Assembly (NCBI GenBank): GCA_028285545.1
Contig: JANQPA010000014.1
Span: forward strand, 1 to 64,000
Reading direction: 5' to 3'
Source of the DNA: Saprospiraceae bacterium
GTDB lineage: Bacteria > Bacteroidota > Bacteroidia > Chitinophagales > Saprospiraceae
Length of the DNA: 64,000 nt
Within the stretch, counting starts at the first letter, position 1; every line of letters begins with the position of its first letter. Below, piece after piece: positions 1-64,000 of this stretch. The notes beneath the pieces were generated by a model. That model was not told the origin of the DNA. It made no database searches and was given only the letters and a program-made list of their open reading frames with translations. The position numbers and the translations under genes were made by a program.

Positions 1-2143
1 GTACTAATTCTGATTTTAATTCTTTTTGAAGAACGGAAATTCCCGTTAAATAAGGCTTTGGTTGTTCCGGATTAGGCTTCAAATCTTTGGGGTCAGCTAT
101 CCAAATAGAATTACGCCCTCCCAGTACAAGTTCACCGCTTGGCAAAAAAGTAAAAGCATTAAATTCAAGGTCTTTTATTCCATATTGATAACTATAAGCT
201 TCAATTTTTATCTTATCGGGTGTGAACTTGTAGATTTGTTTTGGAGTTACCAGCCATACATTTCCCTGAGGATCTGTCCGCATATATAAAATTTGGGCAA
301 TACCAAATAATTTTTTGACATCATAAACGGCTACCAACCCTTTATGAGGTTGGTCTACCAAAGCAAATCCTAGTTTTGCATCAGGACTACTAACCCAAAC
401 CCTTCCATTTAAATCTTCTGAGAAAAACCTGGGATATTTTATAATTTTAGAAGATCCCATATCAGGTAAAAAATTCAAAATAGTATCCTTTTCTGTCAAG
501 TAAAGGCTATATCCTTCTTCGCGTCGAATCCAGATGTTCTTTTTACTATCTTCATATATTCTATTGATCAAACCAACGGTGTAGGGAAGTCCTTCAGGTT
601 CAAACTCACTTTTAAATTGTTTCCATTTATTTGTGGTCGTAGACCATTTGATTAATCCGCTGTTTCTAGTGCCAATCCACAAATTGTCATTGCTATCAAA
701 ATAAGCAATCCTCATTTGATTATAATGGATAGATTCTGGTATTGTAATTTCTTTAAAGGATCGTTCTGTCAGATTGTAAAGACAGAGTTGACTTGCATCA
801 ATTAGGTACCACTCCTCAGCTGATTTGACACCGACTCCATGGGATTGATAATGATTATTTGAATTGAGAAAGGGTTTAGGAATAGGTACTCTTAACCATT
901 TTTTGGTATTTATATCCAAGTGGTAGACGGCATCTACATCTCTTGCAACTACTGCCAAATCTCCAATCTTACTAGGAGATACCAGATAAAAGGCAAAGCC
1001 GGCACCTACTTCATTATAATCTCTAAAAGAATAATTGGTAAACTGTTGAAGGGTGGGGTCAAAAATATTAAGTCCATTGGAGGTTTTACCCCAGATTCTA
1101 TTTTCTTCATCTAGAAAGGTAATTCCATAAAATTGATCCTTTTGCCAATTATTGAATTTGACAGAACTTGTCATTTGGCTTTTAAGGTCATAGCTAAGCA
1201 TTCCCATAGAAGAGGAGATCCAAATTTCTCTTTCATTTTTTCTTTTTATATCAGCGGTGGGAGAAAGTACAATGGTTTTTGCTTCTGCTGAATTGCGATC
1301 ATCCAAAGGCAAAAGGGTGAGGTTTTGATTATAGGGATCAACAATTCTAACTCCTTTTGACCAGGCACCGGAATAAAGCCTTCCTTGATCATCCTGATAT
1401 AAATCCAAAAATACATTTTGGCCTGATTGTACATTAAAATCATCATCAGGAAAACAATACCATTTTAAATCATGACTATATTTGTTGATACGAAGAAGTC
1501 CCGACCTACTTCCTGCCCAAATGATGGAATCATTTTGATTATCCTGCATCATTTCATAAATCCTGTCTGCTCCTCGGGAAGAGTTGAAATATTGAGTTAC
1601 CTCTTCTGGGTTGACCCGGTAACATATGTAAGTATCCTCTTTTGGATTATATCTGATAATTCCCTGATTGGTAGTTCCCATCCAGATATCTCCATCTGCT
1701 GTCCTATAAAAAGAGAAAATGCCGGTATAACCATCAGCAATAATGCTATCCCTCAAAACACAGTCTTCCATTTGATAGTTTGTTAGCTTCCCAGTCTTAA
1801 ATTCATAAATTGACCAACCGGTATGATTGCCAATCCAAAGCCTTGAACTATCGGCCAATAAACTATTCACACGACCATCCTGGAGGCTTTCAGGATCTTT
1901 TACATCTTGTAGAATATTTAAAAAACTGGAACCATCGAAGCGACTCACCCCACTATTGGTGGCTATCCAAATGAAACCATGAGGATCTTTGACTATATCT
2001 CTTACGTGATTACCCGCTAGTCCGTCTTCCATGGTGAGGACGGATGGCTCGTCGATTTTGATCTGTGCAAAGGAATTCCCCTGCCAGAAAAAGAACGAAA
2101 AAATCAGCCATTTGAGGATGCGGGTGTGAATTCTTTTGTTCAA
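1..2143 (-). CDS. Two-component regulator propeller sensor (partial, 3' end outside window)
   Basis: The frame is open for about 714 codons from 2143 to the window edge. It starts with a signal peptide rich in Trp/Phe that ends FAQ, followed by repeated blades of the Reg_prop type such as GFIWIATNSGVSRFDG, DIWMGTTNQGIIRY and NLWIGTRNSGLIKW. These form a periplasmic beta-propeller sensor; in Bacteroidota such propellers normally continue into a Y_Y_Y domain, a membrane helix and a histidine kinase or LytTR/AraC output, which would lie outside the window. The start is probably TTG at 2143 (CTG at 2146 is the only other choice), because a stop codon lies just upstream in frame and there is no ATG before the signal peptide. 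The ligand is unknown. Confidence is high for the sensor family and low for the missing output domain. Confidence 0.85.
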   Translation of the reverse strand, partial: MNKRIHTRILKWLIFSFFFWQGNSFAQIKIDEPSVLTMEDGLAGNHVRDIVKDPHGFIWIATNSGVSRFDGSSFLNILQDVKDPESLQDGRVNSLLADSSRLWIGNHTGWSIYEFKTGKLTNYQMEDCVLRDSIIADGYTGIFSFYRTADGDIWMGTTNQGIIRYNPKEDTYICYRVNPEEVTQYFNSSRGADRIYEMMQDNQNDSIIWAGSRSGLLRINKYSHDLKWYCFPDDDFNVQSGQNVFLDLYQDDQGRLYSGAWSKGVRIVDPYNQNLTLLPLDDRNSAEAKTIVLSPTADIKRKNEREIWISSSMGMLSYDLKSQMTSSVKFNNWQKDQFYGITFLDEENRIWGKTSNGLNIFDPTLQQFTNYSFRDYNEVGAGFAFYLVSPSKIGDLAVVARDVDAVYHLDINTKKWLRVPIPKPFLNSNNHYQSHGVGVKSAEEWYLIDASQLCLYNLTERSFKEITIPESIHYNQMRIAYFDSNDNLWIGTRNSGLIKWSTTTNKWKQFKSEFEPEGLPYTVGLINRIYEDSKKNIWIRREEGYSLYLTEKDTILNFLPDMGSSKIIKYPRFFSEDLNGRVWVSSPDAKLGFALVDQPHKGLVAVYDVKKLFGIAQILYMRTDPQGNVWLVTPKQIYKFTPDKIKIEAYSYQYGIKDLEFNAFTFLPSGELVLGGRNSIWIADPKDLKPNPEQPKPYLTGISVLQKELKSELV

Positions 2144-2396
2144 CAGTTAAATATTTAGATTGATAAGTTAGTTATTTTTCTAATAATAATCATGCCCTGA
2201 CTGAGTGAATGGGTAGTTATTATGTGTGGAGGACTCTTCTATTTGAGTGAAAGAAATCAAGCAGAAAACAAGGATGCCTTGATGCTTCTACTCAGTAAAC
2301 TCCCAAACCCACGAATGATAAGAGTCTTCTCCATCATTTAGTGTTTAAGGATGCCTGAATTTCCACTAAACTTGTGTCATAACAAAAGCACAAGAC

Positions 2397-3710
2397 ATGC
2401 ATACCATTACGTATTCAGGAATTAATCGAGAAGTTTGTTTTGAGGGAAGAGACCGGTCTCTGCTGGATATATCAGTGGAGCAAAAAATTCCTCACCTGCA
2501 TGAATGCGGGGGTAATGGGCATTGTACTACCTGCAGAGTTAGAGTAATTGAAGGAAGTAAAAATCTTTCCAGACCTACTAGGAAGGAAAAAATTATGGCT
2601 GATCTAAGAAGATGGGATCCATCAGTTAGACTTGCCTGCCAATGTTATCCGGAGGGGGATGTAGAAATCCAACGTTTGGTATGGACCAGTGGAGAGATCA
2701 ATAAACTACAATTGGAAACAGTGCCGGAAGGGGAAGCGGAGGAAAGAGCCATTGCGATCATGTTTTGTGATATGCGCAACTTTACCAAACTCACCTCCCA
2801 TAATTCTTCTTTTGATATGGCTCATATCCTGAATAGGTTTTATACCGTTTTGGGTGATCCCATATTAATGAATAATGGAGTGATATATCAGTATGTGGGG
2901 GACGAAATTGTTGGAATATTCGGTACTTCAGGAGGAACCAAAGAAAAAAACTGCCTTGATGCAATTAGGGCTGCCATGGGGATGAAATATGCTATTAGCC
3001 GTCTGAATGGCATGGAACTTCAGGATTTTGATACACAAATTAAGGTAGGCATCAGTCTACATTTTGGAAGGGCATACATCGGATATCTGGGGCACCCTAA
3101 ACATCGTCAATTTGCAGTGATAGGAGATCCTGTAAATGTAGCAAGCCGTATTCAGGAACTAACCAAAGAAACCCAATCCGGTATTCTCATTTCTAAATCC
3201 GTCTATAATAGTGCCCCTGAAGGACATTTGAAAATAAATCAGGTTATAGAGCGTGAACTGCGTGGGAAAGATGAACCATTTGAACTTTATGAGCTGGCAG
3301 ATTTTGCCCAACCAGATATACATCTTGAGCTGCAATCTTCTCTGGATTTTATTCTTCAAAATACAGAAAGGTTTAGTGATCGATTTTATAACAAAGTATT
3401 TTCCAGAAAACCAGAAGTAAAAAAACTGTTCCATACTGATATGAAAACCCAGGGTCGCTTGGTGACACACATGATCGCAGGGATCGTGTATTCTCTTAGC
3501 CGCCCCGAACACTTGAAAATGGGCTTGTCTAATCTGGGTAAAAGTCATGAAAAATATGGGGTTCGAAAAGAATACTATCCGATAGTACTAGAATGTCTGA
3601 TGGAGACAATTCGGGAAGAAATGGGTGAAAGCTATACAGAGCGGATAGGAGAGGCCTGGAGAAAAGGCCTGGGTCTGGTAATGGAATTAATGAAAAATTG
3701 GCAGAATTAA
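2397..3710 (+). CDS. Ferredoxin-adenylate/guanylate cyclase-globin fusion protein
   Basis: This 437-residue soluble protein has three domains. Residues 1-95 are a [2Fe-2S] ferredoxin with the cluster motif CGGNGHCTTC (C37, C43, C46) and C81. Residues 115-290 are a class III nucleotide cyclase with metal-binding D125 (FCDMRNF) and D169 (GDEIVG), and the N247/R251 pair in VNVASR. Residues 310-437 are a globin resembling flavohaemoglobin, with probable proximal H384 in SHEKYGVRKEYYPIV and CD1-type F345. The usual adenine-reading Lys and Asp appear to be Q165 and A240, so ATP versus GTP preference cannot be told. The likely role is making cyclic nucleotide in response to redox state and O2, NO or CO; that is inferred from the architecture. 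It probably shares a transcript with the next gene (40 bp gap). There is no signal peptide or membrane helix. Confidence 0.88.
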   Translation: MHTITYSGINREVCFEGRDRSLLDISVEQKIPHLHECGGNGHCTTCRVRVIEGSKNLSRPTRKEKIMADLRRWDPSVRLACQCYPEGDVEIQRLVWTSGEINKLQLETVPEGEAEERAIAIMFCDMRNFTKLTSHNSSFDMAHILNRFYTVLGDPILMNNGVIYQYVGDEIVGIFGTSGGTKEKNCLDAIRAAMGMKYAISRLNGMELQDFDTQIKVGISLHFGRAYIGYLGHPKHRQFAVIGDPVNVASRIQELTKETQSGILISKSVYNSAPEGHLKINQVIERELRGKDEPFELYELADFAQPDIHLELQSSLDFILQNTERFSDRFYNKVFSRKPEVKKLFHTDMKTQGRLVTHMIAGIVYSLSRPEHLKMGLSNLGKSHEKYGVRKEYYPIVLECLMETIREEMGESYTERIGEAWRKGLGLVMELMKNWQN

Positions 3711-3750
3711 TAAACAATCTACCTTCTCTTTAAACTAAAAAAACAAAATT

Positions 3751-4527
3751 ATGAAGCGGTATCTTTTTTTGTTGTTTGGTGTTGTTGCCTATCTCATATT
3801 TTTTGGCACCATTCTTTATGCAATCGGTTTTATAGGCAATATTATTGTACCCAAAGCCATGGATGGAATTCCTGAATTACCTTTATGGCAAGCTCTTTTA
3901 ATTGATGCAGGACTACTTGGAATTTTTGCCCTACAACATAGCGGCATGGCAAGACCAGCTTTCAAAAAGTGGTTTACACGAGTAATTCCTGAAGAAATTG
4001 AACGATCCACTTATGTCCTCATCTCGAGCCTCTTGTTAATCTTGTTATTCTGGCAATGGCAGCCCTTAGGAGGAGTGGTATGGACAATCGAAGGCGCAAC
4101 AGCTAAAACCATTATCTGGGTTCTGTTTGCTCTTGGATGGGTAATCCTCTTTGCTAGTACTTTTTTAATCAATCATTTTGATTTATTCGGACTTCGCCAA
4201 GTGTGGCTGGCCTTTCGGAAAAAACCTTACACAGACCTGAAATTTAATGTTCCAATTCTTTATCGTTACGTTCGACACCCTCTATATTTTGGTTTTATCG
4301 TGGCCTTTTGGTCCACTCCAAATATGACCATTACTCATTTGGTATTTGCTCTTGCCTGTACAGGATATATCCTGGTGGGTATTTATCTGGAGGAAAAAGA
4401 TTTAATAGCAAGATTTGGAGATAAATATCTTAGTTATAAAAAGCAAGTCCCCATGCTTATTCCATCACCATTTAAAAGATTTAAAAAGAATAAATCATCT
4501 AATACTGAAACCTTGGAAGTTGCTTAA
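3751..4527 (+). CDS. mddA: MddA-like membrane methyltransferase (NnrU/ICMT superfamily)
   Basis: This is a 258-residue protein with about five to six hydrophobic helices. It resembles methanethiol S-methyltransferase MddA of the NnrU/isoprenylcysteine methyltransferase superfamily, which makes dimethyl sulfide from methanethiol using S-adenosylmethionine. Supporting signs are the ALQHSGMARPAFKKW segment near residues 60-75, the C-terminal RYVRHPLYFGF motif typical of the SAM-binding region, and the terminal YLEEKDLIARFGDKY segment common in this superfamily. The substrate cannot be proven from sequence, since other members methylate different thiols. It follows the ferredoxin-cyclase-globin gene by 40 bp on the same strand, so the two may be co-expressed, perhaps linked by redox or sulfur chemistry (inference). 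The hairpin at 4547-4572 lies just after it. Confidence 0.7.
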   Translation: MKRYLFLLFGVVAYLIFFGTILYAIGFIGNIIVPKAMDGIPELPLWQALLIDAGLLGIFALQHSGMARPAFKKWFTRVIPEEIERSTYVLISSLLLILLFWQWQPLGGVVWTIEGATAKTIIWVLFALGWVILFASTFLINHFDLFGLRQVWLAFRKKPYTDLKFNVPILYRYVRHPLYFGFIVAFWSTPNMTITHLVFALACTGYILVGIYLEEKDLIARFGDKYLSYKKQVPMLIPSPFKRFKKNKSSNTETLEVA

Positions 4528-4546
4528 AACAAATTCAAAATCAGCT

Positions 4547-4572
4547 CAGGTGTGCTTTTAATGGCACACCTG
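4547..4572. terminator. Hairpin between convergent genes
   Basis: A perfect 9-bp inverted repeat, CAGGTGTGC / GCACACCTG, with an 8-nt loop lies between the convergent methyltransferase and alpha/beta hydrolase genes. It has no clear U-tract on either strand, so it is only a candidate terminator or RNA 3'-end stabiliser. Confidence 0.5.
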
Positions 4573-4632
4573 AAACAAAACCCATAAAAATGAAATTTTG
4601 GAACCATTCTTTTCTCAGATATTTTCTTGGAA

Positions 4633-5922
4633 TTAATTGTTCTGAATACCATGTCTTTCGAACCATTTTCCAATTAAATGAAGCATCTCAGGATGTTTTT
4701 CGGGCCATTGAAGACGCCCCCACTGATCATAGCCAATATTCAATTCCTGATTATGGCCGACATCGGGAATTTGATAAATCTCGTAGTCCGTAAATCCGGA
4801 TTGCTTAAAGTAATATTTAAGCATTGGCATCATAACCTGAGGAGGAGTTATCGGGTCCTCCTCACCATAAATATATAAACCTGGAATTTTAACCTTTGTG
4901 AGGTGTTTTTCAGGAAGAAACTGATCAAATGTAGCCCGCCACCATTTTAAATCTTCTTCTGTTCTGGGCATATCGATGTACTTTCCCCATGTTTTTTCTT
5001 CAGCAGCTTTGGCTTCAGTAGCTAAGACTTTCCAATTTCTACCCGTCCTGATGTAGTAAAAATATAGTTGCTGATAGGCCAGTGCCTCTTGAATTTCATC
5101 CATCGATCTACCATCGCGAATCATCCGCGTTCTCAAAGCAAGATATTCTTGCTCAATTACTTCTACAGAAGAGCAGGAGCTAAGCATCAAAAAGTCAACA
5201 TCCTTGTTTTCCTCCTGAATAATAAAGGACACATAACAAGCCTGGCTACCACCACCCAGAATAATTTTATCTGAGTCGATAAAGCTTTCACTTTTTACCT
5301 TATTTATTAAAGCTATCGCATCATTTGCCAATTGATCAAAACTTGCGTCAGAAATGTGACCACTGGATTGTCCCTCACCTCTCCGGTCATAAATGATTAC
5401 GGCTATCCCTTTTCTTGCAAAATAGTCTGCCCAGGATCTATATTCCCAAGATCTTATGGTTCCGGTAGCGCTACCATGAAGCCTGATCATAAGTGGGAAT
5501 GGGCCTCCCTGGCTGGGGACATATATTTTTCCTTTCAATACCGCATGGTCAATATTCCATTCAATATCTTGGATATTGTAAGGGGGTGGAGAATCCTCTT
5601 CCAATAAGACGGAAATATTGATATTTAAAGATTTGAGTTTATCGTCCACCCTTAAAAGGCTATGCTTTCCCAGTCCAAAGGGCAATTCTATAAGGAGTGT
5701 ATCTTTAAGCTGGCTGGCTTTTATGGGTTCTTGGGCATAAATCAGGCTAGGTAAACTCAGGAGCACAGGATTTTCTCTATTTCCAAAATTAACCTGAAGT
5801 TTCATTGGCCATGAACTATTTTTATACTCAATAAATCCAGTCCAGTGGCCATCAAAAGAGGATTGACAAAATGATCCTTGTATTCCGAGGAAGAGTGTCC
5901 ATAAAATAAGTATCTTTTTCAT
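4633..5922 (-). CDS. Secreted alpha/beta hydrolase
   Basis: This 429-residue protein has a signal peptide (MKKILILWTLFLGIQGSFCQ). The N-terminal ~130 residues form a beta-rich region seen in Bacteroidota serine hydrolases of this type, followed by a dienelactone-hydrolase-like alpha/beta fold. PLMIRLHGSATG fits the oxyanion-hole strand and YDRRGEGQSSG the usual post-beta4 motif. The probable nucleophile is the serine in GGGSQA, an atypical G-x-S-x-A elbow. Probable acid and base are the Asp in YGEEDPITPP and the His in VGHNQELN. It should act in the periplasm or at the cell surface on an ester or peptide; the substrate is unknown. It is divergent from the CadC-like regulator at 6040, so that regulator might control it (inference). 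Confidence 0.85.
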   Translation of the reverse strand: MKKILILWTLFLGIQGSFCQSSFDGHWTGFIEYKNSSWPMKLQVNFGNRENPVLLSLPSLIYAQEPIKASQLKDTLLIELPFGLGKHSLLRVDDKLKSLNINISVLLEEDSPPPYNIQDIEWNIDHAVLKGKIYVPSQGGPFPLMIRLHGSATGTIRSWEYRSWADYFARKGIAVIIYDRRGEGQSSGHISDASFDQLANDAIALINKVKSESFIDSDKIILGGGSQACYVSFIIQEENKDVDFLMLSSCSSVEVIEQEYLALRTRMIRDGRSMDEIQEALAYQQLYFYYIRTGRNWKVLATEAKAAEEKTWGKYIDMPRTEEDLKWWRATFDQFLPEKHLTKVKIPGLYIYGEEDPITPPQVMMPMLKYYFKQSGFTDYEIYQIPDVGHNQELNIGYDQWGRLQWPEKHPEMLHLIGKWFERHGIQNN

Positions 5923-6027
5923 GTAGTTTTAGGCTCAAGTTCTAATCTATAACTTGAATTGACTGAAAAAACACCTTTGGTTTTCCTATGGAAAATCTAA
6001 GGATGTAGTTTCTATCCTTTTAAACTC

Positions 6028-6035
6028 TAACTTTG
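6028..6035 (+). promoter_or_regulatory. TAnnTTTG -7 element, possible leaderless start
   Basis: TAACTTTG matches the Bacteroidota -7 consensus, but it ends only four bases before the ATG at 6040. If functional, transcription would begin at about the start codon. No TTG element is visible at the right distance upstream, so this may be a chance match. Confidence 0.3.
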
Positions 6036-6039
6036 AAGC

Positions 6040-6543
6040 ATGTCATTAGCATCAAATTATCGCATAGGTGATTTTCGGGTCAATCTAAGATCCAATGAAT
6101 TATTTGATATGAAAAATGAGAAAGCTGCCAAAGCTATCAAGGTAGAACCAAGAGTAATGAAAGTATTAGAAATTCTAATCCGTAATAGCCCTGATCTAGT
6201 TACGAGACAGGAACTGATCGAAGAAGTTTGGGATAACTACGGCGGTGCCGAAGATGCACTAAATCAGGCGGTTTCACAATTGCGCAAAATCCTGAATGAT
6301 AAAGACAAGAAAAACCGGATTATTGAAACCATCCCCAAAAAAGGGTATCGGCTAAATAGGATAGAAGAGGTGAAAAAGAAAGGCAACCATAATATTATTC
6401 TGTATGCTATTTTTTCTTTCCTAATAATCCTTCTGCTTATTCTTTTAATAAAAAACAGGTCACCTGGCCCAGTACCTGCCCCGGAGGCACCCCAAAATAC
6501 TTCTCAACAAGAAAATAATATGAATCATAAGCGTCCCAGATGA
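6040..6543 (+). CDS. CadC/ToxR-like membrane-anchored winged-helix regulator
   Basis: This 167-residue protein carries an OmpR-type winged-helix DNA-binding domain at residues ~5-108, with LVTRQELIEEVW and the NAV/NQAVSQLRKILND recognition-helix region, ending in the hallmark IETIPKKGYRL. One hydrophobic segment follows (NIILYAIFSFLIILLLILLI, ~residues 118-137) and then a short Pro-rich tail. It is therefore a one-component regulator tethered to the inner membrane, like CadC/ToxR, but with only about 30 residues beyond the membrane and no periplasmic sensor domain. The signal may come through a partner protein. It sits between the divergent hydrolase gene and the downstream penicillin-acylase gene, which are candidate targets by position only. 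Confidence 0.85.
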   Translation: MSLASNYRIGDFRVNLRSNELFDMKNEKAAKAIKVEPRVMKVLEILIRNSPDLVTRQELIEEVWDNYGGAEDALNQAVSQLRKILNDKDKKNRIIETIPKKGYRLNRIEEVKKKGNHNIILYAIFSFLIILLLILLIKNRSPGPVPAPEAPQNTSQQENNMNHKRPR

Positions 6544-6648
6544 ATGCTCAGCTGGAAAGTCTAGGGTTTATCGTTCTAACTTAATTTAAATCGCCAATAA
6601 ATTAATTATATTTCAGGATTGAATCATCCTAACTAAAGTCAACAATCC

Positions 6649-8829
6649 ATGAAATACCTTTCATTTTTATTAGCTTTTATCTTCTTTATTCCATTAAATG
6701 CGCAGAATTTTTCCTCACAGGAAATAGCCAAATGGGAAGCACAAGCTCAGCGGATAACAATTTATCGGGACAACTGGGGCATACCTCATATTTATGGCAA
6801 AACTGATGCTGATGCCGTTTTTGGGATGCTCTATGTACAATGTGAGGATGATTTCCCACGAATTGAAAGAAATTATTTGTTCGGCACCGGCCAAATGGCA
6901 GAAGCTTATGGCAAGGATTTTATCTATCAGGATTTAAGAGCTCAAATGTATTTTGATAGTCTCCAGGCAAAAGCACTTTATGAGAAGAGCCCAAAATGGA
7001 TGAAAGACCTTTGTAATGCCTTTGCAGATGGCATTAATTATTATCTGTATACTCACCCTGAAGTTAAACCGGATCTAATTACTCGATTTCAACCCTGGAT
7101 GCCCTTTACTTTTAGTGAAGGAAGCATTGGTGGGGACATTGAAAGGGTTTCAACCAGAGGCCTGGAAGCATTTTATGGCAATGGCTACCAGTCATATGTC
7201 GAGCCAGTCAAACTATATGATGATGAAGAACCCAGAGGATCTAATGGATTTTCCATCGCTCCTTCCAAAAGTGCCAGTGGAAATTCCTTGTTTTTGATCA
7301 ATCCACATACTTCTTTTTATTTTAGGTCAGAATTACATATGGTCAGTGAACAAGGCCTGAATGCTTATGGCGCGGTGACCTGGGGCCAATTTTTTATTTA
7401 TCAGGGATTTAATGAGAATTGTGGATGGATGCATACTTCTACCCGAGCAGATTGTATTGATCAGGCTTTAGAGACCGTGTCAAAAAATGGAGATAAATAT
7501 TCCTACCATTATGGGAATGAGCAAAGACCAATGGGGGAAAAGAAAATAACGGTGCGATATAAAGATGGAAATCAGGTTAAAGAAAGGTCGTTTACTACTT
7601 ATTATACTCACCGAGGTCCCATTGTCAGAAAAGAAGGAGATCGATGGGTGAGTTTTCGCATTATGGTCAGACCATTAGATGCCTTGAAACAGTCTTATTT
7701 ACGTACAAAAGCTAAAGGATTTAACAGCTTTAATAAGACCATGAAAATCCGAACCAACTCCTCTAATAACACCGTTTATGCTGATAAGCAGGGGAATATA
7801 GCCTATTGGCATGGTAACTATATGCCAAAAAGAGATCCCTCCTTTGATTACAGCGGTACTGTGGATGGAACCAACCCTAAAACAGATTGGGATGGTTTGC
7901 ACAAAGTAAAGGATATGATTGTGGTCCGTAATCCAGCCAGCGGTTGGATCCAAAACTGCAATGCTACTCCATTTACTGTAGCCGGGAATAGTAGCCCCAA
8001 AGCAGAGGATTATCCTGTATATATGGCTCCTGATAGAGAAAATTTTAGAGGAATCAATGCGGTTAAAGTATTGGGCAGCAGAAATTCCTACACATTAGAT
8101 GATTTAATCAATGCCGCAAATGATCCTTATCTGGCAGCCTTCGAAAAACTGGTCCCTGCCTTAACCGCAGCTTTTGATAGAGTAGGGGATAGAGGCAATG
8201 CAGATGTTGAGGATGCCATTTCTTTACTCAAAAATTGGGATATTAATTATGGAGAAAAATCTATCCCTACCTCCCTGGCTATCTATTGGGCAGAAAAATT
8301 GATTAGAAAGGTCCGCCCCAGGTTGTCAGCAGAGGATCGCCAATTGATGATGGATGCCTACCTTATAAAGGGAAGTACTGATGCAGAAAAAATTGTTACC
8401 CTTAAGGAAGCTATGGATCAGCTTGCAAATGAATTTGGTACCTGGAAAACTCCATGGGGAGAAATCAATCGATTCCAACGTTTAACAGGAAAAATTCAGG
8501 AAACTTATGATGATAATAAAGAAAGTATTCCTGTTGGCTTTACTTCCTCACGCTGGGGTTCCTTGGCTGCTTATGGAGCACGCAGTTACCCTAATACCAA
8601 CCGTCGTTATGGTACAAGCGGCAATAGTTTTGTAGCAGTGGTGGAATTTGGCCCGCGTCTGATCGCCCGCTCAGTAGTAAGTGGTGGACAAAGTAATGAC
8701 CCCGATTCTCCTCATTTTACCGATCAGGCAGCACTCTATGCCAAAGGACAATTTAAAGATGTATATTATTACAAAGAGGATGTTTTGAAAAATGTAGAAG
8801 AGGAATATCGTCCTGGCAAAAGGAAGTAG
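6649..8829 (+). CDS. Penicillin acylase family (Ntn-hydrolase) amidase, secreted
   Basis: This 726-residue protein has a signal peptide ending LNAQ. It is a penicillin amidase / acyl-homoserine-lactone acylase family member. The N-terminal part holds VYRDNWGIPHIYGKTDADAVFG-like sequence (starting near residue 37), the classic A-chain opening. A spacer leads to G197-S198 in PRGSNGF, where these enzymes cut themselves and expose the catalytic serine as the new B-chain N-terminus; SIAPSKSASGNSLFLINPH follows as expected. Length fits the family. It should hydrolyse an amide bond in the periplasm. The substrate could be N-acyl-homoserine lactones, beta-lactams or acyl-peptides and cannot be decided here. 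The CadC-like regulator lies 105 bp upstream on the same strand. Confidence 0.9.
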   Translation: MKYLSFLLAFIFFIPLNAQNFSSQEIAKWEAQAQRITIYRDNWGIPHIYGKTDADAVFGMLYVQCEDDFPRIERNYLFGTGQMAEAYGKDFIYQDLRAQMYFDSLQAKALYEKSPKWMKDLCNAFADGINYYLYTHPEVKPDLITRFQPWMPFTFSEGSIGGDIERVSTRGLEAFYGNGYQSYVEPVKLYDDEEPRGSNGFSIAPSKSASGNSLFLINPHTSFYFRSELHMVSEQGLNAYGAVTWGQFFIYQGFNENCGWMHTSTRADCIDQALETVSKNGDKYSYHYGNEQRPMGEKKITVRYKDGNQVKERSFTTYYTHRGPIVRKEGDRWVSFRIMVRPLDALKQSYLRTKAKGFNSFNKTMKIRTNSSNNTVYADKQGNIAYWHGNYMPKRDPSFDYSGTVDGTNPKTDWDGLHKVKDMIVVRNPASGWIQNCNATPFTVAGNSSPKAEDYPVYMAPDRENFRGINAVKVLGSRNSYTLDDLINAANDPYLAAFEKLVPALTAAFDRVGDRGNADVEDAISLLKNWDINYGEKSIPTSLAIYWAEKLIRKVRPRLSAEDRQLMMDAYLIKGSTDAEKIVTLKEAMDQLANEFGTWKTPWGEINRFQRLTGKIQETYDDNKESIPVGFTSSRWGSLAAYGARSYPNTNRRYGTSGNSFVAVVEFGPRLIARSVVSGGQSNDPDSPHFTDQAALYAKGQFKDVYYYKEDVLKNVEEEYRPGKRK

Positions 8830-9000
8830 ATGAGTAGATTGGTGAATTTGCAGATTTGCAGTTTGTTTGATTCTACAATCCTGCTATGGTATGATTTTTT
8901 AATGAGTAGATATGCAGATGGGTAAATGTGCAGATGACTTAATATTAGGATTCTGTGATGCTATGAATTTTTAAAGAGTAAATTTGCGAGATTTGCGGTA
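8830..9000. repeat. Intergenic word-repeat array, family A
   Basis: This non-coding stretch repeats a small vocabulary of words: gagtagat, gcagatttgc, gcagatgggtaaatgtgc, gagtaaatttgc. Two blocks, about 8877-8935 and 8949-9000, look like diverged direct repeats of each other. The same vocabulary reappears at 52583-52690, 44 kb away. It lies at a convergent junction between the acylase and GH2 genes. The rest of the gap (9001-9100) shows nothing recognisable. Confidence 0.7.
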
Positions 9001-9100
9001 TTCCTGACGACCCAAGGTGGTTGCGTGAGAAAAAAGCTCCAATAAGCAGCTGTACTTTAAGTAAAGCAATCCCTAACTGAACTCTTACATTAATGGAATC

Positions 9101-9135
9101 CCCAACCTTAAATTTGGAAGGAATTTAAGGTTGGG
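9101..9135. terminator. Hairpin terminator for the GH2-like gene / acylase gene
   Basis: A 14-bp inverted repeat (CCCAACCTTAAATT / AATTTAAGGTTGGG) with a 7-nt loop lies immediately after the stop codon of the minus-strand GH2-like gene and downstream of the plus-strand acylase gene. It is a probable bidirectional terminator. Confidence 0.65.
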
Positions 9136-9139
9136 ATAT

Positions 9140-10852
9140 TTACATTCCTTGATAAAAATCTTGTAAAGTAGAAAAAATGGATTTTAACTCTCCCTCGCTT
9201 GTCAAAAAACCTGAGGTATTCCATTCCTCATTTAGATTATTTGGTTGAGGAGAGCGGAAATCCATCAAACTACCTGGTGAGAAACCTTGAATTCCTGGAA
9301 TTTCTTGAACCAACTCCCAAGCCTCCCTTTTTTGAAATTCTGTTAGTGAATCATGATTTTGCTTCGAATGATAATAACCAAAAGCCAGAACTGGTTTGTT
9401 TTGAATGAATCGCCATTTCGGGTAATTTAATATTTGAGAGTTAGCAGCTTGATTTTTAGGAAAATCCAATCGAATACTCAATGCATCTACATAATTGGCG
9501 AGAGAGTTGGTAACTGTTCTAATTGATGTACTGGCATTTATGTTTTCGCTTTCCAGAACAGTCGTAATTAGTCTGCTAGGGTCTGATTTTTTAGCTTCCT
9601 CTAATAAAGGAATAATTGCTTGTTGACTTTGATCATCCTTTGATCCTTGATTTAGGAAAGACCAGAAGATAACTGAAGCTTTGTTTTTGTCCCTCTGAAA
9701 GATTGTCCTGAACGTATGATTTAAGGCATTATAATTATCTGTGTTGGACTTTGAAGTGTATGGGGCTATGGATATTTCTTCTAAAATCATGAGGCCGAGA
9801 CGATCAGCCATTCTCACCATAAATTTGTTATGAGGATGGTGAGTCAGTCGCACAAAGTTGCAACCTAACTCTTTTGCTTTTTCCAACAAAAAAATTGCAT
9901 CTTCTTGTTCAAAAGCACGTCCTCCTCGCTGTGGAATTTCTTCTTTAATATCAATTCCTTTGAGAAAAATTTTTGTGCCATTAAGAAGAATATCTGATCC
10001 CTGAACTTCTACAGTTCTAAAACCAACCTGGTCAATTAATCGGTCTTGGTCTGTTTTTAGGTTAATTCGGTATAAATGTGGAGCATTCGGTGACCAGTAA
10101 TCGATATCGGAATTGGGAATATTAAAGCTTGCCTTTCCATAGGCATCTGTGATTAAATCCTCATTAATCTGAAGTCCTCTAATGTTTAGATTTATTTTCT
10201 TTTTTTCAATGGACTGACCGGAAAGTTGGACAAAACCTTTTATAACATATGGGTTATTGGGATCTAGCATTATTTGATAATCCTGAATGTAGGTAGCAGG
10301 AAGGATGATTAACTTAACATCCCGGGTGATACCACCATAATGAAATTCTTGATTTTCCTCCTTTATATTTGCCTCTAATTTAACATTGTCTATTGCTATC
10401 ACTAATTCATTTTCTCCCTTTTTTAAATAATTTTGGACCTCAAAATTAAAGGGGATGTAGGCCAAATGTTGTTCTCCTATTTTTTGACCATTAAGGTAAA
10501 TTACTCCTTTGCCTTCTATACCTCCAAAATGAAGTAAAACTTTGTCATTTTTTGTAGGGCCATAAAAATCAAAAGTAGTTTTATACCAAACGATTCCTTG
10601 ATAATTAAGTAGATCGGGATTCTGACTATTCCAATCAGAAGGTACATTAAGTTTAGAATCCGCAATAAAGGTTTCTGAAGAGAGGGGGTAAATGTAATCA
10701 GCATTAGGGTCCGTAACATGTTGCCATTCACCGTTCAGTACCAGAGCGGGTCGTGAAAAAGCAGTTGCTAATAATTCAGCAGTACTTTGGGCGGAAATAT
10801 GCCAAAAGCAAAAGCAAAAGGATATAAAAACAATGAGGTATCTTATTGTCAT
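9140..10852 (-). CDS. GH2-family (beta-glucuronidase/galactosidase-like) secreted protein, probable pseudoenzyme
   Basis: This 570-residue protein has a signal peptide ending HISAQ. Its order of domains matches glycoside hydrolase family 2: a jelly-roll sugar-binding domain (~35-195, with ending GGITRDVKLIIL), an Ig-like domain (~200-285, with DQVGFRTVEVQG) and a TIM barrel (~290-570). In place of the acid/base motif WSxxNE it has WSFLNQ (Q402 instead of Glu), and where beta-glucuronidases have the nucleophile (PIIxTEYG) it has KPVLAFGYY, with Gly492 in the Glu position. The terminal W-x-x-x-DF motif is also altered to GSLMDFRSP. Both catalytic carboxylates therefore appear lost, so it may bind carbohydrate rather than cleave it. 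The frame is intact over its full length, so it is not a decayed pseudogene. Confidence 0.82.
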   Translation of the reverse strand: MTIRYLIVFISFCFCFWHISAQSTAELLATAFSRPALVLNGEWQHVTDPNADYIYPLSSETFIADSKLNVPSDWNSQNPDLLNYQGIVWYKTTFDFYGPTKNDKVLLHFGGIEGKGVIYLNGQKIGEQHLAYIPFNFEVQNYLKKGENELVIAIDNVKLEANIKEENQEFHYGGITRDVKLIILPATYIQDYQIMLDPNNPYVIKGFVQLSGQSIEKKKINLNIRGLQINEDLITDAYGKASFNIPNSDIDYWSPNAPHLYRINLKTDQDRLIDQVGFRTVEVQGSDILLNGTKIFLKGIDIKEEIPQRGGRAFEQEDAIFLLEKAKELGCNFVRLTHHPHNKFMVRMADRLGLMILEEISIAPYTSKSNTDNYNALNHTFRTIFQRDKNKASVIFWSFLNQGSKDDQSQQAIIPLLEEAKKSDPSRLITTVLESENINASTSIRTVTNSLANYVDALSIRLDFPKNQAANSQILNYPKWRFIQNKPVLAFGYYHSKQNHDSLTEFQKREAWELVQEIPGIQGFSPGSLMDFRSPQPNNLNEEWNTSGFLTSEGELKSIFSTLQDFYQGM

Positions 10853-11003
10853 AAAACCAAATTAATCAACTCAATTGGAAAGAGAGGGAAGATAATGGAA
10901 AGGGTGAAAAAACGTTTATTATACACAAAAAAAGATCAGCTCCTGGAAGACAGAAGTCAGAGAAAAAATTCATTTAATATTTATACCGCAAGCTATTTGG
11001 ATT

Positions 11004-11471
11004 TTAATTTTGTATGAAACCGGAAGCGCCGTTGGGAGGGTATTTAAATTCTCTCCCGTTTGGATAAATGCCGAGACAAATCAGTTTTCCTCGTTCGAAG
11101 GATTTTCCAATTTCTCCGGGTTTGGCTCTTTCACCTTGATCTAAAAGATCCGCAATAAGGTAAACTCCTCGAATTACTCTTCCATTATAAAGAAGAGAAG
11201 CCTGGCGTCCACCAATAGCCATATCCATGGCAAAATAAAGTTGGTATCCAGGTTTACCAAATTTCGGAAAATTCACGTGTGCGGCAAACTGTGTGACGTT
11301 AATGAATGATAGTGGTCTGAAAGGTGCACCTCCTTCAGGGCCTGGTTGGGCTTGTGGAACTCTCACCTGTACAGTACCCCCATCAATCTCCAATGTCAGT
11401 GTTCCGGAATCTTGGGCCATTGTTAATTGTACAACAGCCATCAGTAACAGTAAGAATAAACACTTTTTCAT
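11004..11471 (-). CDS. Small secreted protein of unknown function
   Basis: I do not recognise the family. From the ATG at 11471 the product is 155 residues and begins with a clear signal peptide (MKKCLFLLLLMAVVQLTMAQ); a longer start at 11504 would add 11 residues ahead of the signal and is less likely. The mature part is about 135 residues, with a Pro/Gly-rich patch (PQAQPGPEGGAPF) and a predicted beta-rich remainder. It ends with PPNGASGFIQN. A TATCTTTG -7 element at 11558-11551 fits a transcript start about 70 bases before the ATG. It is followed by the GH2-like gene on the same strand, 151 bp away. Confidence 0.7.
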   Translation of the reverse strand: MKKCLFLLLLMAVVQLTMAQDSGTLTLEIDGGTVQVRVPQAQPGPEGGAPFRPLSFINVTQFAAHVNFPKFGKPGYQLYFAMDMAIGGRQASLLYNGRVIRGVYLIADLLDQGERAKPGEIGKSFERGKLICLGIYPNGREFKYPPNGASGFIQN

Positions 11472-11504
11472 TAGTAGAATATTTAAAAAAAAATGGGGAT
11501 TCAT

Positions 11505-12008
11505 CTAATAAATTAGTCGTATTTATTAGAATTTGTCACATTTATTTCCCCAAAGATACGAGATAGTTAGCAGATTAGCACATAAATTGTGCTTCGCTTT
11601 TATAAGTGGGGCGATTCTTTATCATTTTCTTTAAGAATATTTGGTCCTTTTTAATAAAAAACAGTCTTTCATTGGATTATTTGTTATTAGATGAAGGCTT
11701 TGATTTATTTGCTAAATTTTTGTCCTGTCAATATGAAATTTTTAGGATTGTAAAAAAAATACTATTAATAAATGAATTCTAATAAGGCCTTTTGTAATTG
11801 CTTGATTAATAATTGAATGGATGTATTTTTTTTCATTAAATTCTTATTAATTTTTTATGCCTAAGAACGGCTTTGTAAAAAAAAATATTTGCAGTTTTTC
11901 AAAGGTTTAATGACTCAATGCTAGGGCAGTTAGTCTATTTTTTGAAGAAAAAAATAGGCAGCAGCCAATAATCTGAACCGTTATTTTTATTTTTCCTATA
12001 AAAAAATT
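11505..12008. other. AT-rich divergent intergenic region
   Basis: About 500 bp without a gene separate the divergent small secreted protein and the serine hydrolase. It is very AT-rich with many T- and A-runs. Apart from the minus-strand -7 element at 11551-11558, I find no RNA gene, no long inverted repeat and no good promoter for the plus-strand gene. Confidence 0.6.
11551..11558 (-). promoter_or_regulatory. TAnnTTTG -7 element for the small secreted protein
   Basis: On the minus strand the sequence reads TATCTTTG, an exact match to the Bacteroidota -7 consensus, about 80 bases before the ATG at 11471. No TTG -33 element is seen at the expected distance. Confidence 0.4.
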
Positions 12009-13496
12009 ATGAAATTATATTCATCCTTATCTTTTTCCATACTATTTGTATTGCTGGTATTGTGTACTTACTCCTGCCAGAATACCTCCCAACCTATTAT
12101 TACTGAACCTGCTGAGGATATAAAAGCCATTGAAAATGGTTTGAAAAAACCTATGGCCTTTAAAGGAGAGGAAGGGACAACCTTCAATATCCTTGATAGA
12201 ATGAAAGCGACCAACGTAGCTGGGGTTAGTATTGCTGTGATTCAAGATGGTAAAATGGCCTGGGCAAGGGGTTATGGATATGCTAATACAGAAACAAAAG
12301 ATACCATAGATGCTGAAACCGTATTTCAGGCAGGATCTATCAGTAAACCTGTTGCTGCACTGGCGGCACTAAAATTAGTGGATGAAGGAAAAATTGACTT
12401 AGATGAAAATGTTAATACTTATCTCAAAGGTTGGAAAATACCTGATAATGAATTTACCACCACCGAGAAGGTAACCTTACGACGATTACTTACCCATACC
12501 GCTGGTTTAACTGTGCATGGTTTTCCAGGGTATAACCATGAAGAATCCATACCTTCTGTTATTGAAGTCCTAGACGGTCAGGGAAATACAGATTCTATAA
12601 GAGTAGATACTGAACCAGGAAGCATCTGGCGATATTCAGGCGGTGGCTATACGATAATGCAAAAATTGGTAGAAGATGTTAGTGGAGATGATTTTGCTGC
12701 TTATGTGCAAAAAGAAATTTTAACACCTCTTGGAATGGGCAGAAGCACCTATGTCCAACCTTTACCGGAGTCATTTCATACCAATGCATCTGCCGCTTTT
12801 GATGGTCAGGAAGGTGTCATGGCCGAAGGATTATGGAATAATTATCCCGAAAAAGCAGCAGCTGGCCTATGGACAACTCCCAGCGATCTTGTAAAGTATT
12901 GTGTTGATATTCAAAGGGCTATAAAAGGAGGTGAAAGCCAGGTTTTAAGCACAAAAATGATTGAGAGAATGCTCAGTAAAGACAAAAACGACTGGGGACT
13001 GGGACCAAGTCTTGAACATGAAAAAGATTCAATGACTTTTGGGCATGGCGGAAAAAACAGAGGCTTTTCTAATTTAATGACTGCTTTTGTTCATAAAGGA
13101 GAAGGAGCTATAGTAATGACCAACACTGACAGCGGTACCCGCCTTATGAGGGAAATTATGGCTGGAATTTCTGCTCATTATGGCTGGGATTGGTTTGATC
13201 AGAAAGTGGTTGAAAAGATAGAGGTGCAAGCAGAACAGCTCAAAGAATTCGAAGGGAAGTTTGTACTTGTGTTTGGTGACGAAGAATATCCGCTGGAATT
13301 AGAAGCAAAAGAGGATCATATTGAAGTGTTTGATATTCCTGAAAATCAACATCATAAGTTTTTTCCTGTAGCAGAATCGGAATTTATTTTCCCAGACCGG
13401 GGTTCCAAGATAAAATTTAACAAAAACGAGGAAGGAGCAGTGGTAAGCTTAGATTACCATGACGGAAGGAGCACCTATACTTTCGAAAAAAAATGA
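12009..13496 (+). CDS. Serine hydrolase of the beta-lactamase (class C/PBP4-like) family, probable lipoprotein
   Basis: This 495-residue protein starts with a signal peptide and a cysteine at residue 23 (TYSCQN), so it is probably a lipoprotein, although the lipobox is imperfect. Residues ~70-380 form the Beta-lactamase (PF00144) fold: S110-I-S-K113 gives the catalytic serine and lysine, YSGGGY fits the Tyr motif, and GHGGKNRG fits the third (KTG/HxG) motif. Residues ~390-495 form a small beta domain, common after this fold in Bacteroidota. Such proteins act as peptidases, esterases or D-amino-acid hydrolases in the periplasm; true antibiotic hydrolysis is not implied. The ATG at 12009 places the signal peptide at the N-terminus. 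Confidence 0.87.
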   Translation: MKLYSSLSFSILFVLLVLCTYSCQNTSQPIITEPAEDIKAIENGLKKPMAFKGEEGTTFNILDRMKATNVAGVSIAVIQDGKMAWARGYGYANTETKDTIDAETVFQAGSISKPVAALAALKLVDEGKIDLDENVNTYLKGWKIPDNEFTTTEKVTLRRLLTHTAGLTVHGFPGYNHEESIPSVIEVLDGQGNTDSIRVDTEPGSIWRYSGGGYTIMQKLVEDVSGDDFAAYVQKEILTPLGMGRSTYVQPLPESFHTNASAAFDGQEGVMAEGLWNNYPEKAAAGLWTTPSDLVKYCVDIQRAIKGGESQVLSTKMIERMLSKDKNDWGLGPSLEHEKDSMTFGHGGKNRGFSNLMTAFVHKGEGAIVMTNTDSGTRLMREIMAGISAHYGWDWFDQKVVEKIEVQAEQLKEFEGKFVLVFGDEEYPLELEAKEDHIEVFDIPENQHHKFFPVAESEFIFPDRGSKIKFNKNEEGAVVSLDYHDGRSTYTFEKK

Positions 13497-13501
13497 CCAT
13501 A

Positions 13502-13614
13502 TCAATAGCAATAGCAATAGCAATGTCAATTTCAATAGCAATATCAATTACAATATTTAATTAGACATTGAAATTGAAATTGAAATTGACATTGCTATTG
13601 AAATTGACATTGCC
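13502..13614. repeat. Hexameric CAATNN / NNATTG inverted array
   Basis: The left half (13502-13556) is a run of six-base units CAATAG, CAATGT, CAATTT, CAATAT, CAATTA. The right half (13565-13614) is a run of the complementary ATTG-type units (ACATTG, AAATTG, CTATTG). The two halves can pair into a long imperfect hairpin. It fills the gap between convergent genes ending at 13496 and 13618, so it may act as a terminator. Spacing and unit length exclude a CRISPR array. Confidence 0.8.
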
Positions 13615-13617
13615 ATT

Positions 13618-14316
13618 CTAATAATTATGATGCAGGCTCAATTGTAGCTGTCCTTTGGCCCAGTTATCGGTGGTTTGTTTCATATATCCCAGTTGGGTTC
13701 TAAGTTTGTCAGAAATACTATACCCAAAAGCTCCATAAGTACGATTTCGATCAAATAATTGTACTTCCCGTCCATCACCAATACTTCTTTGGCCATTAAT
13801 AAACAGTTCATTATAGAAGGCTAAATAAACAGCCCCTTTAGCTAAATTATCCTGGTTAAGTGCCACATTTACAAAAATATTATACCTGAATCGGGTGCGA
13901 GTATCCTGATTTTCAACCCATCTTTGTTCATAACGAAAACGATGGGTAAGAAAGAATCTATTACCAACTTTTTGAGGAATCAGGGCTTCCTGATAAATTC
14001 GACTTTCAGACACTGTTTCATCACTATCCCCATACTGGCCAGTGGTTATGTTCGCATATCCAAAAGTGAATTTGGCATTGGTATTATTGGGGCGATAGGT
14101 TACACCTCCTCTTAAAAGCAACTGCTCTAAATCTCCAAGAATATCCCAATTACGATATTGGATATCTCCTTGAAAACCAAAACGACTTTCATTAAGGTCT
14201 GCATTCCAAAAATACATATACCAGGCTCCCAATGCGCCTTCATCAGGTTGAGAATAAGCAGATTCAGATTTGAAAAGGATGATCAAGGACAAAAGTAGGA
14301 AAAGGTAATTTTTCAT
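13618..14316 (-). CDS. DUF2490 outer-membrane beta-barrel protein
   Basis: This 232-residue protein has a signal peptide ending SAYSQ and matches the DUF2490 family in character. It has an early GAWYMYFWNADL segment, then alternating hydrophobic beta-strands such as FGFQGDIQYRNW, LLLRGGVTYRP and FFLTHRFRYEQRW, and a C-terminal strand ending LQLSLHHNY with a terminal aromatic residue, as in outer-membrane barrels. DUF2490 proteins are predicted outer-membrane proteins with no defined function. It is transcribed alone, with a TAGCTTTG -7 element 38 bases before the ATG. Confidence 0.82.
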   Translation of the reverse strand: MKNYLFLLLSLIILFKSESAYSQPDEGALGAWYMYFWNADLNESRFGFQGDIQYRNWDILGDLEQLLLRGGVTYRPNNTNAKFTFGYANITTGQYGDSDETVSESRIYQEALIPQKVGNRFFLTHRFRYEQRWVENQDTRTRFRYNIFVNVALNQDNLAKGAVYLAFYNELFINGQRSIGDGREVQLFDRNRTYGAFGYSISDKLRTQLGYMKQTTDNWAKGQLQLSLHHNY

Positions 14317-14353
14317 TTTTTCTATATAAGTGATGGGTAAACAATGTAGTTAA

Positions 14354-14361
14354 CAAAGCTA
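14354..14361 (-). promoter_or_regulatory. TAnnTTTG -7 element for the DUF2490 gene
   Basis: The minus strand reads TAGCTTTG, an exact consensus match placed 38 bases before the ATG at 14316. A -33 TTG is not evident. Confidence 0.45.
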
Positions 14362-14460
14362 AAAAAAAATGCTTGAGGAGTCGTTTTTAGAAAAATTTAA
14401 CTGATCTGTAGCCGATGACCAGGTTTTAAAGGGTGTCAAACTCTATTTATTCAATAAGTA

Positions 14461-14498
14461 AGTCCTGATCTTAATGGGTTTCAAATAAGATCAGGACT
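14461..14498. terminator. Hairpin downstream of fbaA
   Basis: A perfect 13-bp stem (AGTCCTGATCTTA / TAAGATCAGGACT) with a 12-nt loop lies 27 bp past the fbaA stop codon on the minus strand and is followed by a moderately T-rich stretch. It is a probable terminator of the trxB-fbaA unit. Confidence 0.65.
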
Positions 14499-14524
14499 AT
14501 TTAAATATTGAATTTTTAATTCAA

Positions 14525-15607
14525 TTATATATCGTTACGGTTGATGCAATTCAAATCTTCAAAGGCAACTTTCAGTCTGGCCTTAAAACTATCTTCAGCG
14601 GTGCGCAACCATTTTCGGGGATCATAGAACTTTTTATTGGGTTTATCTTCTCCATCAGGATTGCCAATTTGTCCCTGCATATAATCACGCTTGTCTTCAT
14701 AATAATTGCGTACCCCATCCCAGAAAGCCCATTGCAGGTCCGTATCAATATTCATTTTGACGGCTCCATAGCCAATGGCTTCTCTAATCTCTTCACGGGA
14801 AGACCCTGAACCACCATGAAATACAAAGTTTACTGGATTATGACCGGTTCCAAACTTGCTTTGAATGTGTTCTTGAGAATTTTTCAAAATGATGGGTGAA
14901 AGTTTTACATTCCCAGGCTTATAAACACCATGTACATTTCCAAAGGCAGCTGCAATGGTAAATCGATCGCTGATAGCGTTTAATTTTTCATAGGCATAGG
15001 CCACTTCCTCTGGCTGAGTATATAAAAGTGCATTGTCAACCTCTGTATTATCTACTCCATCCTCTTCACCTCCGGTAACTCCTAATTCAATTTCAAGAGT
15101 CATTCCAATCCTGCTCATTCGCTCCATATATTCAGTAGAAATTTCCAGGTTTTCTTCAATAGGTTCCTCAGAAAGATCAAGCATATGTGAACTATATAAA
15201 GGATATCCTTTTTCAGCATGAAACTTTTCACCTGCTTCCACAAGCCCTGCAACCCAGGGTAGGATCTTTTTGGCACAATGATCGGTATGAAGGATAACCG
15301 TTACACCATAAGCTTCCGCCATTTGGTGTACATGCATGGCACCTGAAATACCACCTAATACAGCAGCTCTTTGATTTTCGTTGGAAAGGCCTTTACCAGC
15401 AAAAAATTGAGCTCCACCGTTTGAAAACTGTATGATTACCGGTGAATTGACCTCTCTGGCCGTTTCTAATACCGCATTTACACTATTGGTACCTACCACA
15501 TTAACGGCAGGCAGGGCAAAGTCATTTTGATTTGCATAATTTAGTAATTCTGTCACTTCGTCTCCATGGAGAACACCAGTGCGAAATTTTGTAGATGTAG
15601 TTGCCAT
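14525..15607 (-). CDS. fbaA: Fructose-bisphosphate aldolase, class II
   Basis: This 360-residue enzyme reversibly splits fructose 1,6-bisphosphate into dihydroxyacetone phosphate and glyceraldehyde 3-phosphate in glycolysis and gluconeogenesis. The class II zinc-dependent type is shown by the ILHTDHCAKK metal-binding motif, the YSSHMLDLSEEP segment, FVFHGGSGSS and KMNIDTDLQWAFW. Length and the HGD.. N-terminus fit the class IIA (E. coli FbaA) form. The start is the ATG at 15607. It follows trxB on the same strand with a 71-bp gap, so the two may share a transcript. Confidence 0.97.
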   Translation of the reverse strand: MATTSTKFRTGVLHGDEVTELLNYANQNDFALPAVNVVGTNSVNAVLETAREVNSPVIIQFSNGGAQFFAGKGLSNENQRAAVLGGISGAMHVHQMAEAYGVTVILHTDHCAKKILPWVAGLVEAGEKFHAEKGYPLYSSHMLDLSEEPIEENLEISTEYMERMSRIGMTLEIELGVTGGEEDGVDNTEVDNALLYTQPEEVAYAYEKLNAISDRFTIAAAFGNVHGVYKPGNVKLSPIILKNSQEHIQSKFGTGHNPVNFVFHGGSGSSREEIREAIGYGAVKMNIDTDLQWAFWDGVRNYYEDKRDYMQGQIGNPDGEDKPNKKFYDPRKWLRTAEDSFKARLKVAFEDLNCINRNDI

Positions 15608-15678
15608 TTAATTTTTTTTATTCGATGAGAAGGGGCGCCTTAAAGCAATAAAGACCTTCCAGCGACCCATTAAAAATT

Positions 15679-16623
15679 TTAAATAACTCCTTTAGCAGCT
15701 AAATAACGTTCAGCATCCAGAGCGGCCATACAACCCGTACCTGCCGCTGTTACTGCTTGACGATAAACATTATCCTGAGCGTCACCACTTGCAAAAACTC
15801 CTTCGATATTGGTTTTTGTGCTGCCGTTTTTAGTTAAGATGTATCCTGTATCGTCCATGTCTAACCAGCCGTTAAATATATCAGTATTCGGCTTGTGACC
15901 AATGGCCACAAAAAATCCTTTTACATCGATAACTGATTCTTCTTGTGTTTTATTATTAACAACCTTTACTCCTTCTACCTCTTCTTCTCCCAGGATTTCT
16001 ACTGTTTCTGTATTCCAGTGTATTTTTATATTCTCAGTTTTTAAAACACGTTCCTGCATAATTTTGGAGGCTCTCATCTCATCTCTGCGAATGAATAAAT
16101 GAACCTGAGGGCACAATTTTGCTAAATAAGTGGCCTCCTCAGCAGCAGTATCGCCTCCTCCAACTACGGCTACATCCATGCCTCGGAAAAAGAAACCATC
16201 ACAAACAGCACATGCTGAAACGCCCTTATTGGCTAATTTTTGTTCCGATTCCAGTCCCAGCCATTTTGCGCTGGCACCAGTGGAGATAATTACTGAATCT
16301 GCATGAATTTCTTTTCCACTGTCTGTCCACAATTTATGAACCGGACCAGAAAGATCGACTTTCTGAATAAGCTCGTATCGTACTTGAGTGCCAAAACGCT
16401 CAGCCTGCTTACGAAAATCATCCATCATTTGTGGCCCCATAACCCCATCTGGGTAACCAGGATAGTTTTCTACATCAGTAGTGATCATTAATTGTCCTCC
16501 AGGTTCTTTACCGGTATATAAAACTGGATTTAGGTTAGCCCTTGCTGCATAAACTGCTGCTGTATAACCGGCTGGTCCAGAACCTATGATGATACAATTG
16601 ACATGTTCTAGTGCTTCTGACAT
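15679..16623 (-). CDS. trxB: Thioredoxin-disulfide reductase
   Basis: This 314-residue flavoenzyme reduces thioredoxin with NADPH. It has the FAD-binding GSGPAG (residues 14-19), the redox-active C138-A-V-C141-D motif, the NADPH-binding GGGDTA with downstream HLFIRRDEMRAS, and the C-terminal FASGDAQDN that contacts FAD. Length is typical. It lacks a signal peptide, so it is cytoplasmic. A TATTTTTG -7 element lies about 45 bases before the ATG. fbaA follows on the same strand. Confidence 0.97.
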   Translation of the reverse strand: MSEALEHVNCIIIGSGPAGYTAAVYAARANLNPVLYTGKEPGGQLMITTDVENYPGYPDGVMGPQMMDDFRKQAERFGTQVRYELIQKVDLSGPVHKLWTDSGKEIHADSVIISTGASAKWLGLESEQKLANKGVSACAVCDGFFFRGMDVAVVGGGDTAAEEATYLAKLCPQVHLFIRRDEMRASKIMQERVLKTENIKIHWNTETVEILGEEEVEGVKVVNNKTQEESVIDVKGFFVAIGHKPNTDIFNGWLDMDDTGYILTKNGSTKTNIEGVFASGDAQDNVYRQAVTAAGTGCMAALDAERYLAAKGVI

Positions 16624-16667
16624 CTTTGATTTATTTAGGATATGTTTGTTATTGAAAAATTTAAGTG

Positions 16668-16675
16668 CAAAAATA
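16668..16675 (-). promoter_or_regulatory. TAnnTTTG -7 element for trxB
   Basis: The minus strand reads TATTTTTG, 45 bases before the trxB ATG at 16623. No clear TTG is present at -33. Confidence 0.4.
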
Positions 16676-16785
16676 AAAATATTATGGAAGTAGAATGCTT
16701 ATTTCTTAATTACAATTAGAATAGTAATTCACTTCAAAGCTATTAACACCTTAGTACATTCGTAGGTTGAATAGACACACTAGTA

Positions 16786-16793
16786 TAAATTTG
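16786..16793 (+). promoter_or_regulatory. TAnnTTTG -7 element for the subtilase gene
   Basis: TAAATTTG matches the consensus exactly, with a TTG at 16767-16769, 16 bp upstream (shorter than the usual 19-21). The implied leader before the ATG at 16942 is about 140 nt. Nothing else is recognisable in the 318-bp gap 16624-16941 besides this and the trxB element. Confidence 0.45.
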
Positions 16794-16941
16794 TCGTTTT
16801 GCGACGGAAAATTCATTTATTTAATTAAGATATTCTTGATTGAGATCTAGATAAACAGTATTTTTTGACTTAAATAAATCATTAGGTCTGTGGGACTTCA
16901 AAATTTTGAATTCCTCTAGCAGACTTACAAAAATTAAATAA

Positions 16942-18474
16942 ATGTTTACATCTCTTTATTTAATAGGTTTTGTAGCGATGGCTTTAGCCTTAGCCGTCTG
17001 GTTTTTTGCCCAGGAACGTAAAAAGCCTGTCAAACAATTGAAAAAAGGATTTTGGATTGCAGCAGCTGTATATGCCGTCGGACTTCTATGGTCAGTAGCA
17101 CCTATAGATTATAAAATGAAAACGGTTTTTCGCGATCTGATGATTCTGGGAGCTAGTGGAGCGGTATTTATGATGCTTTTTAAGATTAGAAAAGTTATGG
17201 TTCTCGTGTTGGTCATTTGGGCTGTAGCCATGTTATATATGTTCCGAAACGAATTAAGTCAGACCTTCCCATACTATGATCAAAGTGGAATAGAAATGGC
17301 TCAGGATGGTGAACTTCTATTGGAATTTAAAGAAGGTGCTTCTTCAAAAAGCCTGGAAAGAGTATTGAAAAAATATGACCTGGAAGCCAGCCGCGCATTT
17401 TTCCCAGAGCGCGAATTTGAAACCATTCTGGATGATTATTTGGTGATTGATGTGCCGGAAAATAAACTGGACAAGTTGCCTCGAATTAAAAAAGCTCTTT
17501 CAAAACTTAAATCTGTAGAATGGTTGGAAGAAAATGAGTTGATTCAAATTGATGATCCAACTTCTAATAAACTTCCAGAAAAAATTAAACGCAAATTTGG
17601 CATTGATGACCCGGGAATTGAATATCTATGGAGTTTCGAAGCAATGGAGATGGATAAGCTGTACAATTATCTTCGCGACAATAACATCAAGCCTAAAAAG
17701 GAAACCATGATTGCCATTTTGGATACCGGAGTGGATTCCAAACATGAAGATATTAAGGACAATTATACTTCTACCCAAAAGAAATATGATGATGACCCAA
17801 GAGGACATGGTACCCACTGTGCAGGAATTGCCGCTGCCGTTTCCAACAACAGTAAGGGAATTGCCTCTTATGCTCCAAATAATGACTTTGTACAAATTAC
17901 CAGTATTAAGGTATTAAGTGCCTTTGGTTCAGGTACTCAAAAGTCTATTATCAATGGTATTATTGAAGCTGCCGATAAGGGCGCAGATGTGATTTCAATG
18001 TCTTTGGGTGGAAGATCTAATCAATCCAAACAACGGGCTTACGAAAAAGCCATTAAATATGCCCGTGATGCCGGGGCTATTGTATTGGCTTCAGCTGGTA
18101 ATTCAAATGATAATGCCAAAAATTTTGCGCCTGCAAACTCAAGAGGACTAATTACCGTTAGCGCAATAGATTCTGATTTGAACAGAGCTTCTTTTTCCAA
18201 TCATGTCACTGATGTAAAAATGGGAATTGCTGCTCCAGGGGTTAAAATTTATTCTACCATTCCTAATAATAAATATGACTCTTATAACGGGACTTCCATG
18301 TCTTGCCCCTATGTTGCAGGACTTGTAGGAATTATGAAAGCCATAAAACCGGATTTAAGTCCTGAACAGGCTTATCAGATTTTGAAAAATACTGGTAAGG
18401 ATACTAAAAATACTTATCGCACCGGTAAGCTTATTTATCCTTATGAAGCGGTAAAAGCCTTAGAAGGTAAATAA
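16942..18474 (+). CDS. Membrane-anchored subtilisin-like (S8) serine protease
   Basis: This 510-residue protein has an unusual N-terminus of about four hydrophobic helices (residues ~1-22, 36-52, 65-80, 84-101) instead of a signal peptide. Next comes a ~100-residue segment resembling an inhibitor-type propeptide (~117-205, with LLLEFKEGASSKSLERVL and VEWLEENELIQ). The S8 peptidase domain (~235-505) has the catalytic triad D261 (AILDTGVD), H289 (RGHGTHCAG) and S452 (NGTSMSCPYVAG). It is therefore predicted to be an active protease tethered to the inner membrane. The substrate is unknown. A hairpin containing its stop codon ends the transcription unit. Confidence 0.9.
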   Translation: MFTSLYLIGFVAMALALAVWFFAQERKKPVKQLKKGFWIAAAVYAVGLLWSVAPIDYKMKTVFRDLMILGASGAVFMMLFKIRKVMVLVLVIWAVAMLYMFRNELSQTFPYYDQSGIEMAQDGELLLEFKEGASSKSLERVLKKYDLEASRAFFPEREFETILDDYLVIDVPENKLDKLPRIKKALSKLKSVEWLEENELIQIDDPTSNKLPEKIKRKFGIDDPGIEYLWSFEAMEMDKLYNYLRDNNIKPKKETMIAILDTGVDSKHEDIKDNYTSTQKKYDDDPRGHGTHCAGIAAAVSNNSKGIASYAPNNDFVQITSIKVLSAFGSGTQKSIINGIIEAADKGADVISMSLGGRSNQSKQRAYEKAIKYARDAGAIVLASAGNSNDNAKNFAPANSRGLITVSAIDSDLNRASFSNHVTDVKMGIAAPGVKIYSTIPNNKYDSYNGTSMSCPYVAGLVGIMKAIKPDLSPEQAYQILKNTGKDTKNTYRTGKLIYPYEAVKALEGK

Positions 18475-18524
18475 TTATAAATAGGGTTGGCTGCTCAAGC
18501 AGTCAACCCTATTTATAATTATTT
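18469..18524. terminator. Perfect bidirectional hairpin between convergent genes
   Basis: A stem of about 20 bp, interrupted by one mismatch near the loop, is centred at 18496 (inner arms CTGCT / AGCAG, then AGGGTTG / CAACCCT, then an AT-rich base). The stop codons of both convergent genes lie inside the stem's two arms. The A/T-rich arms give a U-tract on either strand, so it should stop transcription in both directions. Confidence 0.8.
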
Positions 18525-21500
18525 AATTAATACTACATCTCCTTCAAAAATCTCCACAATTCCTTCAAGAAACTCAATCTGGGCAAACCAGGTATAAACA
18601 GCCTGGGCATTCTCAGCCCCATTGGTTTTCCCATCCCAGCGCAATAATTGAGAATTTGGATCTTGATTTTCCTGGGAAAAAACCAGCTTACCCCAACGAT
18701 CGAAAATGTTCAGACTTACAATTCGTTTTACACCTTTTCCAGTAAATAAAGTGAAATAATCATTGATGTTATCTCCATTTGGACTGAAGGCATTTGGGGC
18801 ATAAACATTTCGCTCAGTGGAAACAGTGATTCGAACTTCATCACTTGTCTCACAATTGTTTTCCCCTAAAACAGTCAGAGTATAAACAGTACTTGCTTCG
18901 GGAGTGGCTAATGGGTTTGGACAATCGGTACAACTTAAACCAAATTCAGGACTCCAGGTGTAGGATGTAATAGCTTGAGAACTTTGAACATCCAATTGAA
19001 CAGAATCGCCAATATTTATTTCCAGATCAGGCCCTATATCTACAAGGAAGGTTGGGGGTTCTTCTAAGGTTATGGTTGTATCTAATGTGCATCCGGCTGT
19101 TTCCTGTATGCTCAACTTATAACTTCCGGAGGCAAGACCCAGAAATGATCCTGCTGACTGGAATGGTTGTTCATTAAGTGAATAAAGGTAAGGGCTTAAT
19201 CCACCTTGAATGGCATTTATGGTAATAAAACCATTGTCATCACCTGGGCAGATGGGGTTTTCAATGGTTATTTCCGGGATTAAATTCAGTTCTTCAAGCT
19301 CTATTGCTGCACTTGCGGTACAGCCAGCCGCTGTTATCACCTCTAAATCATAGATTCCTTCCTGGTTTACACTAATGGATGGGGTGATGGCTCCATTAGA
19401 CCATTGATAATTGGCAAAATCACCGGAAGCACTTAAAGTTACTACTTCACCGTTGCAAATCTGATTTTCGCCCAATATTGTAAAATTGCTTAGATCATCA
19501 ACAGTAATGAAAGTGGATATCATACTATCACAGCCGCTGACGGTCTGGAGGTTTTTAATTATAACTGTATCTGAAAAAATAAATACTCCTTCAAATAAAT
19601 CTCCTTCACAAAGACTTATATTTTGAATCTCTTGGAAAGAAGGCGATACCACAATACGAGTAGTGATTACACTATCGCAATTATTGATGCTGGAAAAATT
19701 TTGGATGATCATGGTATCCCTGCTAATAACCATACCATTAAAGAGCTCTCCTTCACATATTTGTATATCCCTTACCTCCTGAAAAATGGGAAAGACCGAG
19801 ACATTCAAAGTGACCATACTATCACAGCTTTCCTGACTTTGAAAATTTTGTGTATAGGTTCCGGGAGCATCGATTACTATTGTTCCAAAGGAAATGGTTT
19901 CACCCTCACAGATGCTAGTGTCTAAATTGATATCATAATTTTGGAAAACAGTTAACTCCACCCTTACAATACTATCACAACCATTTACACTAGAGAACAT
20001 TTTCCGATAACTACCCGTGCTGCTTAAGGTGGTATCTCCCAGTTGATAATTTTGTCCTTCACAAAGGGCTACATTAATGGCTTCCTCAAAAATTGGAAAC
20101 ACTTCCAGGTCTAATTGAATAAGACTGTCGCATCCATTTGCAGCTTGTAACAGAATAGAATGTGTACCTGCCTGGGTAATGGAGGTATCTCCTACATTGA
20201 AACTTTCTCCAGCGCAAATGCTAGCTTTTAGATCAGTGGTGTAACTATCCAAAACAGTGAGATCTAAATTAATCAGACTATCACATCCATTTGAGGAGGG
20301 TAAAACTGCCTGAAATACTCCTGTTGTATTAAATTCCTGGGCTCCAATAAATATACTTTCCCCTTCACAAATGGTTTCTTGCAGGTTTATAATACTGACA
20401 TCTGCTACTGTTAAATTAAGGGTCACTAAACTGTCACATCCTCTTAAGGTAGTAAAGGATCTCTGGTAAATTCCGGAGGTGTTTAAGGTGGTATCTCCAA
20501 ACCTAAGTGGCTGGTTCGAACAGATGGTCTGATTGATTAGGGTATCGTACACTGGGTTTTCTATCAGGTCAAGCAGGATAATACTATCGCAGCCAGCCTG
20601 ATTGGTGAGTATAATTTCATAAAACCCTCCTTCCTTCACTACAAAATTGCCCACTGTAATACTATCTCCTGAACAAATCATACTGGGCATGAAGGTGAAG
20701 TTGGTATCTAAAACAGTCAAATTCAAATTAATAATTGAATCCAAGCCATTCATGGCAGGGATTCGGATTTGATAATTTCCACTTTGATTAATGGTTGTGT
20801 CCCCAATTTGAAAATTATCCCCTTCACAAATATTGACGATTGAATCAAGCACCGGGTTTAATATCACGGTTAAATTAGTGTTTATGATACTATCACAACC
20901 ATTTGAAGCCATTAATATATCTGTATAAGAGCCACTCATGGTATAAATAGAGGTGCCAATTTGTATTGATTCACCATCAGTAATAACAAGGTTCAATGTG
21001 GTATCTTTGGTAGGTGAAATTCGGGCACTGTCTACTTCAGAAATAAGCCTGCACCCCACTTGTGCTAATTCTTGTGCTGAACCAGCTACCAAATATCTGT
21101 ATTGAATGCCCATTGTAGGGCTTACCAGGTTAAGCGCATTAGTAGTTTCCCCAGGCAAATCCTGCCAGGAAATTCCTCTATCCTGGCTTTGTTGCCATTG
21201 AATAGAAGCATTGGGAAATTCTAACAGATTGATAAGAGCATTTAAGGTGACATCTTCCCCCTGACAAATGGATGGGCTATTGATTTGTGCAGTACCACAC
21301 ATCCGAAAAGAAATGTTGTCAATAGCCAAGTCATTTCCACCACCACCAGGCGCATTATTCCTCATGGCAAAGGAGATTTCTGTTATACCAGGTCCGGTGG
21401 TAAAAGTAAAACCATAAGTATTCCAGGTGTTATCATTGTTGATATCACCTGTGTTATATAATTCCGGAGCTACTTGTAGTAATTCCAGGGGATCATCAAC

Positions 21501-22901
21501 ACTTCCAATGATAAAATCTATGTTGGGTAAAATCCAAACAGCCTCTGGATTATTGGTGTTGTTGGGACCAAATACAGGATTATTGAGATTGAGAACATCA
21601 GCAGAAAATTGATAGCTAGTATTTTCACAAAGTCCGCTTATGGTAGACCTGTAAAAAATTCCGGTTTCACCTTCAGTTGCATTAACAAAAAGAGCATATC
21701 CTTCAGGATCATCGCTGTTATCTGCAAGTGGGAGTGTCCAACACGGATTACTAAAAAAACCGTCGCAAATATCTGTATCCCAATTGTTTAATATAGAATA
21801 AAAACCATCATTAGGCCAGGTGGTGTCTTGTAAAGTATAAGTGGTGACGCCATCTGGAAGGGGAGGGCCAAATTGATTCGTACCTGAACCAAAATCACCG
21901 GCAGGAAATAAATTTTCTCCAGATTGAGCATCGCATAAATCACCAATATTAGAAACTGGGCTTATGAAACATTCTGAAATGGGGCGGAAATTGAAGCCTA
22001 TGGGATCCGAGATTATTGCACAGGTAAAATCAAGCAAACGACCAATAGTTTCCCCAACCCGAACTCGGACTAGGCCATCTAAAGGCATAGAGGCAATGGT
22101 AATGGTATTTTGGCCAGTAGGAGCCCCAATTTCTTCCCAGGTTCCACCACCATCTCTGGATAATTCCCATTGATAGGTTGCGGTGGCAAATAATGGGATT
22201 TCAACTTGCACTTCAACAGAATCTCCTACACAATGAACTTGTGGATTTACTTCACTTAGGGTAATCGCAGGTCCACATCTTTCAAAAACCATATTGTCAA
22301 TGGCAAAAATATTACCCCTTCCATCATCCGTATTATTGCGAATTTCAATGGTGAATTCTCCTCCGCCAATTGAATTGAATCCAGCCGAATAAGACTGCCA
22401 TTGCCCGTCTTGTGGCAATGGGCCAAAGTTTTGTACTGGAAGACCGTTAACGTAAAGTTCTAATTCAGGGAAAACATCAGCCGTGAGATTGGGATCAAAA
22501 AGATTGATGGCATCAAAAGTGAACTGGTATTCAGCTGCATCACACAAAAAAGTTGTTTGGGACCAAAAAACTGAGGCTGTGTCTGTCCGAACAACCATCA
22601 TGTACCCGAATTGATCTCCAAATGGATTATTATCTCCGGTATTAACCCATTCCAGAGCATCACCTAACCATGGAGAAGTATTGTTGGTGATCGTATATTC
22701 TCCTGCTAAAATAGTGTCATTATTAGAATAGGAATACCAGGGTGGCGCAAAATAGAGGGTATCCTGAGAAATATTTTCAATTCCGCCTAGGAAATCTGGA
22801 ATTATTGCAAAGTTACTTCCTTTAGAATCACAAATTTGAGTAAACCCCATATTTATCCAGAAAAAAAAACTAAAAACCAGAACCAGGTAAAAATATCTCA
22901 T
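18519..22901 (-). CDS. Giant surface/secreted protein with type B T9SS sorting domain
   Basis: This 1460-residue protein has a signal peptide ending MGFTQ. Residues ~25-520 hold two copies of a jelly-roll-like module, each ending in a conserved 'IDNMVFERCG / IDNISFRMCG' motif followed by an Ig-like section with WQxSxDxGxxW. Residues ~650-1180 hold ten repeats of ~55 residues with the pattern ICEGExxxxG..T..TGxY....NGCDSLxxLxLTV. A SprB-like repeat follows (ENPICPGDDNGFITINA), and then a C-terminal region with VYAPNAFSPNGDNINDYF and FDRWGKLVF, the type B gliding-motility-associated C-terminal domain recognised by the type IX secretion system. The protein is probably exported across the outer membrane and stays at the surface as an adhesin. 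The repeats' two half-conserved cysteines suggest disulfides. Confidence 0.92.
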   Translation of the reverse strand: MRYFYLVLVFSFFFWINMGFTQICDSKGSNFAIIPDFLGGIENISQDTLYFAPPWYSYSNNDTILAGEYTITNNTSPWLGDALEWVNTGDNNPFGDQFGYMMVVRTDTASVFWSQTTFLCDAAEYQFTFDAINLFDPNLTADVFPELELYVNGLPVQNFGPLPQDGQWQSYSAGFNSIGGGEFTIEIRNNTDDGRGNIFAIDNMVFERCGPAITLSEVNPQVHCVGDSVEVQVEIPLFATATYQWELSRDGGGTWEEIGAPTGQNTITIASMPLDGLVRVRVGETIGRLLDFTCAIISDPIGFNFRPISECFISPVSNIGDLCDAQSGENLFPAGDFGSGTNQFGPPLPDGVTTYTLQDTTWPNDGFYSILNNWDTDICDGFFSNPCWTLPLADNSDDPEGYALFVNATEGETGIFYRSTISGLCENTSYQFSADVLNLNNPVFGPNNTNNPEAVWILPNIDFIIGSVDDPLELLQVAPELYNTGDINNDNTWNTYGFTFTTGPGITEISFAMRNNAPGGGGNDLAIDNISFRMCGTAQINSPSICQGEDVTLNALINLLEFPNASIQWQQSQDRGISWQDLPGETTNALNLVSPTMGIQYRYLVAGSAQELAQVGCRLISEVDSARISPTKDTTLNLVITDGESIQIGTSIYTMSGSYTDILMASNGCDSIINTNLTVILNPVLDSIVNICEGDNFQIGDTTINQSGNYQIRIPAMNGLDSIINLNLTVLDTNFTFMPSMICSGDSITVGNFVVKEGGFYEIILTNQAGCDSIILLDLIENPVYDTLINQTICSNQPLRFGDTTLNTSGIYQRSFTTLRGCDSLVTLNLTVADVSIINLQETICEGESIFIGAQEFNTTGVFQAVLPSSNGCDSLINLDLTVLDSYTTDLKASICAGESFNVGDTSITQAGTHSILLQAANGCDSLIQLDLEVFPIFEEAINVALCEGQNYQLGDTTLSSTGSYRKMFSSVNGCDSIVRVELTVFQNYDINLDTSICEGETISFGTIVIDAPGTYTQNFQSQESCDSMVTLNVSVFPIFQEVRDIQICEGELFNGMVISRDTMIIQNFSSINNCDSVITTRIVVSPSFQEIQNISLCEGDLFEGVFIFSDTVIIKNLQTVSGCDSMISTFITVDDLSNFTILGENQICNGEVVTLSASGDFANYQWSNGAITPSISVNQEGIYDLEVITAAGCTASAAIELEELNLIPEITIENPICPGDDNGFITINAIQGGLSPYLYSLNEQPFQSAGSFLGLASGSYKLSIQETAGCTLDTTITLEEPPTFLVDIGPDLEINIGDSVQLDVQSSQAITSYTWSPEFGLSCTDCPNPLATPEASTVYTLTVLGENNCETSDEVRITVSTERNVYAPNAFSPNGDNINDYFTLFTGKGVKRIVSLNIFDRWGKLVFSQENQDPNSQLLRWDGKTNGAENAQAVYTWFAQIEFLEGIVEIFEGDVVLIK

Positions 22902-22905
22902 AGCA

Positions 22906-22942
22906 TTTGGGTACTATTGAAGAATTTTCAAAAGTACCCAAA
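22906..22942 (-). terminator. Hairpin between M16 protease and T9SS gene
   Basis: A 9-bp stem (TTTGGGTAC / GTACCCAAA) with a 19-nt loop sits in the 43-bp gap between the M16 protease stop codon and the start of the giant surface gene. It may separate or attenuate the two transcripts. No U-tract follows. Confidence 0.45.
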
Positions 22943-22944
22943 TT

Positions 22945-25755
22945 TTAATTGTTCTTATACCTTTCAGGAAGTAAGATCAGCTCAATGTAATTCTCCCTGC
23001 TTAAAAAACTATTTGCAGCATTCAGGACATCTTCTGGTGATAAAGTTTCCAGTTGCTCATTTAAATTTTCTAAAAGGATATTTTCTAAGGGAAGCCCATA
23101 TTTGTATCTGGCCACTAATTGAGACATCCAAAATTGATTTTCCTTTAAGCTAAGTATCCTGGATTGCCTGATTTTTTCTTTTACCGTATTCAACTCGTCG
23201 ACTGAAATAGACTCTTCCTTGATCTTCCGAATTTCGGTATTAATTATTTCAATCAATTCCATAGCCTCATCTGGCTGACAGTTGAAAGAAATGGTGATGC
23301 GGTACATGGATTGAGGCACCCTTGGGGCTGCCGGCCTTACATTTACAGTATATACACCTCCTTTTTCTTCCCGCATTTTTTCCCGAAGCCTGTCTCTGAA
23401 AATGGAAGTCATGGCACTAAAATGAAATCTGGAATCTTTTTTAGCATCAAAAGGCCCATGATAAATAATTTCCACCAGAGATTTTTCTGCCTGCCCTTTA
23501 TAAACAATGGTATCAATGAGTCCAGGTAACAAACCCGACTGGGTGTCCTTCCAGTTTTCTTTTCTATTGGTTGAAGGAAGATTACCCAGGTAGGTACTTA
23601 CTAATGACTTGATGCTATCTGGTTGAAAATTCCCCACAAAAAAGAAGATAAAATCACTGGCATCAGCAAATCGGTCTTGATAAATATTATGAGCCCAGTC
23701 CAGATTCATCTTTTTGACTTCCTCCATCTTAATGGTTTGCTTGCGGGGATGGGTGCCATATTTTAATCTGTTTTTCAGATTGGCAAAGTGGTAATAAGGG
23801 TTATTATACATGTTTTGGACAATAGACTCTTGCCGTTTCAGATAAGACTGGAAGAGAACTTCTTCTTTGCGAGGAGCCGTAAAATAGAGATAATTCAATT
23901 GTAATAAAGTTTCGAGTTCCTGAACCTCCGTACTTCCAGATGTTCCTTCATACCATTCACTGATGTAAGGGGCAATCCTGACCTGTTTTCCGGCTAATGC
24001 TTTTTCTTTTTCGAGATAGCCAAACTTTCCGATTCCACTTTGAGTCACCAAAAAGGCGGCAATATCTGCAGAGCGAAATATGGTGTCGGGGTAAATGGAG
24101 TGCCCTCCTGGGCTAAAAGAAGAGAACAAAATTTCGTCATTTTGAAATTTAGTGGGTTTAAGAACCACTTTAACTCCATTTTCAAGAGTCCATTCCGTTA
24201 TTCCGAGCTCCAGGATCTGATTTTCTTTAATAATAGGGACTTCAGTTAATACAGTATCCAACAAAGGAGCTTCAATCACATTATCCTGAAAAGGTGTTAA
24301 ATCCAATTGATTGATAGAATCCAGTAACTGCAACAAATCTTGTTCTGTAGGCAATGGGACATCTTCTTTTTTTGGACCTGTAACGATAAAAACCCGGTCC
24401 GTAGATTTGAGCCATTGGTTTGGTAGTTGATTTATATCTTCCACCTTAATACCTGGAAGTATTTCCTTATGGATTTGTAAATTTTGCTCTGGAGAAAGCA
24501 GTAATCCACCACTAATAAAGTGCTGAAGATTACGGCTTGCCCAAATGGCCGAGGAGATTTTGTCTTTTTCTTTATAACTACTTTCCAGGGCACTTAAAAG
24601 TTCTTTCTTTTGTCTTTGAAGTTCGGAGTCATTAAATCCATATAATTGAGCCTGGCGGGTAGCTTTTAGAACGGCAGCTAAACCTTCCAGGTAGGCTCCC
24701 TCTTTTACAAAGGCCGAAATTCTATAAGCATCCAAAGGACCGAGGTCTCCACCATAACCAGAATAGGCAAAGGTAAAAGGAGGATCAGGAAGGCGTTGAA
24801 TCTCCTGCATTCTGGAATTGAGCATCCGATTGTATAGCGTATGAGTAAGAAATTTCCTAAGGCTTTCTGGGTTATTTACTTTTAATTCTGGGTGTTTAAT
24901 GACCAACTCTATCTCTGTAAATGCTACCTCAGGGTCCGATAGGATAGCGAAACGAGTGTCTTTATGTGAGGGGATATCATATTCTTTTTTTACCCTTGAT
25001 TGTGGTGCAGAAGCAATTTTTCCAAACCTGTTGATAATTTCCTGTTCCATCCATTCCAAATCGACATCACCTACTGCAATTATAGCCATTAAATCTGGGC
25101 GATACCAATCTTGATAATAAGCTTTAATGACCTCATAAGGAGCATTTTCAATTATTTTTGGGTCGCCTATGGGTAAGCGTTCGGCATACCTGGAGTCTTT
25201 ATAAAGTACTGGAAGGTATTGCTGTTGTAGCCTTTGTTGAGGACTTAGCCTACTCCTCCATTCCGAAATTACTACTCCTCGTTCCTTATCAATTTCTTCA
25301 GGAGAAAAACTTATGCCGCCTGCCCAATCTTCAAGAATTAATAAGGCTTTTTCCAGATATTCGATACTATCAGTCCTGGCCTGTAACATATATACTGTTT
25401 CTTCAAAGCTGGTATATGCATTGAGATCAGGACCAAATCTCAGCCCCGTACTTTCCAGATAATCGATAAGTTTATTTTTTTCAAAATTGCGAGTCCCGTT
25501 AAAAGCCATATGTTCCACAAAATGGGCAAGGCCTTTCTGATTTTCATCTTCCTGAAGTGAACCTGCTTTAACGGCCAGGCGAAGTTCTACTCTTTTTTCA
25601 GGCTTTTTATTGGATTGAATGTAATAGGTTAGGCCATTTTCAAGCTTTCCAATCTTTACATCGGGATTAATGGGTAGGTCGGATTTGGTTTGAGCTTGAA
25701 GAGCAGAAGCCAAAAGAAAGTAGCATAAGATTAAAGGATATGTCGGGATTTTCAT
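22945..25755 (-). CDS. M16 zinc metalloprotease (pitrilysin family), periplasmic
   Basis: This 936-residue protein has a signal peptide ending ALQAQ. It has the duplicated architecture of M16B/M16 peptidases: an active N-terminal half with the inverted zinc motif H78-F-V-E-H82 (GLAHFVEHMAFNGT) and the downstream Glu-containing EEIDKERGVVISEW, and an inactive C-terminal half (~520-930) with the substrate-binding GGVYTVNVRP-type R/Y region. It degrades peptides, probably in the periplasm. It follows ffh on the same strand but is separated by a strong hairpin, and precedes the giant T9SS protein by 43 bp. Confidence 0.93.
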   Translation of the reverse strand: MKIPTYPLILCYFLLASALQAQTKSDLPINPDVKIGKLENGLTYYIQSNKKPEKRVELRLAVKAGSLQEDENQKGLAHFVEHMAFNGTRNFEKNKLIDYLESTGLRFGPDLNAYTSFEETVYMLQARTDSIEYLEKALLILEDWAGGISFSPEEIDKERGVVISEWRSRLSPQQRLQQQYLPVLYKDSRYAERLPIGDPKIIENAPYEVIKAYYQDWYRPDLMAIIAVGDVDLEWMEQEIINRFGKIASAPQSRVKKEYDIPSHKDTRFAILSDPEVAFTEIELVIKHPELKVNNPESLRKFLTHTLYNRMLNSRMQEIQRLPDPPFTFAYSGYGGDLGPLDAYRISAFVKEGAYLEGLAAVLKATRQAQLYGFNDSELQRQKKELLSALESSYKEKDKISSAIWASRNLQHFISGGLLLSPEQNLQIHKEILPGIKVEDINQLPNQWLKSTDRVFIVTGPKKEDVPLPTEQDLLQLLDSINQLDLTPFQDNVIEAPLLDTVLTEVPIIKENQILELGITEWTLENGVKVVLKPTKFQNDEILFSSFSPGGHSIYPDTIFRSADIAAFLVTQSGIGKFGYLEKEKALAGKQVRIAPYISEWYEGTSGSTEVQELETLLQLNYLYFTAPRKEEVLFQSYLKRQESIVQNMYNNPYYHFANLKNRLKYGTHPRKQTIKMEEVKKMNLDWAHNIYQDRFADASDFIFFFVGNFQPDSIKSLVSTYLGNLPSTNRKENWKDTQSGLLPGLIDTIVYKGQAEKSLVEIIYHGPFDAKKDSRFHFSAMTSIFRDRLREKMREEKGGVYTVNVRPAAPRVPQSMYRITISFNCQPDEAMELIEIINTEIRKIKEESISVDELNTVKEKIRQSRILSLKENQFWMSQLVARYKYGLPLENILLENLNEQLETLSPEDVLNAANSFLSRENYIELILLPERYKNN

Positions 25756-25790
25756 AATACTGAATTGAATTTAATCAATCAAAAAGCATA

Positions 25791-25832
25791 AGACTAAAAA
25801 ATCTCTCCGACGCCGGAGAGATTTTTTAGTCT
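25791..25832. terminator. Perfect 19-bp hairpin after ffh
   Basis: AGACTAAAAAATCTCTCCG pairs perfectly with its complement across a 4-nt loop. On the minus strand it lies just past the ffh stop codon and ends in an A/T-rich arm, so it is a strong intrinsic terminator between ffh and the M16 protease gene. Confidence 0.8.
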
Positions 25833-25841
25833 ATATCTCAA

Positions 25842-27209
25842 TTATCTTCTTTTTTTCTTCCTTCTTATCCTAGAAGGACGTCCAGCACCAGGAACTCCGC
25901 CGCCACCGGCAAAACCAGGTGATTTACTCATCTTGTGCATCATTTTCCGCATTTCATCAAATTGTTTGATGAACATATTGATCTCATTAAGGCTTTGCCC
26001 ACATCCTGCAGCTATTCTGCGCTTTCTGCTTATGTTGAGCAGCTCTGGGTTCCCTCTTTCCTGTGGAGTCATTGACTGGATAATGGCTTCCACTTTTTTA
26101 AATGCACTGTTGTCTATGTCCAGATTCTTGGTAAGCTTACCCATCCCGGGGATCATCTTAAGTAAGCTTTTAATGTCTCCCATTTTTCGAATCTGATTAA
26201 TTTGAGCCAAAAAGTCGTCAAAATCAAATTTGTTTTTGCGTATTTTTTTCTCCAGACGCTTGGCCTCTTTTTCATCAAACTGCTCCTGGGCTCTTTCTAC
26301 AAAGGAGGTGATATCTCCCATTCCCAAAATACGCTGAGACATACGATCTGGATAAAAGATATCCAGCGTATCCATCTGCTCACCGGTACTTACAAATTTA
26401 ATGGGCTTACCTACTGTATATTTGATTGAAAGGGCTGCACCACCGCGAGTATCACCATCAAGTTTGGTAAGTACAACTCCGTCATAATTGATGACTTCGT
26501 TAAAAGCCTTGGCAGTATTTACAGCATCCTGTCCAGTCATGGAATCCACTACAAATAATGTTTCCTCTGGTTGGATGGCCTCTCTGATATTGGAAATTTC
26601 AGTCATCATTTCCTCATCAATACTCAAACGACCAGCAGTATCCACGATAACCACATCAAAATTGTGATCCTTAGCATGCCCGATGGCTTTTAGGGCAATT
26701 TCTACAGGATCCTTATTTTCTTCTTCTTTATAAACAGGTACACCAATTTGTTCTCCTAAAACGGAAATCTGATTTATGGCCGCAGGTCGATATACATCAC
26801 ATGCTACCAATAAGGGGCTTTTTTTCTTTTTATTTTTTAAAAAATTCGCCAGCTTTCCAGAAAAAGTAGTTTTACCTGAGCCCTGCAAACCTGCAATTAA
26901 AACTACTGTTGGTTTGCCTTTAAGGTTGAATTCAGCAGCCTCACCACCCATGAGTGCTGTCAACTCATCCTGAACAATCTTTACCATCAACTGGCCGGGC
27001 TTTACGGAAGAAAGAATATTTTCCGTTCCCAGAGCCTTATCCTTAACGTTATCAGTAAATTCTTTGGCAATTTTATAATTCACATCCGCTGCGACGAGGG
27101 CTCTACGAATCTCTTTAATTGATTGAGCAATGTTTAACTCAGTCAATTTGTGTTCTCCTCTAAAGGATTTAAACGCCCCTTCTAAACGTTCACTAAGATT
27201 ATCAAACAT
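25842..27209 (-). CDS. ffh: Signal recognition particle protein Ffh
   Basis: This 455-residue GTPase binds signal sequences emerging from the ribosome, together with the 4.5S/SRP RNA, and hands them to FtsY at the membrane. The N domain (1-~90) is followed by the G domain with P-loop GLQGSGKTTFSGKLA (~residues 106-120), DVYRPAAINQ, DTAGRLSIDEEM, TKLDGDTRGGAAL, and the methionine-rich M domain (~300-455) with the RRxAAGCG RNA-binding motif. It ends in a Gly-rich and basic tail. No SRP RNA gene is seen next to it. Confidence 0.97.
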   Translation of the reverse strand: MFDNLSERLEGAFKSFRGEHKLTELNIAQSIKEIRRALVAADVNYKIAKEFTDNVKDKALGTENILSSVKPGQLMVKIVQDELTALMGGEAAEFNLKGKPTVVLIAGLQGSGKTTFSGKLANFLKNKKKKSPLLVACDVYRPAAINQISVLGEQIGVPVYKEEENKDPVEIALKAIGHAKDHNFDVVIVDTAGRLSIDEEMMTEISNIREAIQPEETLFVVDSMTGQDAVNTAKAFNEVINYDGVVLTKLDGDTRGGAALSIKYTVGKPIKFVSTGEQMDTLDIFYPDRMSQRILGMGDITSFVERAQEQFDEKEAKRLEKKIRKNKFDFDDFLAQINQIRKMGDIKSLLKMIPGMGKLTKNLDIDNSAFKKVEAIIQSMTPQERGNPELLNISRKRRIAAGCGQSLNEINMFIKQFDEMRKMMHKMSKSPGFAGGGGVPGAGRPSRIRRKKKRR

Positions 27210-27258
27210 TATATCTTCTTATTTTAAACTGAAAATATTGGTCTTTTTTAGATGCCTG

Positions 27259-27266
27259 CAAATATA
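27259..27266 (-). promoter_or_regulatory. TAnnTTTG -7 element for ffh
   Basis: The minus strand reads TATATTTG, 50 bases before the ffh ATG at 27209, giving a leader of about 40 nt. A -33 TTG is not obvious. Confidence 0.5.
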
Positions 27267-27501
27267 ATCATTATTGACTAATTGACAGTTCTGTAGTCTA
27301 ACTCTCTAAGGATACAAAAATGATTGAAAAATAGTTTTAAAATTTTGTTAAATTAGTGAGCAATTGGTCCAAGCCTGTTGTTTGCTGTCTTTTGGCAAAG
27401 AGATGGGGCCTTGGATCCAAAAATTATTTAGCCATCAATGATTATTGACTGGCAAATTTTTTAAGCCTCTTATTTCAAAATTATTCAATCATACCCTACC
27501 T

Positions 27502-28659
27502 ATGAATACAGTCTCACGGAATCTATTGATTCTTTTCCTAATTGTTGTATGGGTGTTGTATACAATTTTTGTATATCAGGGATGTTATGACACGCTTTGT
27601 CCTCCTTGTGGAGATGTAGAAGATGAAGCCGTAATCGTCATTCCTCCCAATGCTGATAATCCTTATGATTTGTCCTTTTCCTGGGCTATTGACACTCCTT
27701 TGGTTAAGCAGTCTTTTGGTGGCTTTGCAGACAGCCTCATCGGAGAAACCTCCGAAACAAAGATATTGACCATAACGGGTAAATATTTCCAGGCAGAACC
27801 TGCCCCTGAAGGTTTTGAAAACATGGGCCTTGCCCGTGCTGAAAATCTAAGACAACTCTATTTTAGTGAGCTTCCCAGGGAACAGCTGCGATTAAAATCC
27901 AGAATGATGCAGTCAGAGCCAGAAGGAGCGCGAGAAGGATATTTTCTAGCTTCAGAATTTAAACATCTGGAACCTATCAATGGCTATCCATTGGCTTTCT
28001 TGTGGAAAAATCCCAAGCCTTTCTCCAATGAATCTTTCAATGCCCAGCGTGATGCTCTGATGCAAGAGGCCGGAGGTGATGGAATTCTGCAGATTACAGG
28101 CCTTTATTACGAAGATGAAACCACTGCCGGGCAAAATATTGGATTAGAACGCGCTCGGCTGGTTAGAGAACAATTTTTTGCAGATTTGCCTGATGATAAA
28201 GTTGAATTGAGGGCAAGAGCAGACCAGAATGTAGCCACAGCTAAAGATGGTTATTTTGAGGCTGTATTGCTTGAATGGACATCCGATGAAGATGCAGTGA
28301 CAGAAACAGTAGAGGAACTGGCTGACCGTATAATCATCAGATTCCCTTATAATTCAGTTGAGAAAGATTATGATCCGGAGGTCGATGAATATCTCAAACA
28401 ATTGGCTGATAGGGTTAAAGGTACTGGGGAGGCCATTCAGCTTACTGGGCATACAGACGATTCCGGTGCTCCTGATTATAATATGGACTTGGGAATGAGA
28501 CGAGCTCAACAAATTCAATCGATCCTCTTAGGCTATGGAATTTCGGCAGATCAAATTACGGTAGAAAGCAGAGGAGAAACTCAAGCTGTGGCCCCGAATT
28601 CAACTGAAGAAGGAAGGCATAGAAACCGGAGGGTTGAAGTTCGGTTAATTAAAGAATAA
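27502..28659 (+). CDS. OmpA-family protein with single N-terminal membrane anchor
   Basis: From the ATG at 27502 the product is 385 residues; a TTG start at 27445 would add 19 residues ahead of the hydrophobic segment. Residues ~7-25 (LLILFLIVVWVLYTIF) form a membrane anchor, followed by C-x4-C-xx-C. The middle part holds two ~110-residue repeats sharing 'GLxRAxxLRxxxFxxLPxxxxxL' motifs (e.g. NMGLARAENLRQLYF and NIGLERARLVREQFF) that look like degenerate OmpA/BON-like folds. The C-terminal ~105 residues are an OmpA domain with LTGHTDDSGAPDYNMDLGMRRAQQI and NRRVEVRL, which binds peptidoglycan. It is an inner-membrane or lipid-side anchor to the cell wall. The four-HhH protein follows after 31 bp, so they are probably one operon. 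Confidence 0.85.
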   Translation: MNTVSRNLLILFLIVVWVLYTIFVYQGCYDTLCPPCGDVEDEAVIVIPPNADNPYDLSFSWAIDTPLVKQSFGGFADSLIGETSETKILTITGKYFQAEPAPEGFENMGLARAENLRQLYFSELPREQLRLKSRMMQSEPEGAREGYFLASEFKHLEPINGYPLAFLWKNPKPFSNESFNAQRDALMQEAGGDGILQITGLYYEDETTAGQNIGLERARLVREQFFADLPDDKVELRARADQNVATAKDGYFEAVLLEWTSDEDAVTETVEELADRIIIRFPYNSVEKDYDPEVDEYLKQLADRVKGTGEAIQLTGHTDDSGAPDYNMDLGMRRAQQIQSILLGYGISADQITVESRGETQAVAPNSTEEGRHRNRRVEVRLIKE

Positions 28660-28690
28660 TTTTCACCAACAAATTGAAAATAGTACTATC

Positions 28691-30400
28691 ATGCAACTCA
28701 ATATATTAATTCTAAATATTTTCTCTGAAACCTGCTTTTTGCCTTGGTGGTTATTGGCAATGTTACTCCCCCTATTACTTGGATTGTTAATTGGGTATCT
28801 TTTATGGTCCAGGTATAAAAGAATGGTAAATCAAGTTGAAAAAGAGCGGGATAATGAAATCCAGGCCAGAAAGAAAGCGGAAGAGGAAATTACTTCTTTA
28901 AAAACAGAGATGGCCAGTATGCGCTATCAGTTGGATGAAATTAAAAAAGACAATACTGCATTAAGGGCTTCTATTAATTCTCTGGAAGGAGACAAAATTA
29001 TGCTGAGAGCCCAAATTGAAGAAATGCAAGCTGGCGGAGACACCGGTGTGGTAGTCGGAAAAACTGAAACCAGTAGGGATGAGCCAAGCCCTACTGAAGC
29101 AGTAGATTATAATGCAGTATTCAATTCTACAGACCTTAGATTGATAGAAGGAATTGATCCAAGTATTGAAAAAGTACTAAGAAATGCTGGCATTCATTCC
29201 TGGTCAGACTTAGCCGGTAAATCACCTGAACAACTGAATGCAATTCTTTCTGATGCGGGACCCGAATATGAAGGCCTGGACACTTCTAGCTGGATACAGC
29301 AAGCCAAAATGGCAGCAGATGGAAATTGGAACGATCTCATCTTATTACAAAAAGCAATAGGTGATGACGAAGTGTCTAAATTGCAGTTGTTCTATGCAGC
29401 CAAAGCAGGTGGCGATGCAGATTATGATGATTATTCTTCCCTTCTAAGTCCTGACAATTTGCAGATTGTTGAGGGCATAGGGCCGAAAGCTGAGGCGGCA
29501 CTTAAAAAAGGTGGAATTGCCAACTGGACTGTTCTGGCTTCTAAATCACCGGAAGAGTTAAAAGATCTTCTTATGAAAGAAAGCTCTGGGTTTAGGATTC
29601 TCAAAACAGACACCTGGCCCAGGCAGGCAGAGTTAGCATCAGAAGGGAAATGGGAAGAATTAATCGAATATCAAAAATTCCTGGATGGAGGTAGAGACGA
29701 TACGGGTGATTTTGACACTCCTTCAAAGGTTTCAATGATGATTGAAAAATTGAGGAAATCCGGAATTCCTGTTTCTAGAGATGAAGGTACAGGGTTAAAC
29801 TATACTGGAATATTTGAGAATACCAATTTGCAGATTATCGAAGGAATTGGTCCTAAAATTGAAGGTTTGCTTAAAGAAGCTGGGATCAATACTTGGGCAG
29901 ATTTAGCTGGAAAGTCAGCTGAGGAGCTTAAAGGAATCCTGGATGCTGCCGGTTCGCGATATCGAATGCATAACCCAACATCCTGGCCAAAACAAGCCAA
30001 ATTGGCTGCCAACGACAAGTGGAATGAATTGGTTGTATTCCAGCAATTTTTAGATAGTGGACGCGAAAACACAGGAGATCAGGATACGCCTTCAAAAGTG
30101 GCTAAATTGGCGATGAAAATATTAGGCTTTTCTAATAACCCAGAAGACCTTACCATTGTTGAAGGGATTGGACCAAAGATTTCGGACCTTCTTAAGGCAG
30201 GTGGCATACAAAACTGGTCAGACCTGGCCGCCGCAGAGGTCAGCCGTCTGGAAGAAATTTTATCTGATGCAGGCAGCCGCTTCAAATTGGCCAACCCGTC
30301 TACCTGGCCAAAGCAAGCCCAACTTGCTGCTGAAGGAAAATGGGGTGAATTGAAGGAATATCAAGATTTTCTTGACGGAGGTAAAGACCCATCGGCATAA
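28691..30400 (+). CDS. Membrane protein with coiled coil and four helix-hairpin-helix repeats
   Basis: This 569-residue protein starts with a transmembrane helix (~18-39, WWLLAMLLPLLLGLLIGYLLW), then a charged coiled coil (~43-112). Four ~80-residue modules follow at residues 147-225, 253-333, 377-457 and 484-564. Each has a helix-hairpin-helix core (xIxEGIGPKIexLLKxxGIxxWxDLA) and a second part reading SWPKQAxLAAxGKWxEL. Modules 2-4 have the canonical EGIGPK hairpin; module 1 is altered to EGIDPS. Linkers share a GD.DTPSKV motif. Similar HhH modules occur in Bacteroidota fused to ribosomal protein L21. HhH cores usually bind DNA or RNA backbone or proteins, so this may tether nucleic acid to the membrane (inference). 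Confidence 0.8.
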   Translation: MQLNILILNIFSETCFLPWWLLAMLLPLLLGLLIGYLLWSRYKRMVNQVEKERDNEIQARKKAEEEITSLKTEMASMRYQLDEIKKDNTALRASINSLEGDKIMLRAQIEEMQAGGDTGVVVGKTETSRDEPSPTEAVDYNAVFNSTDLRLIEGIDPSIEKVLRNAGIHSWSDLAGKSPEQLNAILSDAGPEYEGLDTSSWIQQAKMAADGNWNDLILLQKAIGDDEVSKLQLFYAAKAGGDADYDDYSSLLSPDNLQIVEGIGPKAEAALKKGGIANWTVLASKSPEELKDLLMKESSGFRILKTDTWPRQAELASEGKWEELIEYQKFLDGGRDDTGDFDTPSKVSMMIEKLRKSGIPVSRDEGTGLNYTGIFENTNLQIIEGIGPKIEGLLKEAGINTWADLAGKSAEELKGILDAAGSRYRMHNPTSWPKQAKLAANDKWNELVVFQQFLDSGRENTGDQDTPSKVAKLAMKILGFSNNPEDLTIVEGIGPKISDLLKAGGIQNWSDLAAAEVSRLEEILSDAGSRFKLANPSTWPKQAQLAAEGKWGELKEYQDFLDGGKDPSA

Positions 30401-30404
30401 AATA

Positions 30405-30470
30405 GTTCAGCGTTTTGGGTTCAGGGTTCTGAGTTTATATACTCTGAACGCTGAACCCTGAACGCTGAAC
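30405..30470. repeat. Inverted word array built from GTTCAG / CTGAAC
   Basis: The left arm uses the words GTTCAG, CGTT, GGGTTCAGGGTTC; the right arm uses their complements GAACGCTGAACCCTGAACGCTGAAC in parts. They form an imperfect hairpin of about 25 bp per arm around an AT core. It separates the HhH gene from the downstream lipoprotein gene, which has its own -7 element. It likely stops transcription. Confidence 0.75.
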
Positions 30471-30491
30471 AAGATATTTAATGCGGTTTAG

Positions 30492-30499
30492 TATATTTG
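30492..30499 (+). promoter_or_regulatory. TAnnTTTG -7 element for the lipoprotein gene
   Basis: TATATTTG lies 12 bases before the ATG at 30511. This argues that 30511 rather than the in-frame ATG at 30481 is the start, since 30481 lies upstream of the element. Confidence 0.5.
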
Positions 30500-30510
30500 G
30501 CAAAAAAATC

Positions 30511-31302
30511 ATGAAAAATACACTACTGTTATTATTGCTTATTCTATGTTATAGCTGTGGACCCACTTCTGCTGGGGATGATGTCCAGGATGTTCCCAAA
30601 AATCCAGCTGCTGAGGGCTTCAATATGGAAGATTCTGACGAACGGGCAATTGCTCTTGCAGATTCAGTAATGGTCGCAATGGGAGGAAGAAAGGCCTGGG
30701 ATCAAACTCGCTTTCTTAGCTGGAATTTTTTTGGCAGAAGAAAATTGATCTGGGATAAAAAAGAAGGGGATGTCCGAATTGAAATACCAAGCGATAGCAC
30801 CATATTCCTGGTCAATGTTTTTAGTAAAAAAGGAAAGGCAATGATTCAAGGAGAGGAAATCACTGAACCGGATTCCTTGAGTAAATTAATGGATCGTGCC
30901 GAAGCCATATGGATTAACGACTCCTATTGGCTGATTATGCCCTTTAAATTAAAAGATAGTGGGGTTACTTTAAAGTATTTAGGCCAGGACACCGCAAGCA
31001 CACAGGAAAATATGATGACGGATGTTCTGTCACTCACTTTTAATAATGTAGGTAACTCACCTGATAATAAATATCATGTTTTTGTTGACCCCGATTCCAA
31101 ATTGATTGTACAATGGGACTACTTCAGAAGTGCGGAAGATGAAACTCCTCGAATCTCTACTCCCTGGAATAATTACAGCAGATTCGGAGAAATTCTTTTG
31201 TCTGGAGATCGAGGTGGTCGACGCCAGCTTGTGGACATAGGTGTTTTTGAGAACATCCCTCAAGCTGTTTTTAATGAATTTTCTGCTCGCTTTAATGATT
31301 AG
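30511..31302 (+). CDS. Lipoprotein of unknown function, LolA/LppX-like
   Basis: From the ATG at 30511 the product is 263 residues and begins with a lipoprotein signal (LLLLLLILCYSC); the ATG at 30481 would add ten residues and would lie upstream of the likely promoter. The mature part reads like an outer-membrane-lipoprotein-sorting-type fold, with an AxxGGRKAWDQTRFLSWNFFGRRKLIWDKK segment near residues 60-90, alternating beta-strands, and a conserved-looking PFKLKDSGVTLKYLG. I know of no assigned function, so LolA/LppX similarity is a weak structural guess. The next gene starts 47 bp downstream and has its own -7 element. Confidence 0.7.
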   Translation: MKNTLLLLLLILCYSCGPTSAGDDVQDVPKNPAAEGFNMEDSDERAIALADSVMVAMGGRKAWDQTRFLSWNFFGRRKLIWDKKEGDVRIEIPSDSTIFLVNVFSKKGKAMIQGEEITEPDSLSKLMDRAEAIWINDSYWLIMPFKLKDSGVTLKYLGQDTASTQENMMTDVLSLTFNNVGNSPDNKYHVFVDPDSKLIVQWDYFRSAEDETPRISTPWNNYSRFGEILLSGDRGGRRQLVDIGVFENIPQAVFNEFSARFND

Positions 31303-31310
31303 AATTATAG

Positions 31311-31318
31311 TATATTTG
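31311..31318 (+). promoter_or_regulatory. TAnnTTTG -7 element for the aminotransferase
   Basis: TATATTTG matches the consensus exactly, 32 bases before the ATG at 31350. A TTTA sits where TTG is expected, so the -33 element is weak. Confidence 0.5.
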
Positions 31319-31349
31319 TGGCTCTTTTTTTTATAAAATAATAAGATCG

Positions 31350-32576
31350 ATGCCCAGCATTTCAAAAAGAGCAGAAAGAGTACCATTGTCTCCTTTCAGA
31401 AAATTGGTGCCCTATGCTGATGAAGCTAAGAAGAAAGGAAAAAAGGTATACCATTTAAATATAGGTCAACCAGACATATTAACCCCTCCAAATGCCATTA
31501 AGGCGTTTAAGGAGGAGTCTATCAAAATTATTGCTTACAGTCCCGCTGTGGGCAATGCTTCTTATCGTGAAAAACTAACTCATTATTACGAAAGGAATGG
31601 GATAATCGTCAGCCCTGAAGAAATAATAATCACTACAGGGGCATCAGAAGGTATTCAACTACTGTGTTTTGCTTGTTTTGACCCTGGTGATGAGGTGATC
31701 ATACCAGAACCATTTTATGCCAATTATAATGGTTTTGCTCAAATTGCGGATGTAAATATATGCCCTATTACTTGCTCCATTGAAAATGGTTTTGCCCTCC
31801 CTTCAATAGAAGATTTTGAATCATTAATCAATGAAAAAACCAAGGGGATTTTCATAACCAATCCAAGTAACCCTACCGGTACGTTTTATCCTAAAGAAGT
31901 GTTATTAGAATTGGCAGTATTGGTCAAGGAGTACAATTTATTTTTATTCATAGATGAAGTTTACCGGGAATTTTGTTTTGATGGTCAAGAGTTTTTCTCT
32001 GCCCTCAATTTAAAAGGATTGGAGGATCATGTGGTGGTGGTAGATTCCGTTTCAAAGCGATTTAGTGCTTGTGGTGTTAGGGTAGGAGCTATTCTCACCA
32101 GAAATCACTCATTGCTTGAGAGTATTACCAGGTATGCAAAATTGCGCCTTAGCCCTCCTGCCTTAGGACAAATGATTTCTGAGGCAATGCTTGAAAATGA
32201 TGAAGAGTACCTGGAAATTGTAAAGGAGGAATATGATCAAAGAAGATCCATCGTTTATAATCGTTTGAGCAAGATGCCCGGGGTAATAAGTTACAAACCT
32301 GGAGGCGCCTTTTATTGTTTTGCTAAATTTCCCATCAAAAGTTCTGATCATTTTTGTCAATGGTTATTGGAATCTTTTGACCATAATGGAGAGACGGTAA
32401 TGTTATCTCCAGGGGCAGGGTTTTATGCAAGTCCAGGCAAGGGCTTGGATGAAGTTAGAATTGCATTTGTTTTGAATGTTGATAAACTAGAAAAGGCAAT
32501 GGATTGTTTAGAAGAGGCATTAAAGGTTTATCCTGAACGTCTGGTGGTGAAAGAAGAGGTGTTTTATAAGCCTTAA
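31350..32576 (+). CDS. PLP-dependent class I/II aminotransferase
   Basis: This 408-residue cytoplasmic enzyme belongs to the aspartate/tyrosine aminotransferase fold-type I family. It has LNIGQPDILTPPNAIKA near the N-terminus, TTGASEGIQLLCFACFDPGDEVIIPEPFYANY, TNPSNPTGTFYP, DEVYREF, and the PLP-binding lysine in VDSVSKRFSACGVRVGA (about residue 235). It should transfer amino groups between an amino acid and an oxo acid; aspartate is the common substrate but the sequence does not decide it. It has its own -7 element and is followed by a 154-bp gap before yidC. Confidence 0.92.
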   Translation: MPSISKRAERVPLSPFRKLVPYADEAKKKGKKVYHLNIGQPDILTPPNAIKAFKEESIKIIAYSPAVGNASYREKLTHYYERNGIIVSPEEIIITTGASEGIQLLCFACFDPGDEVIIPEPFYANYNGFAQIADVNICPITCSIENGFALPSIEDFESLINEKTKGIFITNPSNPTGTFYPKEVLLELAVLVKEYNLFLFIDEVYREFCFDGQEFFSALNLKGLEDHVVVVDSVSKRFSACGVRVGAILTRNHSLLESITRYAKLRLSPPALGQMISEAMLENDEEYLEIVKEEYDQRRSIVYNRLSKMPGVISYKPGGAFYCFAKFPIKSSDHFCQWLLESFDHNGETVMLSPGAGFYASPGKGLDEVRIAFVLNVDKLEKAMDCLEEALKVYPERLVVKEEVFYKP

Positions 32577-32641
32577 GCAATTGCTTGTCTAGATTGTACA
32601 AATAATTGTCCATTGTATTTACTAAAAGTTGGACATTTATG

Positions 32642-32649
32642 TACCTTTG
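32642..32649 (+). promoter_or_regulatory. TAnnTTTG -7 element for yidC
   Basis: TACCTTTG matches the consensus 82 bases before the yidC start at 32731. TTG triplets occur at 32613 and 32629, neither at the ideal spacing. The implied leader contains a short inverted repeat (AAGGTAT ... ATACCTT). Confidence 0.45.
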
Positions 32650-32730
32650 CGATGTTTTGGAAAATGGAAGGTATTTCTGAATTTGTGTTGATAACATACC
32701 TTACTTTTCCATTATTTAAAAAAAAAATGA

Positions 32731-34647
32731 ATGGATAGGAATACGGTTACGGGTCTGTTTTTGATTTTTGCCTTGTTTATTACCTGGAATTACCTAACAG
32801 CCCCTACACAAGAGGAATTGGAAGCACAAAAAAGAGCTCAAGACTCTATTGCTGCTCTTCAAAATATTGACACTACAGAAGGGAATACCATTGCAGATAA
32901 TGGACTTATTGCCGAAAATATCACACCAGAAGAAACTGTTGAAAGTAATGATTCTGTGGCCAATCTTCGCAGAATTGCTGAATTTGGTCCTTTCTCAGCG
33001 GTAGCGGATGGTACAGAGGAAACTCAGGTTTTAGAAAACGAGGTATTCAAAGTTACCTTTACCAATAAAGGAGGGGCTATTAAAGAAGTCCTTTTAAAGA
33101 ATTATAACAAAATTGAAGAGGACGAGAAGAAAAAAGAAATTAAGCTTCCTCTTCGTTTGATGGAGGATGAAAAGGATCGTTTTGAATATGCTTTGCCCAT
33201 TTCTTCAGTTGCCGGAGGAATTGTAAGAACCAGTGATCTTTACTTTGAATTGGCTGAAAAAACTGAAAGCTCAATCGTTTTTAGAGCTTCTGCTGGTCAG
33301 GGGCGCTACTTCGAACAGCGCTTTGAAATCACTGATCCAGACAAATATGTTCTTGACTATAGCGTCAAGTTTGAAGGACTGCAGGGTGTTATTGATCAAA
33401 ATGCGGAGGGAGTACAGCTACATTGGTTAAATTATTTGGATAAACTGGAAAAGAATACTCGTTATGAGCGCATGTATTCTTCTACTTACTATAAAGAGAT
33501 TGACGATTCTCCTACCTACTGTTCTCTTACTGGAAACGATACCGAAGATACTAAGGATAAACCAGTGAAGTGGGTAACCCACGCCAATCAATTTTTCGCT
33601 GCTTCCATAATTGCAGATGAAAGCTTTCAAACAGGGGTAATGGATGTGCAGGTTTTGGAAGAGGATGATCCCGATTTGAAAAGATTGGAAACGGTGGTTC
33701 AACTTCCTTTTGACCATAGCCGTTCTGAGGCTTTTGATATGAACCTATATCTAGGCCCGAAGGAATTTTCAAGGCTAAGGGCTATGGGAGATAATCTGGA
33801 AGATGTGATTCCGTTTGGATGGAGTATTTTTGGAACCATTAACCGATGGGTAGTACGTCCGGTATTTGATTTTCTATCCAGGTTTATTGGTAATAAAGGA
33901 ATTGTTATTCTGCTGTTGACCTTAATCATTAAGCTCTGTTTATACCCTTTGACTTATCGCATGCTTTATTCTCAATCCAAAATGGGAGCTTTGAAACCCC
34001 AATTGGAGAGTATGCGCAAAAAGTTTAAAGATGATAAGCAGGCCCAAAGTGCCGAGCAAATGAAACTGTATAGGGAATTTGGGGTGAATCCTCTGGGTGG
34101 ATGTATGCCTCTGGTATTACAAATGCCTATATGGTTTGCTCTTTATCGATTTTTCCCTGCTGCCATTGAATTTAGGCAGGCGAGTTTTCTATGGGCAACT
34201 GACCTTTCTTCATATGATGTGATTGCCAGATTACCTTTTGAAGTACCTCTAGGTTTTGGTTCTCATATAAGTTTGTTTACGCTTTTATGGGCGGTGACTA
34301 CCTTGATCTACACTTACTATAATTCCAAACATATGGACATGTCGGCTGCTAATCCAGCCATGCGATATATGCAATACATCATGCCTGTTATGTTCCTTGG
34401 ATTCTTTAACAGTTATGCATCAGGATTGACTGCTTACTTATTCTTTAGTAACCTCATTAATATTACCCAGACACTGGTCACGAAAAACTATATCATTGAT
34501 CAGGAGAAAATAAAACGAGAACTGGAAGCCTATCGAAAGAAACCGAAGAAGAAGGGTGGATTCCAGGCTCGACTGGAGGAAGCCTTAAAAGAACAGCAAA
34601 AAATACAGGCTCAAAAAGAAGCCGCCAAGAAGAAGAAAAAGAAATAA
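32731..34647 (+). CDS. yidC: Membrane protein insertase YidC
   Basis: This 638-residue protein inserts and folds inner-membrane proteins, alone or with SecYEG. It has the Gram-negative layout: N-terminal helix (MDRNTVTGLFLIFALFITWNYL), a large periplasmic domain (~60-370) and a conserved five-helix core (~385-600) with WVVRPVFDFLSRF, KLCLYPLTYRMLYSQSKM, EFGVNPLGGCMPLVLQMPIW and MPVMFLGFFNSYASGLTAYLFFSNL. The C-terminus is a long Lys-rich tail (ending AAKKKKKK), common in Bacteroidota. The start is the ATG at 32731. A strong terminator hairpin follows. Confidence 0.97.
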   Translation: MDRNTVTGLFLIFALFITWNYLTAPTQEELEAQKRAQDSIAALQNIDTTEGNTIADNGLIAENITPEETVESNDSVANLRRIAEFGPFSAVADGTEETQVLENEVFKVTFTNKGGAIKEVLLKNYNKIEEDEKKKEIKLPLRLMEDEKDRFEYALPISSVAGGIVRTSDLYFELAEKTESSIVFRASAGQGRYFEQRFEITDPDKYVLDYSVKFEGLQGVIDQNAEGVQLHWLNYLDKLEKNTRYERMYSSTYYKEIDDSPTYCSLTGNDTEDTKDKPVKWVTHANQFFAASIIADESFQTGVMDVQVLEEDDPDLKRLETVVQLPFDHSRSEAFDMNLYLGPKEFSRLRAMGDNLEDVIPFGWSIFGTINRWVVRPVFDFLSRFIGNKGIVILLLTLIIKLCLYPLTYRMLYSQSKMGALKPQLESMRKKFKDDKQAQSAEQMKLYREFGVNPLGGCMPLVLQMPIWFALYRFFPAAIEFRQASFLWATDLSSYDVIARLPFEVPLGFGSHISLFTLLWAVTTLIYTYYNSKHMDMSAANPAMRYMQYIMPVMFLGFFNSYASGLTAYLFFSNLINITQTLVTKNYIIDQEKIKRELEAYRKKPKKKGGFQARLEEALKEQQKIQAQKEAAKKKKKK

Positions 34648-34654
34648 AAAATTT

Positions 34655-34690
34655 AACAAAAAAGAGCGCTGAAAAGCGCTCTTTTTTGTT
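34655..34690 (+). terminator. Intrinsic terminator after yidC
   Basis: AAAAAAGAGCGCT pairs perfectly with AGCGCTCTTTTTT across a GAAA tetraloop, 16 bp including flanks, with the T-run built into the 3' arm. It begins 8 bases after the yidC stop codon. Confidence 0.9.
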
Positions 34691-34818
34691 GCTTAATAAA
34701 TGAAAAAATACTAATATGTTCTCTGTGTTTTGCGAGAAAGATGGTTAACAAAATTACTTGAGTTTTTACAGCTAATTGCTCCTCAAGCATATCCTATTTT
34801 TTTAAACAAATCAATCTC

Positions 34819-37068
34819 ATGCAAAAGACTAGACCCGACTATCATTTGATTAGCATCTTTTTTATTCTGTTTTTAGGAACCCAATTTGTAAATACTAACC
34901 CTCATTTTTATCGAAATTCAGCATTTTCTAGCTCCGATTTTTTTCCGGAAAAAGATTTTATTGATTCAAATAATGCCTTTATTGAAAGCATTAGTTCTAC
35001 TTGTTTCGCACCTTCCGACACTTCCCTAAACTGCACCTCTATCAACTTTTATCCTGGTGACCTTGCTGAGGTAAGGATGTATTTCGGTACCGTAGATCAA
35101 CTTATTGAAGCTGGTAGATTGACCATTGCAGATAGTAATTCAAATTATTCCATTAAAGATACCATTGAATGGATCGAAAACACCTGTGTGACAGGCACCC
35201 TTTTTCGAATATTTACCTTAACCTTTTTTGATGCACCTGGTAACGTCGAAATAGAATGCAGTCAAAAAATAGACATTCTTCCCGCTTTTGATTATGTGCT
35301 AAAGTTTCCTGGCGATACCAATGACTCTTGCCTGGTTTCTGGTACAGGTGGAGAACTGGTTACTAATAATTTTGGTTGTGAAACGATGGCTTTTCATCGG
35401 GATACTACCTTTTCGATGTCCTCAGGTGAAGGTTGTGCTGTTCGTACGGTAAATTATCGTGTTATAAATTGGTGTGAATATGATGGAATAACTTTGGAGC
35501 CTACCATTGTAGAAAGAGATATTGATGGAGATGGTAATTTTGAGGAAGATACTTATGTAAAGATCTTTAATGGAGATGTGTGGATTGATGATGATGATTC
35601 TGTATTGAAGTCTGGGCCTATTCCTACAGAGGAAGAATTTATCATTCATTGGGGAAAAGACTCAACTTCTTATGAAAGCCCCAATAATAGCGATTCCAGC
35701 TATGTATATACCCATGGTTATTTTATCTATACTCAAAAAGTGGAGATCTTTGATAATACTCCTCCTACATTAGGATTTGAGGAGGGATTAAGTTTTTGTA
35801 TTGAAGAGCAAGATACTGTGGCAAACTGTTTGGCGTCCATCAAAATTCCAATAAAGGTGGTAGATCTGTGTGTAGATAGGGGAGAGGTGCGTGAAATTTT
35901 GATTTCTTTAAATGGAATGGAAAAAGAAAATCTTGAAGGAGAGCTTTATACTTTGGTCGATGATCTAGCCGAAGGCTATAGTATTCAAACAGTGCCTGGG
36001 AAGGGTCTGCCAATAGGACAGCAGCAATTTACAGTGACGTTTGCCGATAATTGTGGGAATGTGGCTACGGAGGATATTACATTTAATGTAGAGGATTGCT
36101 CAGTTGCCTTACCACTTGTTGATTCAATTTACACAGTTTTACTGACCGAATATATCGTGGAAGATAATGAAGTAATAGGAGCAGAAGCAAGTGTAAAAGC
36201 CTCTGATTTTGCAACTCAAGGTATTATCGATTGTAGCCCTCATCCTAATCCGGATACTTTAGAAGAATCAAACAATAATGTGATATATTATATCGTCCGT
36301 TTGATAACTTTATTGGCTAATGGAGTTGAAACACCAAATGAGGATTTTGTTCAGGAACAATATAGAACGATTAATTTTAACTGCGACGATTTAACAATTC
36401 GACAACCCAATAAATTATTCTTAATCGCAGCTGATGGGGTTGGTAATTTTAATTATACTGAAATAATGGTATTTGTTTATCCAGGTCTGGAAGTAGATCC
36501 CTGTTTTGATGAGCCGCCAAATCTACAGTATGATATTGCTGGTATAATTCAAACGGAAGAAGGTGAATTATTACAAGGGACGAAAGTCCATCTTTCCGGA
36601 CAAATAAGCAATGTCATTACGGTAGGTGAAGGTAGTGATTTTCGCTTTTCAAATTTACGAGGATCTTTTCATTACTCCATAAAACCCTCCTTTAACGAAA
36701 ATCCAGGTAATGGAGTTTCCACCTTTGATTTAGTTCAAATAACCAAGCATATTTTAGGTATACAAGCATTAGATTCGCCTTATAAATTAATTGCTTCAGA
36801 TGTGGATAATTCCGGATCTTTAACAATTATGGATTTAATCCAGATTCGAAAATTGATACTAGGTCTTAGTTCGGAATTTGAAAATACGACGAGTTGGGTA
36901 TTTGTACCCAAAAATCATATTTTTACTAACCCTCTAGATCCCTGGATAGAACACATCCCTGATTCTATAAGAGTGGATAGCTTGACGCAAGATATTTTAA
37001 CTGCTGATTTTATTGCGATTAAAAAGGGGGATGTGAATGGAAGTGCGAGTACGAATTCTAAGAACTGA
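34819..37068 (+). CDS. Secreted protein with C-terminal dockerin-like domain
   Basis: This 749-residue protein has an N-terminal signal-like helix. The body is rich in aspartate, cysteine and beta-strand with HYR-like segments (VEIECSQKIDILP, QQFTVTFADNCGNVATEDITF), as in large Bacteroidota surface proteins. Residues ~550-610 resemble a carboxypeptidase-regulatory-like domain (IAGIIQTEEGELLQG). Residues ~627-690 form a dockerin-like pair, with GVSTFDLVQITKHILG and DVDNSGSLTIMDLIQIRKLILG, which bind calcium. The protein then stops at KKGDVNGSASTNSKN without a recognisable T9SS sorting domain, although relatives usually carry one, so it may be shortened at the 3' end or secreted differently. 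A word-repeat array follows it directly. Confidence 0.75.
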   Translation: MQKTRPDYHLISIFFILFLGTQFVNTNPHFYRNSAFSSSDFFPEKDFIDSNNAFIESISSTCFAPSDTSLNCTSINFYPGDLAEVRMYFGTVDQLIEAGRLTIADSNSNYSIKDTIEWIENTCVTGTLFRIFTLTFFDAPGNVEIECSQKIDILPAFDYVLKFPGDTNDSCLVSGTGGELVTNNFGCETMAFHRDTTFSMSSGEGCAVRTVNYRVINWCEYDGITLEPTIVERDIDGDGNFEEDTYVKIFNGDVWIDDDDSVLKSGPIPTEEEFIIHWGKDSTSYESPNNSDSSYVYTHGYFIYTQKVEIFDNTPPTLGFEEGLSFCIEEQDTVANCLASIKIPIKVVDLCVDRGEVREILISLNGMEKENLEGELYTLVDDLAEGYSIQTVPGKGLPIGQQQFTVTFADNCGNVATEDITFNVEDCSVALPLVDSIYTVLLTEYIVEDNEVIGAEASVKASDFATQGIIDCSPHPNPDTLEESNNNVIYYIVRLITLLANGVETPNEDFVQEQYRTINFNCDDLTIRQPNKLFLIAADGVGNFNYTEIMVFVYPGLEVDPCFDEPPNLQYDIAGIIQTEEGELLQGTKVHLSGQISNVITVGEGSDFRFSNLRGSFHYSIKPSFNENPGNGVSTFDLVQITKHILGIQALDSPYKLIASDVDNSGSLTIMDLIQIRKLILGLSSEFENTTSWVFVPKNHIFTNPLDPWIEHIPDSIRVDSLTQDILTADFIAIKKGDVNGSASTNSKN

Positions 37069-37310
37069 AGTATATAGAAACAAATAGAAGAAAGGTAGAA
37101 GTATATTGAATCAATATGTGTAATCCTAAATTTTCCTCATATTATTAAGAAGAGAAATAGATGGAAGACAAATAGAAATAAATAGAAACAAATTGTCGAA
37201 TTGATCTAATAAATTTATCCCTTGAAGGTCTATAAATAACTTTTGGATCATTATAAACAATATATCTCTATTTATTATCCATTTGTCTCCAATTATCTCT
37301 CATCTTCATT
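37069..37310. repeat. Word-repeat array, family B (AATAGAAG-like), inverted arms
   Basis: This gap repeats words such as agaagtatat, aaatagaa, agatggaag and acaaatag. The block 37149-37190 (gaagagaaatagatggaag...) is matched by an inverted copy at 37263-37305, so an imperfect long hairpin can form. It lies at the convergent junction of the dockerin gene and the DAP-dehydrogenase-like gene. Nothing is recognisable in the remaining 37311-37370. Confidence 0.65.
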
Positions 37311-37370
37311 GAACTAGATAAATATTAACTAGAATTAAATTATTTCGAGAGAACATATTCTATCAGTTAT

Positions 37371-38366
37371 TTAAGAAAAGAAAGACACTACAGGCATATC
37401 TACCATAGTTCTTAAACCTGGTGCTGATCTTAAGATGGTGGAACAACTGTTGATAACGATAGCTGAGGTAGCCACATCACCATTTACTCCTCCCTCAATT
37501 TTAGAACGGATCTCAGGAGTTCCTTTGATGATAATTTCATCATAAGATTCAGGTTCGCCAACAGTAGCCTGAAAGACCAGGCTAATTTTTAACTGATCTT
37601 CAGAGTAAGCCCTTCCAATCTGAGAAACCCCTGTAATTTGACCTTTCGGAATGGTCATAGCTGGTGTTTCAATAGTTTCCTCTGCAAATACGGGATTGAT
37701 GATATCTTCGGTATGGTCCAATTTCCAACCCATATTATTAGCAATCATTTGCATGGATTCGGTTAGGCCAACGTGGCGAAGCGTGCCCGCTTTTTTTCTT
37801 TCTTCAAATTCTTGTAAACTTAAGCCTGCTCCAATCTTTCTTTGGAATGGAATTCTTCTGTATTGAGCATTTTGAAATCGGTTGATTTCAATGCTGTCTA
37901 CATGTTGGCAAGGCGCAGTAAGAAACGTAGGCAGGGCATCCATTAAAAATCCAGGATTTACACCCGTTCCAACTACAGCTACATTTTTTTCTTTGGCTTT
38001 TTTGTCAATCTGTTCGGCTAATTCGGGAGCGGTATCCCATGGGAATGCTAATTCCTCACAGGTAGAAACCACTGGAATGCCATGCTCCAGAATTTCCTCA
38101 ATTTGAGGAGTGATTCTTACCATATCAGATACCGTAGTTAAGACGGCCAGATCAACTTTTTGTCCCTCCAATGCTTCAGCAAAATTGCCATGAATGATGA
38201 CACCGCTTTCACTATTACCTGAGAGACTGCCTAGATCTTGTCCAATTAGCTCTGGATTCTTATCTACAGCAGCCACTGTAGTAATGTTATTGCGCTCTGC
38301 GATATAGTTGGCAATTTTGATACCGAGAGGGCCTAGGCCAATTTGAACGACATTAATGCTTTTCAT
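37371..38366 (-). CDS. Diaminopentanoate-dehydrogenase-like / DapB-like oxidoreductase
   Basis: This 331-residue protein has an N-terminal Rossmann fold (GLGPLGIKIANYIAE, residues ~11-25; AAVDKNPELIGQDLG) as in dihydrodipicolinate reductase, with the downstream VVGTGVNPGFLMDALP and the catalytic-domain segment RVxxGLSLQEFEERKKAGTLRHVGLTESM. This pattern matches the 2,4-diaminopentanoate dehydrogenase-like family rather than true DapB (about 270 residues). It is an NAD(P)-dependent enzyme, perhaps of ornithine or amino-acid breakdown, but the substrate is uncertain. It is transcribed alone and converges on the dockerin gene. Confidence 0.72.
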   Translation of the reverse strand: MKSINVVQIGLGPLGIKIANYIAERNNITTVAAVDKNPELIGQDLGSLSGNSESGVIIHGNFAEALEGQKVDLAVLTTVSDMVRITPQIEEILEHGIPVVSTCEELAFPWDTAPELAEQIDKKAKEKNVAVVGTGVNPGFLMDALPTFLTAPCQHVDSIEINRFQNAQYRRIPFQRKIGAGLSLQEFEERKKAGTLRHVGLTESMQMIANNMGWKLDHTEDIINPVFAEETIETPAMTIPKGQITGVSQIGRAYSEDQLKISLVFQATVGEPESYDEIIIKGTPEIRSKIEGGVNGDVATSAIVINSCSTILRSAPGLRTMVDMPVVSFFS

Positions 38367-38891
38367 AAGAAAAATCTAATGAAATAATTGAATTTAAATA
38401 ATTACTCAAAAGAGCGTATAAAGTAACTACCTCCAGTAGTCAAGAAAGGTAAAAAGTAGAAAGATTTTAAAACCAAAAAAGGTTAATTCTTCTATTGATT
38501 CTAACAGTCTTTCTACTTTTTACCTTCTACAATAAAATTGGGCGGTGAAATTAAATAGGAGTATAATAAAAAAGAAAAAAACAGCAATTTTTTTTCTTTT
38601 TAAAGACACAATTTATAAGTCTAAATACGACGCCTATTGTTTCAAGCCACAATCTTACCGACCATTTGATCATCAATTTTACCTCTGGATAAGTAGAACT
38701 TGTTGATTTCAGAGTAAGATCCTAGTTTGCTTACATAAAATAATTCTTAAGCACTTATTCTTTAAACTTGACTATTTCAGATCCTTTTCCTTGAGAAATG
38801 GGCCGCTGAATAGATGGAAAGACCATGGCTTTTTCAAAAATAGAGGTGAGGCTTAGGGTATTAATTCTTAAACAATTAAAAATAACTAATC
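38367..38891. other. Divergent intergenic region, otherwise featureless
   Basis: This 525-bp gap separates the DAP-dehydrogenase-like gene and a small secreted-protein gene. Besides the inverted repeat at 38446-38526, I see no RNA gene, no ORF with coding character and no exact -7 element for either gene. Confidence 0.5.
38446..38526. repeat. Long inverted repeat in a divergent intergenic region
   Basis: AAGGTAAAAAGTAGAAAGA (38446-38464) has a perfect 19-bp inverted copy at 38508-38526, separated by 43 bases. The wording (agtagaaag, aaggtaaaaa) resembles family B arrays. It lies 80 bp upstream of the minus-strand gene, so it is not at a gene end and is hard to explain as a terminator. Confidence 0.7.
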
Positions 38892-39266
38892 ATGCGTACA
38901 GTATTATTTTTTTTCTTCTTAATTGGATTGTCAATGACTGGCCTGGCTCAAAGTCCTGAAGGGAATTGGGTAATAACAACTTCTACGCCTGAAGGTGAGG
39001 AGGTAAGCTGGAAAGTAAACTTTAAGTCTAATAGTACTTATGCCGTGGATATCGATCTGGATGGATCAATTGAAATAACGGGTAAATATTTTATTGATGG
39101 ATCTACAATAACTGTACAAAACGATCCTGAATGTGGCTGTTGTAATGATAAAGGAATCTACAAGTTTGGTTTGAAAGATGGGAAGCTTTGGATGGATCCG
39201 GTTAGTGATCCCTGCGAGCTTAGAAATCCCTCTCAAAAAGTATTTTTTAGAAAGGCAGGAAAATAA
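38892..39266 (+). CDS. Small secreted lipocalin-like protein
   Basis: This 124-residue protein has a signal peptide ending TGLAQ. The mature ~104 residues start with SPEGNWVITTSTPEG and alternate short beta-strands, as in lipocalin-like or DUF-type small barrels (GxW near the N-terminus, then FKSNSTYAVDIDLDG and GKYFIDGSTITVQND). It has a cysteine cluster (CGCC, then CELR) that could bind metal or form disulfides. The function is unknown. It ends two bases before a perfect hairpin. Confidence 0.75.
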   Translation: MRTVLFFFFLIGLSMTGLAQSPEGNWVITTSTPEGEEVSWKVNFKSNSTYAVDIDLDGSIEITGKYFIDGSTITVQNDPECGCCNDKGIYKFGLKDGKLWMDPVSDPCELRNPSQKVFFRKAGK

Positions 39267-39267
39267 T

Positions 39268-39316
39268 TTAAATAATAATTTAGGCCGGCCTTTAGCCGGC
39301 CTAAATTATTATTTAA
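39268..39316. terminator. Perfect 22-bp hairpin between convergent genes
   Basis: The arms TTTAGGCCGGC and GCCGGCCTAAA lie at the core of a perfect 22-bp stem with a 5-nt loop. The outer arms are AT-rich, giving a U-tract on both strands. It overlaps the stop codon of the LysM gene and touches that of the small secreted-protein gene. Confidence 0.85.
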
Positions 39317-41265
39317 TTAAGATAAATTCTTTGATCCGGTAATACCGATTCTCCTTTTTGCATCCGGTTGAGCTGTAATAATTTATTAAGAGGAATATTA
39401 TATTTTTTGGAAATCGTTTCCATAGTTTCACCCTGTTTTACAATATGTGAGATACGTTTTGCATTTCCAGGAGCATTATTATAATAATCGGTTGTACCTC
39501 CCAACTGGAAATTATTCTGTCTATTGTTTTGAGGAGGAGAAATATTAAATCGGTCCAAATTAGTGTTTGGGTTGGGAGAATTCGGATTAACTCCAGGAAC
39601 TGGTGAATTCAAATCCTGGAAAGGTTCTCTCGAATTATTGGCTCCATTGATGGTGGGAGCAGCCGTATTTGGGACCGGTGTACCAAAAGAATTGGATGGA
39701 TTAGGATTGAAATTATTGTATTGTGAAGGAGAAACATTTAAGTTGTTATTCCCTCTATTTTGATTGGCGTTATTATTATTTGAATTGCTAAAAATATCAT
39801 AAGGCTCAAAATCCTCAGACTGACTATTTTGATTGTTATTATTGGTTGAGGGTTGGGAAAAATTATAATTTTCTTGCTGAGAACCTCGATTAAAATAATA
39901 AGAATCGTAAGTGGAATTGCCTGCTGGATTAACCGAACTCGGAGTAGTGGTATTAAATTGTGGCTGAGTCGGCTGAATAGAAGGACTATTTATTGGGTTG
40001 TTATTATAGTTATTTAAGGCACCAGGATTCTCGACAGAGTTAATCGGGTCGCAATCCTTCGTTTTTAAAGACTGTCCTTCTCTAAGCTGAGAATTGGGAG
40101 CGAGGTTGTTAAATTCACTAAATCTTTCAGCAGTATAACCATATAGAGCTGCAATAGAAGTCAGGCTTTCACCTGGTTTGACAATGTGCAAACCAGAGGT
40201 AGTTTTCCAGGCAGGTAGGATGCCATTGGTTGAATTAAAGATAGGCCTGTTATTTATTGGTGCTTCATTATAGGTAGAAACAGATCGAGATGAATATTCA
40301 TCCGTATACTGACTTACCCTCAATTTGGTTCCTGTTCTCAAGAAAGAGCTTTTGGGAGCAATACCATTCCAGGATCGTAATTCTTCAATATTGATATTAT
40401 AATTTCTGGCGATCCCATAAAGTGTTTCTCCCTTTGCAACGATGTGGAAGGTTGCATTTTGCTGATCTTCACCACGTGAATTAAGGATAGTATTGGGATT
40501 ATTGGTATTAGTATTGGTGTTAAAGGCCCCATTATTATAATTATTGAGCCCTGCAGTACTATTATTATTATTAGCTGTACAAAACTGTTGTAGATAGGTG
40601 TCAGTAGTCATGTCATTGACCTGCACCAATTGAATGGTATTATTGAATTGTGGGCTTTTTTGCTCAACAACTCCTAATTGTGGCACAAATACAATGTCAA
40701 TGGAAGCATTGGAAGATAGTCCTGACCTTTGCTTAAAAAGCAAGGCATCAGCGCAATTATATTTTATCTTACCTTCGAATTGAACCTGTCCTCTTGGATC
40801 ATTACTAGAAAGATCCTGACCAACTGCAGCCAGAGATGGGGAAAAATTAAAACGAAATTGTTGGCCATTGTATACCATATAATTACCTTCCTGGAGATAA
40901 TAATCATAAGATCTGACAGCAATTATATGATACCCGTTATTATTTACTGGTTTAACTAAATAAACATTATTAAGATTATTCTGTAAAATGCTTGTTAAGT
41001 TCTGACTGATGAAGCTGTTGCCACATCTAAAAGCTTGTCGTGGAAGGAAGCTTTGAACACGAGCCTGACTTTCATCAGTAACTTCCAACATAATTTGCTC
41101 ATTGTCATTTAATTGCATGCTGTATTTTACTAATTCACTGCCAACTTGTGAACGATACGTTAAACGATTCATGCAGTTTGGATCGTACATAAGATAGAAA
41201 TCAGCAGCTTCTAAAGTAAAACAAGTGATTAACAAAAATAGGGGAATGAATAAGAAATTTCTCAT
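39313..41265 (-). CDS. Secreted LysM-repeat protein with Asn-rich linkers
   Basis: From the ATG at 41265 the product is 650 residues with signal peptide MRNFLFIPLFLLITCFTLEA; an upstream ATG at 41286 would add seven residues. Residues ~20-220 are an unrecognised beta-rich domain with conserved-looking cysteines. Three LysM domains follow: ~273-317 (HIVAKGETLYGIARNYN), ~359-402 (HIVKPGESLTSIAALYG) and ~605-649 (HIVKQGETMETISKKYN). Between LysM2 and LysM3 lies a ~200-residue Asn/Pro/Ser-rich low-complexity linker (NNNNNANQNRGNNNLN-type). LysM binds peptidoglycan glycan, so it probably sits in the periplasm on the wall. The single response-regulator gene lies upstream on the same strand. Confidence 0.88.
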   Translation of the reverse strand: MRNFLFIPLFLLITCFTLEAADFYLMYDPNCMNRLTYRSQVGSELVKYSMQLNDNEQIMLEVTDESQARVQSFLPRQAFRCGNSFISQNLTSILQNNLNNVYLVKPVNNNGYHIIAVRSYDYYLQEGNYMVYNGQQFRFNFSPSLAAVGQDLSSNDPRGQVQFEGKIKYNCADALLFKQRSGLSSNASIDIVFVPQLGVVEQKSPQFNNTIQLVQVNDMTTDTYLQQFCTANNNNSTAGLNNYNNGAFNTNTNTNNPNTILNSRGEDQQNATFHIVAKGETLYGIARNYNINIEELRSWNGIAPKSSFLRTGTKLRVSQYTDEYSSRSVSTYNEAPINNRPIFNSTNGILPAWKTTSGLHIVKPGESLTSIAALYGYTAERFSEFNNLAPNSQLREGQSLKTKDCDPINSVENPGALNNYNNNPINSPSIQPTQPQFNTTTPSSVNPAGNSTYDSYYFNRGSQQENYNFSQPSTNNNNQNSQSEDFEPYDIFSNSNNNNANQNRGNNNLNVSPSQYNNFNPNPSNSFGTPVPNTAAPTINGANNSREPFQDLNSPVPGVNPNSPNPNTNLDRFNISPPQNNRQNNFQLGGTTDYYNNAPGNAKRISHIVKQGETMETISKKYNIPLNKLLQLNRMQKGESVLPDQRIYLN

Positions 41266-41435
41266 GAGTAATACTTGATTACACAACCTTTAAAGATTTT
41301 ATTAAAACCGTAAATTACATAAAATCAAGTTCTTACACAACTCTTTTTTATGAAAACGGCCTTTGTCTAACAATAAACGTCCTAGGGTAGATTAATATTG
41401 GAGGGAAGCCATAAATTCTGAAATAAGCTCCTTTA

Positions 41436-42107
41436 CTAAAACTGATCTTTCGAAACAAGACCTTTATTGAGTGCAAAAAGAATCAGTTCGGAAGAAGACT
41501 GAATATTTAATTTCTTCATGATGTTTTTGCGATGGGTGTAAATGGTATGTGTGCTTAAACTTAGTTTTTCGGCAATTTCTTTGGCAATTAATCCTTTTGA
41601 AATTAATCTAACGATTTCCACTTCGCGTGGAGATAAAGGAATGGGAGAACAATCCTCTTCTTCCTCTTCTTGTTGGTCTTTAGAGAAGCTCTTTTCTAAC
41701 AAATAATCGATAATTCGAGTGCAGTAGAATTTTTCTCCTTTGGCAGTAGCCGCAATGGCATCTTGGATTTCATTTTCATCGCAGGTTTTTGTCAGAAAAC
41801 TATTGACTCCAGATTCTAATACCTGGTAGATGGCTTTTTTGTTATTATCTGCACTGATAACCAGGATGTTTGTTTTCGGGGATTGCCGTCGAACATGATC
41901 AAGCGTAACATGACTGAAATTGTCAGGCTGATCATAATCCATAATCAAAACATCTGGCTGATTAGTGTGTAGCTTATTAAGTAATTCTCTTTCATTGCGC
42001 GCTTCAGCAATAATATTGTATTGCTCTTTATCGGACAGTAGGTGTTTCAACCCAACGCGAACCAGTACTTGAGAATCGGCTATGACTATGGAAATTGCTT
42101 GTTTCAT
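41436..42107 (-). CDS. NarL/LuxR-family response regulator
   Basis: This 223-residue regulator has a receiver domain (~5-120) with phosphoacceptor D57 (DVLIMDYDQP) and the Lys of FLTKTCDENE, and a LuxR-type helix-turn-helix (~155-218: LSPREVEIVRLISKGLIAKEIAEKLSLSTHTIYTHRKNI in parts). At the receiver's acidic pocket it has ADS rather than the usual DD, so one metal-binding acid is replaced. No histidine kinase gene lies nearby in the window, so it is an orphan here. Its promoter is one of the best in the window (42155-42186). Confidence 0.93.
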   Translation of the reverse strand: MKQAISIVIADSQVLVRVGLKHLLSDKEQYNIIAEARNERELLNKLHTNQPDVLIMDYDQPDNFSHVTLDHVRRQSPKTNILVISADNNKKAIYQVLESGVNSFLTKTCDENEIQDAIAATAKGEKFYCTRIIDYLLEKSFSKDQQEEEEEDCSPIPLSPREVEIVRLISKGLIAKEIAEKLSLSTHTIYTHRKNIMKKLNIQSSSELILFALNKGLVSKDQF

Positions 42108-42154
42108 ATGTTTTTTTACCGTTCTACGAAAATAAGATCTGTATTCTGCTTATT

Positions 42155-42186
42155 CAAATTTATTTAGACTTAATTTAGATAAGCAA
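42155..42186 (-). promoter_or_regulatory. Bacteroidota -33/-7 promoter for the response regulator
   Basis: On the minus strand, TTG (42186-42184) is followed after 21 bases by TAAATTTG (42162-42155), matching the Bacteroidota TTG-N19-21-TAnnTTTG pattern. Transcription would start about 40 bases before the ATG at 42107. Confidence 0.6.
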
Positions 42187-42259
42187 GTAGTTCAGTAAAG
42201 TAAACTACCAAATTGTCTTTTGGTTCTGAAAAAATGAGAGTTGTTACAAAAAGAGTGAT

Positions 42260-43471
42260 TTATTCTTGAGAAGAAACCCTTTCTCTTTCAAATTCATCTT
42301 GAACTAAATTGTTATTAGTTGGCCGATCTAGAAATTTAACTCTTAGTTTATAATTTTTATTAATGGCGTTAACCATTGGAATGAACATAGTTTTCATTAA
42401 AGTTGCTGCTTCTCTTTTGGCCTGTTCCATAACGGTCATAGACATAGCATCTTGCCTAAATTCAGATCGCAAAACATCCATGGCCTGATTTAAATCCAGG
42501 GATTCAACTTCACGTAGCCAGCCTACATCAAATTTTTCGAATCGCGGAAAAAATTCCTGAGAAATGATTTCCGGCTGAGGAAGGGTTACGGTAACTTGTT
42601 TATTACGAGCATTTGCTTCTACATCAAAATATTTATGAAGATCAAAGCCTACCTTAATTTGGCTTAAGGCAGAAATTTCGATGTCAGATGAAGAAACAGT
42701 AAAGCCCCAAATTTTGGTTTGAAGTGTTTTATTAATGGCCTTTTTATCGCTTACCTCATAGGTGATCAATTGAGCCAGCACTCGCTCTACACGCTCCTGC
42801 ATCAGTCCTCTGGAACGGGAAATATCTCGGATAGCCGCCTTTTCGCTTAATCTTTCCATCATAGGCTTAAGTCCCTCAGTTAAAGCTACTCCACAAGGGG
42901 TATCTACATTTCTACCTCTAGCCATTACTGTACCGGCATCCGTTTTTATGATACTTGTAATCACATGGCTGACCAGAAAACAAGTATATTTAGACGCAAC
43001 CTCATATAAGAAATCAATAGATCCTGTAGATTCACTTTCATACCAGGTTTGGATGTTTAGGGAAGTGGTATCTTTTAGAGCCAAGAAATCATTATAGTAT
43101 AAATTGCGCAGATAAGGATGATGCTTTTCATATTCATCTGGTATTCTGGCTTTTTCAGCAGCCTTCAAATTCATACGATCAGCAACGTGATGCAAAAGAG
43201 CTAAATTAATATCGTAAACCAGTTGATTAAAATCTTGTCTGTTTTTTTGAGGGTTTGCAAGAATATTCAATACTCTTTCCTCATCAAGATTGAGCTTGAA
43301 ATCCGAAGGAACATAATTTATCCTTAATTCTTTAGGAACATTGGTAAAACCTCCACCTTTTGATCTTTGGTAGTTTTTATACACAATTATTCCAATCAGA
43401 CTAAAAACCAATACAACCAATATAAGCCTTCCTAGGGCCATTGTTCTTTTATTAGGTACTGGACTTGACAT
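42260..43471 (-). CDS. DUF4230 membrane-anchored protein
   Basis: This 403-residue protein has one N-terminal transmembrane helix (~13-31, LGRLILVVLVFSLIGIIVY) and a large domain outside. The C-terminal ~190 residues resemble DUF4230, with KIWGFTVSSSDIEISALSQIKVGFDLHKYF and VTVTLPQPEIIS. The ~170 residues between the anchor and that domain are not in the usual short DUF4230 proteins and include a HIS-rich LALLHHVADRMN segment and paired cysteines (KYTCFLVSH, DTPCGVAL). DUF4230 has no assigned role. It is transcribed alone; the folP gene diverges from it. Confidence 0.7.
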   Translation of the reverse strand: MSSPVPNKRTMALGRLILVVLVFSLIGIIVYKNYQRSKGGGFTNVPKELRINYVPSDFKLNLDEERVLNILANPQKNRQDFNQLVYDINLALLHHVADRMNLKAAEKARIPDEYEKHHPYLRNLYYNDFLALKDTTSLNIQTWYESESTGSIDFLYEVASKYTCFLVSHVITSIIKTDAGTVMARGRNVDTPCGVALTEGLKPMMERLSEKAAIRDISRSRGLMQERVERVLAQLITYEVSDKKAINKTLQTKIWGFTVSSSDIEISALSQIKVGFDLHKYFDVEANARNKQVTVTLPQPEIISQEFFPRFEKFDVGWLREVESLDLNQAMDVLRSEFRQDAMSMTVMEQAKREAATLMKTMFIPMVNAINKNYKLRVKFLDRPTNNNLVQDEFERERVSSQE

Positions 43472-43843
43472 AATAGTTTTGGTTTTAAGCTTTTAACAGT
43501 CATTTTTTCATTATGACGAATATACTCATGAAAAGTCATTGTTTCATGCCCTAATAAATACAATTCTACAATAAATAAGTTTTTTTTAGATGTATTGGCC
43601 TTTTCAAGGGCTTAATCTAATTATTGTGGTGGTGTTTAAATTGATGGGGATATTTGGGAAGGAAGTAAATAGAAGTAGATGGAAGTAAATAGAAGTAAAT
43701 AGAAGTAGATGGAAGTAGATGAAAGATGTAAGGACAGAACCGTTATATGATTTGAATAGCCTAAGGGCAAAGAAAAAAAATGGACTTATATTAGTTTCTA
43801 AAAAAAATTAAATTGTGCCAGAATTCTAAAAGCTTGAAAATAG
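43472..43843. other. Divergent intergenic region before folP
   Basis: This 372-bp AT-rich gap holds the 10-bp tandem repeat at 43663-43722. No exact -7 element is found for either neighbour and no RNA gene is apparent. Confidence 0.5.
43663..43722. repeat. Six tandem 10-bp repeats (GAAGTARATR)
   Basis: Six exact-length copies of a 10-base unit run head to tail: GAAGTAAATA, GAAGTAGATG, GAAGTAAATA, GAAGTAAATA, GAAGTAGATG, GAAGTAGATG. The unit length equals one DNA helical turn, so the same face is presented at each copy. It is in the divergent gap between the DUF4230 gene and folP and shares wording with family B at 37 kb. It is not an inverted array and not CRISPR-like (no spacers). Confidence 0.85.
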
Positions 43844-44686
43844 ATGTTAGAAATTCCTAAAACAATTAATTGCAGAGGAAAGATATTGAGTTTTGATGTC
43901 CCTAAGGTAATGGGCATAATAAATGTCACTCCCGACTCTTTTTTTGAAGGTAGCCGCTTTCAGAACTTTGAGGCCATTCAATTAAAAGTAGAAAACATGA
44001 TTGAAGAAGGAGTTGATCTCATAGACATTGGGGGAATGTCTTCAAGGCCGGGAGCAAAAATAATTGATGAAAATGAAGAATTTGATCGGGTAATTCCCGT
44101 AATTGAAAAACTGAACCTTCAGTATCCGGAGCTAATTATATCCATAGACACGGTTAGTGCCAAAATTGCTGAGGGAGCTTTTAGGGTAGGGGCTAGTATT
44201 ATCAATGATATTTCTGCTGGGAAAATGGATGAGCGGATGTATACAGTACTATCTAATTTAAAAATTCCTTATGTACTTATGCACATGCAAGGACAACCTG
44301 CTGATATGCAAAGAACACCTCAATATGAGAACGTCGTGCAGGAAATCCTGGATTTTTTTATTTTGGAGCTGGGAAAACTTAGGGCATTAGGCATTAAGGA
44401 TGTTATCGTTGATCCAGGATTTGGATTCGGAAAAACAGTTGAGCATAATTATTGCTTATTAAAAAATATGCAGATTTTTCAAATATTAGATTGTCCCGTT
44501 TTGGCAGGAGTATCCAGGAAATCAATGATTAATAAGGTTTTGAACATAAATGCAAAGGAAGCCCTTAATGGAACAACTGCCTTGCATATGGTGGCCTTAC
44601 AGCAGGGAGCACAAATTCTCAGGACACATGATGTAAAAGAAGCAAAAGAAACCATTAAATTGTGGCAAGCACTTGTTAATGCCTAA
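43844..44686 (+). CDS. folP: Dihydropteroate synthase
   Basis: This 280-residue enzyme joins para-aminobenzoate to 6-hydroxymethyl-dihydropterin pyrophosphate in folate synthesis and is the target of sulfonamides. Diagnostic motifs are GIINVTPDSFFEG near residue 25, DIGGMSSRPGA, INDISAGKMD, MHMQGQP and VDPGFGFGKTVEHN, plus a final GVSRKSM. Length is typical. The start is the ATG at 43844. An unknown membrane-protein gene begins 11 bp after its stop and probably shares the transcript. Confidence 0.96.
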   Translation: MLEIPKTINCRGKILSFDVPKVMGIINVTPDSFFEGSRFQNFEAIQLKVENMIEEGVDLIDIGGMSSRPGAKIIDENEEFDRVIPVIEKLNLQYPELIISIDTVSAKIAEGAFRVGASIINDISAGKMDERMYTVLSNLKIPYVLMHMQGQPADMQRTPQYENVVQEILDFFILELGKLRALGIKDVIVDPGFGFGKTVEHNYCLLKNMQIFQILDCPVLAGVSRKSMINKVLNINAKEALNGTTALHMVALQQGAQILRTHDVKEAKETIKLWQALVNA

Positions 44687-44697
44687 AACAGATAGGA

Positions 44698-46107
44698 TTG
44701 GAACTTCAAAAAATTCCACAAGGGCCTTTAAGCGAAGATGAAGTCAAGCATATTGCCTTGAGTTGTCTGAAGGCCTTTTATAAATATCATCCAAGAAAAG
44801 GACAAACTGAAGCCAGGTTAAACCAAAGGGCAGAAGGTGATATTATTGCCGACGGTTATCTGTCCTTTGAACAAGAAGATGGATCTATATTTTCGGCTAC
44901 TTTTGAGGCTACAAGTTTACTCAAAAGAGATGAGGTTCTTTTCCGAGTCCAAAAAGAATTGCTGGCATGGGACAGCCTCACAGCTTCCAGCTTCATTTGT
45001 TTAATATTAATGATTTGGGAGCATTTATTTGTCAATAATTACTGGATTCCGAGATATGGATGGTATGCCTCAGTTGCTCTTGTAGCTCTTTTTATTCCGA
45101 TTTTGGCTTTCTTTCTGGCTATTTTCCTTAAATCACTACGCAGGTACCGCTACATTTATGCCATTGAACAATTTAAACAATACCACACCAATGATCAGTG
45201 GATTGTCCTTTCAGGTCGAATTTTTCCAGATAAAAGTGATAAATACTACGAAGAATTAAAGCAGCAATGCGTATATAATGGAGTTGGATTAATAGAAATC
45301 AACGAAAAAAGAGAGCCAAGAATAAAAATTGATCCAGCCAGAAATGATCTTTTTAAGAAGGAAAAAAGGAAAATGCTTCAGTTTTCGTCTTCGGAAGAAC
45401 TTGCAAAGAGGATTGAATCAAAAAATGAAAGCCGTACTGGCTTGATGAAGTATTTACCTAAACCTCAAATAACTTTTGAACCAGAAAAATTAAAGCTTAC
45501 CAGGTTTAAACGATTTTATGGCTACCAATTGATGATATCGATCATTTGCCTGGTTTTGCTTTTTACCATACTCTTTAGAGAATACGAAAAAGAGAAAACC
45601 TACGAAGTAGTAGATGCTGCTGACTATCGCGAAGAAATGGCTAATTTGATTTTATATCCCTATCCTTTCTATGGTCCGGATACCATTGATATTTTGGATA
45701 CCCCCTATGTACGATCCATTCCTTTTAATAAAAATGTAATAGCATATGACCTTGAGGAGTCTACATTTGCTCAACCCGGCTTAATTGTTTACTCCGCTGA
45801 AGGCCTATTCGTTGAATATGCTTGTGAAAGAATTTATGATATTTATAAAAGAAAATATGCCATTGATGCAGGGAGATACAAATCCCTGGATAGAGCCAGA
45901 CAGGTAATGGGGCGACTTAATCGCCGAGGAGTTTCGGCTTCTATTTTATGGATGGGCTGTTTTAATGAAGAGAGTGAATATTTACTATTTATTGGTCAAC
46001 TTTATGTCACAGAGGTGGGAGCAGAAGTAGATATCGATGTGGCTCGCCGAAGGGTTATCCAACTTGGCTATGTTCCTGAATTGAGTATTTCCGAAATTAA
46101 TTATTAG
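44698..46107 (+). CDS. Membrane protein of unknown function, two helices, downstream of folP
   Basis: I do not recognise the family. From the TTG at 44698 the product is 469 residues; GATAGG upstream is a weak ribosome-binding site and no better start exists nearby. The N-terminal ~85 residues are soluble (KGQTEARLNQRAEGDIIADGYLSFEQEDG in parts). Hydrophobic segments lie at ~99-115 and ~120-145 (WYASVALVALFIPILAFFLAIF), with another at ~275-295 (LMISIICLVLLFTIL). The C-terminal ~100 residues look like a SPOR-type domain (AGRYKSLDRARQVMGRLNRRGVSASILWMGCF), which binds denuded peptidoglycan; this is a weak guess. It lies 11 bp after folP. Confidence 0.72.
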   Translation: MELQKIPQGPLSEDEVKHIALSCLKAFYKYHPRKGQTEARLNQRAEGDIIADGYLSFEQEDGSIFSATFEATSLLKRDEVLFRVQKELLAWDSLTASSFICLILMIWEHLFVNNYWIPRYGWYASVALVALFIPILAFFLAIFLKSLRRYRYIYAIEQFKQYHTNDQWIVLSGRIFPDKSDKYYEELKQQCVYNGVGLIEINEKREPRIKIDPARNDLFKKEKRKMLQFSSSEELAKRIESKNESRTGLMKYLPKPQITFEPEKLKLTRFKRFYGYQLMISIICLVLLFTILFREYEKEKTYEVVDAADYREEMANLILYPYPFYGPDTIDILDTPYVRSIPFNKNVIAYDLEESTFAQPGLIVYSAEGLFVEYACERIYDIYKRKYAIDAGRYKSLDRARQVMGRLNRRGVSASILWMGCFNEESEYLLFIGQLYVTEVGAEVDIDVARRRVIQLGYVPELSISEINY

Positions 46108-46233
46108 GCTTAGGCTGGGTTGGTAGTCTGGTAATTTTGAGAATTAAGGGGATCAGTTTTTTGGAGATGAACGGACAATGAGTAGTTTAAATGTGCATGC
46201 AATAAAGCACTTCAATATTAAACAAAGATTAGT

Positions 46234-47520
46234 ATGAAAAAACCATTACTTCTGTTGGGATTAATGATCCTGACAATTTTTGGGACAATGGGTGCCCAAA
46301 GTACCTATATCCATTGCGGACAATTAATTGATTGTACGGATGGCGAGGTTCAAACTCAAATGACCGTAATAGTAGAAGGAAATATTATAAAAGAGGTAAA
46401 AAAGGGATATGCTACGGCTCCCTCAGGAGCAAATACTATTGATTTAAAAAACAGAACGGTCTTGCCAGGTTTTATGGATATGCATGTCCATATAGAAGGG
46501 GAATCTAATCCAAGATCCTATCTGGACCGATATACTCTTAATGAAGCGGATGTAGCCTTTAGAGCTGCCCTTTATGCAAAACGTACCCTAATGGCAGGAT
46601 TTACAGTGGTAAGAGATTTGGGGGGATCTGGAATAAATGTTTCCCTCCGAAATGCAATCAATCAGGGGATAACTGAAGGACCCCGGATTTTTACAGCTGA
46701 AAAAGGTATTGGTACTACTGGAGGACATGCTGATCCTACTAATGGCCGAAAAAGATTAGACCTCGGAGATCCTGGACCTAAAGAAGGAGTGATCAATAGC
46801 CCTGAGGAAGCTCGTAAAGCAGTAAGACAACGCTATAAAAATGGTGCAGATGTCATAAAAATTACTGCAACAGGAGGTGTCTTAAGCGTAGCAAAAGATG
46901 GATCTGGCCCCCAGTTTACACAAGAAGAAGTTAATGAAATTGTAAGAACCGCCAATGAATATGGGATGATTTCCGCAGCTCATGCACACGGAGCAGAAGG
47001 TATGAAAAGAGCTGTTCTTGCTGGTATTACCACCATTGAACATGGAACTATGATGACAGAAGAGGTAATGGATTTGATGATTGAGAAAGGAACCTATTTC
47101 GTTCCCACCATTTCTGCCGGTAAATTTGTTATGGAAAAAGCTAAGATCCCTGGTTATTTTCCACCCATTATTGTACCCAAAGCTTTAGCCATAGGCCCAA
47201 AAATTCAGGAAACCTTTGCCAAAGCCTACAAAAGAGGTGTGAAAATTGCTTTTGGAACGGATACTGGAGTTGCTCCGCATGGCTCAAATGCAGAAGAATT
47301 TGTATTTATGACAGAAGCCGGAATGCCAGCAAAGGACGCTATTTTATCCGCAACAAAAGTAACCGCTGAGCTACTGGGCATTTCAGATGAGCTAGGAACA
47401 ATTGAAGCTGGTAAAAAAGCAGATATCATTGCTTTACCAGAGAATCCTCTGGAAAACATTAAGAGCACCATGGACGTTAAATTTGTAATGAAAGATGGCC
47501 AAGTTTATAAGAATCAATAA
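46234..47520 (+). CDS. Secreted amidohydrolase (imidazolonepropionase/prolidase-like)
   Basis: This 428-residue protein has a signal peptide ending TMGAQ. It is a metal-dependent amidohydrolase of the imidazolonepropionase-like or Xaa-Pro dipeptidase-like group. H84 and H86 in DMHVHIEG are the first metal ligands; others are the carboxylated-Lys region DVIKITATGGVL, AAHAHG, IEHGTMM and the terminal Asp in GTDTGVAPHG. Length fits. It should hydrolyse a cyclic amide or dipeptide-type bond in the periplasm; the substrate is open. It is a stand-alone gene; tamB follows 123 bp later with no visible terminator between them. Confidence 0.9.
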   Translation: MKKPLLLLGLMILTIFGTMGAQSTYIHCGQLIDCTDGEVQTQMTVIVEGNIIKEVKKGYATAPSGANTIDLKNRTVLPGFMDMHVHIEGESNPRSYLDRYTLNEADVAFRAALYAKRTLMAGFTVVRDLGGSGINVSLRNAINQGITEGPRIFTAEKGIGTTGGHADPTNGRKRLDLGDPGPKEGVINSPEEARKAVRQRYKNGADVIKITATGGVLSVAKDGSGPQFTQEEVNEIVRTANEYGMISAAHAHGAEGMKRAVLAGITTIEHGTMMTEEVMDLMIEKGTYFVPTISAGKFVMEKAKIPGYFPPIIVPKALAIGPKIQETFAKAYKRGVKIAFGTDTGVAPHGSNAEEFVFMTEAGMPAKDAILSATKVTAELLGISDELGTIEAGKKADIIALPENPLENIKSTMDVKFVMKDGQVYKNQ

Positions 47521-47643
47521 ATAAAAAATACCTTAACTTTTTTATTTATTTGTTAAAAAGCATTAGTTAAGCAACCCTTGAACTTAAAAAACTCGTCTTT
47601 AATTATATATTATACAGTGTATAGATAGCCTTGAATAACCTGC

Positions 47644-50600
47644 ATGGAAGAAAAACAAATAAACAATGAAACAGAAGAAAAGCAAGAAAAGAAATTTTCC
47701 TTGTTTTTTCGATGGATAAAATCCATCCTAATGGCTGTTTTGGCTGTTGTTCTATTTGTTTTTCTTCTGTTCCAAATTCCCGCAGTTCAAAGTTGGGCCG
47801 TAAAACAATTAACAGATCGGATTGCCAAGTCGGCAGATGCTGAGGTTAAAATAGATTATGTTTATTTATCCTTTTTTGACAAGCTGGCCATAAAAGGTTT
47901 TCTCCTGGCCGATGAAAACCAGGATACCCTTTTTTCAAGCCGGGAATTAAAAGTCGATTTTAATTTAAACCCCATTGTATTATTCCGCAGGGGGCTGGTG
48001 GTTCAAGGGCTCCAAATTCAAGACGCCGAAGTTCGCCTGATTCATGATCTAGGTGATGAAAAAAATAAATTGGGCCAAGTACTGAGCAGGATATTCCCTC
48101 CTAAGGAAAAAGACCCGGAGAAAAAGAACAACTCCCTCCCTCTGTTTTTTGAATATGTATCTCTCAAAAATGTACATTTTTTCCAACAGAATAAAAACAA
48201 GGGGAATCTCTTGGAGATTTTTCTCCGCAATGGAAACCTAAGTGTTGATGAGTTGGATTTCGCCAATAATAACATCGTTCTGGAATATGCAGGTCTAAAA
48301 GAAACCTATGTCAGAGTGGAAAATAGACTAGTGACTGATTCCACGGCATACATCCCTCCTCCTAAGGCCACAGATCTTCAGAAAATGGCTTTGCTTGATT
48401 CAAACTTTTTAAGAATTGCGGTGCATGAGATTGAATTTGAGAATGGCTCTTTCAAGCTGGACAACTATCGAAATGATAAAAATAGCAATAGGGGGCCTGG
48501 ACAAATAGATTATAAACACATGAGGGTTAACAATATTCAAATGGATATTGACAGCTTTCAGTTTTTTGATGAAGATTTTAGTTTTAAAGGCATTGCCAAT
48601 CATATTTCATGTAGAGAACAAAATGGATTTGTTTTAGAAAAACTGGCCGCAAATAATGTAGCAGTTGGACCCACTGAAGTCATGTTAAACGGTCTTGAAG
48701 TGATTACTCCCTTTAGCCAAATAGGGGATACTCTGGTGTTTAGAATGGATGAATACCTGGACTTTGAGAATTTTGAGAACAAGGTCAGAATGGATGGGAA
48801 ATTAAACCGTGCAAGTGTAGCTATCAACGATATTTTGGTCTTTGCTCCCAACCTTGAAAAGAATAACTTTTTCAGGAATAATAAGAATGAAATCATAACT
48901 ATAGATGGTCGCATACTGGGAACAGTCAATGATTTGAGGGGGCGTCAATTGAATATGCAGCTGGCTGACGATACCAGAATAGTTGGTAGATTTAGTTTTA
49001 ATAATTTAACGGTCCCCAATGAAGAGGTACTGAGTTTAAGGTTGGACAATTTAGAGACGAGTGTGCAAACTCTTCGGCAAATACTCCCACGCTTTAATCC
49101 GCCAGCCAATTTTGATAAATTAGGTACCCTGCGATTTAATGGTTCTTTCGACGGTTTGTTACAGGATTTTGTGGCCGATGGAAACTTAAGTACTGTCCTT
49201 GGTAATGCCAGTGTTGAAGAAATGAGAATGAACCTTAAAAGTGGAAAGGATAAGGCTGAATATTCTGGTAAATTGGTCCTAAGGGATTTTGATTTAGGAA
49301 AATGGACAGATAATAATGATTTTGGTATTGTTAATCTTACCACTAATATTGCAAATGGTGTTGGTCTAACCAATGAAAATATTGATGCTCAGTTAACTGC
49401 GAATATTGAAACCTTTGGTTTTAAGGGCTATACCTACGAAAATGCCATTATTGAGGGGAAAATTAAATACAACCTTTTTGATGGTTCTCTTGTAGTTCGG
49501 GACGATAATGTTGACTTTGAATTTATTGGAGAAATTAACCTAACGGAGGGAATTCCTTTTTATAATTTTGATGCCTATGTTCGAAAGCTTGATTTGAAAA
49601 AAATCAACCTTAGTAAGCAAGATTTGGTTTTGTCAGGAGATTTAAACCTCGAGCTCCAAAACAAGAGTTTATCGGATTTAGAAGGGGAAATTGACCTTCA
49701 AAACTTTATTATTACTAAGAATCAGACTGAAGAATATCGGCTTAACTCTATACTGGTCAGTTCTCAGCTTGACTTTTTTGGAAATAAAACCTTTAAAATT
49801 GACTCTGAAATATTAGAGTGTTATTTCTATGGAATTTTTGATTTAGATAAAATCCCAAATACTCTTTCTGCGTTTTTTACGGATCATTATCCAGGCTTTT
49901 CCAACAAATTTGGAATAAAGCGGCCACAAAAGGAAGTGTCTCCCAGTACATTTGAATATCGCATTAGAATTATAGATACCAAGGGCTTGGAAACTTTAGT
50001 AACCGATAAACTAGGAGCCATTACAGATGCAGATATCGAAGGCTATTTCGACGGTTTTAAAGATTCTATAGTTGTTGACATAGCCATTCCCTTTCTTGAA
50101 TATGATCAATTGGCTTTAGAAGACGTCGTATTGATATTTACTGCTGAAGGACGTGAAGCTAATATGGATCTTGCTATAGATTCTACCATTATTGCACAAA
50201 AATATGGCCTGGTCCCACTAACTCTGATTAGTTTAATTGATGGAGATTCGCTATTATTTGGGCTCAATTATTCTCCATTTTCTCCTTTTTCTGAACAAAC
50301 CATTCTGCCGAGCACCCAGGTCATCGACAAGTTAAATTTGGATGGGGAATTGTCCATTGTGGATAGTACTGCTTTAAAATTAGAGTTTGCCCCTTCCGAT
50401 TTAGTTATTTTAGAAGAAAAATGGAATATCCTACCCAACAATTATTTGCTGTTTGACAGTAGCAGGATAGAGGTAGAAAACTTCCGGCTTAGCCGTAATG
50501 ATAAAGCGATCCAATTAGAGGAAATTCAAGGAAAAGGAGTGAAACTCAATCTGGAAAACTTCAATTTTCACTATTTAGATGAAATCTGGGATTATAAAAA

Positions 50601-52590
50601 GATTGATTTTGCTGGAAAATACGATATTCAGATTAGGGTTGAAGATATATTTGAAATGAATGGCCTTAATGTTAATATGAGTTCGGATACACTCTATATT
50701 AATAATGATGATTGGGGACAATTTCAATTAAATGCAGCCGCCAAAGACTTAAAAAGCCGGGTAGAATCAGATTTAACCATAACAAATGATACCCGTCAAT
50801 TGATTTCTGAAGGCTTTATTCAATTGGCACCCACTTATGAAACTCCCCGAAAACCAGAAGAGGAGGCCATGTATTTTAATTATACTCTTCGGCTGATAAA
50901 CTTCCCTTTAGATATTGCAGAATATTTTATTGCACCAGAGGTAAGAGATGTGGAAGGAAAAATTGAAGCTGATTTGCGCTTTTTTGGTCTTCCCAAAAAG
51001 CCTAATATTGATGGCACCATCAATATGAAGAATGGTTATTTGACCATTGATTATTTAAAAACTCGTTATCACTTTGATGAGGCGGTGGTGAATGTAGACA
51101 ATCAGATGTTTGATGCCAGCAATACAAAAGTTAAAGATAAATATGGGCATACCGCAACTCTAACTGGTGGCATTTCACATAATCATTTGAAGGAATTTGG
51201 CATAAATGCAAATCTAAATACCAATCGATTCCTGGCACTGGATACGAAAAAGGGGGATAATAATATGTTTTATGGCCAGGCTTTAGGAAGTGGGGACATA
51301 CGCTTTTCAGGGACTTTTGAGCAGACAGACATCTATGTGAACGCAAGTGTTGGGGACAGTACCACCCTGACCATCCCCGTTAATTCGGAAAGAGATGCTT
51401 CTAATTTAAACTACCTTCGTTTTGTCAACAAACAAGAGGAAAAGCGGAAGAAAAAAGAAGCGGAAGAACGCCTGAAAGATCCGGATGGTTTGAGTTTTGA
51501 AATGGACCTGGTGGTAACCGAAGAGTCACAAGTGCGTATTGTTTTTGATGAACAGGCTGGTGACATCATTGAAGGGTCAGGGAGGGGCAACCTGCGAATG
51601 CTGCTTCCCAGAGGACAAATCTTCCAAATGTATGGCAATTACATTATTGAAGAGGGTGATTATTTGTTTACTCTTTATAGTATTGTTAATAAAGATTTTA
51701 GAATTAAAAGGGGAGGTACGGTAAATTGGAATGGAGATCCCTTTGGAGCTGAAATTAACATCCAGGCAGAATATAAAGATCTGAATACTTCGGTAGCCAA
51801 TTTTATCCAGGAATACCTATTAAATTCCAATAGCGATTTGAAAAATGAGGCCACCAACACTACAGATGTCAATCTTCTTTTGAATCTGCAAGGTGAATTA
51901 TTACAGCCTATCGTTTCCTTTGATATTGAATTTCCTCAGCTCAGAGGTCAATTACAGACCTATACTGAAAGTAAACTTAGGGTGCTAAAACAAGATCAGA
52001 ACGAATTAAACAAACAGGTTTTTGGATTAATTATCGCTGGCCAGTTTTTACCCACCGATTTCAATCTGCAGGGAAGTCAAATCCTCTATAATACGGTAAG
52101 TGAATTTGTTTCCAATCAACTTTCTTTAATGCTGACCGAATTATTTTCAGAATTCATTGGAGATGATGAAGTGTTAAATAGTATTGATTTTGATATCGCC
52201 TACAATCAATATCAGAGTGTAGACCTGGGAGAAGGCCAGGATTTTAACCGCGGAGATGAACTGAGGGTTCGACTCAAACAAAACTTTTTTAATGATCGCT
52301 TATCCATATTAGTAGGTGGAAATATTGATATTGGCAATTCTGTTCGAGCCACTCCAGAAACTAATGGAGCTTTTATTGGGAATGATTTTGTGTTAGAATA
52401 TGCCCTGACTAAAGATCGCAGCCTCAAACTTCGGGTTTATCAGCGTCTGGAACCCGATATCGGATCTGGTCGAAGATTCCAAATTGGTACCGGCCTCAGT
52501 TTCCGAAAAGAATTCGAAACTTTTAGCGATTTTCTTAAAAGTTTTAGAAGAACTGCCAAAGATTCCAAAACCAATTCCGGAGATGAGTAA
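47644..52590 (+). CDS. tamB: TamB-family translocation/assembly module protein
   Basis: This 1648-residue protein has a single N-terminal transmembrane helix (~30-52, ILMAVLAVVLFVFLLFQIP) and an AsmA-like start (PAVQSWAVKQLTDRIAKSAD), then a very long beta-rich region and a C-terminal DUF490/TamB domain (~1250-1610), with GxIxFSGTFEQTD, EGSGRGNLRML and FGLIIAGQFLPTDFNLQG. TamB-type proteins span the periplasm as a lipid-conducting or assembly bridge between inner and outer membranes. No BamA-like TamA gene lies next to it here. A word-repeat array follows directly. It is the longest gene in the window. Confidence 0.93.
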   Translation: MEEKQINNETEEKQEKKFSLFFRWIKSILMAVLAVVLFVFLLFQIPAVQSWAVKQLTDRIAKSADAEVKIDYVYLSFFDKLAIKGFLLADENQDTLFSSRELKVDFNLNPIVLFRRGLVVQGLQIQDAEVRLIHDLGDEKNKLGQVLSRIFPPKEKDPEKKNNSLPLFFEYVSLKNVHFFQQNKNKGNLLEIFLRNGNLSVDELDFANNNIVLEYAGLKETYVRVENRLVTDSTAYIPPPKATDLQKMALLDSNFLRIAVHEIEFENGSFKLDNYRNDKNSNRGPGQIDYKHMRVNNIQMDIDSFQFFDEDFSFKGIANHISCREQNGFVLEKLAANNVAVGPTEVMLNGLEVITPFSQIGDTLVFRMDEYLDFENFENKVRMDGKLNRASVAINDILVFAPNLEKNNFFRNNKNEIITIDGRILGTVNDLRGRQLNMQLADDTRIVGRFSFNNLTVPNEEVLSLRLDNLETSVQTLRQILPRFNPPANFDKLGTLRFNGSFDGLLQDFVADGNLSTVLGNASVEEMRMNLKSGKDKAEYSGKLVLRDFDLGKWTDNNDFGIVNLTTNIANGVGLTNENIDAQLTANIETFGFKGYTYENAIIEGKIKYNLFDGSLVVRDDNVDFEFIGEINLTEGIPFYNFDAYVRKLDLKKINLSKQDLVLSGDLNLELQNKSLSDLEGEIDLQNFIITKNQTEEYRLNSILVSSQLDFFGNKTFKIDSEILECYFYGIFDLDKIPNTLSAFFTDHYPGFSNKFGIKRPQKEVSPSTFEYRIRIIDTKGLETLVTDKLGAITDADIEGYFDGFKDSIVVDIAIPFLEYDQLALEDVVLIFTAEGREANMDLAIDSTIIAQKYGLVPLTLISLIDGDSLLFGLNYSPFSPFSEQTILPSTQVIDKLNLDGELSIVDSTALKLEFAPSDLVILEEKWNILPNNYLLFDSSRIEVENFRLSRNDKAIQLEEIQGKGVKLNLENFNFHYLDEIWDYKKIDFAGKYDIQIRVEDIFEMNGLNVNMSSDTLYINNDDWGQFQLNAAAKDLKSRVESDLTITNDTRQLISEGFIQLAPTYETPRKPEEEAMYFNYTLRLINFPLDIAEYFIAPEVRDVEGKIEADLRFFGLPKKPNIDGTINMKNGYLTIDYLKTRYHFDEAVVNVDNQMFDASNTKVKDKYGHTATLTGGISHNHLKEFGINANLNTNRFLALDTKKGDNNMFYGQALGSGDIRFSGTFEQTDIYVNASVGDSTTLTIPVNSERDASNLNYLRFVNKQEEKRKKKEAEERLKDPDGLSFEMDLVVTEESQVRIVFDEQAGDIIEGSGRGNLRMLLPRGQIFQMYGNYIIEEGDYLFTLYSIVNKDFRIKRGGTVNWNGDPFGAEINIQAEYKDLNTSVANFIQEYLLNSNSDLKNEATNTTDVNLLLNLQGELLQPIVSFDIEFPQLRGQLQTYTESKLRVLKQDQNELNKQVFGLIIAGQFLPTDFNLQGSQILYNTVSEFVSNQLSLMLTELFSEFIGDDEVLNSIDFDIAYNQYQSVDLGEGQDFNRGDELRVRLKQNFFNDRLSILVGGNIDIGNSVRATPETNGAFIGNDFVLEYALTKDRSLKLRVYQRLEPDIGSGRRFQIGTGLSFRKEFETFSDFLKSFRRTAKDSKTNSGDE

Positions 52591-52690
52591 ATTAGTAGAT
52601 GAGTAAATCTGCAAATTTGCAAATTTGCAAATTTACTCATTTGCCCATCTGCACATCTGCTCATTTGCCCATCTGCAAATCTGCAAATTT
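52583..52690. repeat. Word-repeat array, family A, at convergent junction
   Basis: The gap between tamB and aroC reads as a chain of gagtaaat, ctgcaaatttgc, aaatttgc, tcatttgcccatctgc, acatctgc words. The left block (GAGTAAATCTGCAAATTTGC, from 52601) is followed by its near-complement (AAATTTGCAAATTTACTC), so it folds on itself. The vocabulary is the same as at 8830-9000. Confidence 0.75.
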
Positions 52691-53774
52691 AAAAATCCAC
52701 CCTAACCATTCTTTGTCTAAGCATATGATCCGCCAATACCAAGGCCGCCATACCTTCAACAATAGGCACTGCTCTTGGAACAACACAGGGGTCATGCCTA
52801 CCCTTACCCACTACTTTCACTTCTTCTCCAGCTTCATTTACGGATTCTTGTTCAGATACGATGGTAGCAACAGGTTTAAAAGCTACGCGAAAATAAATAT
52901 CCATTCCATTTGATATACCTCCTTGAATGCCTCCGGAATAATTGGTTTTTGTTTTTACAGTATCTCCTTCTGTATAAAAAACATCATTATGCTCTGAACC
53001 TTTCATTTTTACCCCTTCGAAGCCAGAGCCATATTCGAATCCTTTACATGCATTTATACTGAGCATGGCTTTAGCTAAGTCTGCATGGAGTTTGTCAAAA
53101 GCAGGTTCTCCGATTCCGGCTGGTGTTCCTGAAATGACACAATTGATAATGCCTCCAATGGTGTCTCCTTCCTTTCTAACTGACCTGATGTATTCTTCCA
53201 TTTGGGCGGCCATTTCTGGATCGGGACAACGTACGGGATTAGATTCTGTTTGGGATAAATCCAGATTTTGGTAGGGTATTGCCAATTCCATTTTTCCTAC
53301 CTGACTTACATAGGCATTGATTCTGATTCCTTGCTGCTGTAAAAACAATTTCGCAACTGCACCTGCAGCTACTCTGGCTGCCGTTTCTCGAGCCGAAGAG
53401 CGGCCACCTCCCCGATAATCCCTAAATCCATATTTTGTATAATAAGTAAAATCAGCATGGGAAGGTCTGAATTTATCAGCAATATGGCTATAATCTTTAG
53501 AACGAGCATCAGCATTATAGATAATCATAGCAATAGGGGTGCCGGTAGACTTGCCATCAAAAACACCGGACAGTATGTGTACGATATCGCTTTCTTTACG
53601 CTGTGTCACAATCTTTGATTGTCCTGGCTTTCTTCTATCCAATTCTTGTTGAATGTATTCTTCATCGATGGGTAATCCGGCTGGGCATCCATCCAGGATG
53701 ACACCAATTGCTTTGCCATGAGATTCTCCAAAAGTGCTAATTTTAAAAACCTGTCCGAAATTATTTCCTGCCAC
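52689..53774 (-). CDS. aroC: Chorismate synthase
   Basis: This 361-residue enzyme makes chorismate from 5-enolpyruvylshikimate 3-phosphate using reduced FMN, the last step of the common aromatic pathway. Family signatures are [19 protein letters not shown] near the N-terminus, [41 protein letters not shown] and [18 protein letters not shown]. Length is typical. The start is GTG at 53774 (product MAGNNFG...); there is no in-frame ATG nearby. The -7 element at 53798-53791 gives a very short leader of about 10-15 nt. Confidence 0.97.
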
Positions 53775-53790
53775 GATCTTGTTTTTAGGG

Positions 53791-53798
53791 CAAATATA
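53791..53798 (-). promoter_or_regulatory. TAnnTTTG -7 element for aroC
   Basis: The minus strand reads TATATTTG, ending 16 bases before the GTG start of aroC at 53774. This supports the GTG start and a short leader. A -33 TTG is not evident. Confidence 0.5.
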
Positions 53799-53896
53799 AA
53801 ATTTAAGTCTTAGTTCTGAGATATTAGACCTTCTTCTAATGTTCTAAACACTTTTCTATAATGAAATGGAACTTAGCATTAAAGAATTTGTTTTAT

Positions 53897-53904
53897 TATT
53901 TTTG
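53897..53904 (+). promoter_or_regulatory. TAnnTTTG -7 element for mutS2
   Basis: TATTTTTG matches the consensus, 73 bases before the mutS2 ATG at 53978. The predicted start (~53911) puts the 17-bp hairpin at 53925-53964 inside the 5' leader. Confidence 0.45.
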
Positions 53905-53924
53905 CAGACTGAAGGAATATAAAG

Positions 53925-53964
53925 GCCGAAAGACAAAATGATTTTACTCATTTTGTCTTTCGGC
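53925..53964 (+). promoter_or_regulatory. Perfect 17-bp hairpin in the mutS2 leader
   Basis: GCCGAAAGACAAAATGA pairs perfectly with its complement across a 6-nt loop (ttttac). The stem ends 13 bases before the mutS2 ATG, so it would sit in the mRNA leader next to the ribosome. It has no T-run and is between divergent genes, so it does not look like a terminator of either. Confidence 0.65.
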
Positions 53965-53977
53965 ATAACGAACACAT

Positions 53978-56368
53978 ATGCAATTAGAACCGAAAGATTT
54001 ATACGAAAAGCTGGAATTTGACAAGGTCCTCAAGTTAATTGAAGTAGAATGTCTGGGGATTCTTGGTAGAGAAGAAGTGCAAAAAATTGGCCCAATTACC
54101 CGTAAGGCGGTAATCGATCGGCTATTGAGGGAATCTGAAGAATTTAAGCGTACCATCGAAAATAATGATCGTTTTCCAATAACATCCTATGCTGATATTA
54201 GCCATGACCTTGAATTATTAAAGGTTCCAGACTTTGTTTTACCTGAAGAGGCTCTTGGTAGAATCAATATTGTTTTAAGGTTTATCCACGAAATCATCAA
54301 ATATTTTAATGATGACAGGCGTGAATTGTATCCCAGCCTTCACGACATCATTAGCGAATTGGTTTTTGACTCCAATCTGATTGATGAAATTGAAAGAGTT
54401 ATTGATGAGGAGGGGAATATCCGGGCAGATGCCTCACCACGGCTTCTGAAAATCAGGAAAAATATAGGGGCCAAACAAAAAGAACTAGACAAACATTTCC
54501 GATCAGTAATTAATGAATACAGAAACAAAGGCTGGTTAACCGATAATGTAGAAAGTTTTAGAAATGGCCGAAGAGTTCTTAGTGTGCCTGCTGAGCATAA
54601 GAGAAAGATACGAGGGATCATCCACGATGAATCGGCTACTGGAAAAACGGCCTTTATTGAACCTGAATCCATTATCGGAATTAATAATGACATTTTTGAT
54701 CTGGAGCAGGAAGAAAAAAGAGAGATTTACCGGATTTTGAAAGAACTCAGTGCAGCACTAAGGCCTTACGCCCCCAATATGGAAAATTATCAGAAAATAT
54801 TGGTGCGCTATGACGTTATCCAGGCCAAAACAAAGATTGCAGTTAGAATGTCTGCCAATAAACCGCGTCTAAGAGAAAAACCGATCTTTGGTTATCAGGA
54901 AGCTTATCATCCTCTTTTATTATTAAAAAATAATGAGAGCGGAAAGCTAACGGTCCCTTTTAATATGAGACTCCACAAGCCCAATCGATTGCTCATTCTC
55001 AGTGGACCCAATGCTGGTGGAAAGTCCATCAGTATGAAAGCAGTAGGTTTACTTCAGTTAATGCTTCAATCTGGAATGCTGGTACCAGTTCACGAAGAAA
55101 CGGAAATGGGGGTGTATCATAAAATATTTGCTGATATCGGCGATCAACAATCACTTGAAGACGATTTGAGTACTTACAGTTCCCGGTTGCAAAACATGAA
55201 AACTTTCCTGGATAATGCCGATAGACAGACCCTGATTTTAATTGATGAATTTGGTGCAGGAACAGACCCTAAGATTGGTGGATCCATTGCTGAGGCCATA
55301 TTGAGAGAATTTAATCATCGTAGAATATTTGGAGTGATTACCACTCACTTTTCGAATCTCAAAATCTTTGCTTATAAAACCAAGGGAATCGTCAACGGCT
55401 CGATGGCTTTTGATAAAGAAAATTTATCTCCAACTTTTCAATTGCGAATTGGGAAGCCTGGTAGTTCCTACGCTTTTGAAATTGCTGCAAAGAGTGGCCT
55501 GGGAAAAGAGGTTTTAGATTATGCTAAGCATCGTACAGGAGAAAATGAAAAAGCTGTTGATCAATTATTGGTTGATTTACAACAAGAGAAACAAGAAATA
55601 GAGGAAAAAATGGCCAAGATGCTCAGTAAGGAAGAGCAATTGGACAAACTAATTCGAAATTACGATCATCTGCATCGAGAGTTGGAGGTACGCCGAAAGA
55701 GAGTAAAATTAGAAGCTAAGGAGCAAGCTTTGCAGCAAGTAGCCCGAGAAAATAAAGAATTAGAAAATGTGATTAGGGAAATCAAGGAAAAACAAAACCT
55801 TGAAAAAGCCAAGAAAGTTGCGGCTCAAGTTAAAGAAGAACGAAAAAAGATTAATGAGGAGGTGGTTACCCTAAGAGATCAGGTTTATTATACTCCCACT
55901 GCCAAAGAACGAAAGCAAGGACCAATAAAAGTAGGAGATTTTGTGAAGTTAAGAACGGGCGGAGCAACAGGAGAAGTGGAATCCATTGAAAAAGGAAAGG
56001 CGGTGGTTCAAATGGGACTAATGAGAATAACCGCCAAGGTTAAAGATCTCCAACATGCCAATGCTCCTTTGAATGTCCAAAAAACGAAAAGTGTAAACAC
56101 GGATACGATTACTCAAAATTCTTCTTTCCAGTCGAAAATAGATATTAGGGGTATGAGAATGGAAGAGGCCTACAAAGTTTTAGAGGACTTTTTTGACCAG
56201 GCTTTAATGGTGGGAGCAAGTCAGTTGAGAGTTATTCATGGCAAGGGAAATGGCGTTTTGCGCAATGCTGTTCAAATGAAATTAAAGGAGTATAATTTAA
56301 AAGTACGGATGACTCATCCGGAACCAGAATTTGGGGGAGATGGAGTGTCAATTATAGATATAGAATAA
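53978..56368 (+). CDS. mutS2: Endonuclease/ribosome-rescue ATPase MutS2
   Basis: This 796-residue protein is related to MutS but lacks the mismatch-recognition domain. It has a lever/clamp region (~1-310), the ATPase domain with Walker A GPNAGGKS near residue 345 and DEFGAGTDPKIG as Walker B, a coiled coil (~510-640) and a C-terminal Smr nuclease domain (~720-796, DIRGMRMEEAYKVLEDF and RVIHGKGNGVLR). MutS2 suppresses recombination in some bacteria and splits collided ribosomes in others. The ATG at 53978 follows a perfect hairpin. A strong terminator overlaps its stop codon. Confidence 0.95.
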   Translation: MQLEPKDLYEKLEFDKVLKLIEVECLGILGREEVQKIGPITRKAVIDRLLRESEEFKRTIENNDRFPITSYADISHDLELLKVPDFVLPEEALGRINIVLRFIHEIIKYFNDDRRELYPSLHDIISELVFDSNLIDEIERVIDEEGNIRADASPRLLKIRKNIGAKQKELDKHFRSVINEYRNKGWLTDNVESFRNGRRVLSVPAEHKRKIRGIIHDESATGKTAFIEPESIIGINNDIFDLEQEEKREIYRILKELSAALRPYAPNMENYQKILVRYDVIQAKTKIAVRMSANKPRLREKPIFGYQEAYHPLLLLKNNESGKLTVPFNMRLHKPNRLLILSGPNAGGKSISMKAVGLLQLMLQSGMLVPVHEETEMGVYHKIFADIGDQQSLEDDLSTYSSRLQNMKTFLDNADRQTLILIDEFGAGTDPKIGGSIAEAILREFNHRRIFGVITTHFSNLKIFAYKTKGIVNGSMAFDKENLSPTFQLRIGKPGSSYAFEIAAKSGLGKEVLDYAKHRTGENEKAVDQLLVDLQQEKQEIEEKMAKMLSKEEQLDKLIRNYDHLHRELEVRRKRVKLEAKEQALQQVARENKELENVIREIKEKQNLEKAKKVAAQVKEERKKINEEVVTLRDQVYYTPTAKERKQGPIKVGDFVKLRTGGATGEVESIEKGKAVVQMGLMRITAKVKDLQHANAPLNVQKTKSVNTDTITQNSSFQSKIDIRGMRMEEAYKVLEDFFDQALMVGASQLRVIHGKGNGVLRNAVQMKLKEYNLKVRMTHPEPEFGGDGVSIIDIE

Positions 56369-56404
56369 AAAAATAGCGGCCGCCGCCGCTATTTTTTTAT
56401 TCTA
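56361..56404. terminator. Perfect 20-bp terminator between mutS2 and ndk
   Basis: The core AGCGGC / GCCGCT with a 4-nt loop sits in a perfect 20-bp stem with A7 and T7 runs on either side, so it works as an intrinsic terminator in both directions. The mutS2 stop codon lies in the left arm; the ndk stop codon is 8 bp beyond the right arm. Confidence 0.9.
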
Positions 56405-56411
56405 TTACATA

Positions 56412-56831
56412 TTAAAACATTTCTGTACTGGCAAAGTGGAAATTTCCTTCTCTCAAAGCATTTTCATCAGAATCAGCGCCATGAACTGCATTTTCTCCGA
56501 TACTGGTAGCATAAAGTGCCCGGATGGTTCCAGGAGCAGCTTCTGCTGGATTGGTAGCTCCAATTAGAGTTCTAAAATCTTCTACAGCATTATCTTTTTC
56601 CAGGATAGCTGCTACAATTGGTCCTGATGACATAAACTCAACCAATTCGCCATAAAATGGACGTTCTTTATGGACTTCATAAAATTCTCCAGCTTTTTCA
56701 GGACTTAATTTTGTCAATTTCATCGCAACTATCCGGAAGCCCGCCTCGTTAATCTTAGCAAGAATGGCTCCAATGTGGCCATTTCCAACAGCATCCGGCT
56801 TAATCATTGTAAAAGTGATGTTTCCAGCCAT
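56412..56831 (-). CDS. ndk: Nucleoside diphosphate kinase
   Basis: This 139-residue enzyme transfers the terminal phosphate of ATP to nucleoside diphosphates through a phosphohistidine. It has the N-terminal [16 protein letters not shown], the [21 protein letters not shown] segment, [23 protein letters not shown] with the catalytic histidine (H118), and ends near [13 protein letters not shown], typical of the family. The start is the ATG at 56831. The perfect 17-bp hairpin at 56897-56933 lies upstream. Confidence 0.97.
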
Positions 56832-56896
56832 TATTTGTTCGTTTTTGTGATTTTTAAATTTTAAAAGATAATTTTCAGATAAACTCTTGTTGAATA

Positions 56897-56933
56897 TTAA
56901 CTATGTGGTGCCCAGCGGGCACCACATAGTTAA
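56897..56933. promoter_or_regulatory. Perfect 17-bp hairpin between divergent ndk and nrnA-like genes
   Basis: TTAACTATGTGGTGCCC pairs perfectly with its complement across a 3-nt loop (AGC). It lies 66 bp upstream of ndk and 151 bp upstream of the nrnA-like gene, at a divergent junction where a terminator is not expected. It may be an operator, an RNA leader element or a cruciform. No protein binding site is proven. Confidence 0.6.
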
Positions 56934-57083
56934 ATTTTGAATTGAAGTAAATGTCAATTCATCCATATCTAAAAACTGCGCAAATCTAGTGAAACACATT
57001 TGTTAAAGCCAAACCTCTTAGAATATATTTTGGTTAAATTCATATTTTTTGCCAAATTCGCACTTCTGATAGGAAGAAAACGC

Positions 57084-58094
57084 ATGGAAAATATAAACGA
57101 ATTAAAAACATTACTCTCAACTCCAAAAGATATTGTCATCACAACTCATCGTAATCCCGATGGTGATGCTATTGGTTCTTCATTAGGCTTATATCATTTT
57201 CTTCAGAATTCAGGCCTTCACAATGTAAAAATTGTTTCTCCGTCAGAATATCCTGAGAATTTCGATTGGATGCCCGATGTGAAAAAAATTGTAATCTATG
57301 ATGATGAACCAGAAAGAGCCAAAAAGATTATCGAAGATTCTGCTATAATTTTTTGTCTCGATTTTAACTCTCTTGATCGAATTGATAAAGTAGGCGAAAT
57401 TATTCGGCCATTGCGCACACCCAAGGTGATGATCGACCACCATCTTTTCCCTGAATCATTTGCAGACTTTATTCTTTCTGAACCCAAAGCCAGTTCGACC
57501 TGTGAATTGATTTATGACTTTATTGAAAAACTAAATCAAAAGAACCATTTGGATGAAAAAATTGGAAATTGCTTATATACCGGGATAATTACAGATACAG
57601 GTTCATTTAAATATGGTACATCGGTAAAACTTTTTCGGATTGTTGCTGAACTTTTAGATGTAGGGGTGAGGGACTATATTCTGCAGGATCTTATTTTTAA
57701 TTCCATGCAGGAAAAACATTTGCGCCTGCTTGGTCATTGCCTAAGTCAACGATTAAAAATATTACCAGAATATAAAACTGGTATTATTACTCTTACCAAA
57801 GAGGACTATCAGACTTTTGAAATACAGAGGGGAGATACGGAGGGGATAGTTAATTTTATCCTTAAACTCAAGGATGTTAAAATGGCTGCTTTTATTATGG
57901 AACAACCTACCATCGTTAAAATTTCCCTGCGATCGAAGGGGAACTTTTCTGTACAGGAAATTGCGAAAAAGCATTTTAGAGGGGGTGGCCATAAAAACGC
58001 TGCTGGAGGGGCTTCCTTCCAAGGCCTTGAAGAAACCCTAGAAAGATTCGAAGGTCTATTGCCTCGCTACAAAAATGTGTTGAACGCAGTCTGA
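57084..58094 (+). CDS. nrnA: DHH-family phosphoesterase (NrnA-like oligoribonuclease/pAp phosphatase)
   Basis: This 336-residue enzyme degrades short RNAs (nanoRNA) and dephosphorylates pAp. It has THRNPDGDAIGSSLGLYHFL (residues ~21-40), DFNSLDR, VMIDHHLFPE (the DHH motif) and the DHHA1 domain motif RGGGHKNAAGGASF at the C-terminus. The start is taken as the ATG at 57084, which is preceded by GATAGGAAGAAAACGC, a rare purine-rich leader; the longer TTG start at 57000 would add 28 hydrophobic residues not in the family. The FKBP gene begins 19 bp after it. Confidence 0.9.
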   Translation: MENINELKTLLSTPKDIVITTHRNPDGDAIGSSLGLYHFLQNSGLHNVKIVSPSEYPENFDWMPDVKKIVIYDDEPERAKKIIEDSAIIFCLDFNSLDRIDKVGEIIRPLRTPKVMIDHHLFPESFADFILSEPKASSTCELIYDFIEKLNQKNHLDEKIGNCLYTGIITDTGSFKYGTSVKLFRIVAELLDVGVRDYILQDLIFNSMQEKHLRLLGHCLSQRLKILPEYKTGIITLTKEDYQTFEIQRGDTEGIVNFILKLKDVKMAAFIMEQPTIVKISLRSKGNFSVQEIAKKHFRGGGHKNAAGGASFQGLEETLERFEGLLPRYKNVLNAV

Positions 58095-58113
58095 AAATTT
58101 AATATTCAAGTCA

Positions 58114-59043
58114 ATGAGATTATTAAGCTTTTTTTGTTTTTTAATCGTTCTTTTGTGGGCTTGCCAGTCTGATAGCTTGGACAGAACCACAAAAAGTGGC
58201 TATCATTACCTGCTCCATAAAGAAGGGAGCGGACCCTCAGCCCAACCTGGTCAATACGTATACTACCATGTTCAAATGCGTTACCTGGGAAAAGTGCGAC
58301 AAAATTCCCGGACAGTTGGAAACCAGCCTTACTTCGTAATTCCCCTTGAAGAACAAAATAATGATACACCTGGTGCCCTGGTTCCAGTACAAGAAATACT
58401 AAAAGAACTATCTGTAGGAGACAGCGTTACTATTGATATTCCTGTTGATGAGATACCTGGGAATATTTCTGGTTTCCGATCTGGCGACACCGTTTTCTAT
58501 GACTTAGTTGTTACAGATATTAAAACCCAGGAAGAATATGAAGCTAAGAGGAGGGAGCTCATCCAGGAGCGTCGCTTAAAAATCCAAAACCTAAAAGCAA
58601 GAGCCCCAAAAATTGCATCTGATCTTATTGCATTAGGAGAACAATATAAAACCGGAGCTTTGGATGACCTATTGCAAACCACTTCTAATGGCTTAAAGTA
58701 TTTGATTATTGAAGAGGGAGTTGGAAGCAGAGCTGATACAGGATCTTATGTTACAGTTTATTATTGTGGGGCAACTCTTTCAGATGGAAATATTTTTGAT
58801 AATGCCTTTGCCAAAGCTTCACCTTACAGTTTTAATGTTGGGCAGGCCCGAGCCATTAAGGGATGGGAAATTGGCCTTCCTAAATTTAAGAATGGAGGAA
58901 AAGGATACTTATTTATCCCACCAGAATTGGGATATGGAGCTGAGGGTAAGGCACCCATTCCTCCCAATGCGGAGCTTATTTTTTACATTGAGTTGGATAA
59001 TGTGGTAAAACTGAATTTTAAACCAGAAAAAGAAGTTGATTGA
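58114..59043 (+). CDS. FKBP-type peptidyl-prolyl isomerase lipoprotein
   Basis: This 309-residue lipoprotein has a signal peptide ending LLWAC (lipobox, cysteine at ~17). Two FKBP-like domains follow: a degenerate first one (~35-135) and a second near residues ~190-300, with GSYVTVYYCGATLSDGNIFDNAF, INxxGWExGLPxF and KGYLFIPPELGYGAEGKAPIPPNAELIFYIEL, the hallmark FKBP end. A charged helix (~140-185) separates them. It helps protein folding outside the cytoplasm, at the outer membrane. It is distinct from the shorter GldI FKBP lipoprotein of gliding Bacteroidota. It follows nrnA-like by 19 bp and is ended by a hairpin. Confidence 0.9.
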   Translation: MRLLSFFCFLIVLLWACQSDSLDRTTKSGYHYLLHKEGSGPSAQPGQYVYYHVQMRYLGKVRQNSRTVGNQPYFVIPLEEQNNDTPGALVPVQEILKELSVGDSVTIDIPVDEIPGNISGFRSGDTVFYDLVVTDIKTQEEYEAKRRELIQERRLKIQNLKARAPKIASDLIALGEQYKTGALDDLLQTTSNGLKYLIIEEGVGSRADTGSYVTVYYCGATLSDGNIFDNAFAKASPYSFNVGQARAIKGWEIGLPKFKNGGKGYLFIPPELGYGAEGKAPIPPNAELIFYIELDNVVKLNFKPEKEVD

Positions 59044-59049
59044 TATAAA

Positions 59050-59089
59050 TTTAATAGATGATGGCTGCTTGCAGCCATCATCTATTAAA
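59050..59089 (+). terminator. Hairpin terminator between the FKBP gene and prfB
   Basis: A perfect 19-bp stem (core GATGATGGCTGC / GCAGCCATCATC) with a 2-nt loop is followed by a T-rich run, giving a strong terminator on the plus strand. It begins 6 bases after the FKBP gene's stop codon. Confidence 0.85.
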
Positions 59090-59123
59090 ATATTTTTTAT
59101 AACCATTTAAAGCTTTCAGGAAA

Positions 59124-60204
59124 ATGACATCAGATCAATTAAAAGATTTGAAAGAGCGCCTGTCCTTGTTAAGGAGGTATCTTTGACGTCGATAACCGAC
59201 TACAACAAATAGAAGAAAAACAACAACTTTCACTGGATCCTAACTTTTGGAACGACCCGAATCGAGCAGAAAGCGTGCTGAAATCGCTTAAAAGCCATAA
59301 AAAGTGGGTAGATCAATACAATCAGGTAGCTGGATCTATTGATGATGTTGAGGTGTTAGATGAATTTCAAAAAGAGGGAGAAGCATCTGAACAAGAAGTA
59401 GATGAAGCTTACAACAAATCCCTTGTAGCTATTGAAGATCTTGAGTTTCGATCCACTTTGAATAAGCCAGAAGATGAGCTGAGCTGCATCTTAGAAATCA
59501 ATGCAGGTGCCGGAGGTACCGAAAGCTGTGATTGGTCCGAAATGTTGTTGCGAATGTATACAATGTGGGCAGAAAAGCAGGGCTTTAAAATTAGTATGCT
59601 TAACAAACAAGATGGCGATGTGGCTGGAATTAAGTCCGCAGAAATTGAAATAAAGGGAGATTTTGCCTATGGACTTCTTAAAGGAGAAAATGGCGTCCAC
59701 AGATTGGTACGAATTAGCCCTTTTAATTCTCAGGGCAAAAGAATGACCTCCTTTTCTTCAGTATTTGTTCACCCAATGGTTGATGAACGGATTGAAATTG
59801 AAGTCAATCCTGCAGATATAGAATGGGATACTTTTCGATCTAGTGGTGCTGGTGGACAGCATGTTAACAAAACAGAATCTGCTGTCCGTTTAAGGCATTT
59901 ACCTTCAGGTATCGTTGTAGAATGCCAGGAGGAAAGGTCACAACATCTAAATAGAGAAAAAGCCATTACTATGCTTAAATCCAGACTTTATGAAAAAGAA
60001 TTGGAAAAGCAAAGAGCAGAAAGAGATAAAGTAGAAGCAGGTAAAATGAAAAATGAATGGGGCTCCCAGATTCGATCTTATGTATTGGATGATCGAAGAG
60101 TCAAGGATCATCGAACCAATTATCAAACAAGCAGAACAGATGCTGTCCTGGATGGTGAATTGGATGATTTTTTGAAAGCCTTTCTCATGCATAGTGATAA
60201 CTAA
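59124..60204 (+). CDS. prfB: Peptide chain release factor 2 with programmed +1 frameshift
   Basis: The gene starts at ATG 59124 and reads 20 codons to an in-frame TGA at 59184-59186. A +1 slip at CTT (59181-59183) continues in the next frame from GAC at 59185, giving a 359-residue RF2. The site AGGAGG TAT CTT TGA C has the same spacing as in E. coli. The resulting product has RF2 features: the SPF tripeptide (VRISPFNSQGKR) that reads UGA/UAA and GGQ (SSGAGGQHVNKTES) that triggers peptide release. Low RF2 would favour the shift, so it makes its own feedback. Annotation starting at 59275 would miss ~50 N-terminal residues. Confidence 0.96.
59172..59186 (+). promoter_or_regulatory. prfB programmed frameshift signal
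   Basis: AGGAGG (59172-59177) acts as an internal Shine-Dalgarno sequence, spaced three bases before CTT-TGA. The TGA is followed by C (TGAC), the weak termination context used by this autoregulatory frameshift. Confidence 0.95.
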
Positions 60205-60215
60205 TATTATATTTT

Positions 60216-60250
60216 ATTGGGACTTTTTGGCCATGCCAAAAAGTCCCAAT
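60216..60250 (+). terminator. Perfect 16-bp hairpin after prfB
   Basis: ATTGGGACTTTTTGGC pairs perfectly with its complement across a 3-nt loop. It begins 12 bases after the prfB stop codon. The T-run lies inside the stem rather than after it, so it is a likely but not certain terminator. Confidence 0.7.
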
Positions 60251-60272
60251 TTATCATCTTTAAACTTTTCCC

Positions 60273-61175
60273 TTGAAGGTTTTAACTTCTCGAATAAATA
60301 ATCATGCTATCCTGGTGCTAGTTAAAATAGCTGCCTCAGCGGTATTTCTGGGTAGAGCCTGGCAATTTATTATCTGGGATGCACCTTTTCGAGCCTTTTT
60401 TTGGGATGAATCACTGATGAAGGGGCTGGTGAAGTTTTTTGGCTTTTCCTGGTCCTATTATTTGGAAAATGTTGCTACAGATAAGATTATTGGTAATACC
60501 ATTATTGCTTGTGGAATTGTTCTGCTCTTTTGTGCCCTAGGGGTTTGGATTTTACCAAGGATAAAAAAAATGATCAAGCTCCTCATAATAGTTGGAGTAT
60601 TCATCCTTCTATTCCTTACTTTTTTATTGTGGAAAGAGCATTTTTTCCTTTTCGCCCAGCTCATTGAATATACACTTCAATGGTCTACTCCTTTATTTCT
60701 ATTATATTTTTTTGGGAAAAAAGAATTTTCAGACAGGAGTATTTTTTTATTAAAGTTAGCCATCGCACTGACTTTTGTTGGCCACGGCCTTTATGCTTTA
60801 GGGGTATACCCCATTCCAGGTAATTTTATGGTTTTTGTGGTGCGTATCCTGGGCGTTTCGAATGAAGGGGCCGTACAATTCCTATTTTGGGCAGGCGTTT
60901 TGGACATGATTGTTGGCATAGGCGTTTTCTTGCCTTGGAAATGGTCTAAATGGATCATCCTTTATGCGGTAGCCTGGGGCTTAGCTACAACTGCTGCCAG
61001 AATTTGGGCCCACTTTTTTTGGGAAGACATCGGTTTTGTTTTCTGGCGGTGGATGCCTGAGACTCTTTTTAGGTTTCCACATTTTATTGTGCCTACCTGC
61101 TTATGGATGATCTTATGGCTCAGGGCACCACTGAAAAAAGTCGAACCTGGCCTCCAGATCCACCCTCCAGCTTGA
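60273..61175 (+). CDS. Polytopic membrane protein of unknown function (DoxX-like)
   Basis: This 300-residue protein has about seven or eight transmembrane helices (e.g. VKIAASAVFLGRAWQFIIW, IIGNTIIACGIVLLFCALGVW, LLIIVGVFILLFLTFLLW, LAIALTFVGHGLYALG, FLFWAGVLDMIVGIGVFLP, LPTCLWMILWLRAP-type). The GRAWQ and HGLYALG motifs with their spacing resemble DoxX-like membrane proteins, but I cannot assign a function. The first possible start after a stop is the TTG at 60273; GTG at 60315 is an alternative and would remove 14 residues. Its 3' end overlaps the convergent lipoprotein gene by 56 bp. Confidence 0.72.
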   Translation: MKVLTSRINNHAILVLVKIAASAVFLGRAWQFIIWDAPFRAFFWDESLMKGLVKFFGFSWSYYLENVATDKIIGNTIIACGIVLLFCALGVWILPRIKKMIKLLIIVGVFILLFLTFLLWKEHFFLFAQLIEYTLQWSTPLFLLYFFGKKEFSDRSIFLLKLAIALTFVGHGLYALGVYPIPGNFMVFVVRILGVSNEGAVQFLFWAGVLDMIVGIGVFLPWKWSKWIILYAVAWGLATTAARIWAHFFWEDIGFVFWRWMPETLFRFPHFIVPTCLWMILWLRAPLKKVEPGLQIHPPA

Positions 61176-61410
61176 TGGGAGCTACTATTAAATAGGAGCC
61201 GGTAGCTGGAACCTGATCCAAATTAGCTACATTTTCCAGGTGAAATTTACCAGAACCATTGACGATTCCGTGTACAGGAAAGCATCTAATTTTAATTTTT
61301 CCCGAAAATAACTGTTCCAACAGATTTTCTTCCTGGTGAACATTTTTTGTGCAGCCAGAAAAAATGATCATGGATAAAATTGAAAAACAGATAAATGATA
61401 TAGGTTTCAT
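61120..61410 (-). CDS. Small lipoprotein, convergent overlap with the membrane-protein gene
   Basis: This 96-residue protein has a clean lipobox (SMIIFSGC, cysteine at residue 20). The mature ~76 residues (TKNVHQEENLLEQLFSGKIK... in parts) show no family I recognise, with a beta-rich end such as GSYLIVAPIKLEGGSGGQVRLF. Its stop lies inside the last codons of the membrane-protein gene on the other strand. The clear lipoprotein signal argues for a real gene despite the small size. The hydratase gene diverges from it after 26 bp. Confidence 0.65.
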   Translation of the reverse strand: MKPISFICFSILSMIIFSGCTKNVHQEENLLEQLFSGKIKIRCFPVHGIVNGSGKFHLENVANLDQVPATGSYLIVAPIKLEGGSGGQVRLFSVVP

Positions 61411-61436
61411 ATATTTAATGCTTGTAAAAACAAGTT

Positions 61437-62225
61437 ATGACTTCTGATCAAATCCACCAAGCCGCCCAAATTATTTGGGATCATATTTCCCAAGAAAAAT
61501 TAATGCATAGTTTGCCCATAGATTGTCGTCCTGAAAATAAGGAAGAAGGACATTCTATTCAGAAAGAACTGTTAAAGATCTCAGGGCAAAAACAGCTTGG
61601 ATATAAGATTGCAGCTACTAGTAAAGCAGGTCAGAGACATATTAATGTTCCTGGACCGCAATTTGGAAGGTTATTGAGTGAGCGGGTTTTTAAAGAAGGT
61701 CAGACCCTAAATATTAACCATAATCCTATGGGAGTGTTGGAAGCTGAGTTTGGATTTAGGATGAAAAAGAACATCTCGCCCAGAGGTTTTGAATATTCAT
61801 TGGAAGAGGTGTCCAATCTTTGCGAAAACCTTTATTTGATGATTGAAATTCCCGATTCAAGATATGTTGATTTTACTTCAGTGGGTGAATATCAATTGAT
61901 AGCAGATAATGCCTGTGCTTCCTGGTTGGTAGAGGGAAAAAAAGTAGATGTTGATTGGAAATCCATAGATTTATCTAAGCAAGAAGTAAAAGTTTTTAAA
62001 AATGGAAAATTGGCATCTGTGGGAATTGGGAAAAATGCTCTTGACGGCCCATTGAAAGCCCTTTTGTGGCTGGTAAATGATCTTTTGGATCAGGGAGAAA
62101 CACTTAAAAAAGAGGAGGTAGTTACTACTGGAACAGTACATGTTCCTGTCCCTATCTGGCCTGGAGATGAAATCCGCGCCGATTTTGGACTTTTAGGCGA
62201 TGTAAGGGTGAAATTTAGCGAATAG
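61437..62225 (+). CDS. 2-keto-4-pentenoate hydratase family enzyme
   Basis: This 262-residue cytoplasmic protein belongs to the fumarylacetoacetase-related hydratase/decarboxylase family, which includes MhpD and HpaH/4-oxalocrotonate decarboxylase. Motifs are GYKIAATSKAGQRHIN, the metal-binding EAEFGFRM (near residue 102), EIPDSRYVDF, IADNACASWLVEG, and the C-terminal VVTTGTVHVPVPIWPGDEIRADFGLLG. It adds water to, or decarboxylates, 2-oxo-pentenoic acids in meta-cleavage of aromatics. No other aromatic-degradation gene lies nearby, so its actual substrate is unclear. The start is the ATG at 61437. Confidence 0.87.
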   Translation: MTSDQIHQAAQIIWDHISQEKLMHSLPIDCRPENKEEGHSIQKELLKISGQKQLGYKIAATSKAGQRHINVPGPQFGRLLSERVFKEGQTLNINHNPMGVLEAEFGFRMKKNISPRGFEYSLEEVSNLCENLYLMIEIPDSRYVDFTSVGEYQLIADNACASWLVEGKKVDVDWKSIDLSKQEVKVFKNGKLASVGIGKNALDGPLKALLWLVNDLLDQGETLKKEEVVTTGTVHVPVPIWPGDEIRADFGLLGDVRVKFSE

Positions 62226-62239
62226 AAGAAGGCTGAAAT

Positions 62240-62274
62240 AAAAAACTCTCTGCAAGAAAACATCTCACAGAGAG
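62240..62274 (-). terminator. Intrinsic terminator after the Ig-repeat gene
   Basis: On the minus strand CTCTCTG pairs with CAGAGAG across a 15-nt loop and is followed by TTTTTTATTT. It lies just past the stop codon of the Ig-repeat gene and is a classic terminator. Confidence 0.75.
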
Positions 62275-62295
62275 CTATATCAATTCAAATAATAA

Positions 62296-63651
62296 TTATC
62301 TTACATAAAATTTAGCGAAGTACTCATACCATTTACCACATTTGGTCTTTACTCTACATTTCAGATTATAAGTTCCTCTTTTCAGGTTTCGCAGGTAGCT
62401 ATCACCGTTACCAGATCCTTTGGCCCACTCATAAGGATATGTACTTTCTTTGCGGACAAACTTATTGTTAACATATAGGTGCATTTCCTGAATATCCTGA
62501 TATTTCTCAGTATCTACTCTTACATATACATCGCTTCCATATCTGTAAGTACCATTGTTTTTAGGGTACTTAAACCAAGACTTGTATTTGCACTGTCCGC
62601 CGCCACCATTTTGGCCACCTTTTACATAAAAAGTACAGTAGTAATCTTTATATTTTCCACACTTGTCATAAACTCTGCACTGTAGCTTATAAGTACCAGG
62701 CTTAAGATTTCTTAGATATCCATCGTGATTGCCATTACCTTTGGCCCACTCATAAGGATGAGTGTTTTCTTTGCGGACTAATTTTCCATTTACGTATAGT
62801 TCACAGTATTTGATGTTATGGTGATTTTGAGCATCTACATTTACATAAACGTCAGAGCCTGCATTATAATATTTTCCATTTTGAGGATACTTGAACCATG
62901 CTTTATAAGCGCAGTGGTTTCCATTATCACCCTGATTGCCACCTTTTACGTAAATAGTGCAGTAGTAATCTTTGTATTTTCCACACTTGTCATAAACTCT
63001 GCATTGTAGCTTGTAAGTACCAGGCTTAAGATTTCTTAGGTATCCATCGTGATTGCCATTTCCTTTGGCCCACTCATAAGGGTAGGTATTTTCTTTGCGG
63101 ACTAATTTTCCATTTACATAAAGTTCGCAGTACTTAATGTTATGGTGGTTTTGAGCATCTACATTGACATACACATCAGATCCAACTGGGTAGTACTTCC
63201 CATTTTGAGGAGTTTTGAACCAAGCTTTATAAGCACAGTGTCCACCTCCAGTTTGACCACCTTTTACATAGAAAGTGCAATAAATCTCATGGTATTTTCC
63301 ACAACGGTCTTTAATTCTACATTTTAGTTTGTAGGTGCCTGGTTTTAAGTGACGTAGATAACTATCGCCATTTCCTCCACCTTTGGCCCATTCGTAAGGA
63401 TATTGACTTTCTTTGCGGACAAATTTTCCATTGATGTATAATTCCATTGAATAAATGTCCCGGTATTTTTGAGGGTCTACTCTAACGTAAACTGTTTTGC
63501 CTGCTTGGATGGTAGAATTATTTTGAGGATACTTGAACCAAGATTTCCAAATACAATTATAACTGTCCTCAAAATTAGTGTTATTATCTGCTGAAAGATT
63601 AAGTGAAAAAGTTAAGAAAGTAAGGATGAATAAGAATGCTAAGTTTTTCAT
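62296..63651 (-). CDS. Secreted protein of four tandem Ig-like (Big_9-type) repeats
   Basis: From the ATG at 63651 the product is 451 residues with a signal peptide (MKNLAFLFILTFLTFSLNLS); an upstream start at 63687 would add 12 residues. It consists only of four ~98-residue repeats at residues 33-130, 139-236, 247-344 and 354-451. Each has the pattern WFKxPQNxxxYxxGSxVYVxVDAxxxxxIxxxELYVNGKxVRKExxYPYEWAKGxGNxDxYLRxLKPGTYKLxCRVxDKCGKYxxxYCTFYVK. Repeats 2 and 3 are nearly identical, also in DNA (about 320-bp period), so they are a recent duplication. The domain resembles the bacterial Ig-like Big_9 fold. Each repeat carries several cysteines. No C-terminal sorting domain is visible. A likely role is binding or adhesion; this is inference. 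Confidence 0.85.
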   Translation of the reverse strand: MKNLAFLFILTFLTFSLNLSADNNTNFEDSYNCIWKSWFKYPQNNSTIQAGKTVYVRVDPQKYRDIYSMELYINGKFVRKESQYPYEWAKGGGNGDSYLRHLKPGTYKLKCRIKDRCGKYHEIYCTFYVKGGQTGGGHCAYKAWFKTPQNGKYYPVGSDVYVNVDAQNHHNIKYCELYVNGKLVRKENTYPYEWAKGNGNHDGYLRNLKPGTYKLQCRVYDKCGKYKDYYCTIYVKGGNQGDNGNHCAYKAWFKYPQNGKYYNAGSDVYVNVDAQNHHNIKYCELYVNGKLVRKENTHPYEWAKGNGNHDGYLRNLKPGTYKLQCRVYDKCGKYKDYYCTFYVKGGQNGGGGQCKYKSWFKYPKNNGTYRYGSDVYVRVDTEKYQDIQEMHLYVNNKFVRKESTYPYEWAKGSGNGDSYLRNLKRGTYNLKCRVKTKCGKWYEYFAKFYVR

Positions 63652-63785
63652 GATGCTAAATATTGTTTGATTGAATGAGGTTATCATATTGATGATTTAC
63701 GTCTTACTGTAAATTGACCTAAGACAGATGTCCTCAAACAATTAATATTTTAACACTTTCTTAACATTTTACCTTTTTTTTACCC

Positions 63786-63833
63786 AATACCCCAATACCC
63801 CAATACCCCAATACCCCAATACCCCAATACCCC
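63786..63833. repeat. Six tandem AATACCCC repeats, G-quadruplex candidate
   Basis: Six exact copies of AATACCCC run head to tail, preceded by a partial copy (taccc). The other strand reads GGGGTATT six times, with G4 runs spaced by four bases, as in quadruplex-forming telomere-like sequences. It lies between the Ig-repeat gene and the gene at the window edge, upstream of the former and at the 3' side of the latter. Confidence 0.9.
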
Positions 63834-63839
63834 AAAAGT

Positions 63840-64000
63840 CTATTTTTTCGGATAATAATTAATCATTCCATCAATACCATAGATAACCAATCCTTCAATA
63901 TTATTTTTGTCTCCAATTTCAAATTTGTATCTATAGGTAACTGGCCCATCAACTTCAAAGATGCTTTCATTGATAGGAATGAGTCGGAGTGAGGTTTTTT
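63840..64000 (-). CDS. C-terminal end of an unknown protein (partial)
   Basis: The frame is open from the window edge to TAG at 63842-63840 and encodes the last ~52 residues, reading ...VTYRYKFEIGDKNNIEGLVIYGIDG...YYPKK. The style fits the small C-terminal beta domain found after many Bacteroidota secreted hydrolases, but the family cannot be named from this fragment. Confidence 0.65.
   Translation of the reverse strand, partial: KTSLRLIPINESIFEVDGPVTYRYKFEIGDKNNIEGLVIYGIDGMINYYPKK

Follow-up and report, generated by a model that had tools for sequence, protein, structure and literature searches.

The window analyzed here is the whole 64,000-nucleotide stretch at positions 1 to 64,000 of contig JANQPA010000014.1 from a Saprospiraceae bacterium (assembly GCA_028285545.1). 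Near its start, a single open reading frame (ORF) with an ATG start codon encodes a protein of 437 aa in which a [2Fe-2S] ferredoxin (Fer2), a class III nucleotide cyclase, and a globin follow one another (Table 1). This three-domain order, which a first-pass annotation had read from the sequence, was borne out by Pfam matches to residues 8-86 (Fer2), 117-293 (Guanylate_cyc), and 329-428 (Globin), each above its gathering score (41.5 bits against a cut-off of 21 for PF00111 and 62.2 bits against 21.9 for PF00211). The ORF begins with the Fer2 domain, and no membrane region is present at the N terminus. On the upstream side, a large beta-propeller-type sensor is encoded divergently by a gene that starts 254 bp away and runs off the window, and an mddA-like gene is found 40 bp downstream.

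Table 1 Coordinates of the fusion gene, its domains, and the flanking genes within the window
Feature	Position	Strand	Basis
Large beta-propeller-type sensor gene, divergent	2..2143	-	
Fer2 - class III nucleotide cyclase - globin fusion, 437 aa	2397..3710	+	ORF and translation, Pfam, full-length orthologues
[2Fe-2S] ferredoxin domain, residues 8-86	2418..2654	+	PF00111, E 1.3e-10
Linker/signalling helix from Fer2 to cyclase, residues 94-116	2676..2744	+	Invariant columns; model helix 98-108
Class III nucleotide cyclase catalytic domain, residues 117-302	2745..3302	+	PF00211, E 6.4e-17; PDB matches; invariant residues except 240
Flavohaemoglobin-type (F family) globin, C-terminal, residues 305-437	3309..3707	+	PF00042, E 3.5e-13; 3s1i alignment; model
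mddA-like methanethiol S-methyltransferase	3751..4527	+	NCBIfam NF045656, 354 bits against cut-off 270

Residues and predicted folds of the three domains

The Cys ligands of the Fer2 domain (C37, C43, C46, and C81; spacing C-X5-C-X2-C-X34-C) were conserved without exception in the triple fusions and in every aligned two-domain or six-transmembrane (6TM) relative, and the domain presumably binds a [2Fe-2S] cluster. The linker that follows was the best-conserved segment relative to the sister species (96%), and its residues E100, L104, Q105, E107, and E116 were invariant in the family alignment. A helix was modelled over residues 98-108, where the local pLDDT was only 53-54. The full-length AlphaFold model as a whole was only moderate (pLDDT 73.9, with minima near the Fe-S loop and in part of the globin), as only a shallow alignment of 12 sequences lay behind it. 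Structure prediction, which had been put forward as a way to verify the active site, returned class III cyclases, with CyaC 1wc3 as the best fold match (Foldseek E 1.7e-13) and 2w01 also matched.

By sequence, the best PDB match of the cyclase part was the guanylyl cyclase Cya2 (2w01), and Spirulina CyaC (1wc0) was matched as well. The metal aspartates (D125 and D169) and the Asn/Arg pair (N247 and R251), whose retention had been taken as a sign of activity, were invariant in 17 full-length homologues and in the deeper homologues L059 and L060. Given that the catalytic residues are intact and that 21 cNMP-binding proteins are encoded in the host genome, the product is likely a cyclic mononucleotide, which would be formed by the cyclase as a homodimer.

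The Lys and Asp sites of the base-selecting pair are occupied by Q165 and A240. The first-pass annotation, in which these two positions, the four Cys ligands, the metal and Asn/Arg residues, and the proximal H384 were all correctly placed, had called this pair non-canonical; the residues are as it stated, but they are not distinctive of the fusion. Across the fusion family, A, S, T, or G is found at position 240, and the point is weakened further because Gln with Ala is present in several unrelated cyclases encoded by this genome. Gln at the Lys site is also found in unrelated same-genome cyclases and in CyaC-like proteins of Pseudomonadota. Base-selecting residues were accordingly ruled out as a signature of the fusion, Gln with Ala being present in L002, L003, L004, and L007 of the same genome. 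In the family alignment, the canonical adenylate cyclase pair (Lys with Asp or Thr) was absent, as Q165 was invariant and position 240 varied as above, and the canonical guanylate cyclase pairs (Glu/Cys or Glu/Gly) were absent too, as residue 165 was Gln and not Glu.

The product is most likely cAMP, with Gln165 leaving room for alternatives. That cGMP or another cyclic nucleotide is made instead is a less probable reading but one of some weight, in that the adenine-selecting Lys is always replaced by Gln165 next to a small partner residue, and in that the closest PDB sequence, Cya2, is a guanylyl cyclase with Glu and Gly at its base-selecting sites. The Lys site of Cya2 is nonetheless Glu rather than Gln, and bacterial cyclases with Gln at this site are common; the Gln-bearing Rv0386 forms cAMP as its main product. 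The related CyaC also produces cAMP (PMC10463352).

The C-terminal domain carries Tyr331 (B10), Phe345 (CD1), Gln352 (E7), the proximal His384 (F8), and Tyr394. Its best PDB match by sequence was Hell's Gate globin I (3s1i), with an ungapped alignment, and the same structure was the top Foldseek match when the globin was modelled alone (pLDDT 85.8). The globin fold, on which the first interpretation had been made to depend, was thus predicted independently of the rest of the chain. The fold together with the F8 His, B10 Tyr, and E7 Gln places the domain in the F family, and the closest curated globin model was that of NO-inducible flavohemoprotein. A flavohaemoglobin FAD/NAD reductase domain was absent from the 437-aa ORF by Pfam, the globin being the end of the chain. 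Nor is this an S-family globin-coupled sensor, since the globin is C-terminal and its matches in Pfam, the curated models, and the PDB were of F type. The domain would be expected to bind haem, and F-family globins with a Tyr-B10/Gln-E7/His-F8 pocket bind O2 and NO tightly.

Conservation and descent of the fusion

Homologues with all three domains were recovered across Bacteroidota, and these fell into a single clade, which answers the proposal that such proteins be sought and mapped on a tree. Full-length relatives were found in Saprospiraceae, in Flavobacteriaceae (Maribacter, Robiginitalea, and Flagellimonas), in a Cytophagales MAG, and in a deep Bacteroidota genome. Identity to the fusion was 79% in the sister genome, 41-65% in other Saprospiraceae, 56-58% in Flavobacteriaceae (Allomuricauda/Flagellimonas, Robiginitalea, and Maribacter), 52% in the Cytophagales MAG, and 60% in a genome of the same class (G176). 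The deepest member (L060, from the high-GC genome G397 elsewhere in the phylum) was 37% identical, and its three Pfam domains were confirmed. In the family sample, 14 of 150 genomes carried the fusion, a count that rests on open-frame lengths and extracted proteins and that includes one copy with a Fer2 frameshift and one cut by a contig end. The frameshifted copy (L131:524-1897, genome G907) is disrupted inside Fer2, either by assembly error or by real decay. Profile sampling covered Bacteroidota and Pseudomonadota; no triple fusion was found in 398 Pseudomonadota genomes (E<=1e-30, best four candidates per genome scored), of which 126 had profile matches at this threshold, cyclases without Fer2 included.

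Across the 17 aligned full-length homologues, the four Fe-S Cys, D125, D169, N247, R251, Q165, Y331, F345, Q352, H384, and Y394 were invariant, and L059 and L060 kept the same Fe-S, catalytic, Q165, and haem-pocket residues. Values of dN/dS per domain were 0.011-0.076 in two informative Flavobacteriaceae pairs, indicating purifying selection on all three domains. This selection, together with the retention of the fusion in tens of genomes, means that the gene is neither a chance frame nor an assembly join. A chance ORF or frame artefact was also ruled out by the Pfam matches and orthologues, and an assembly chimera of three genes by the orthologues with the same arrangement in many unrelated genomes.

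The globin changes faster than the cyclase (identity to the sister species 73% for the former and 83% for the latter), which would fit an enzyme regulated by one module only, with the other flanking module serving as a structural remnant or a dimerization domain; many two-domain ferredoxin-cyclases likewise work without a globin. We consider this doubtful, given that the ligand residues of both modules are invariant family-wide, even in L060 with its low overall identity, and that dN/dS for either module stayed at 0.018-0.076 in the two informative Flavobacteriaceae pairs.

In a tree calculated from the cyclase domain alone (191 columns), every Fer2-fused cyclase fell on one side of a single branch (support 100/100), and all 16 triple fusions formed one clade (100/99) inside this ferredoxin-cyclase group. 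The fusion belongs to the group both by having Fer2 directly N-terminal of the cyclase and by the position of its cyclase within the group clade. Beyond what the first-pass annotation held, the protein thus belongs to a family that is conserved in Bacteroidota and lies within a group with a characterised redox-regulated look-alike, CyaC. The group is common in Pseudomonadota, where it takes two forms, one soluble and of ~305 aa and the other longer (550-630 aa) and hydrophobic near its N terminus. Fused globins were separated from free globins and flavohaemoglobins of the same family and of Pseudomonadota in two globin trees, with support of 99/97 in one and 98/94 in the other, in the latter except for row L136, which was disregarded as misaligned, with a long branch and 41% of columns filled. 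Repeated independent fusions were ruled out by the cyclase tree and both globin trees. The simplest history would be one Fer2-cyclase fusion and, later, one acquisition of a C-terminal globin by a Bacteroidota ferredoxin-cyclase, the same stock presumably having also given the membrane quinone-sensing CyaC type.

The order of these events bears on whether the globin could be an enzyme. In flavohaemoglobins, the haem is re-reduced by a flavin reductase domain; here, a nitric-oxide dioxygenase could have its haem re-reduced by the attached [2Fe-2S] cluster, with the cyclase reporting turnover. Such a role is improbable, although it would account for the match to NO-inducible flavohemoprotein, for a Tyr-B10/Gln-E7/His-F8 residue set that is that of NO dioxygenases, for a redox module in the same chain, and for the FAD oxidase-type gene directly downstream in Flavobacteriaceae relatives. 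In this lineage Fer2 predates the globin, and throughout Pseudomonadota it is paired with globin-less cyclases; it was therefore not recruited to serve the globin. The cyclase, moreover, separates the two modules, and neither a reductase domain in the ORF nor a conserved NAD(P)H-reductase neighbour in the loci of relatives was found.

Relation to known cyclases and globins

In S. meliloti CyaC (SMc01818), a 6TM domain holding two haem b is combined with a [2Fe-2S] cluster and a class III cyclase, and the activity of the protein varies with the redox state of the quinones (PMC10463352). The fusion resembles it in that a class III cyclase immediately follows a [2Fe-2S] domain and that the same chain includes a haem module. 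In CyaC, however, the haem module is N-terminal, a membrane domain of six helices that carries two haem b and contacts quinones, whereas the fusion has no membrane domain and its haem module would be a soluble C-terminal globin. An N-terminal six-helix diheme-b membrane domain being absent from the 437-aa ORF, the fusion falls outside the S. meliloti CyaC subtype. Its Fer2 and cyclase parts are homologous to the CyaC-like proteins L067, L085, and L090, whose membrane-Fer2-cyclase layout matches that published for SMc01818, and which are probably of the CyaC type. The Lys site is Gln in the fusion and Lys in most membrane ferredoxin-cyclases. Two-domain soluble ferredoxin-cyclases (~305 aa; L016, L061, L062, and L072-L084), the nearest neighbours of the triple fusions in the cyclase tree, share the Fer2-linker-cyclase order and the Cys ligands but have no globin, and Lys, Asp, Asn, or Glu is found at position 165.

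Among globin proteins, Hell's Gate globin I, Vitreoscilla Hb, and Hmp share the fold and the Tyr-B10/Gln-E7/His-F8 pocket. Unlike F-family globins and flavohaemoglobins, the fused globin has no FAD/NAD reductase, is C-terminal on a cyclase, and forms a separate clade. DgcO/DosC globin-coupled sensors also place a nucleotide-messenger enzyme under the control of a globin. In sensors of this type, the globin is N-terminal and of the S family and the output is GGDEF (diguanylate cyclase), as against the class III cyclase and C-terminal F-type globin of the fusion. Leishmania HemAC has an N-terminal globin and no ferredoxin and, unlike the bacterial fusion, is eukaryotic. It is cited as a globin-coupled O2-sensing soluble adenylate cyclase (PMC6027212), and its globin is likewise joined to a class III cyclase.

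No described ferredoxin-cyclase-globin protein was found in a literature search of open-licence papers, in keeping with the first-pass annotation, to which no characterised protein with all three in this order was known. The fusion is a real and conserved domain combination that had apparently not been described before, best regarded as a variant of the CyaC-type ferredoxin-cyclases in which a globin replaces the membrane haem module. That ferredoxin-cyclases have been paired with haem in two unrelated ways (membrane diheme-b and C-terminal globin) suggests that Fe-S, haem, and cyclase together are a selected design.

Proposed mechanism and genomic context

We propose, at a probability of roughly three in four, that the fusion is a soluble CyaC-like redox cyclase whose haem sensor has been moved to a C-terminal globin and which integrates electron state with O2 or NO. 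The first-pass annotation had suggested an integrator of this kind; it stands as the natural reading of the domains and their intact residues, while we infer the regulation itself and its direction. Regulators of class III cyclases are typically N-terminal, and Fer2 takes this place, from which it would report the state of the electron-carrier pool, perhaps taking electrons from some reductase, and would act via the short signalling helix; redox transmission would be expected by analogy with S. meliloti CyaC. The globin, once it had bound haem and then O2, NO, or CO via its Tyr-B10/Gln-E7 pocket, would act from the opposite end on the homodimeric catalytic core. The resulting cyclic mononucleotide, most likely cAMP, would be read by CRP-type receptors.

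A more elaborate and rather improbable extension is an electronic coupling of cluster and haem, either through the cyclase dimer or across it. Instead of two signals, the protein would then sense one, the flow of electrons between the ferredoxin pool and bound O2/NO, as a redox-gated gas sensor or as a self-reducing NO dioxygenase reporting its turnover, possibly with a Gln165-dependent mixed cAMP/cGMP output. Under the proposed redox and gas integration, the arrangement, as it is kept across many Bacteroidota, would be a real way of bringing gas sensing and redox state together in a single signal. Two different metal cofactors would flank one signalling core in a compact soluble enzyme, present in the culturable marine Maribacter and Robiginitalea, and how Bacteroidota derive cyclic-nucleotide signals from their redox and O2/NO state becomes directly testable. 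Engineered redox- or NO-controlled cyclases are a potential use.

No reductase or target partner was identified from the loci of fusion relatives, because the neighbourhood is not conserved outside Flavobacteriaceae. In all seven Flavobacteriaceae loci, an FAD_binding_4/BBE oxidase-type gene is directly downstream (L030:6375-7766 and equivalents in L031-L036) and a divergent pair of TPR histidine kinase and LuxR-type regulator genes is upstream, with the families verified by Pfam at a single locus, L030. The mddA-like gene follows the fusion gene in the sister genome (L009) only and not in other relatives. The two genes are possibly co-transcribed, and MddA is presumably DMS-forming; a function for the fusion drawn from this neighbour is unsupported beyond the host genus, where the order ends.

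Single-domain globin genes flank an unfused ferredoxin-cyclase on each side at L143:3603-6588 (genome G608, Pseudomonadota). This association is only suggestive because it was seen in 1 of 20 examined neighbourhoods of unfused ferredoxin-cyclases, and since the L143 globins lie outside the group of fused globins in the globin tree, it is independent or due to chance. Within the same family as the host, genome G031 encodes a 562-aa fusion of EAD11, a Ser/Thr protein kinase, and a C-terminal globin by Pfam (L130:1306-2991, minus strand), a further case of an F-type globin at the C terminus of a signalling enzyme, possibly an O2/NO-regulated kinase.
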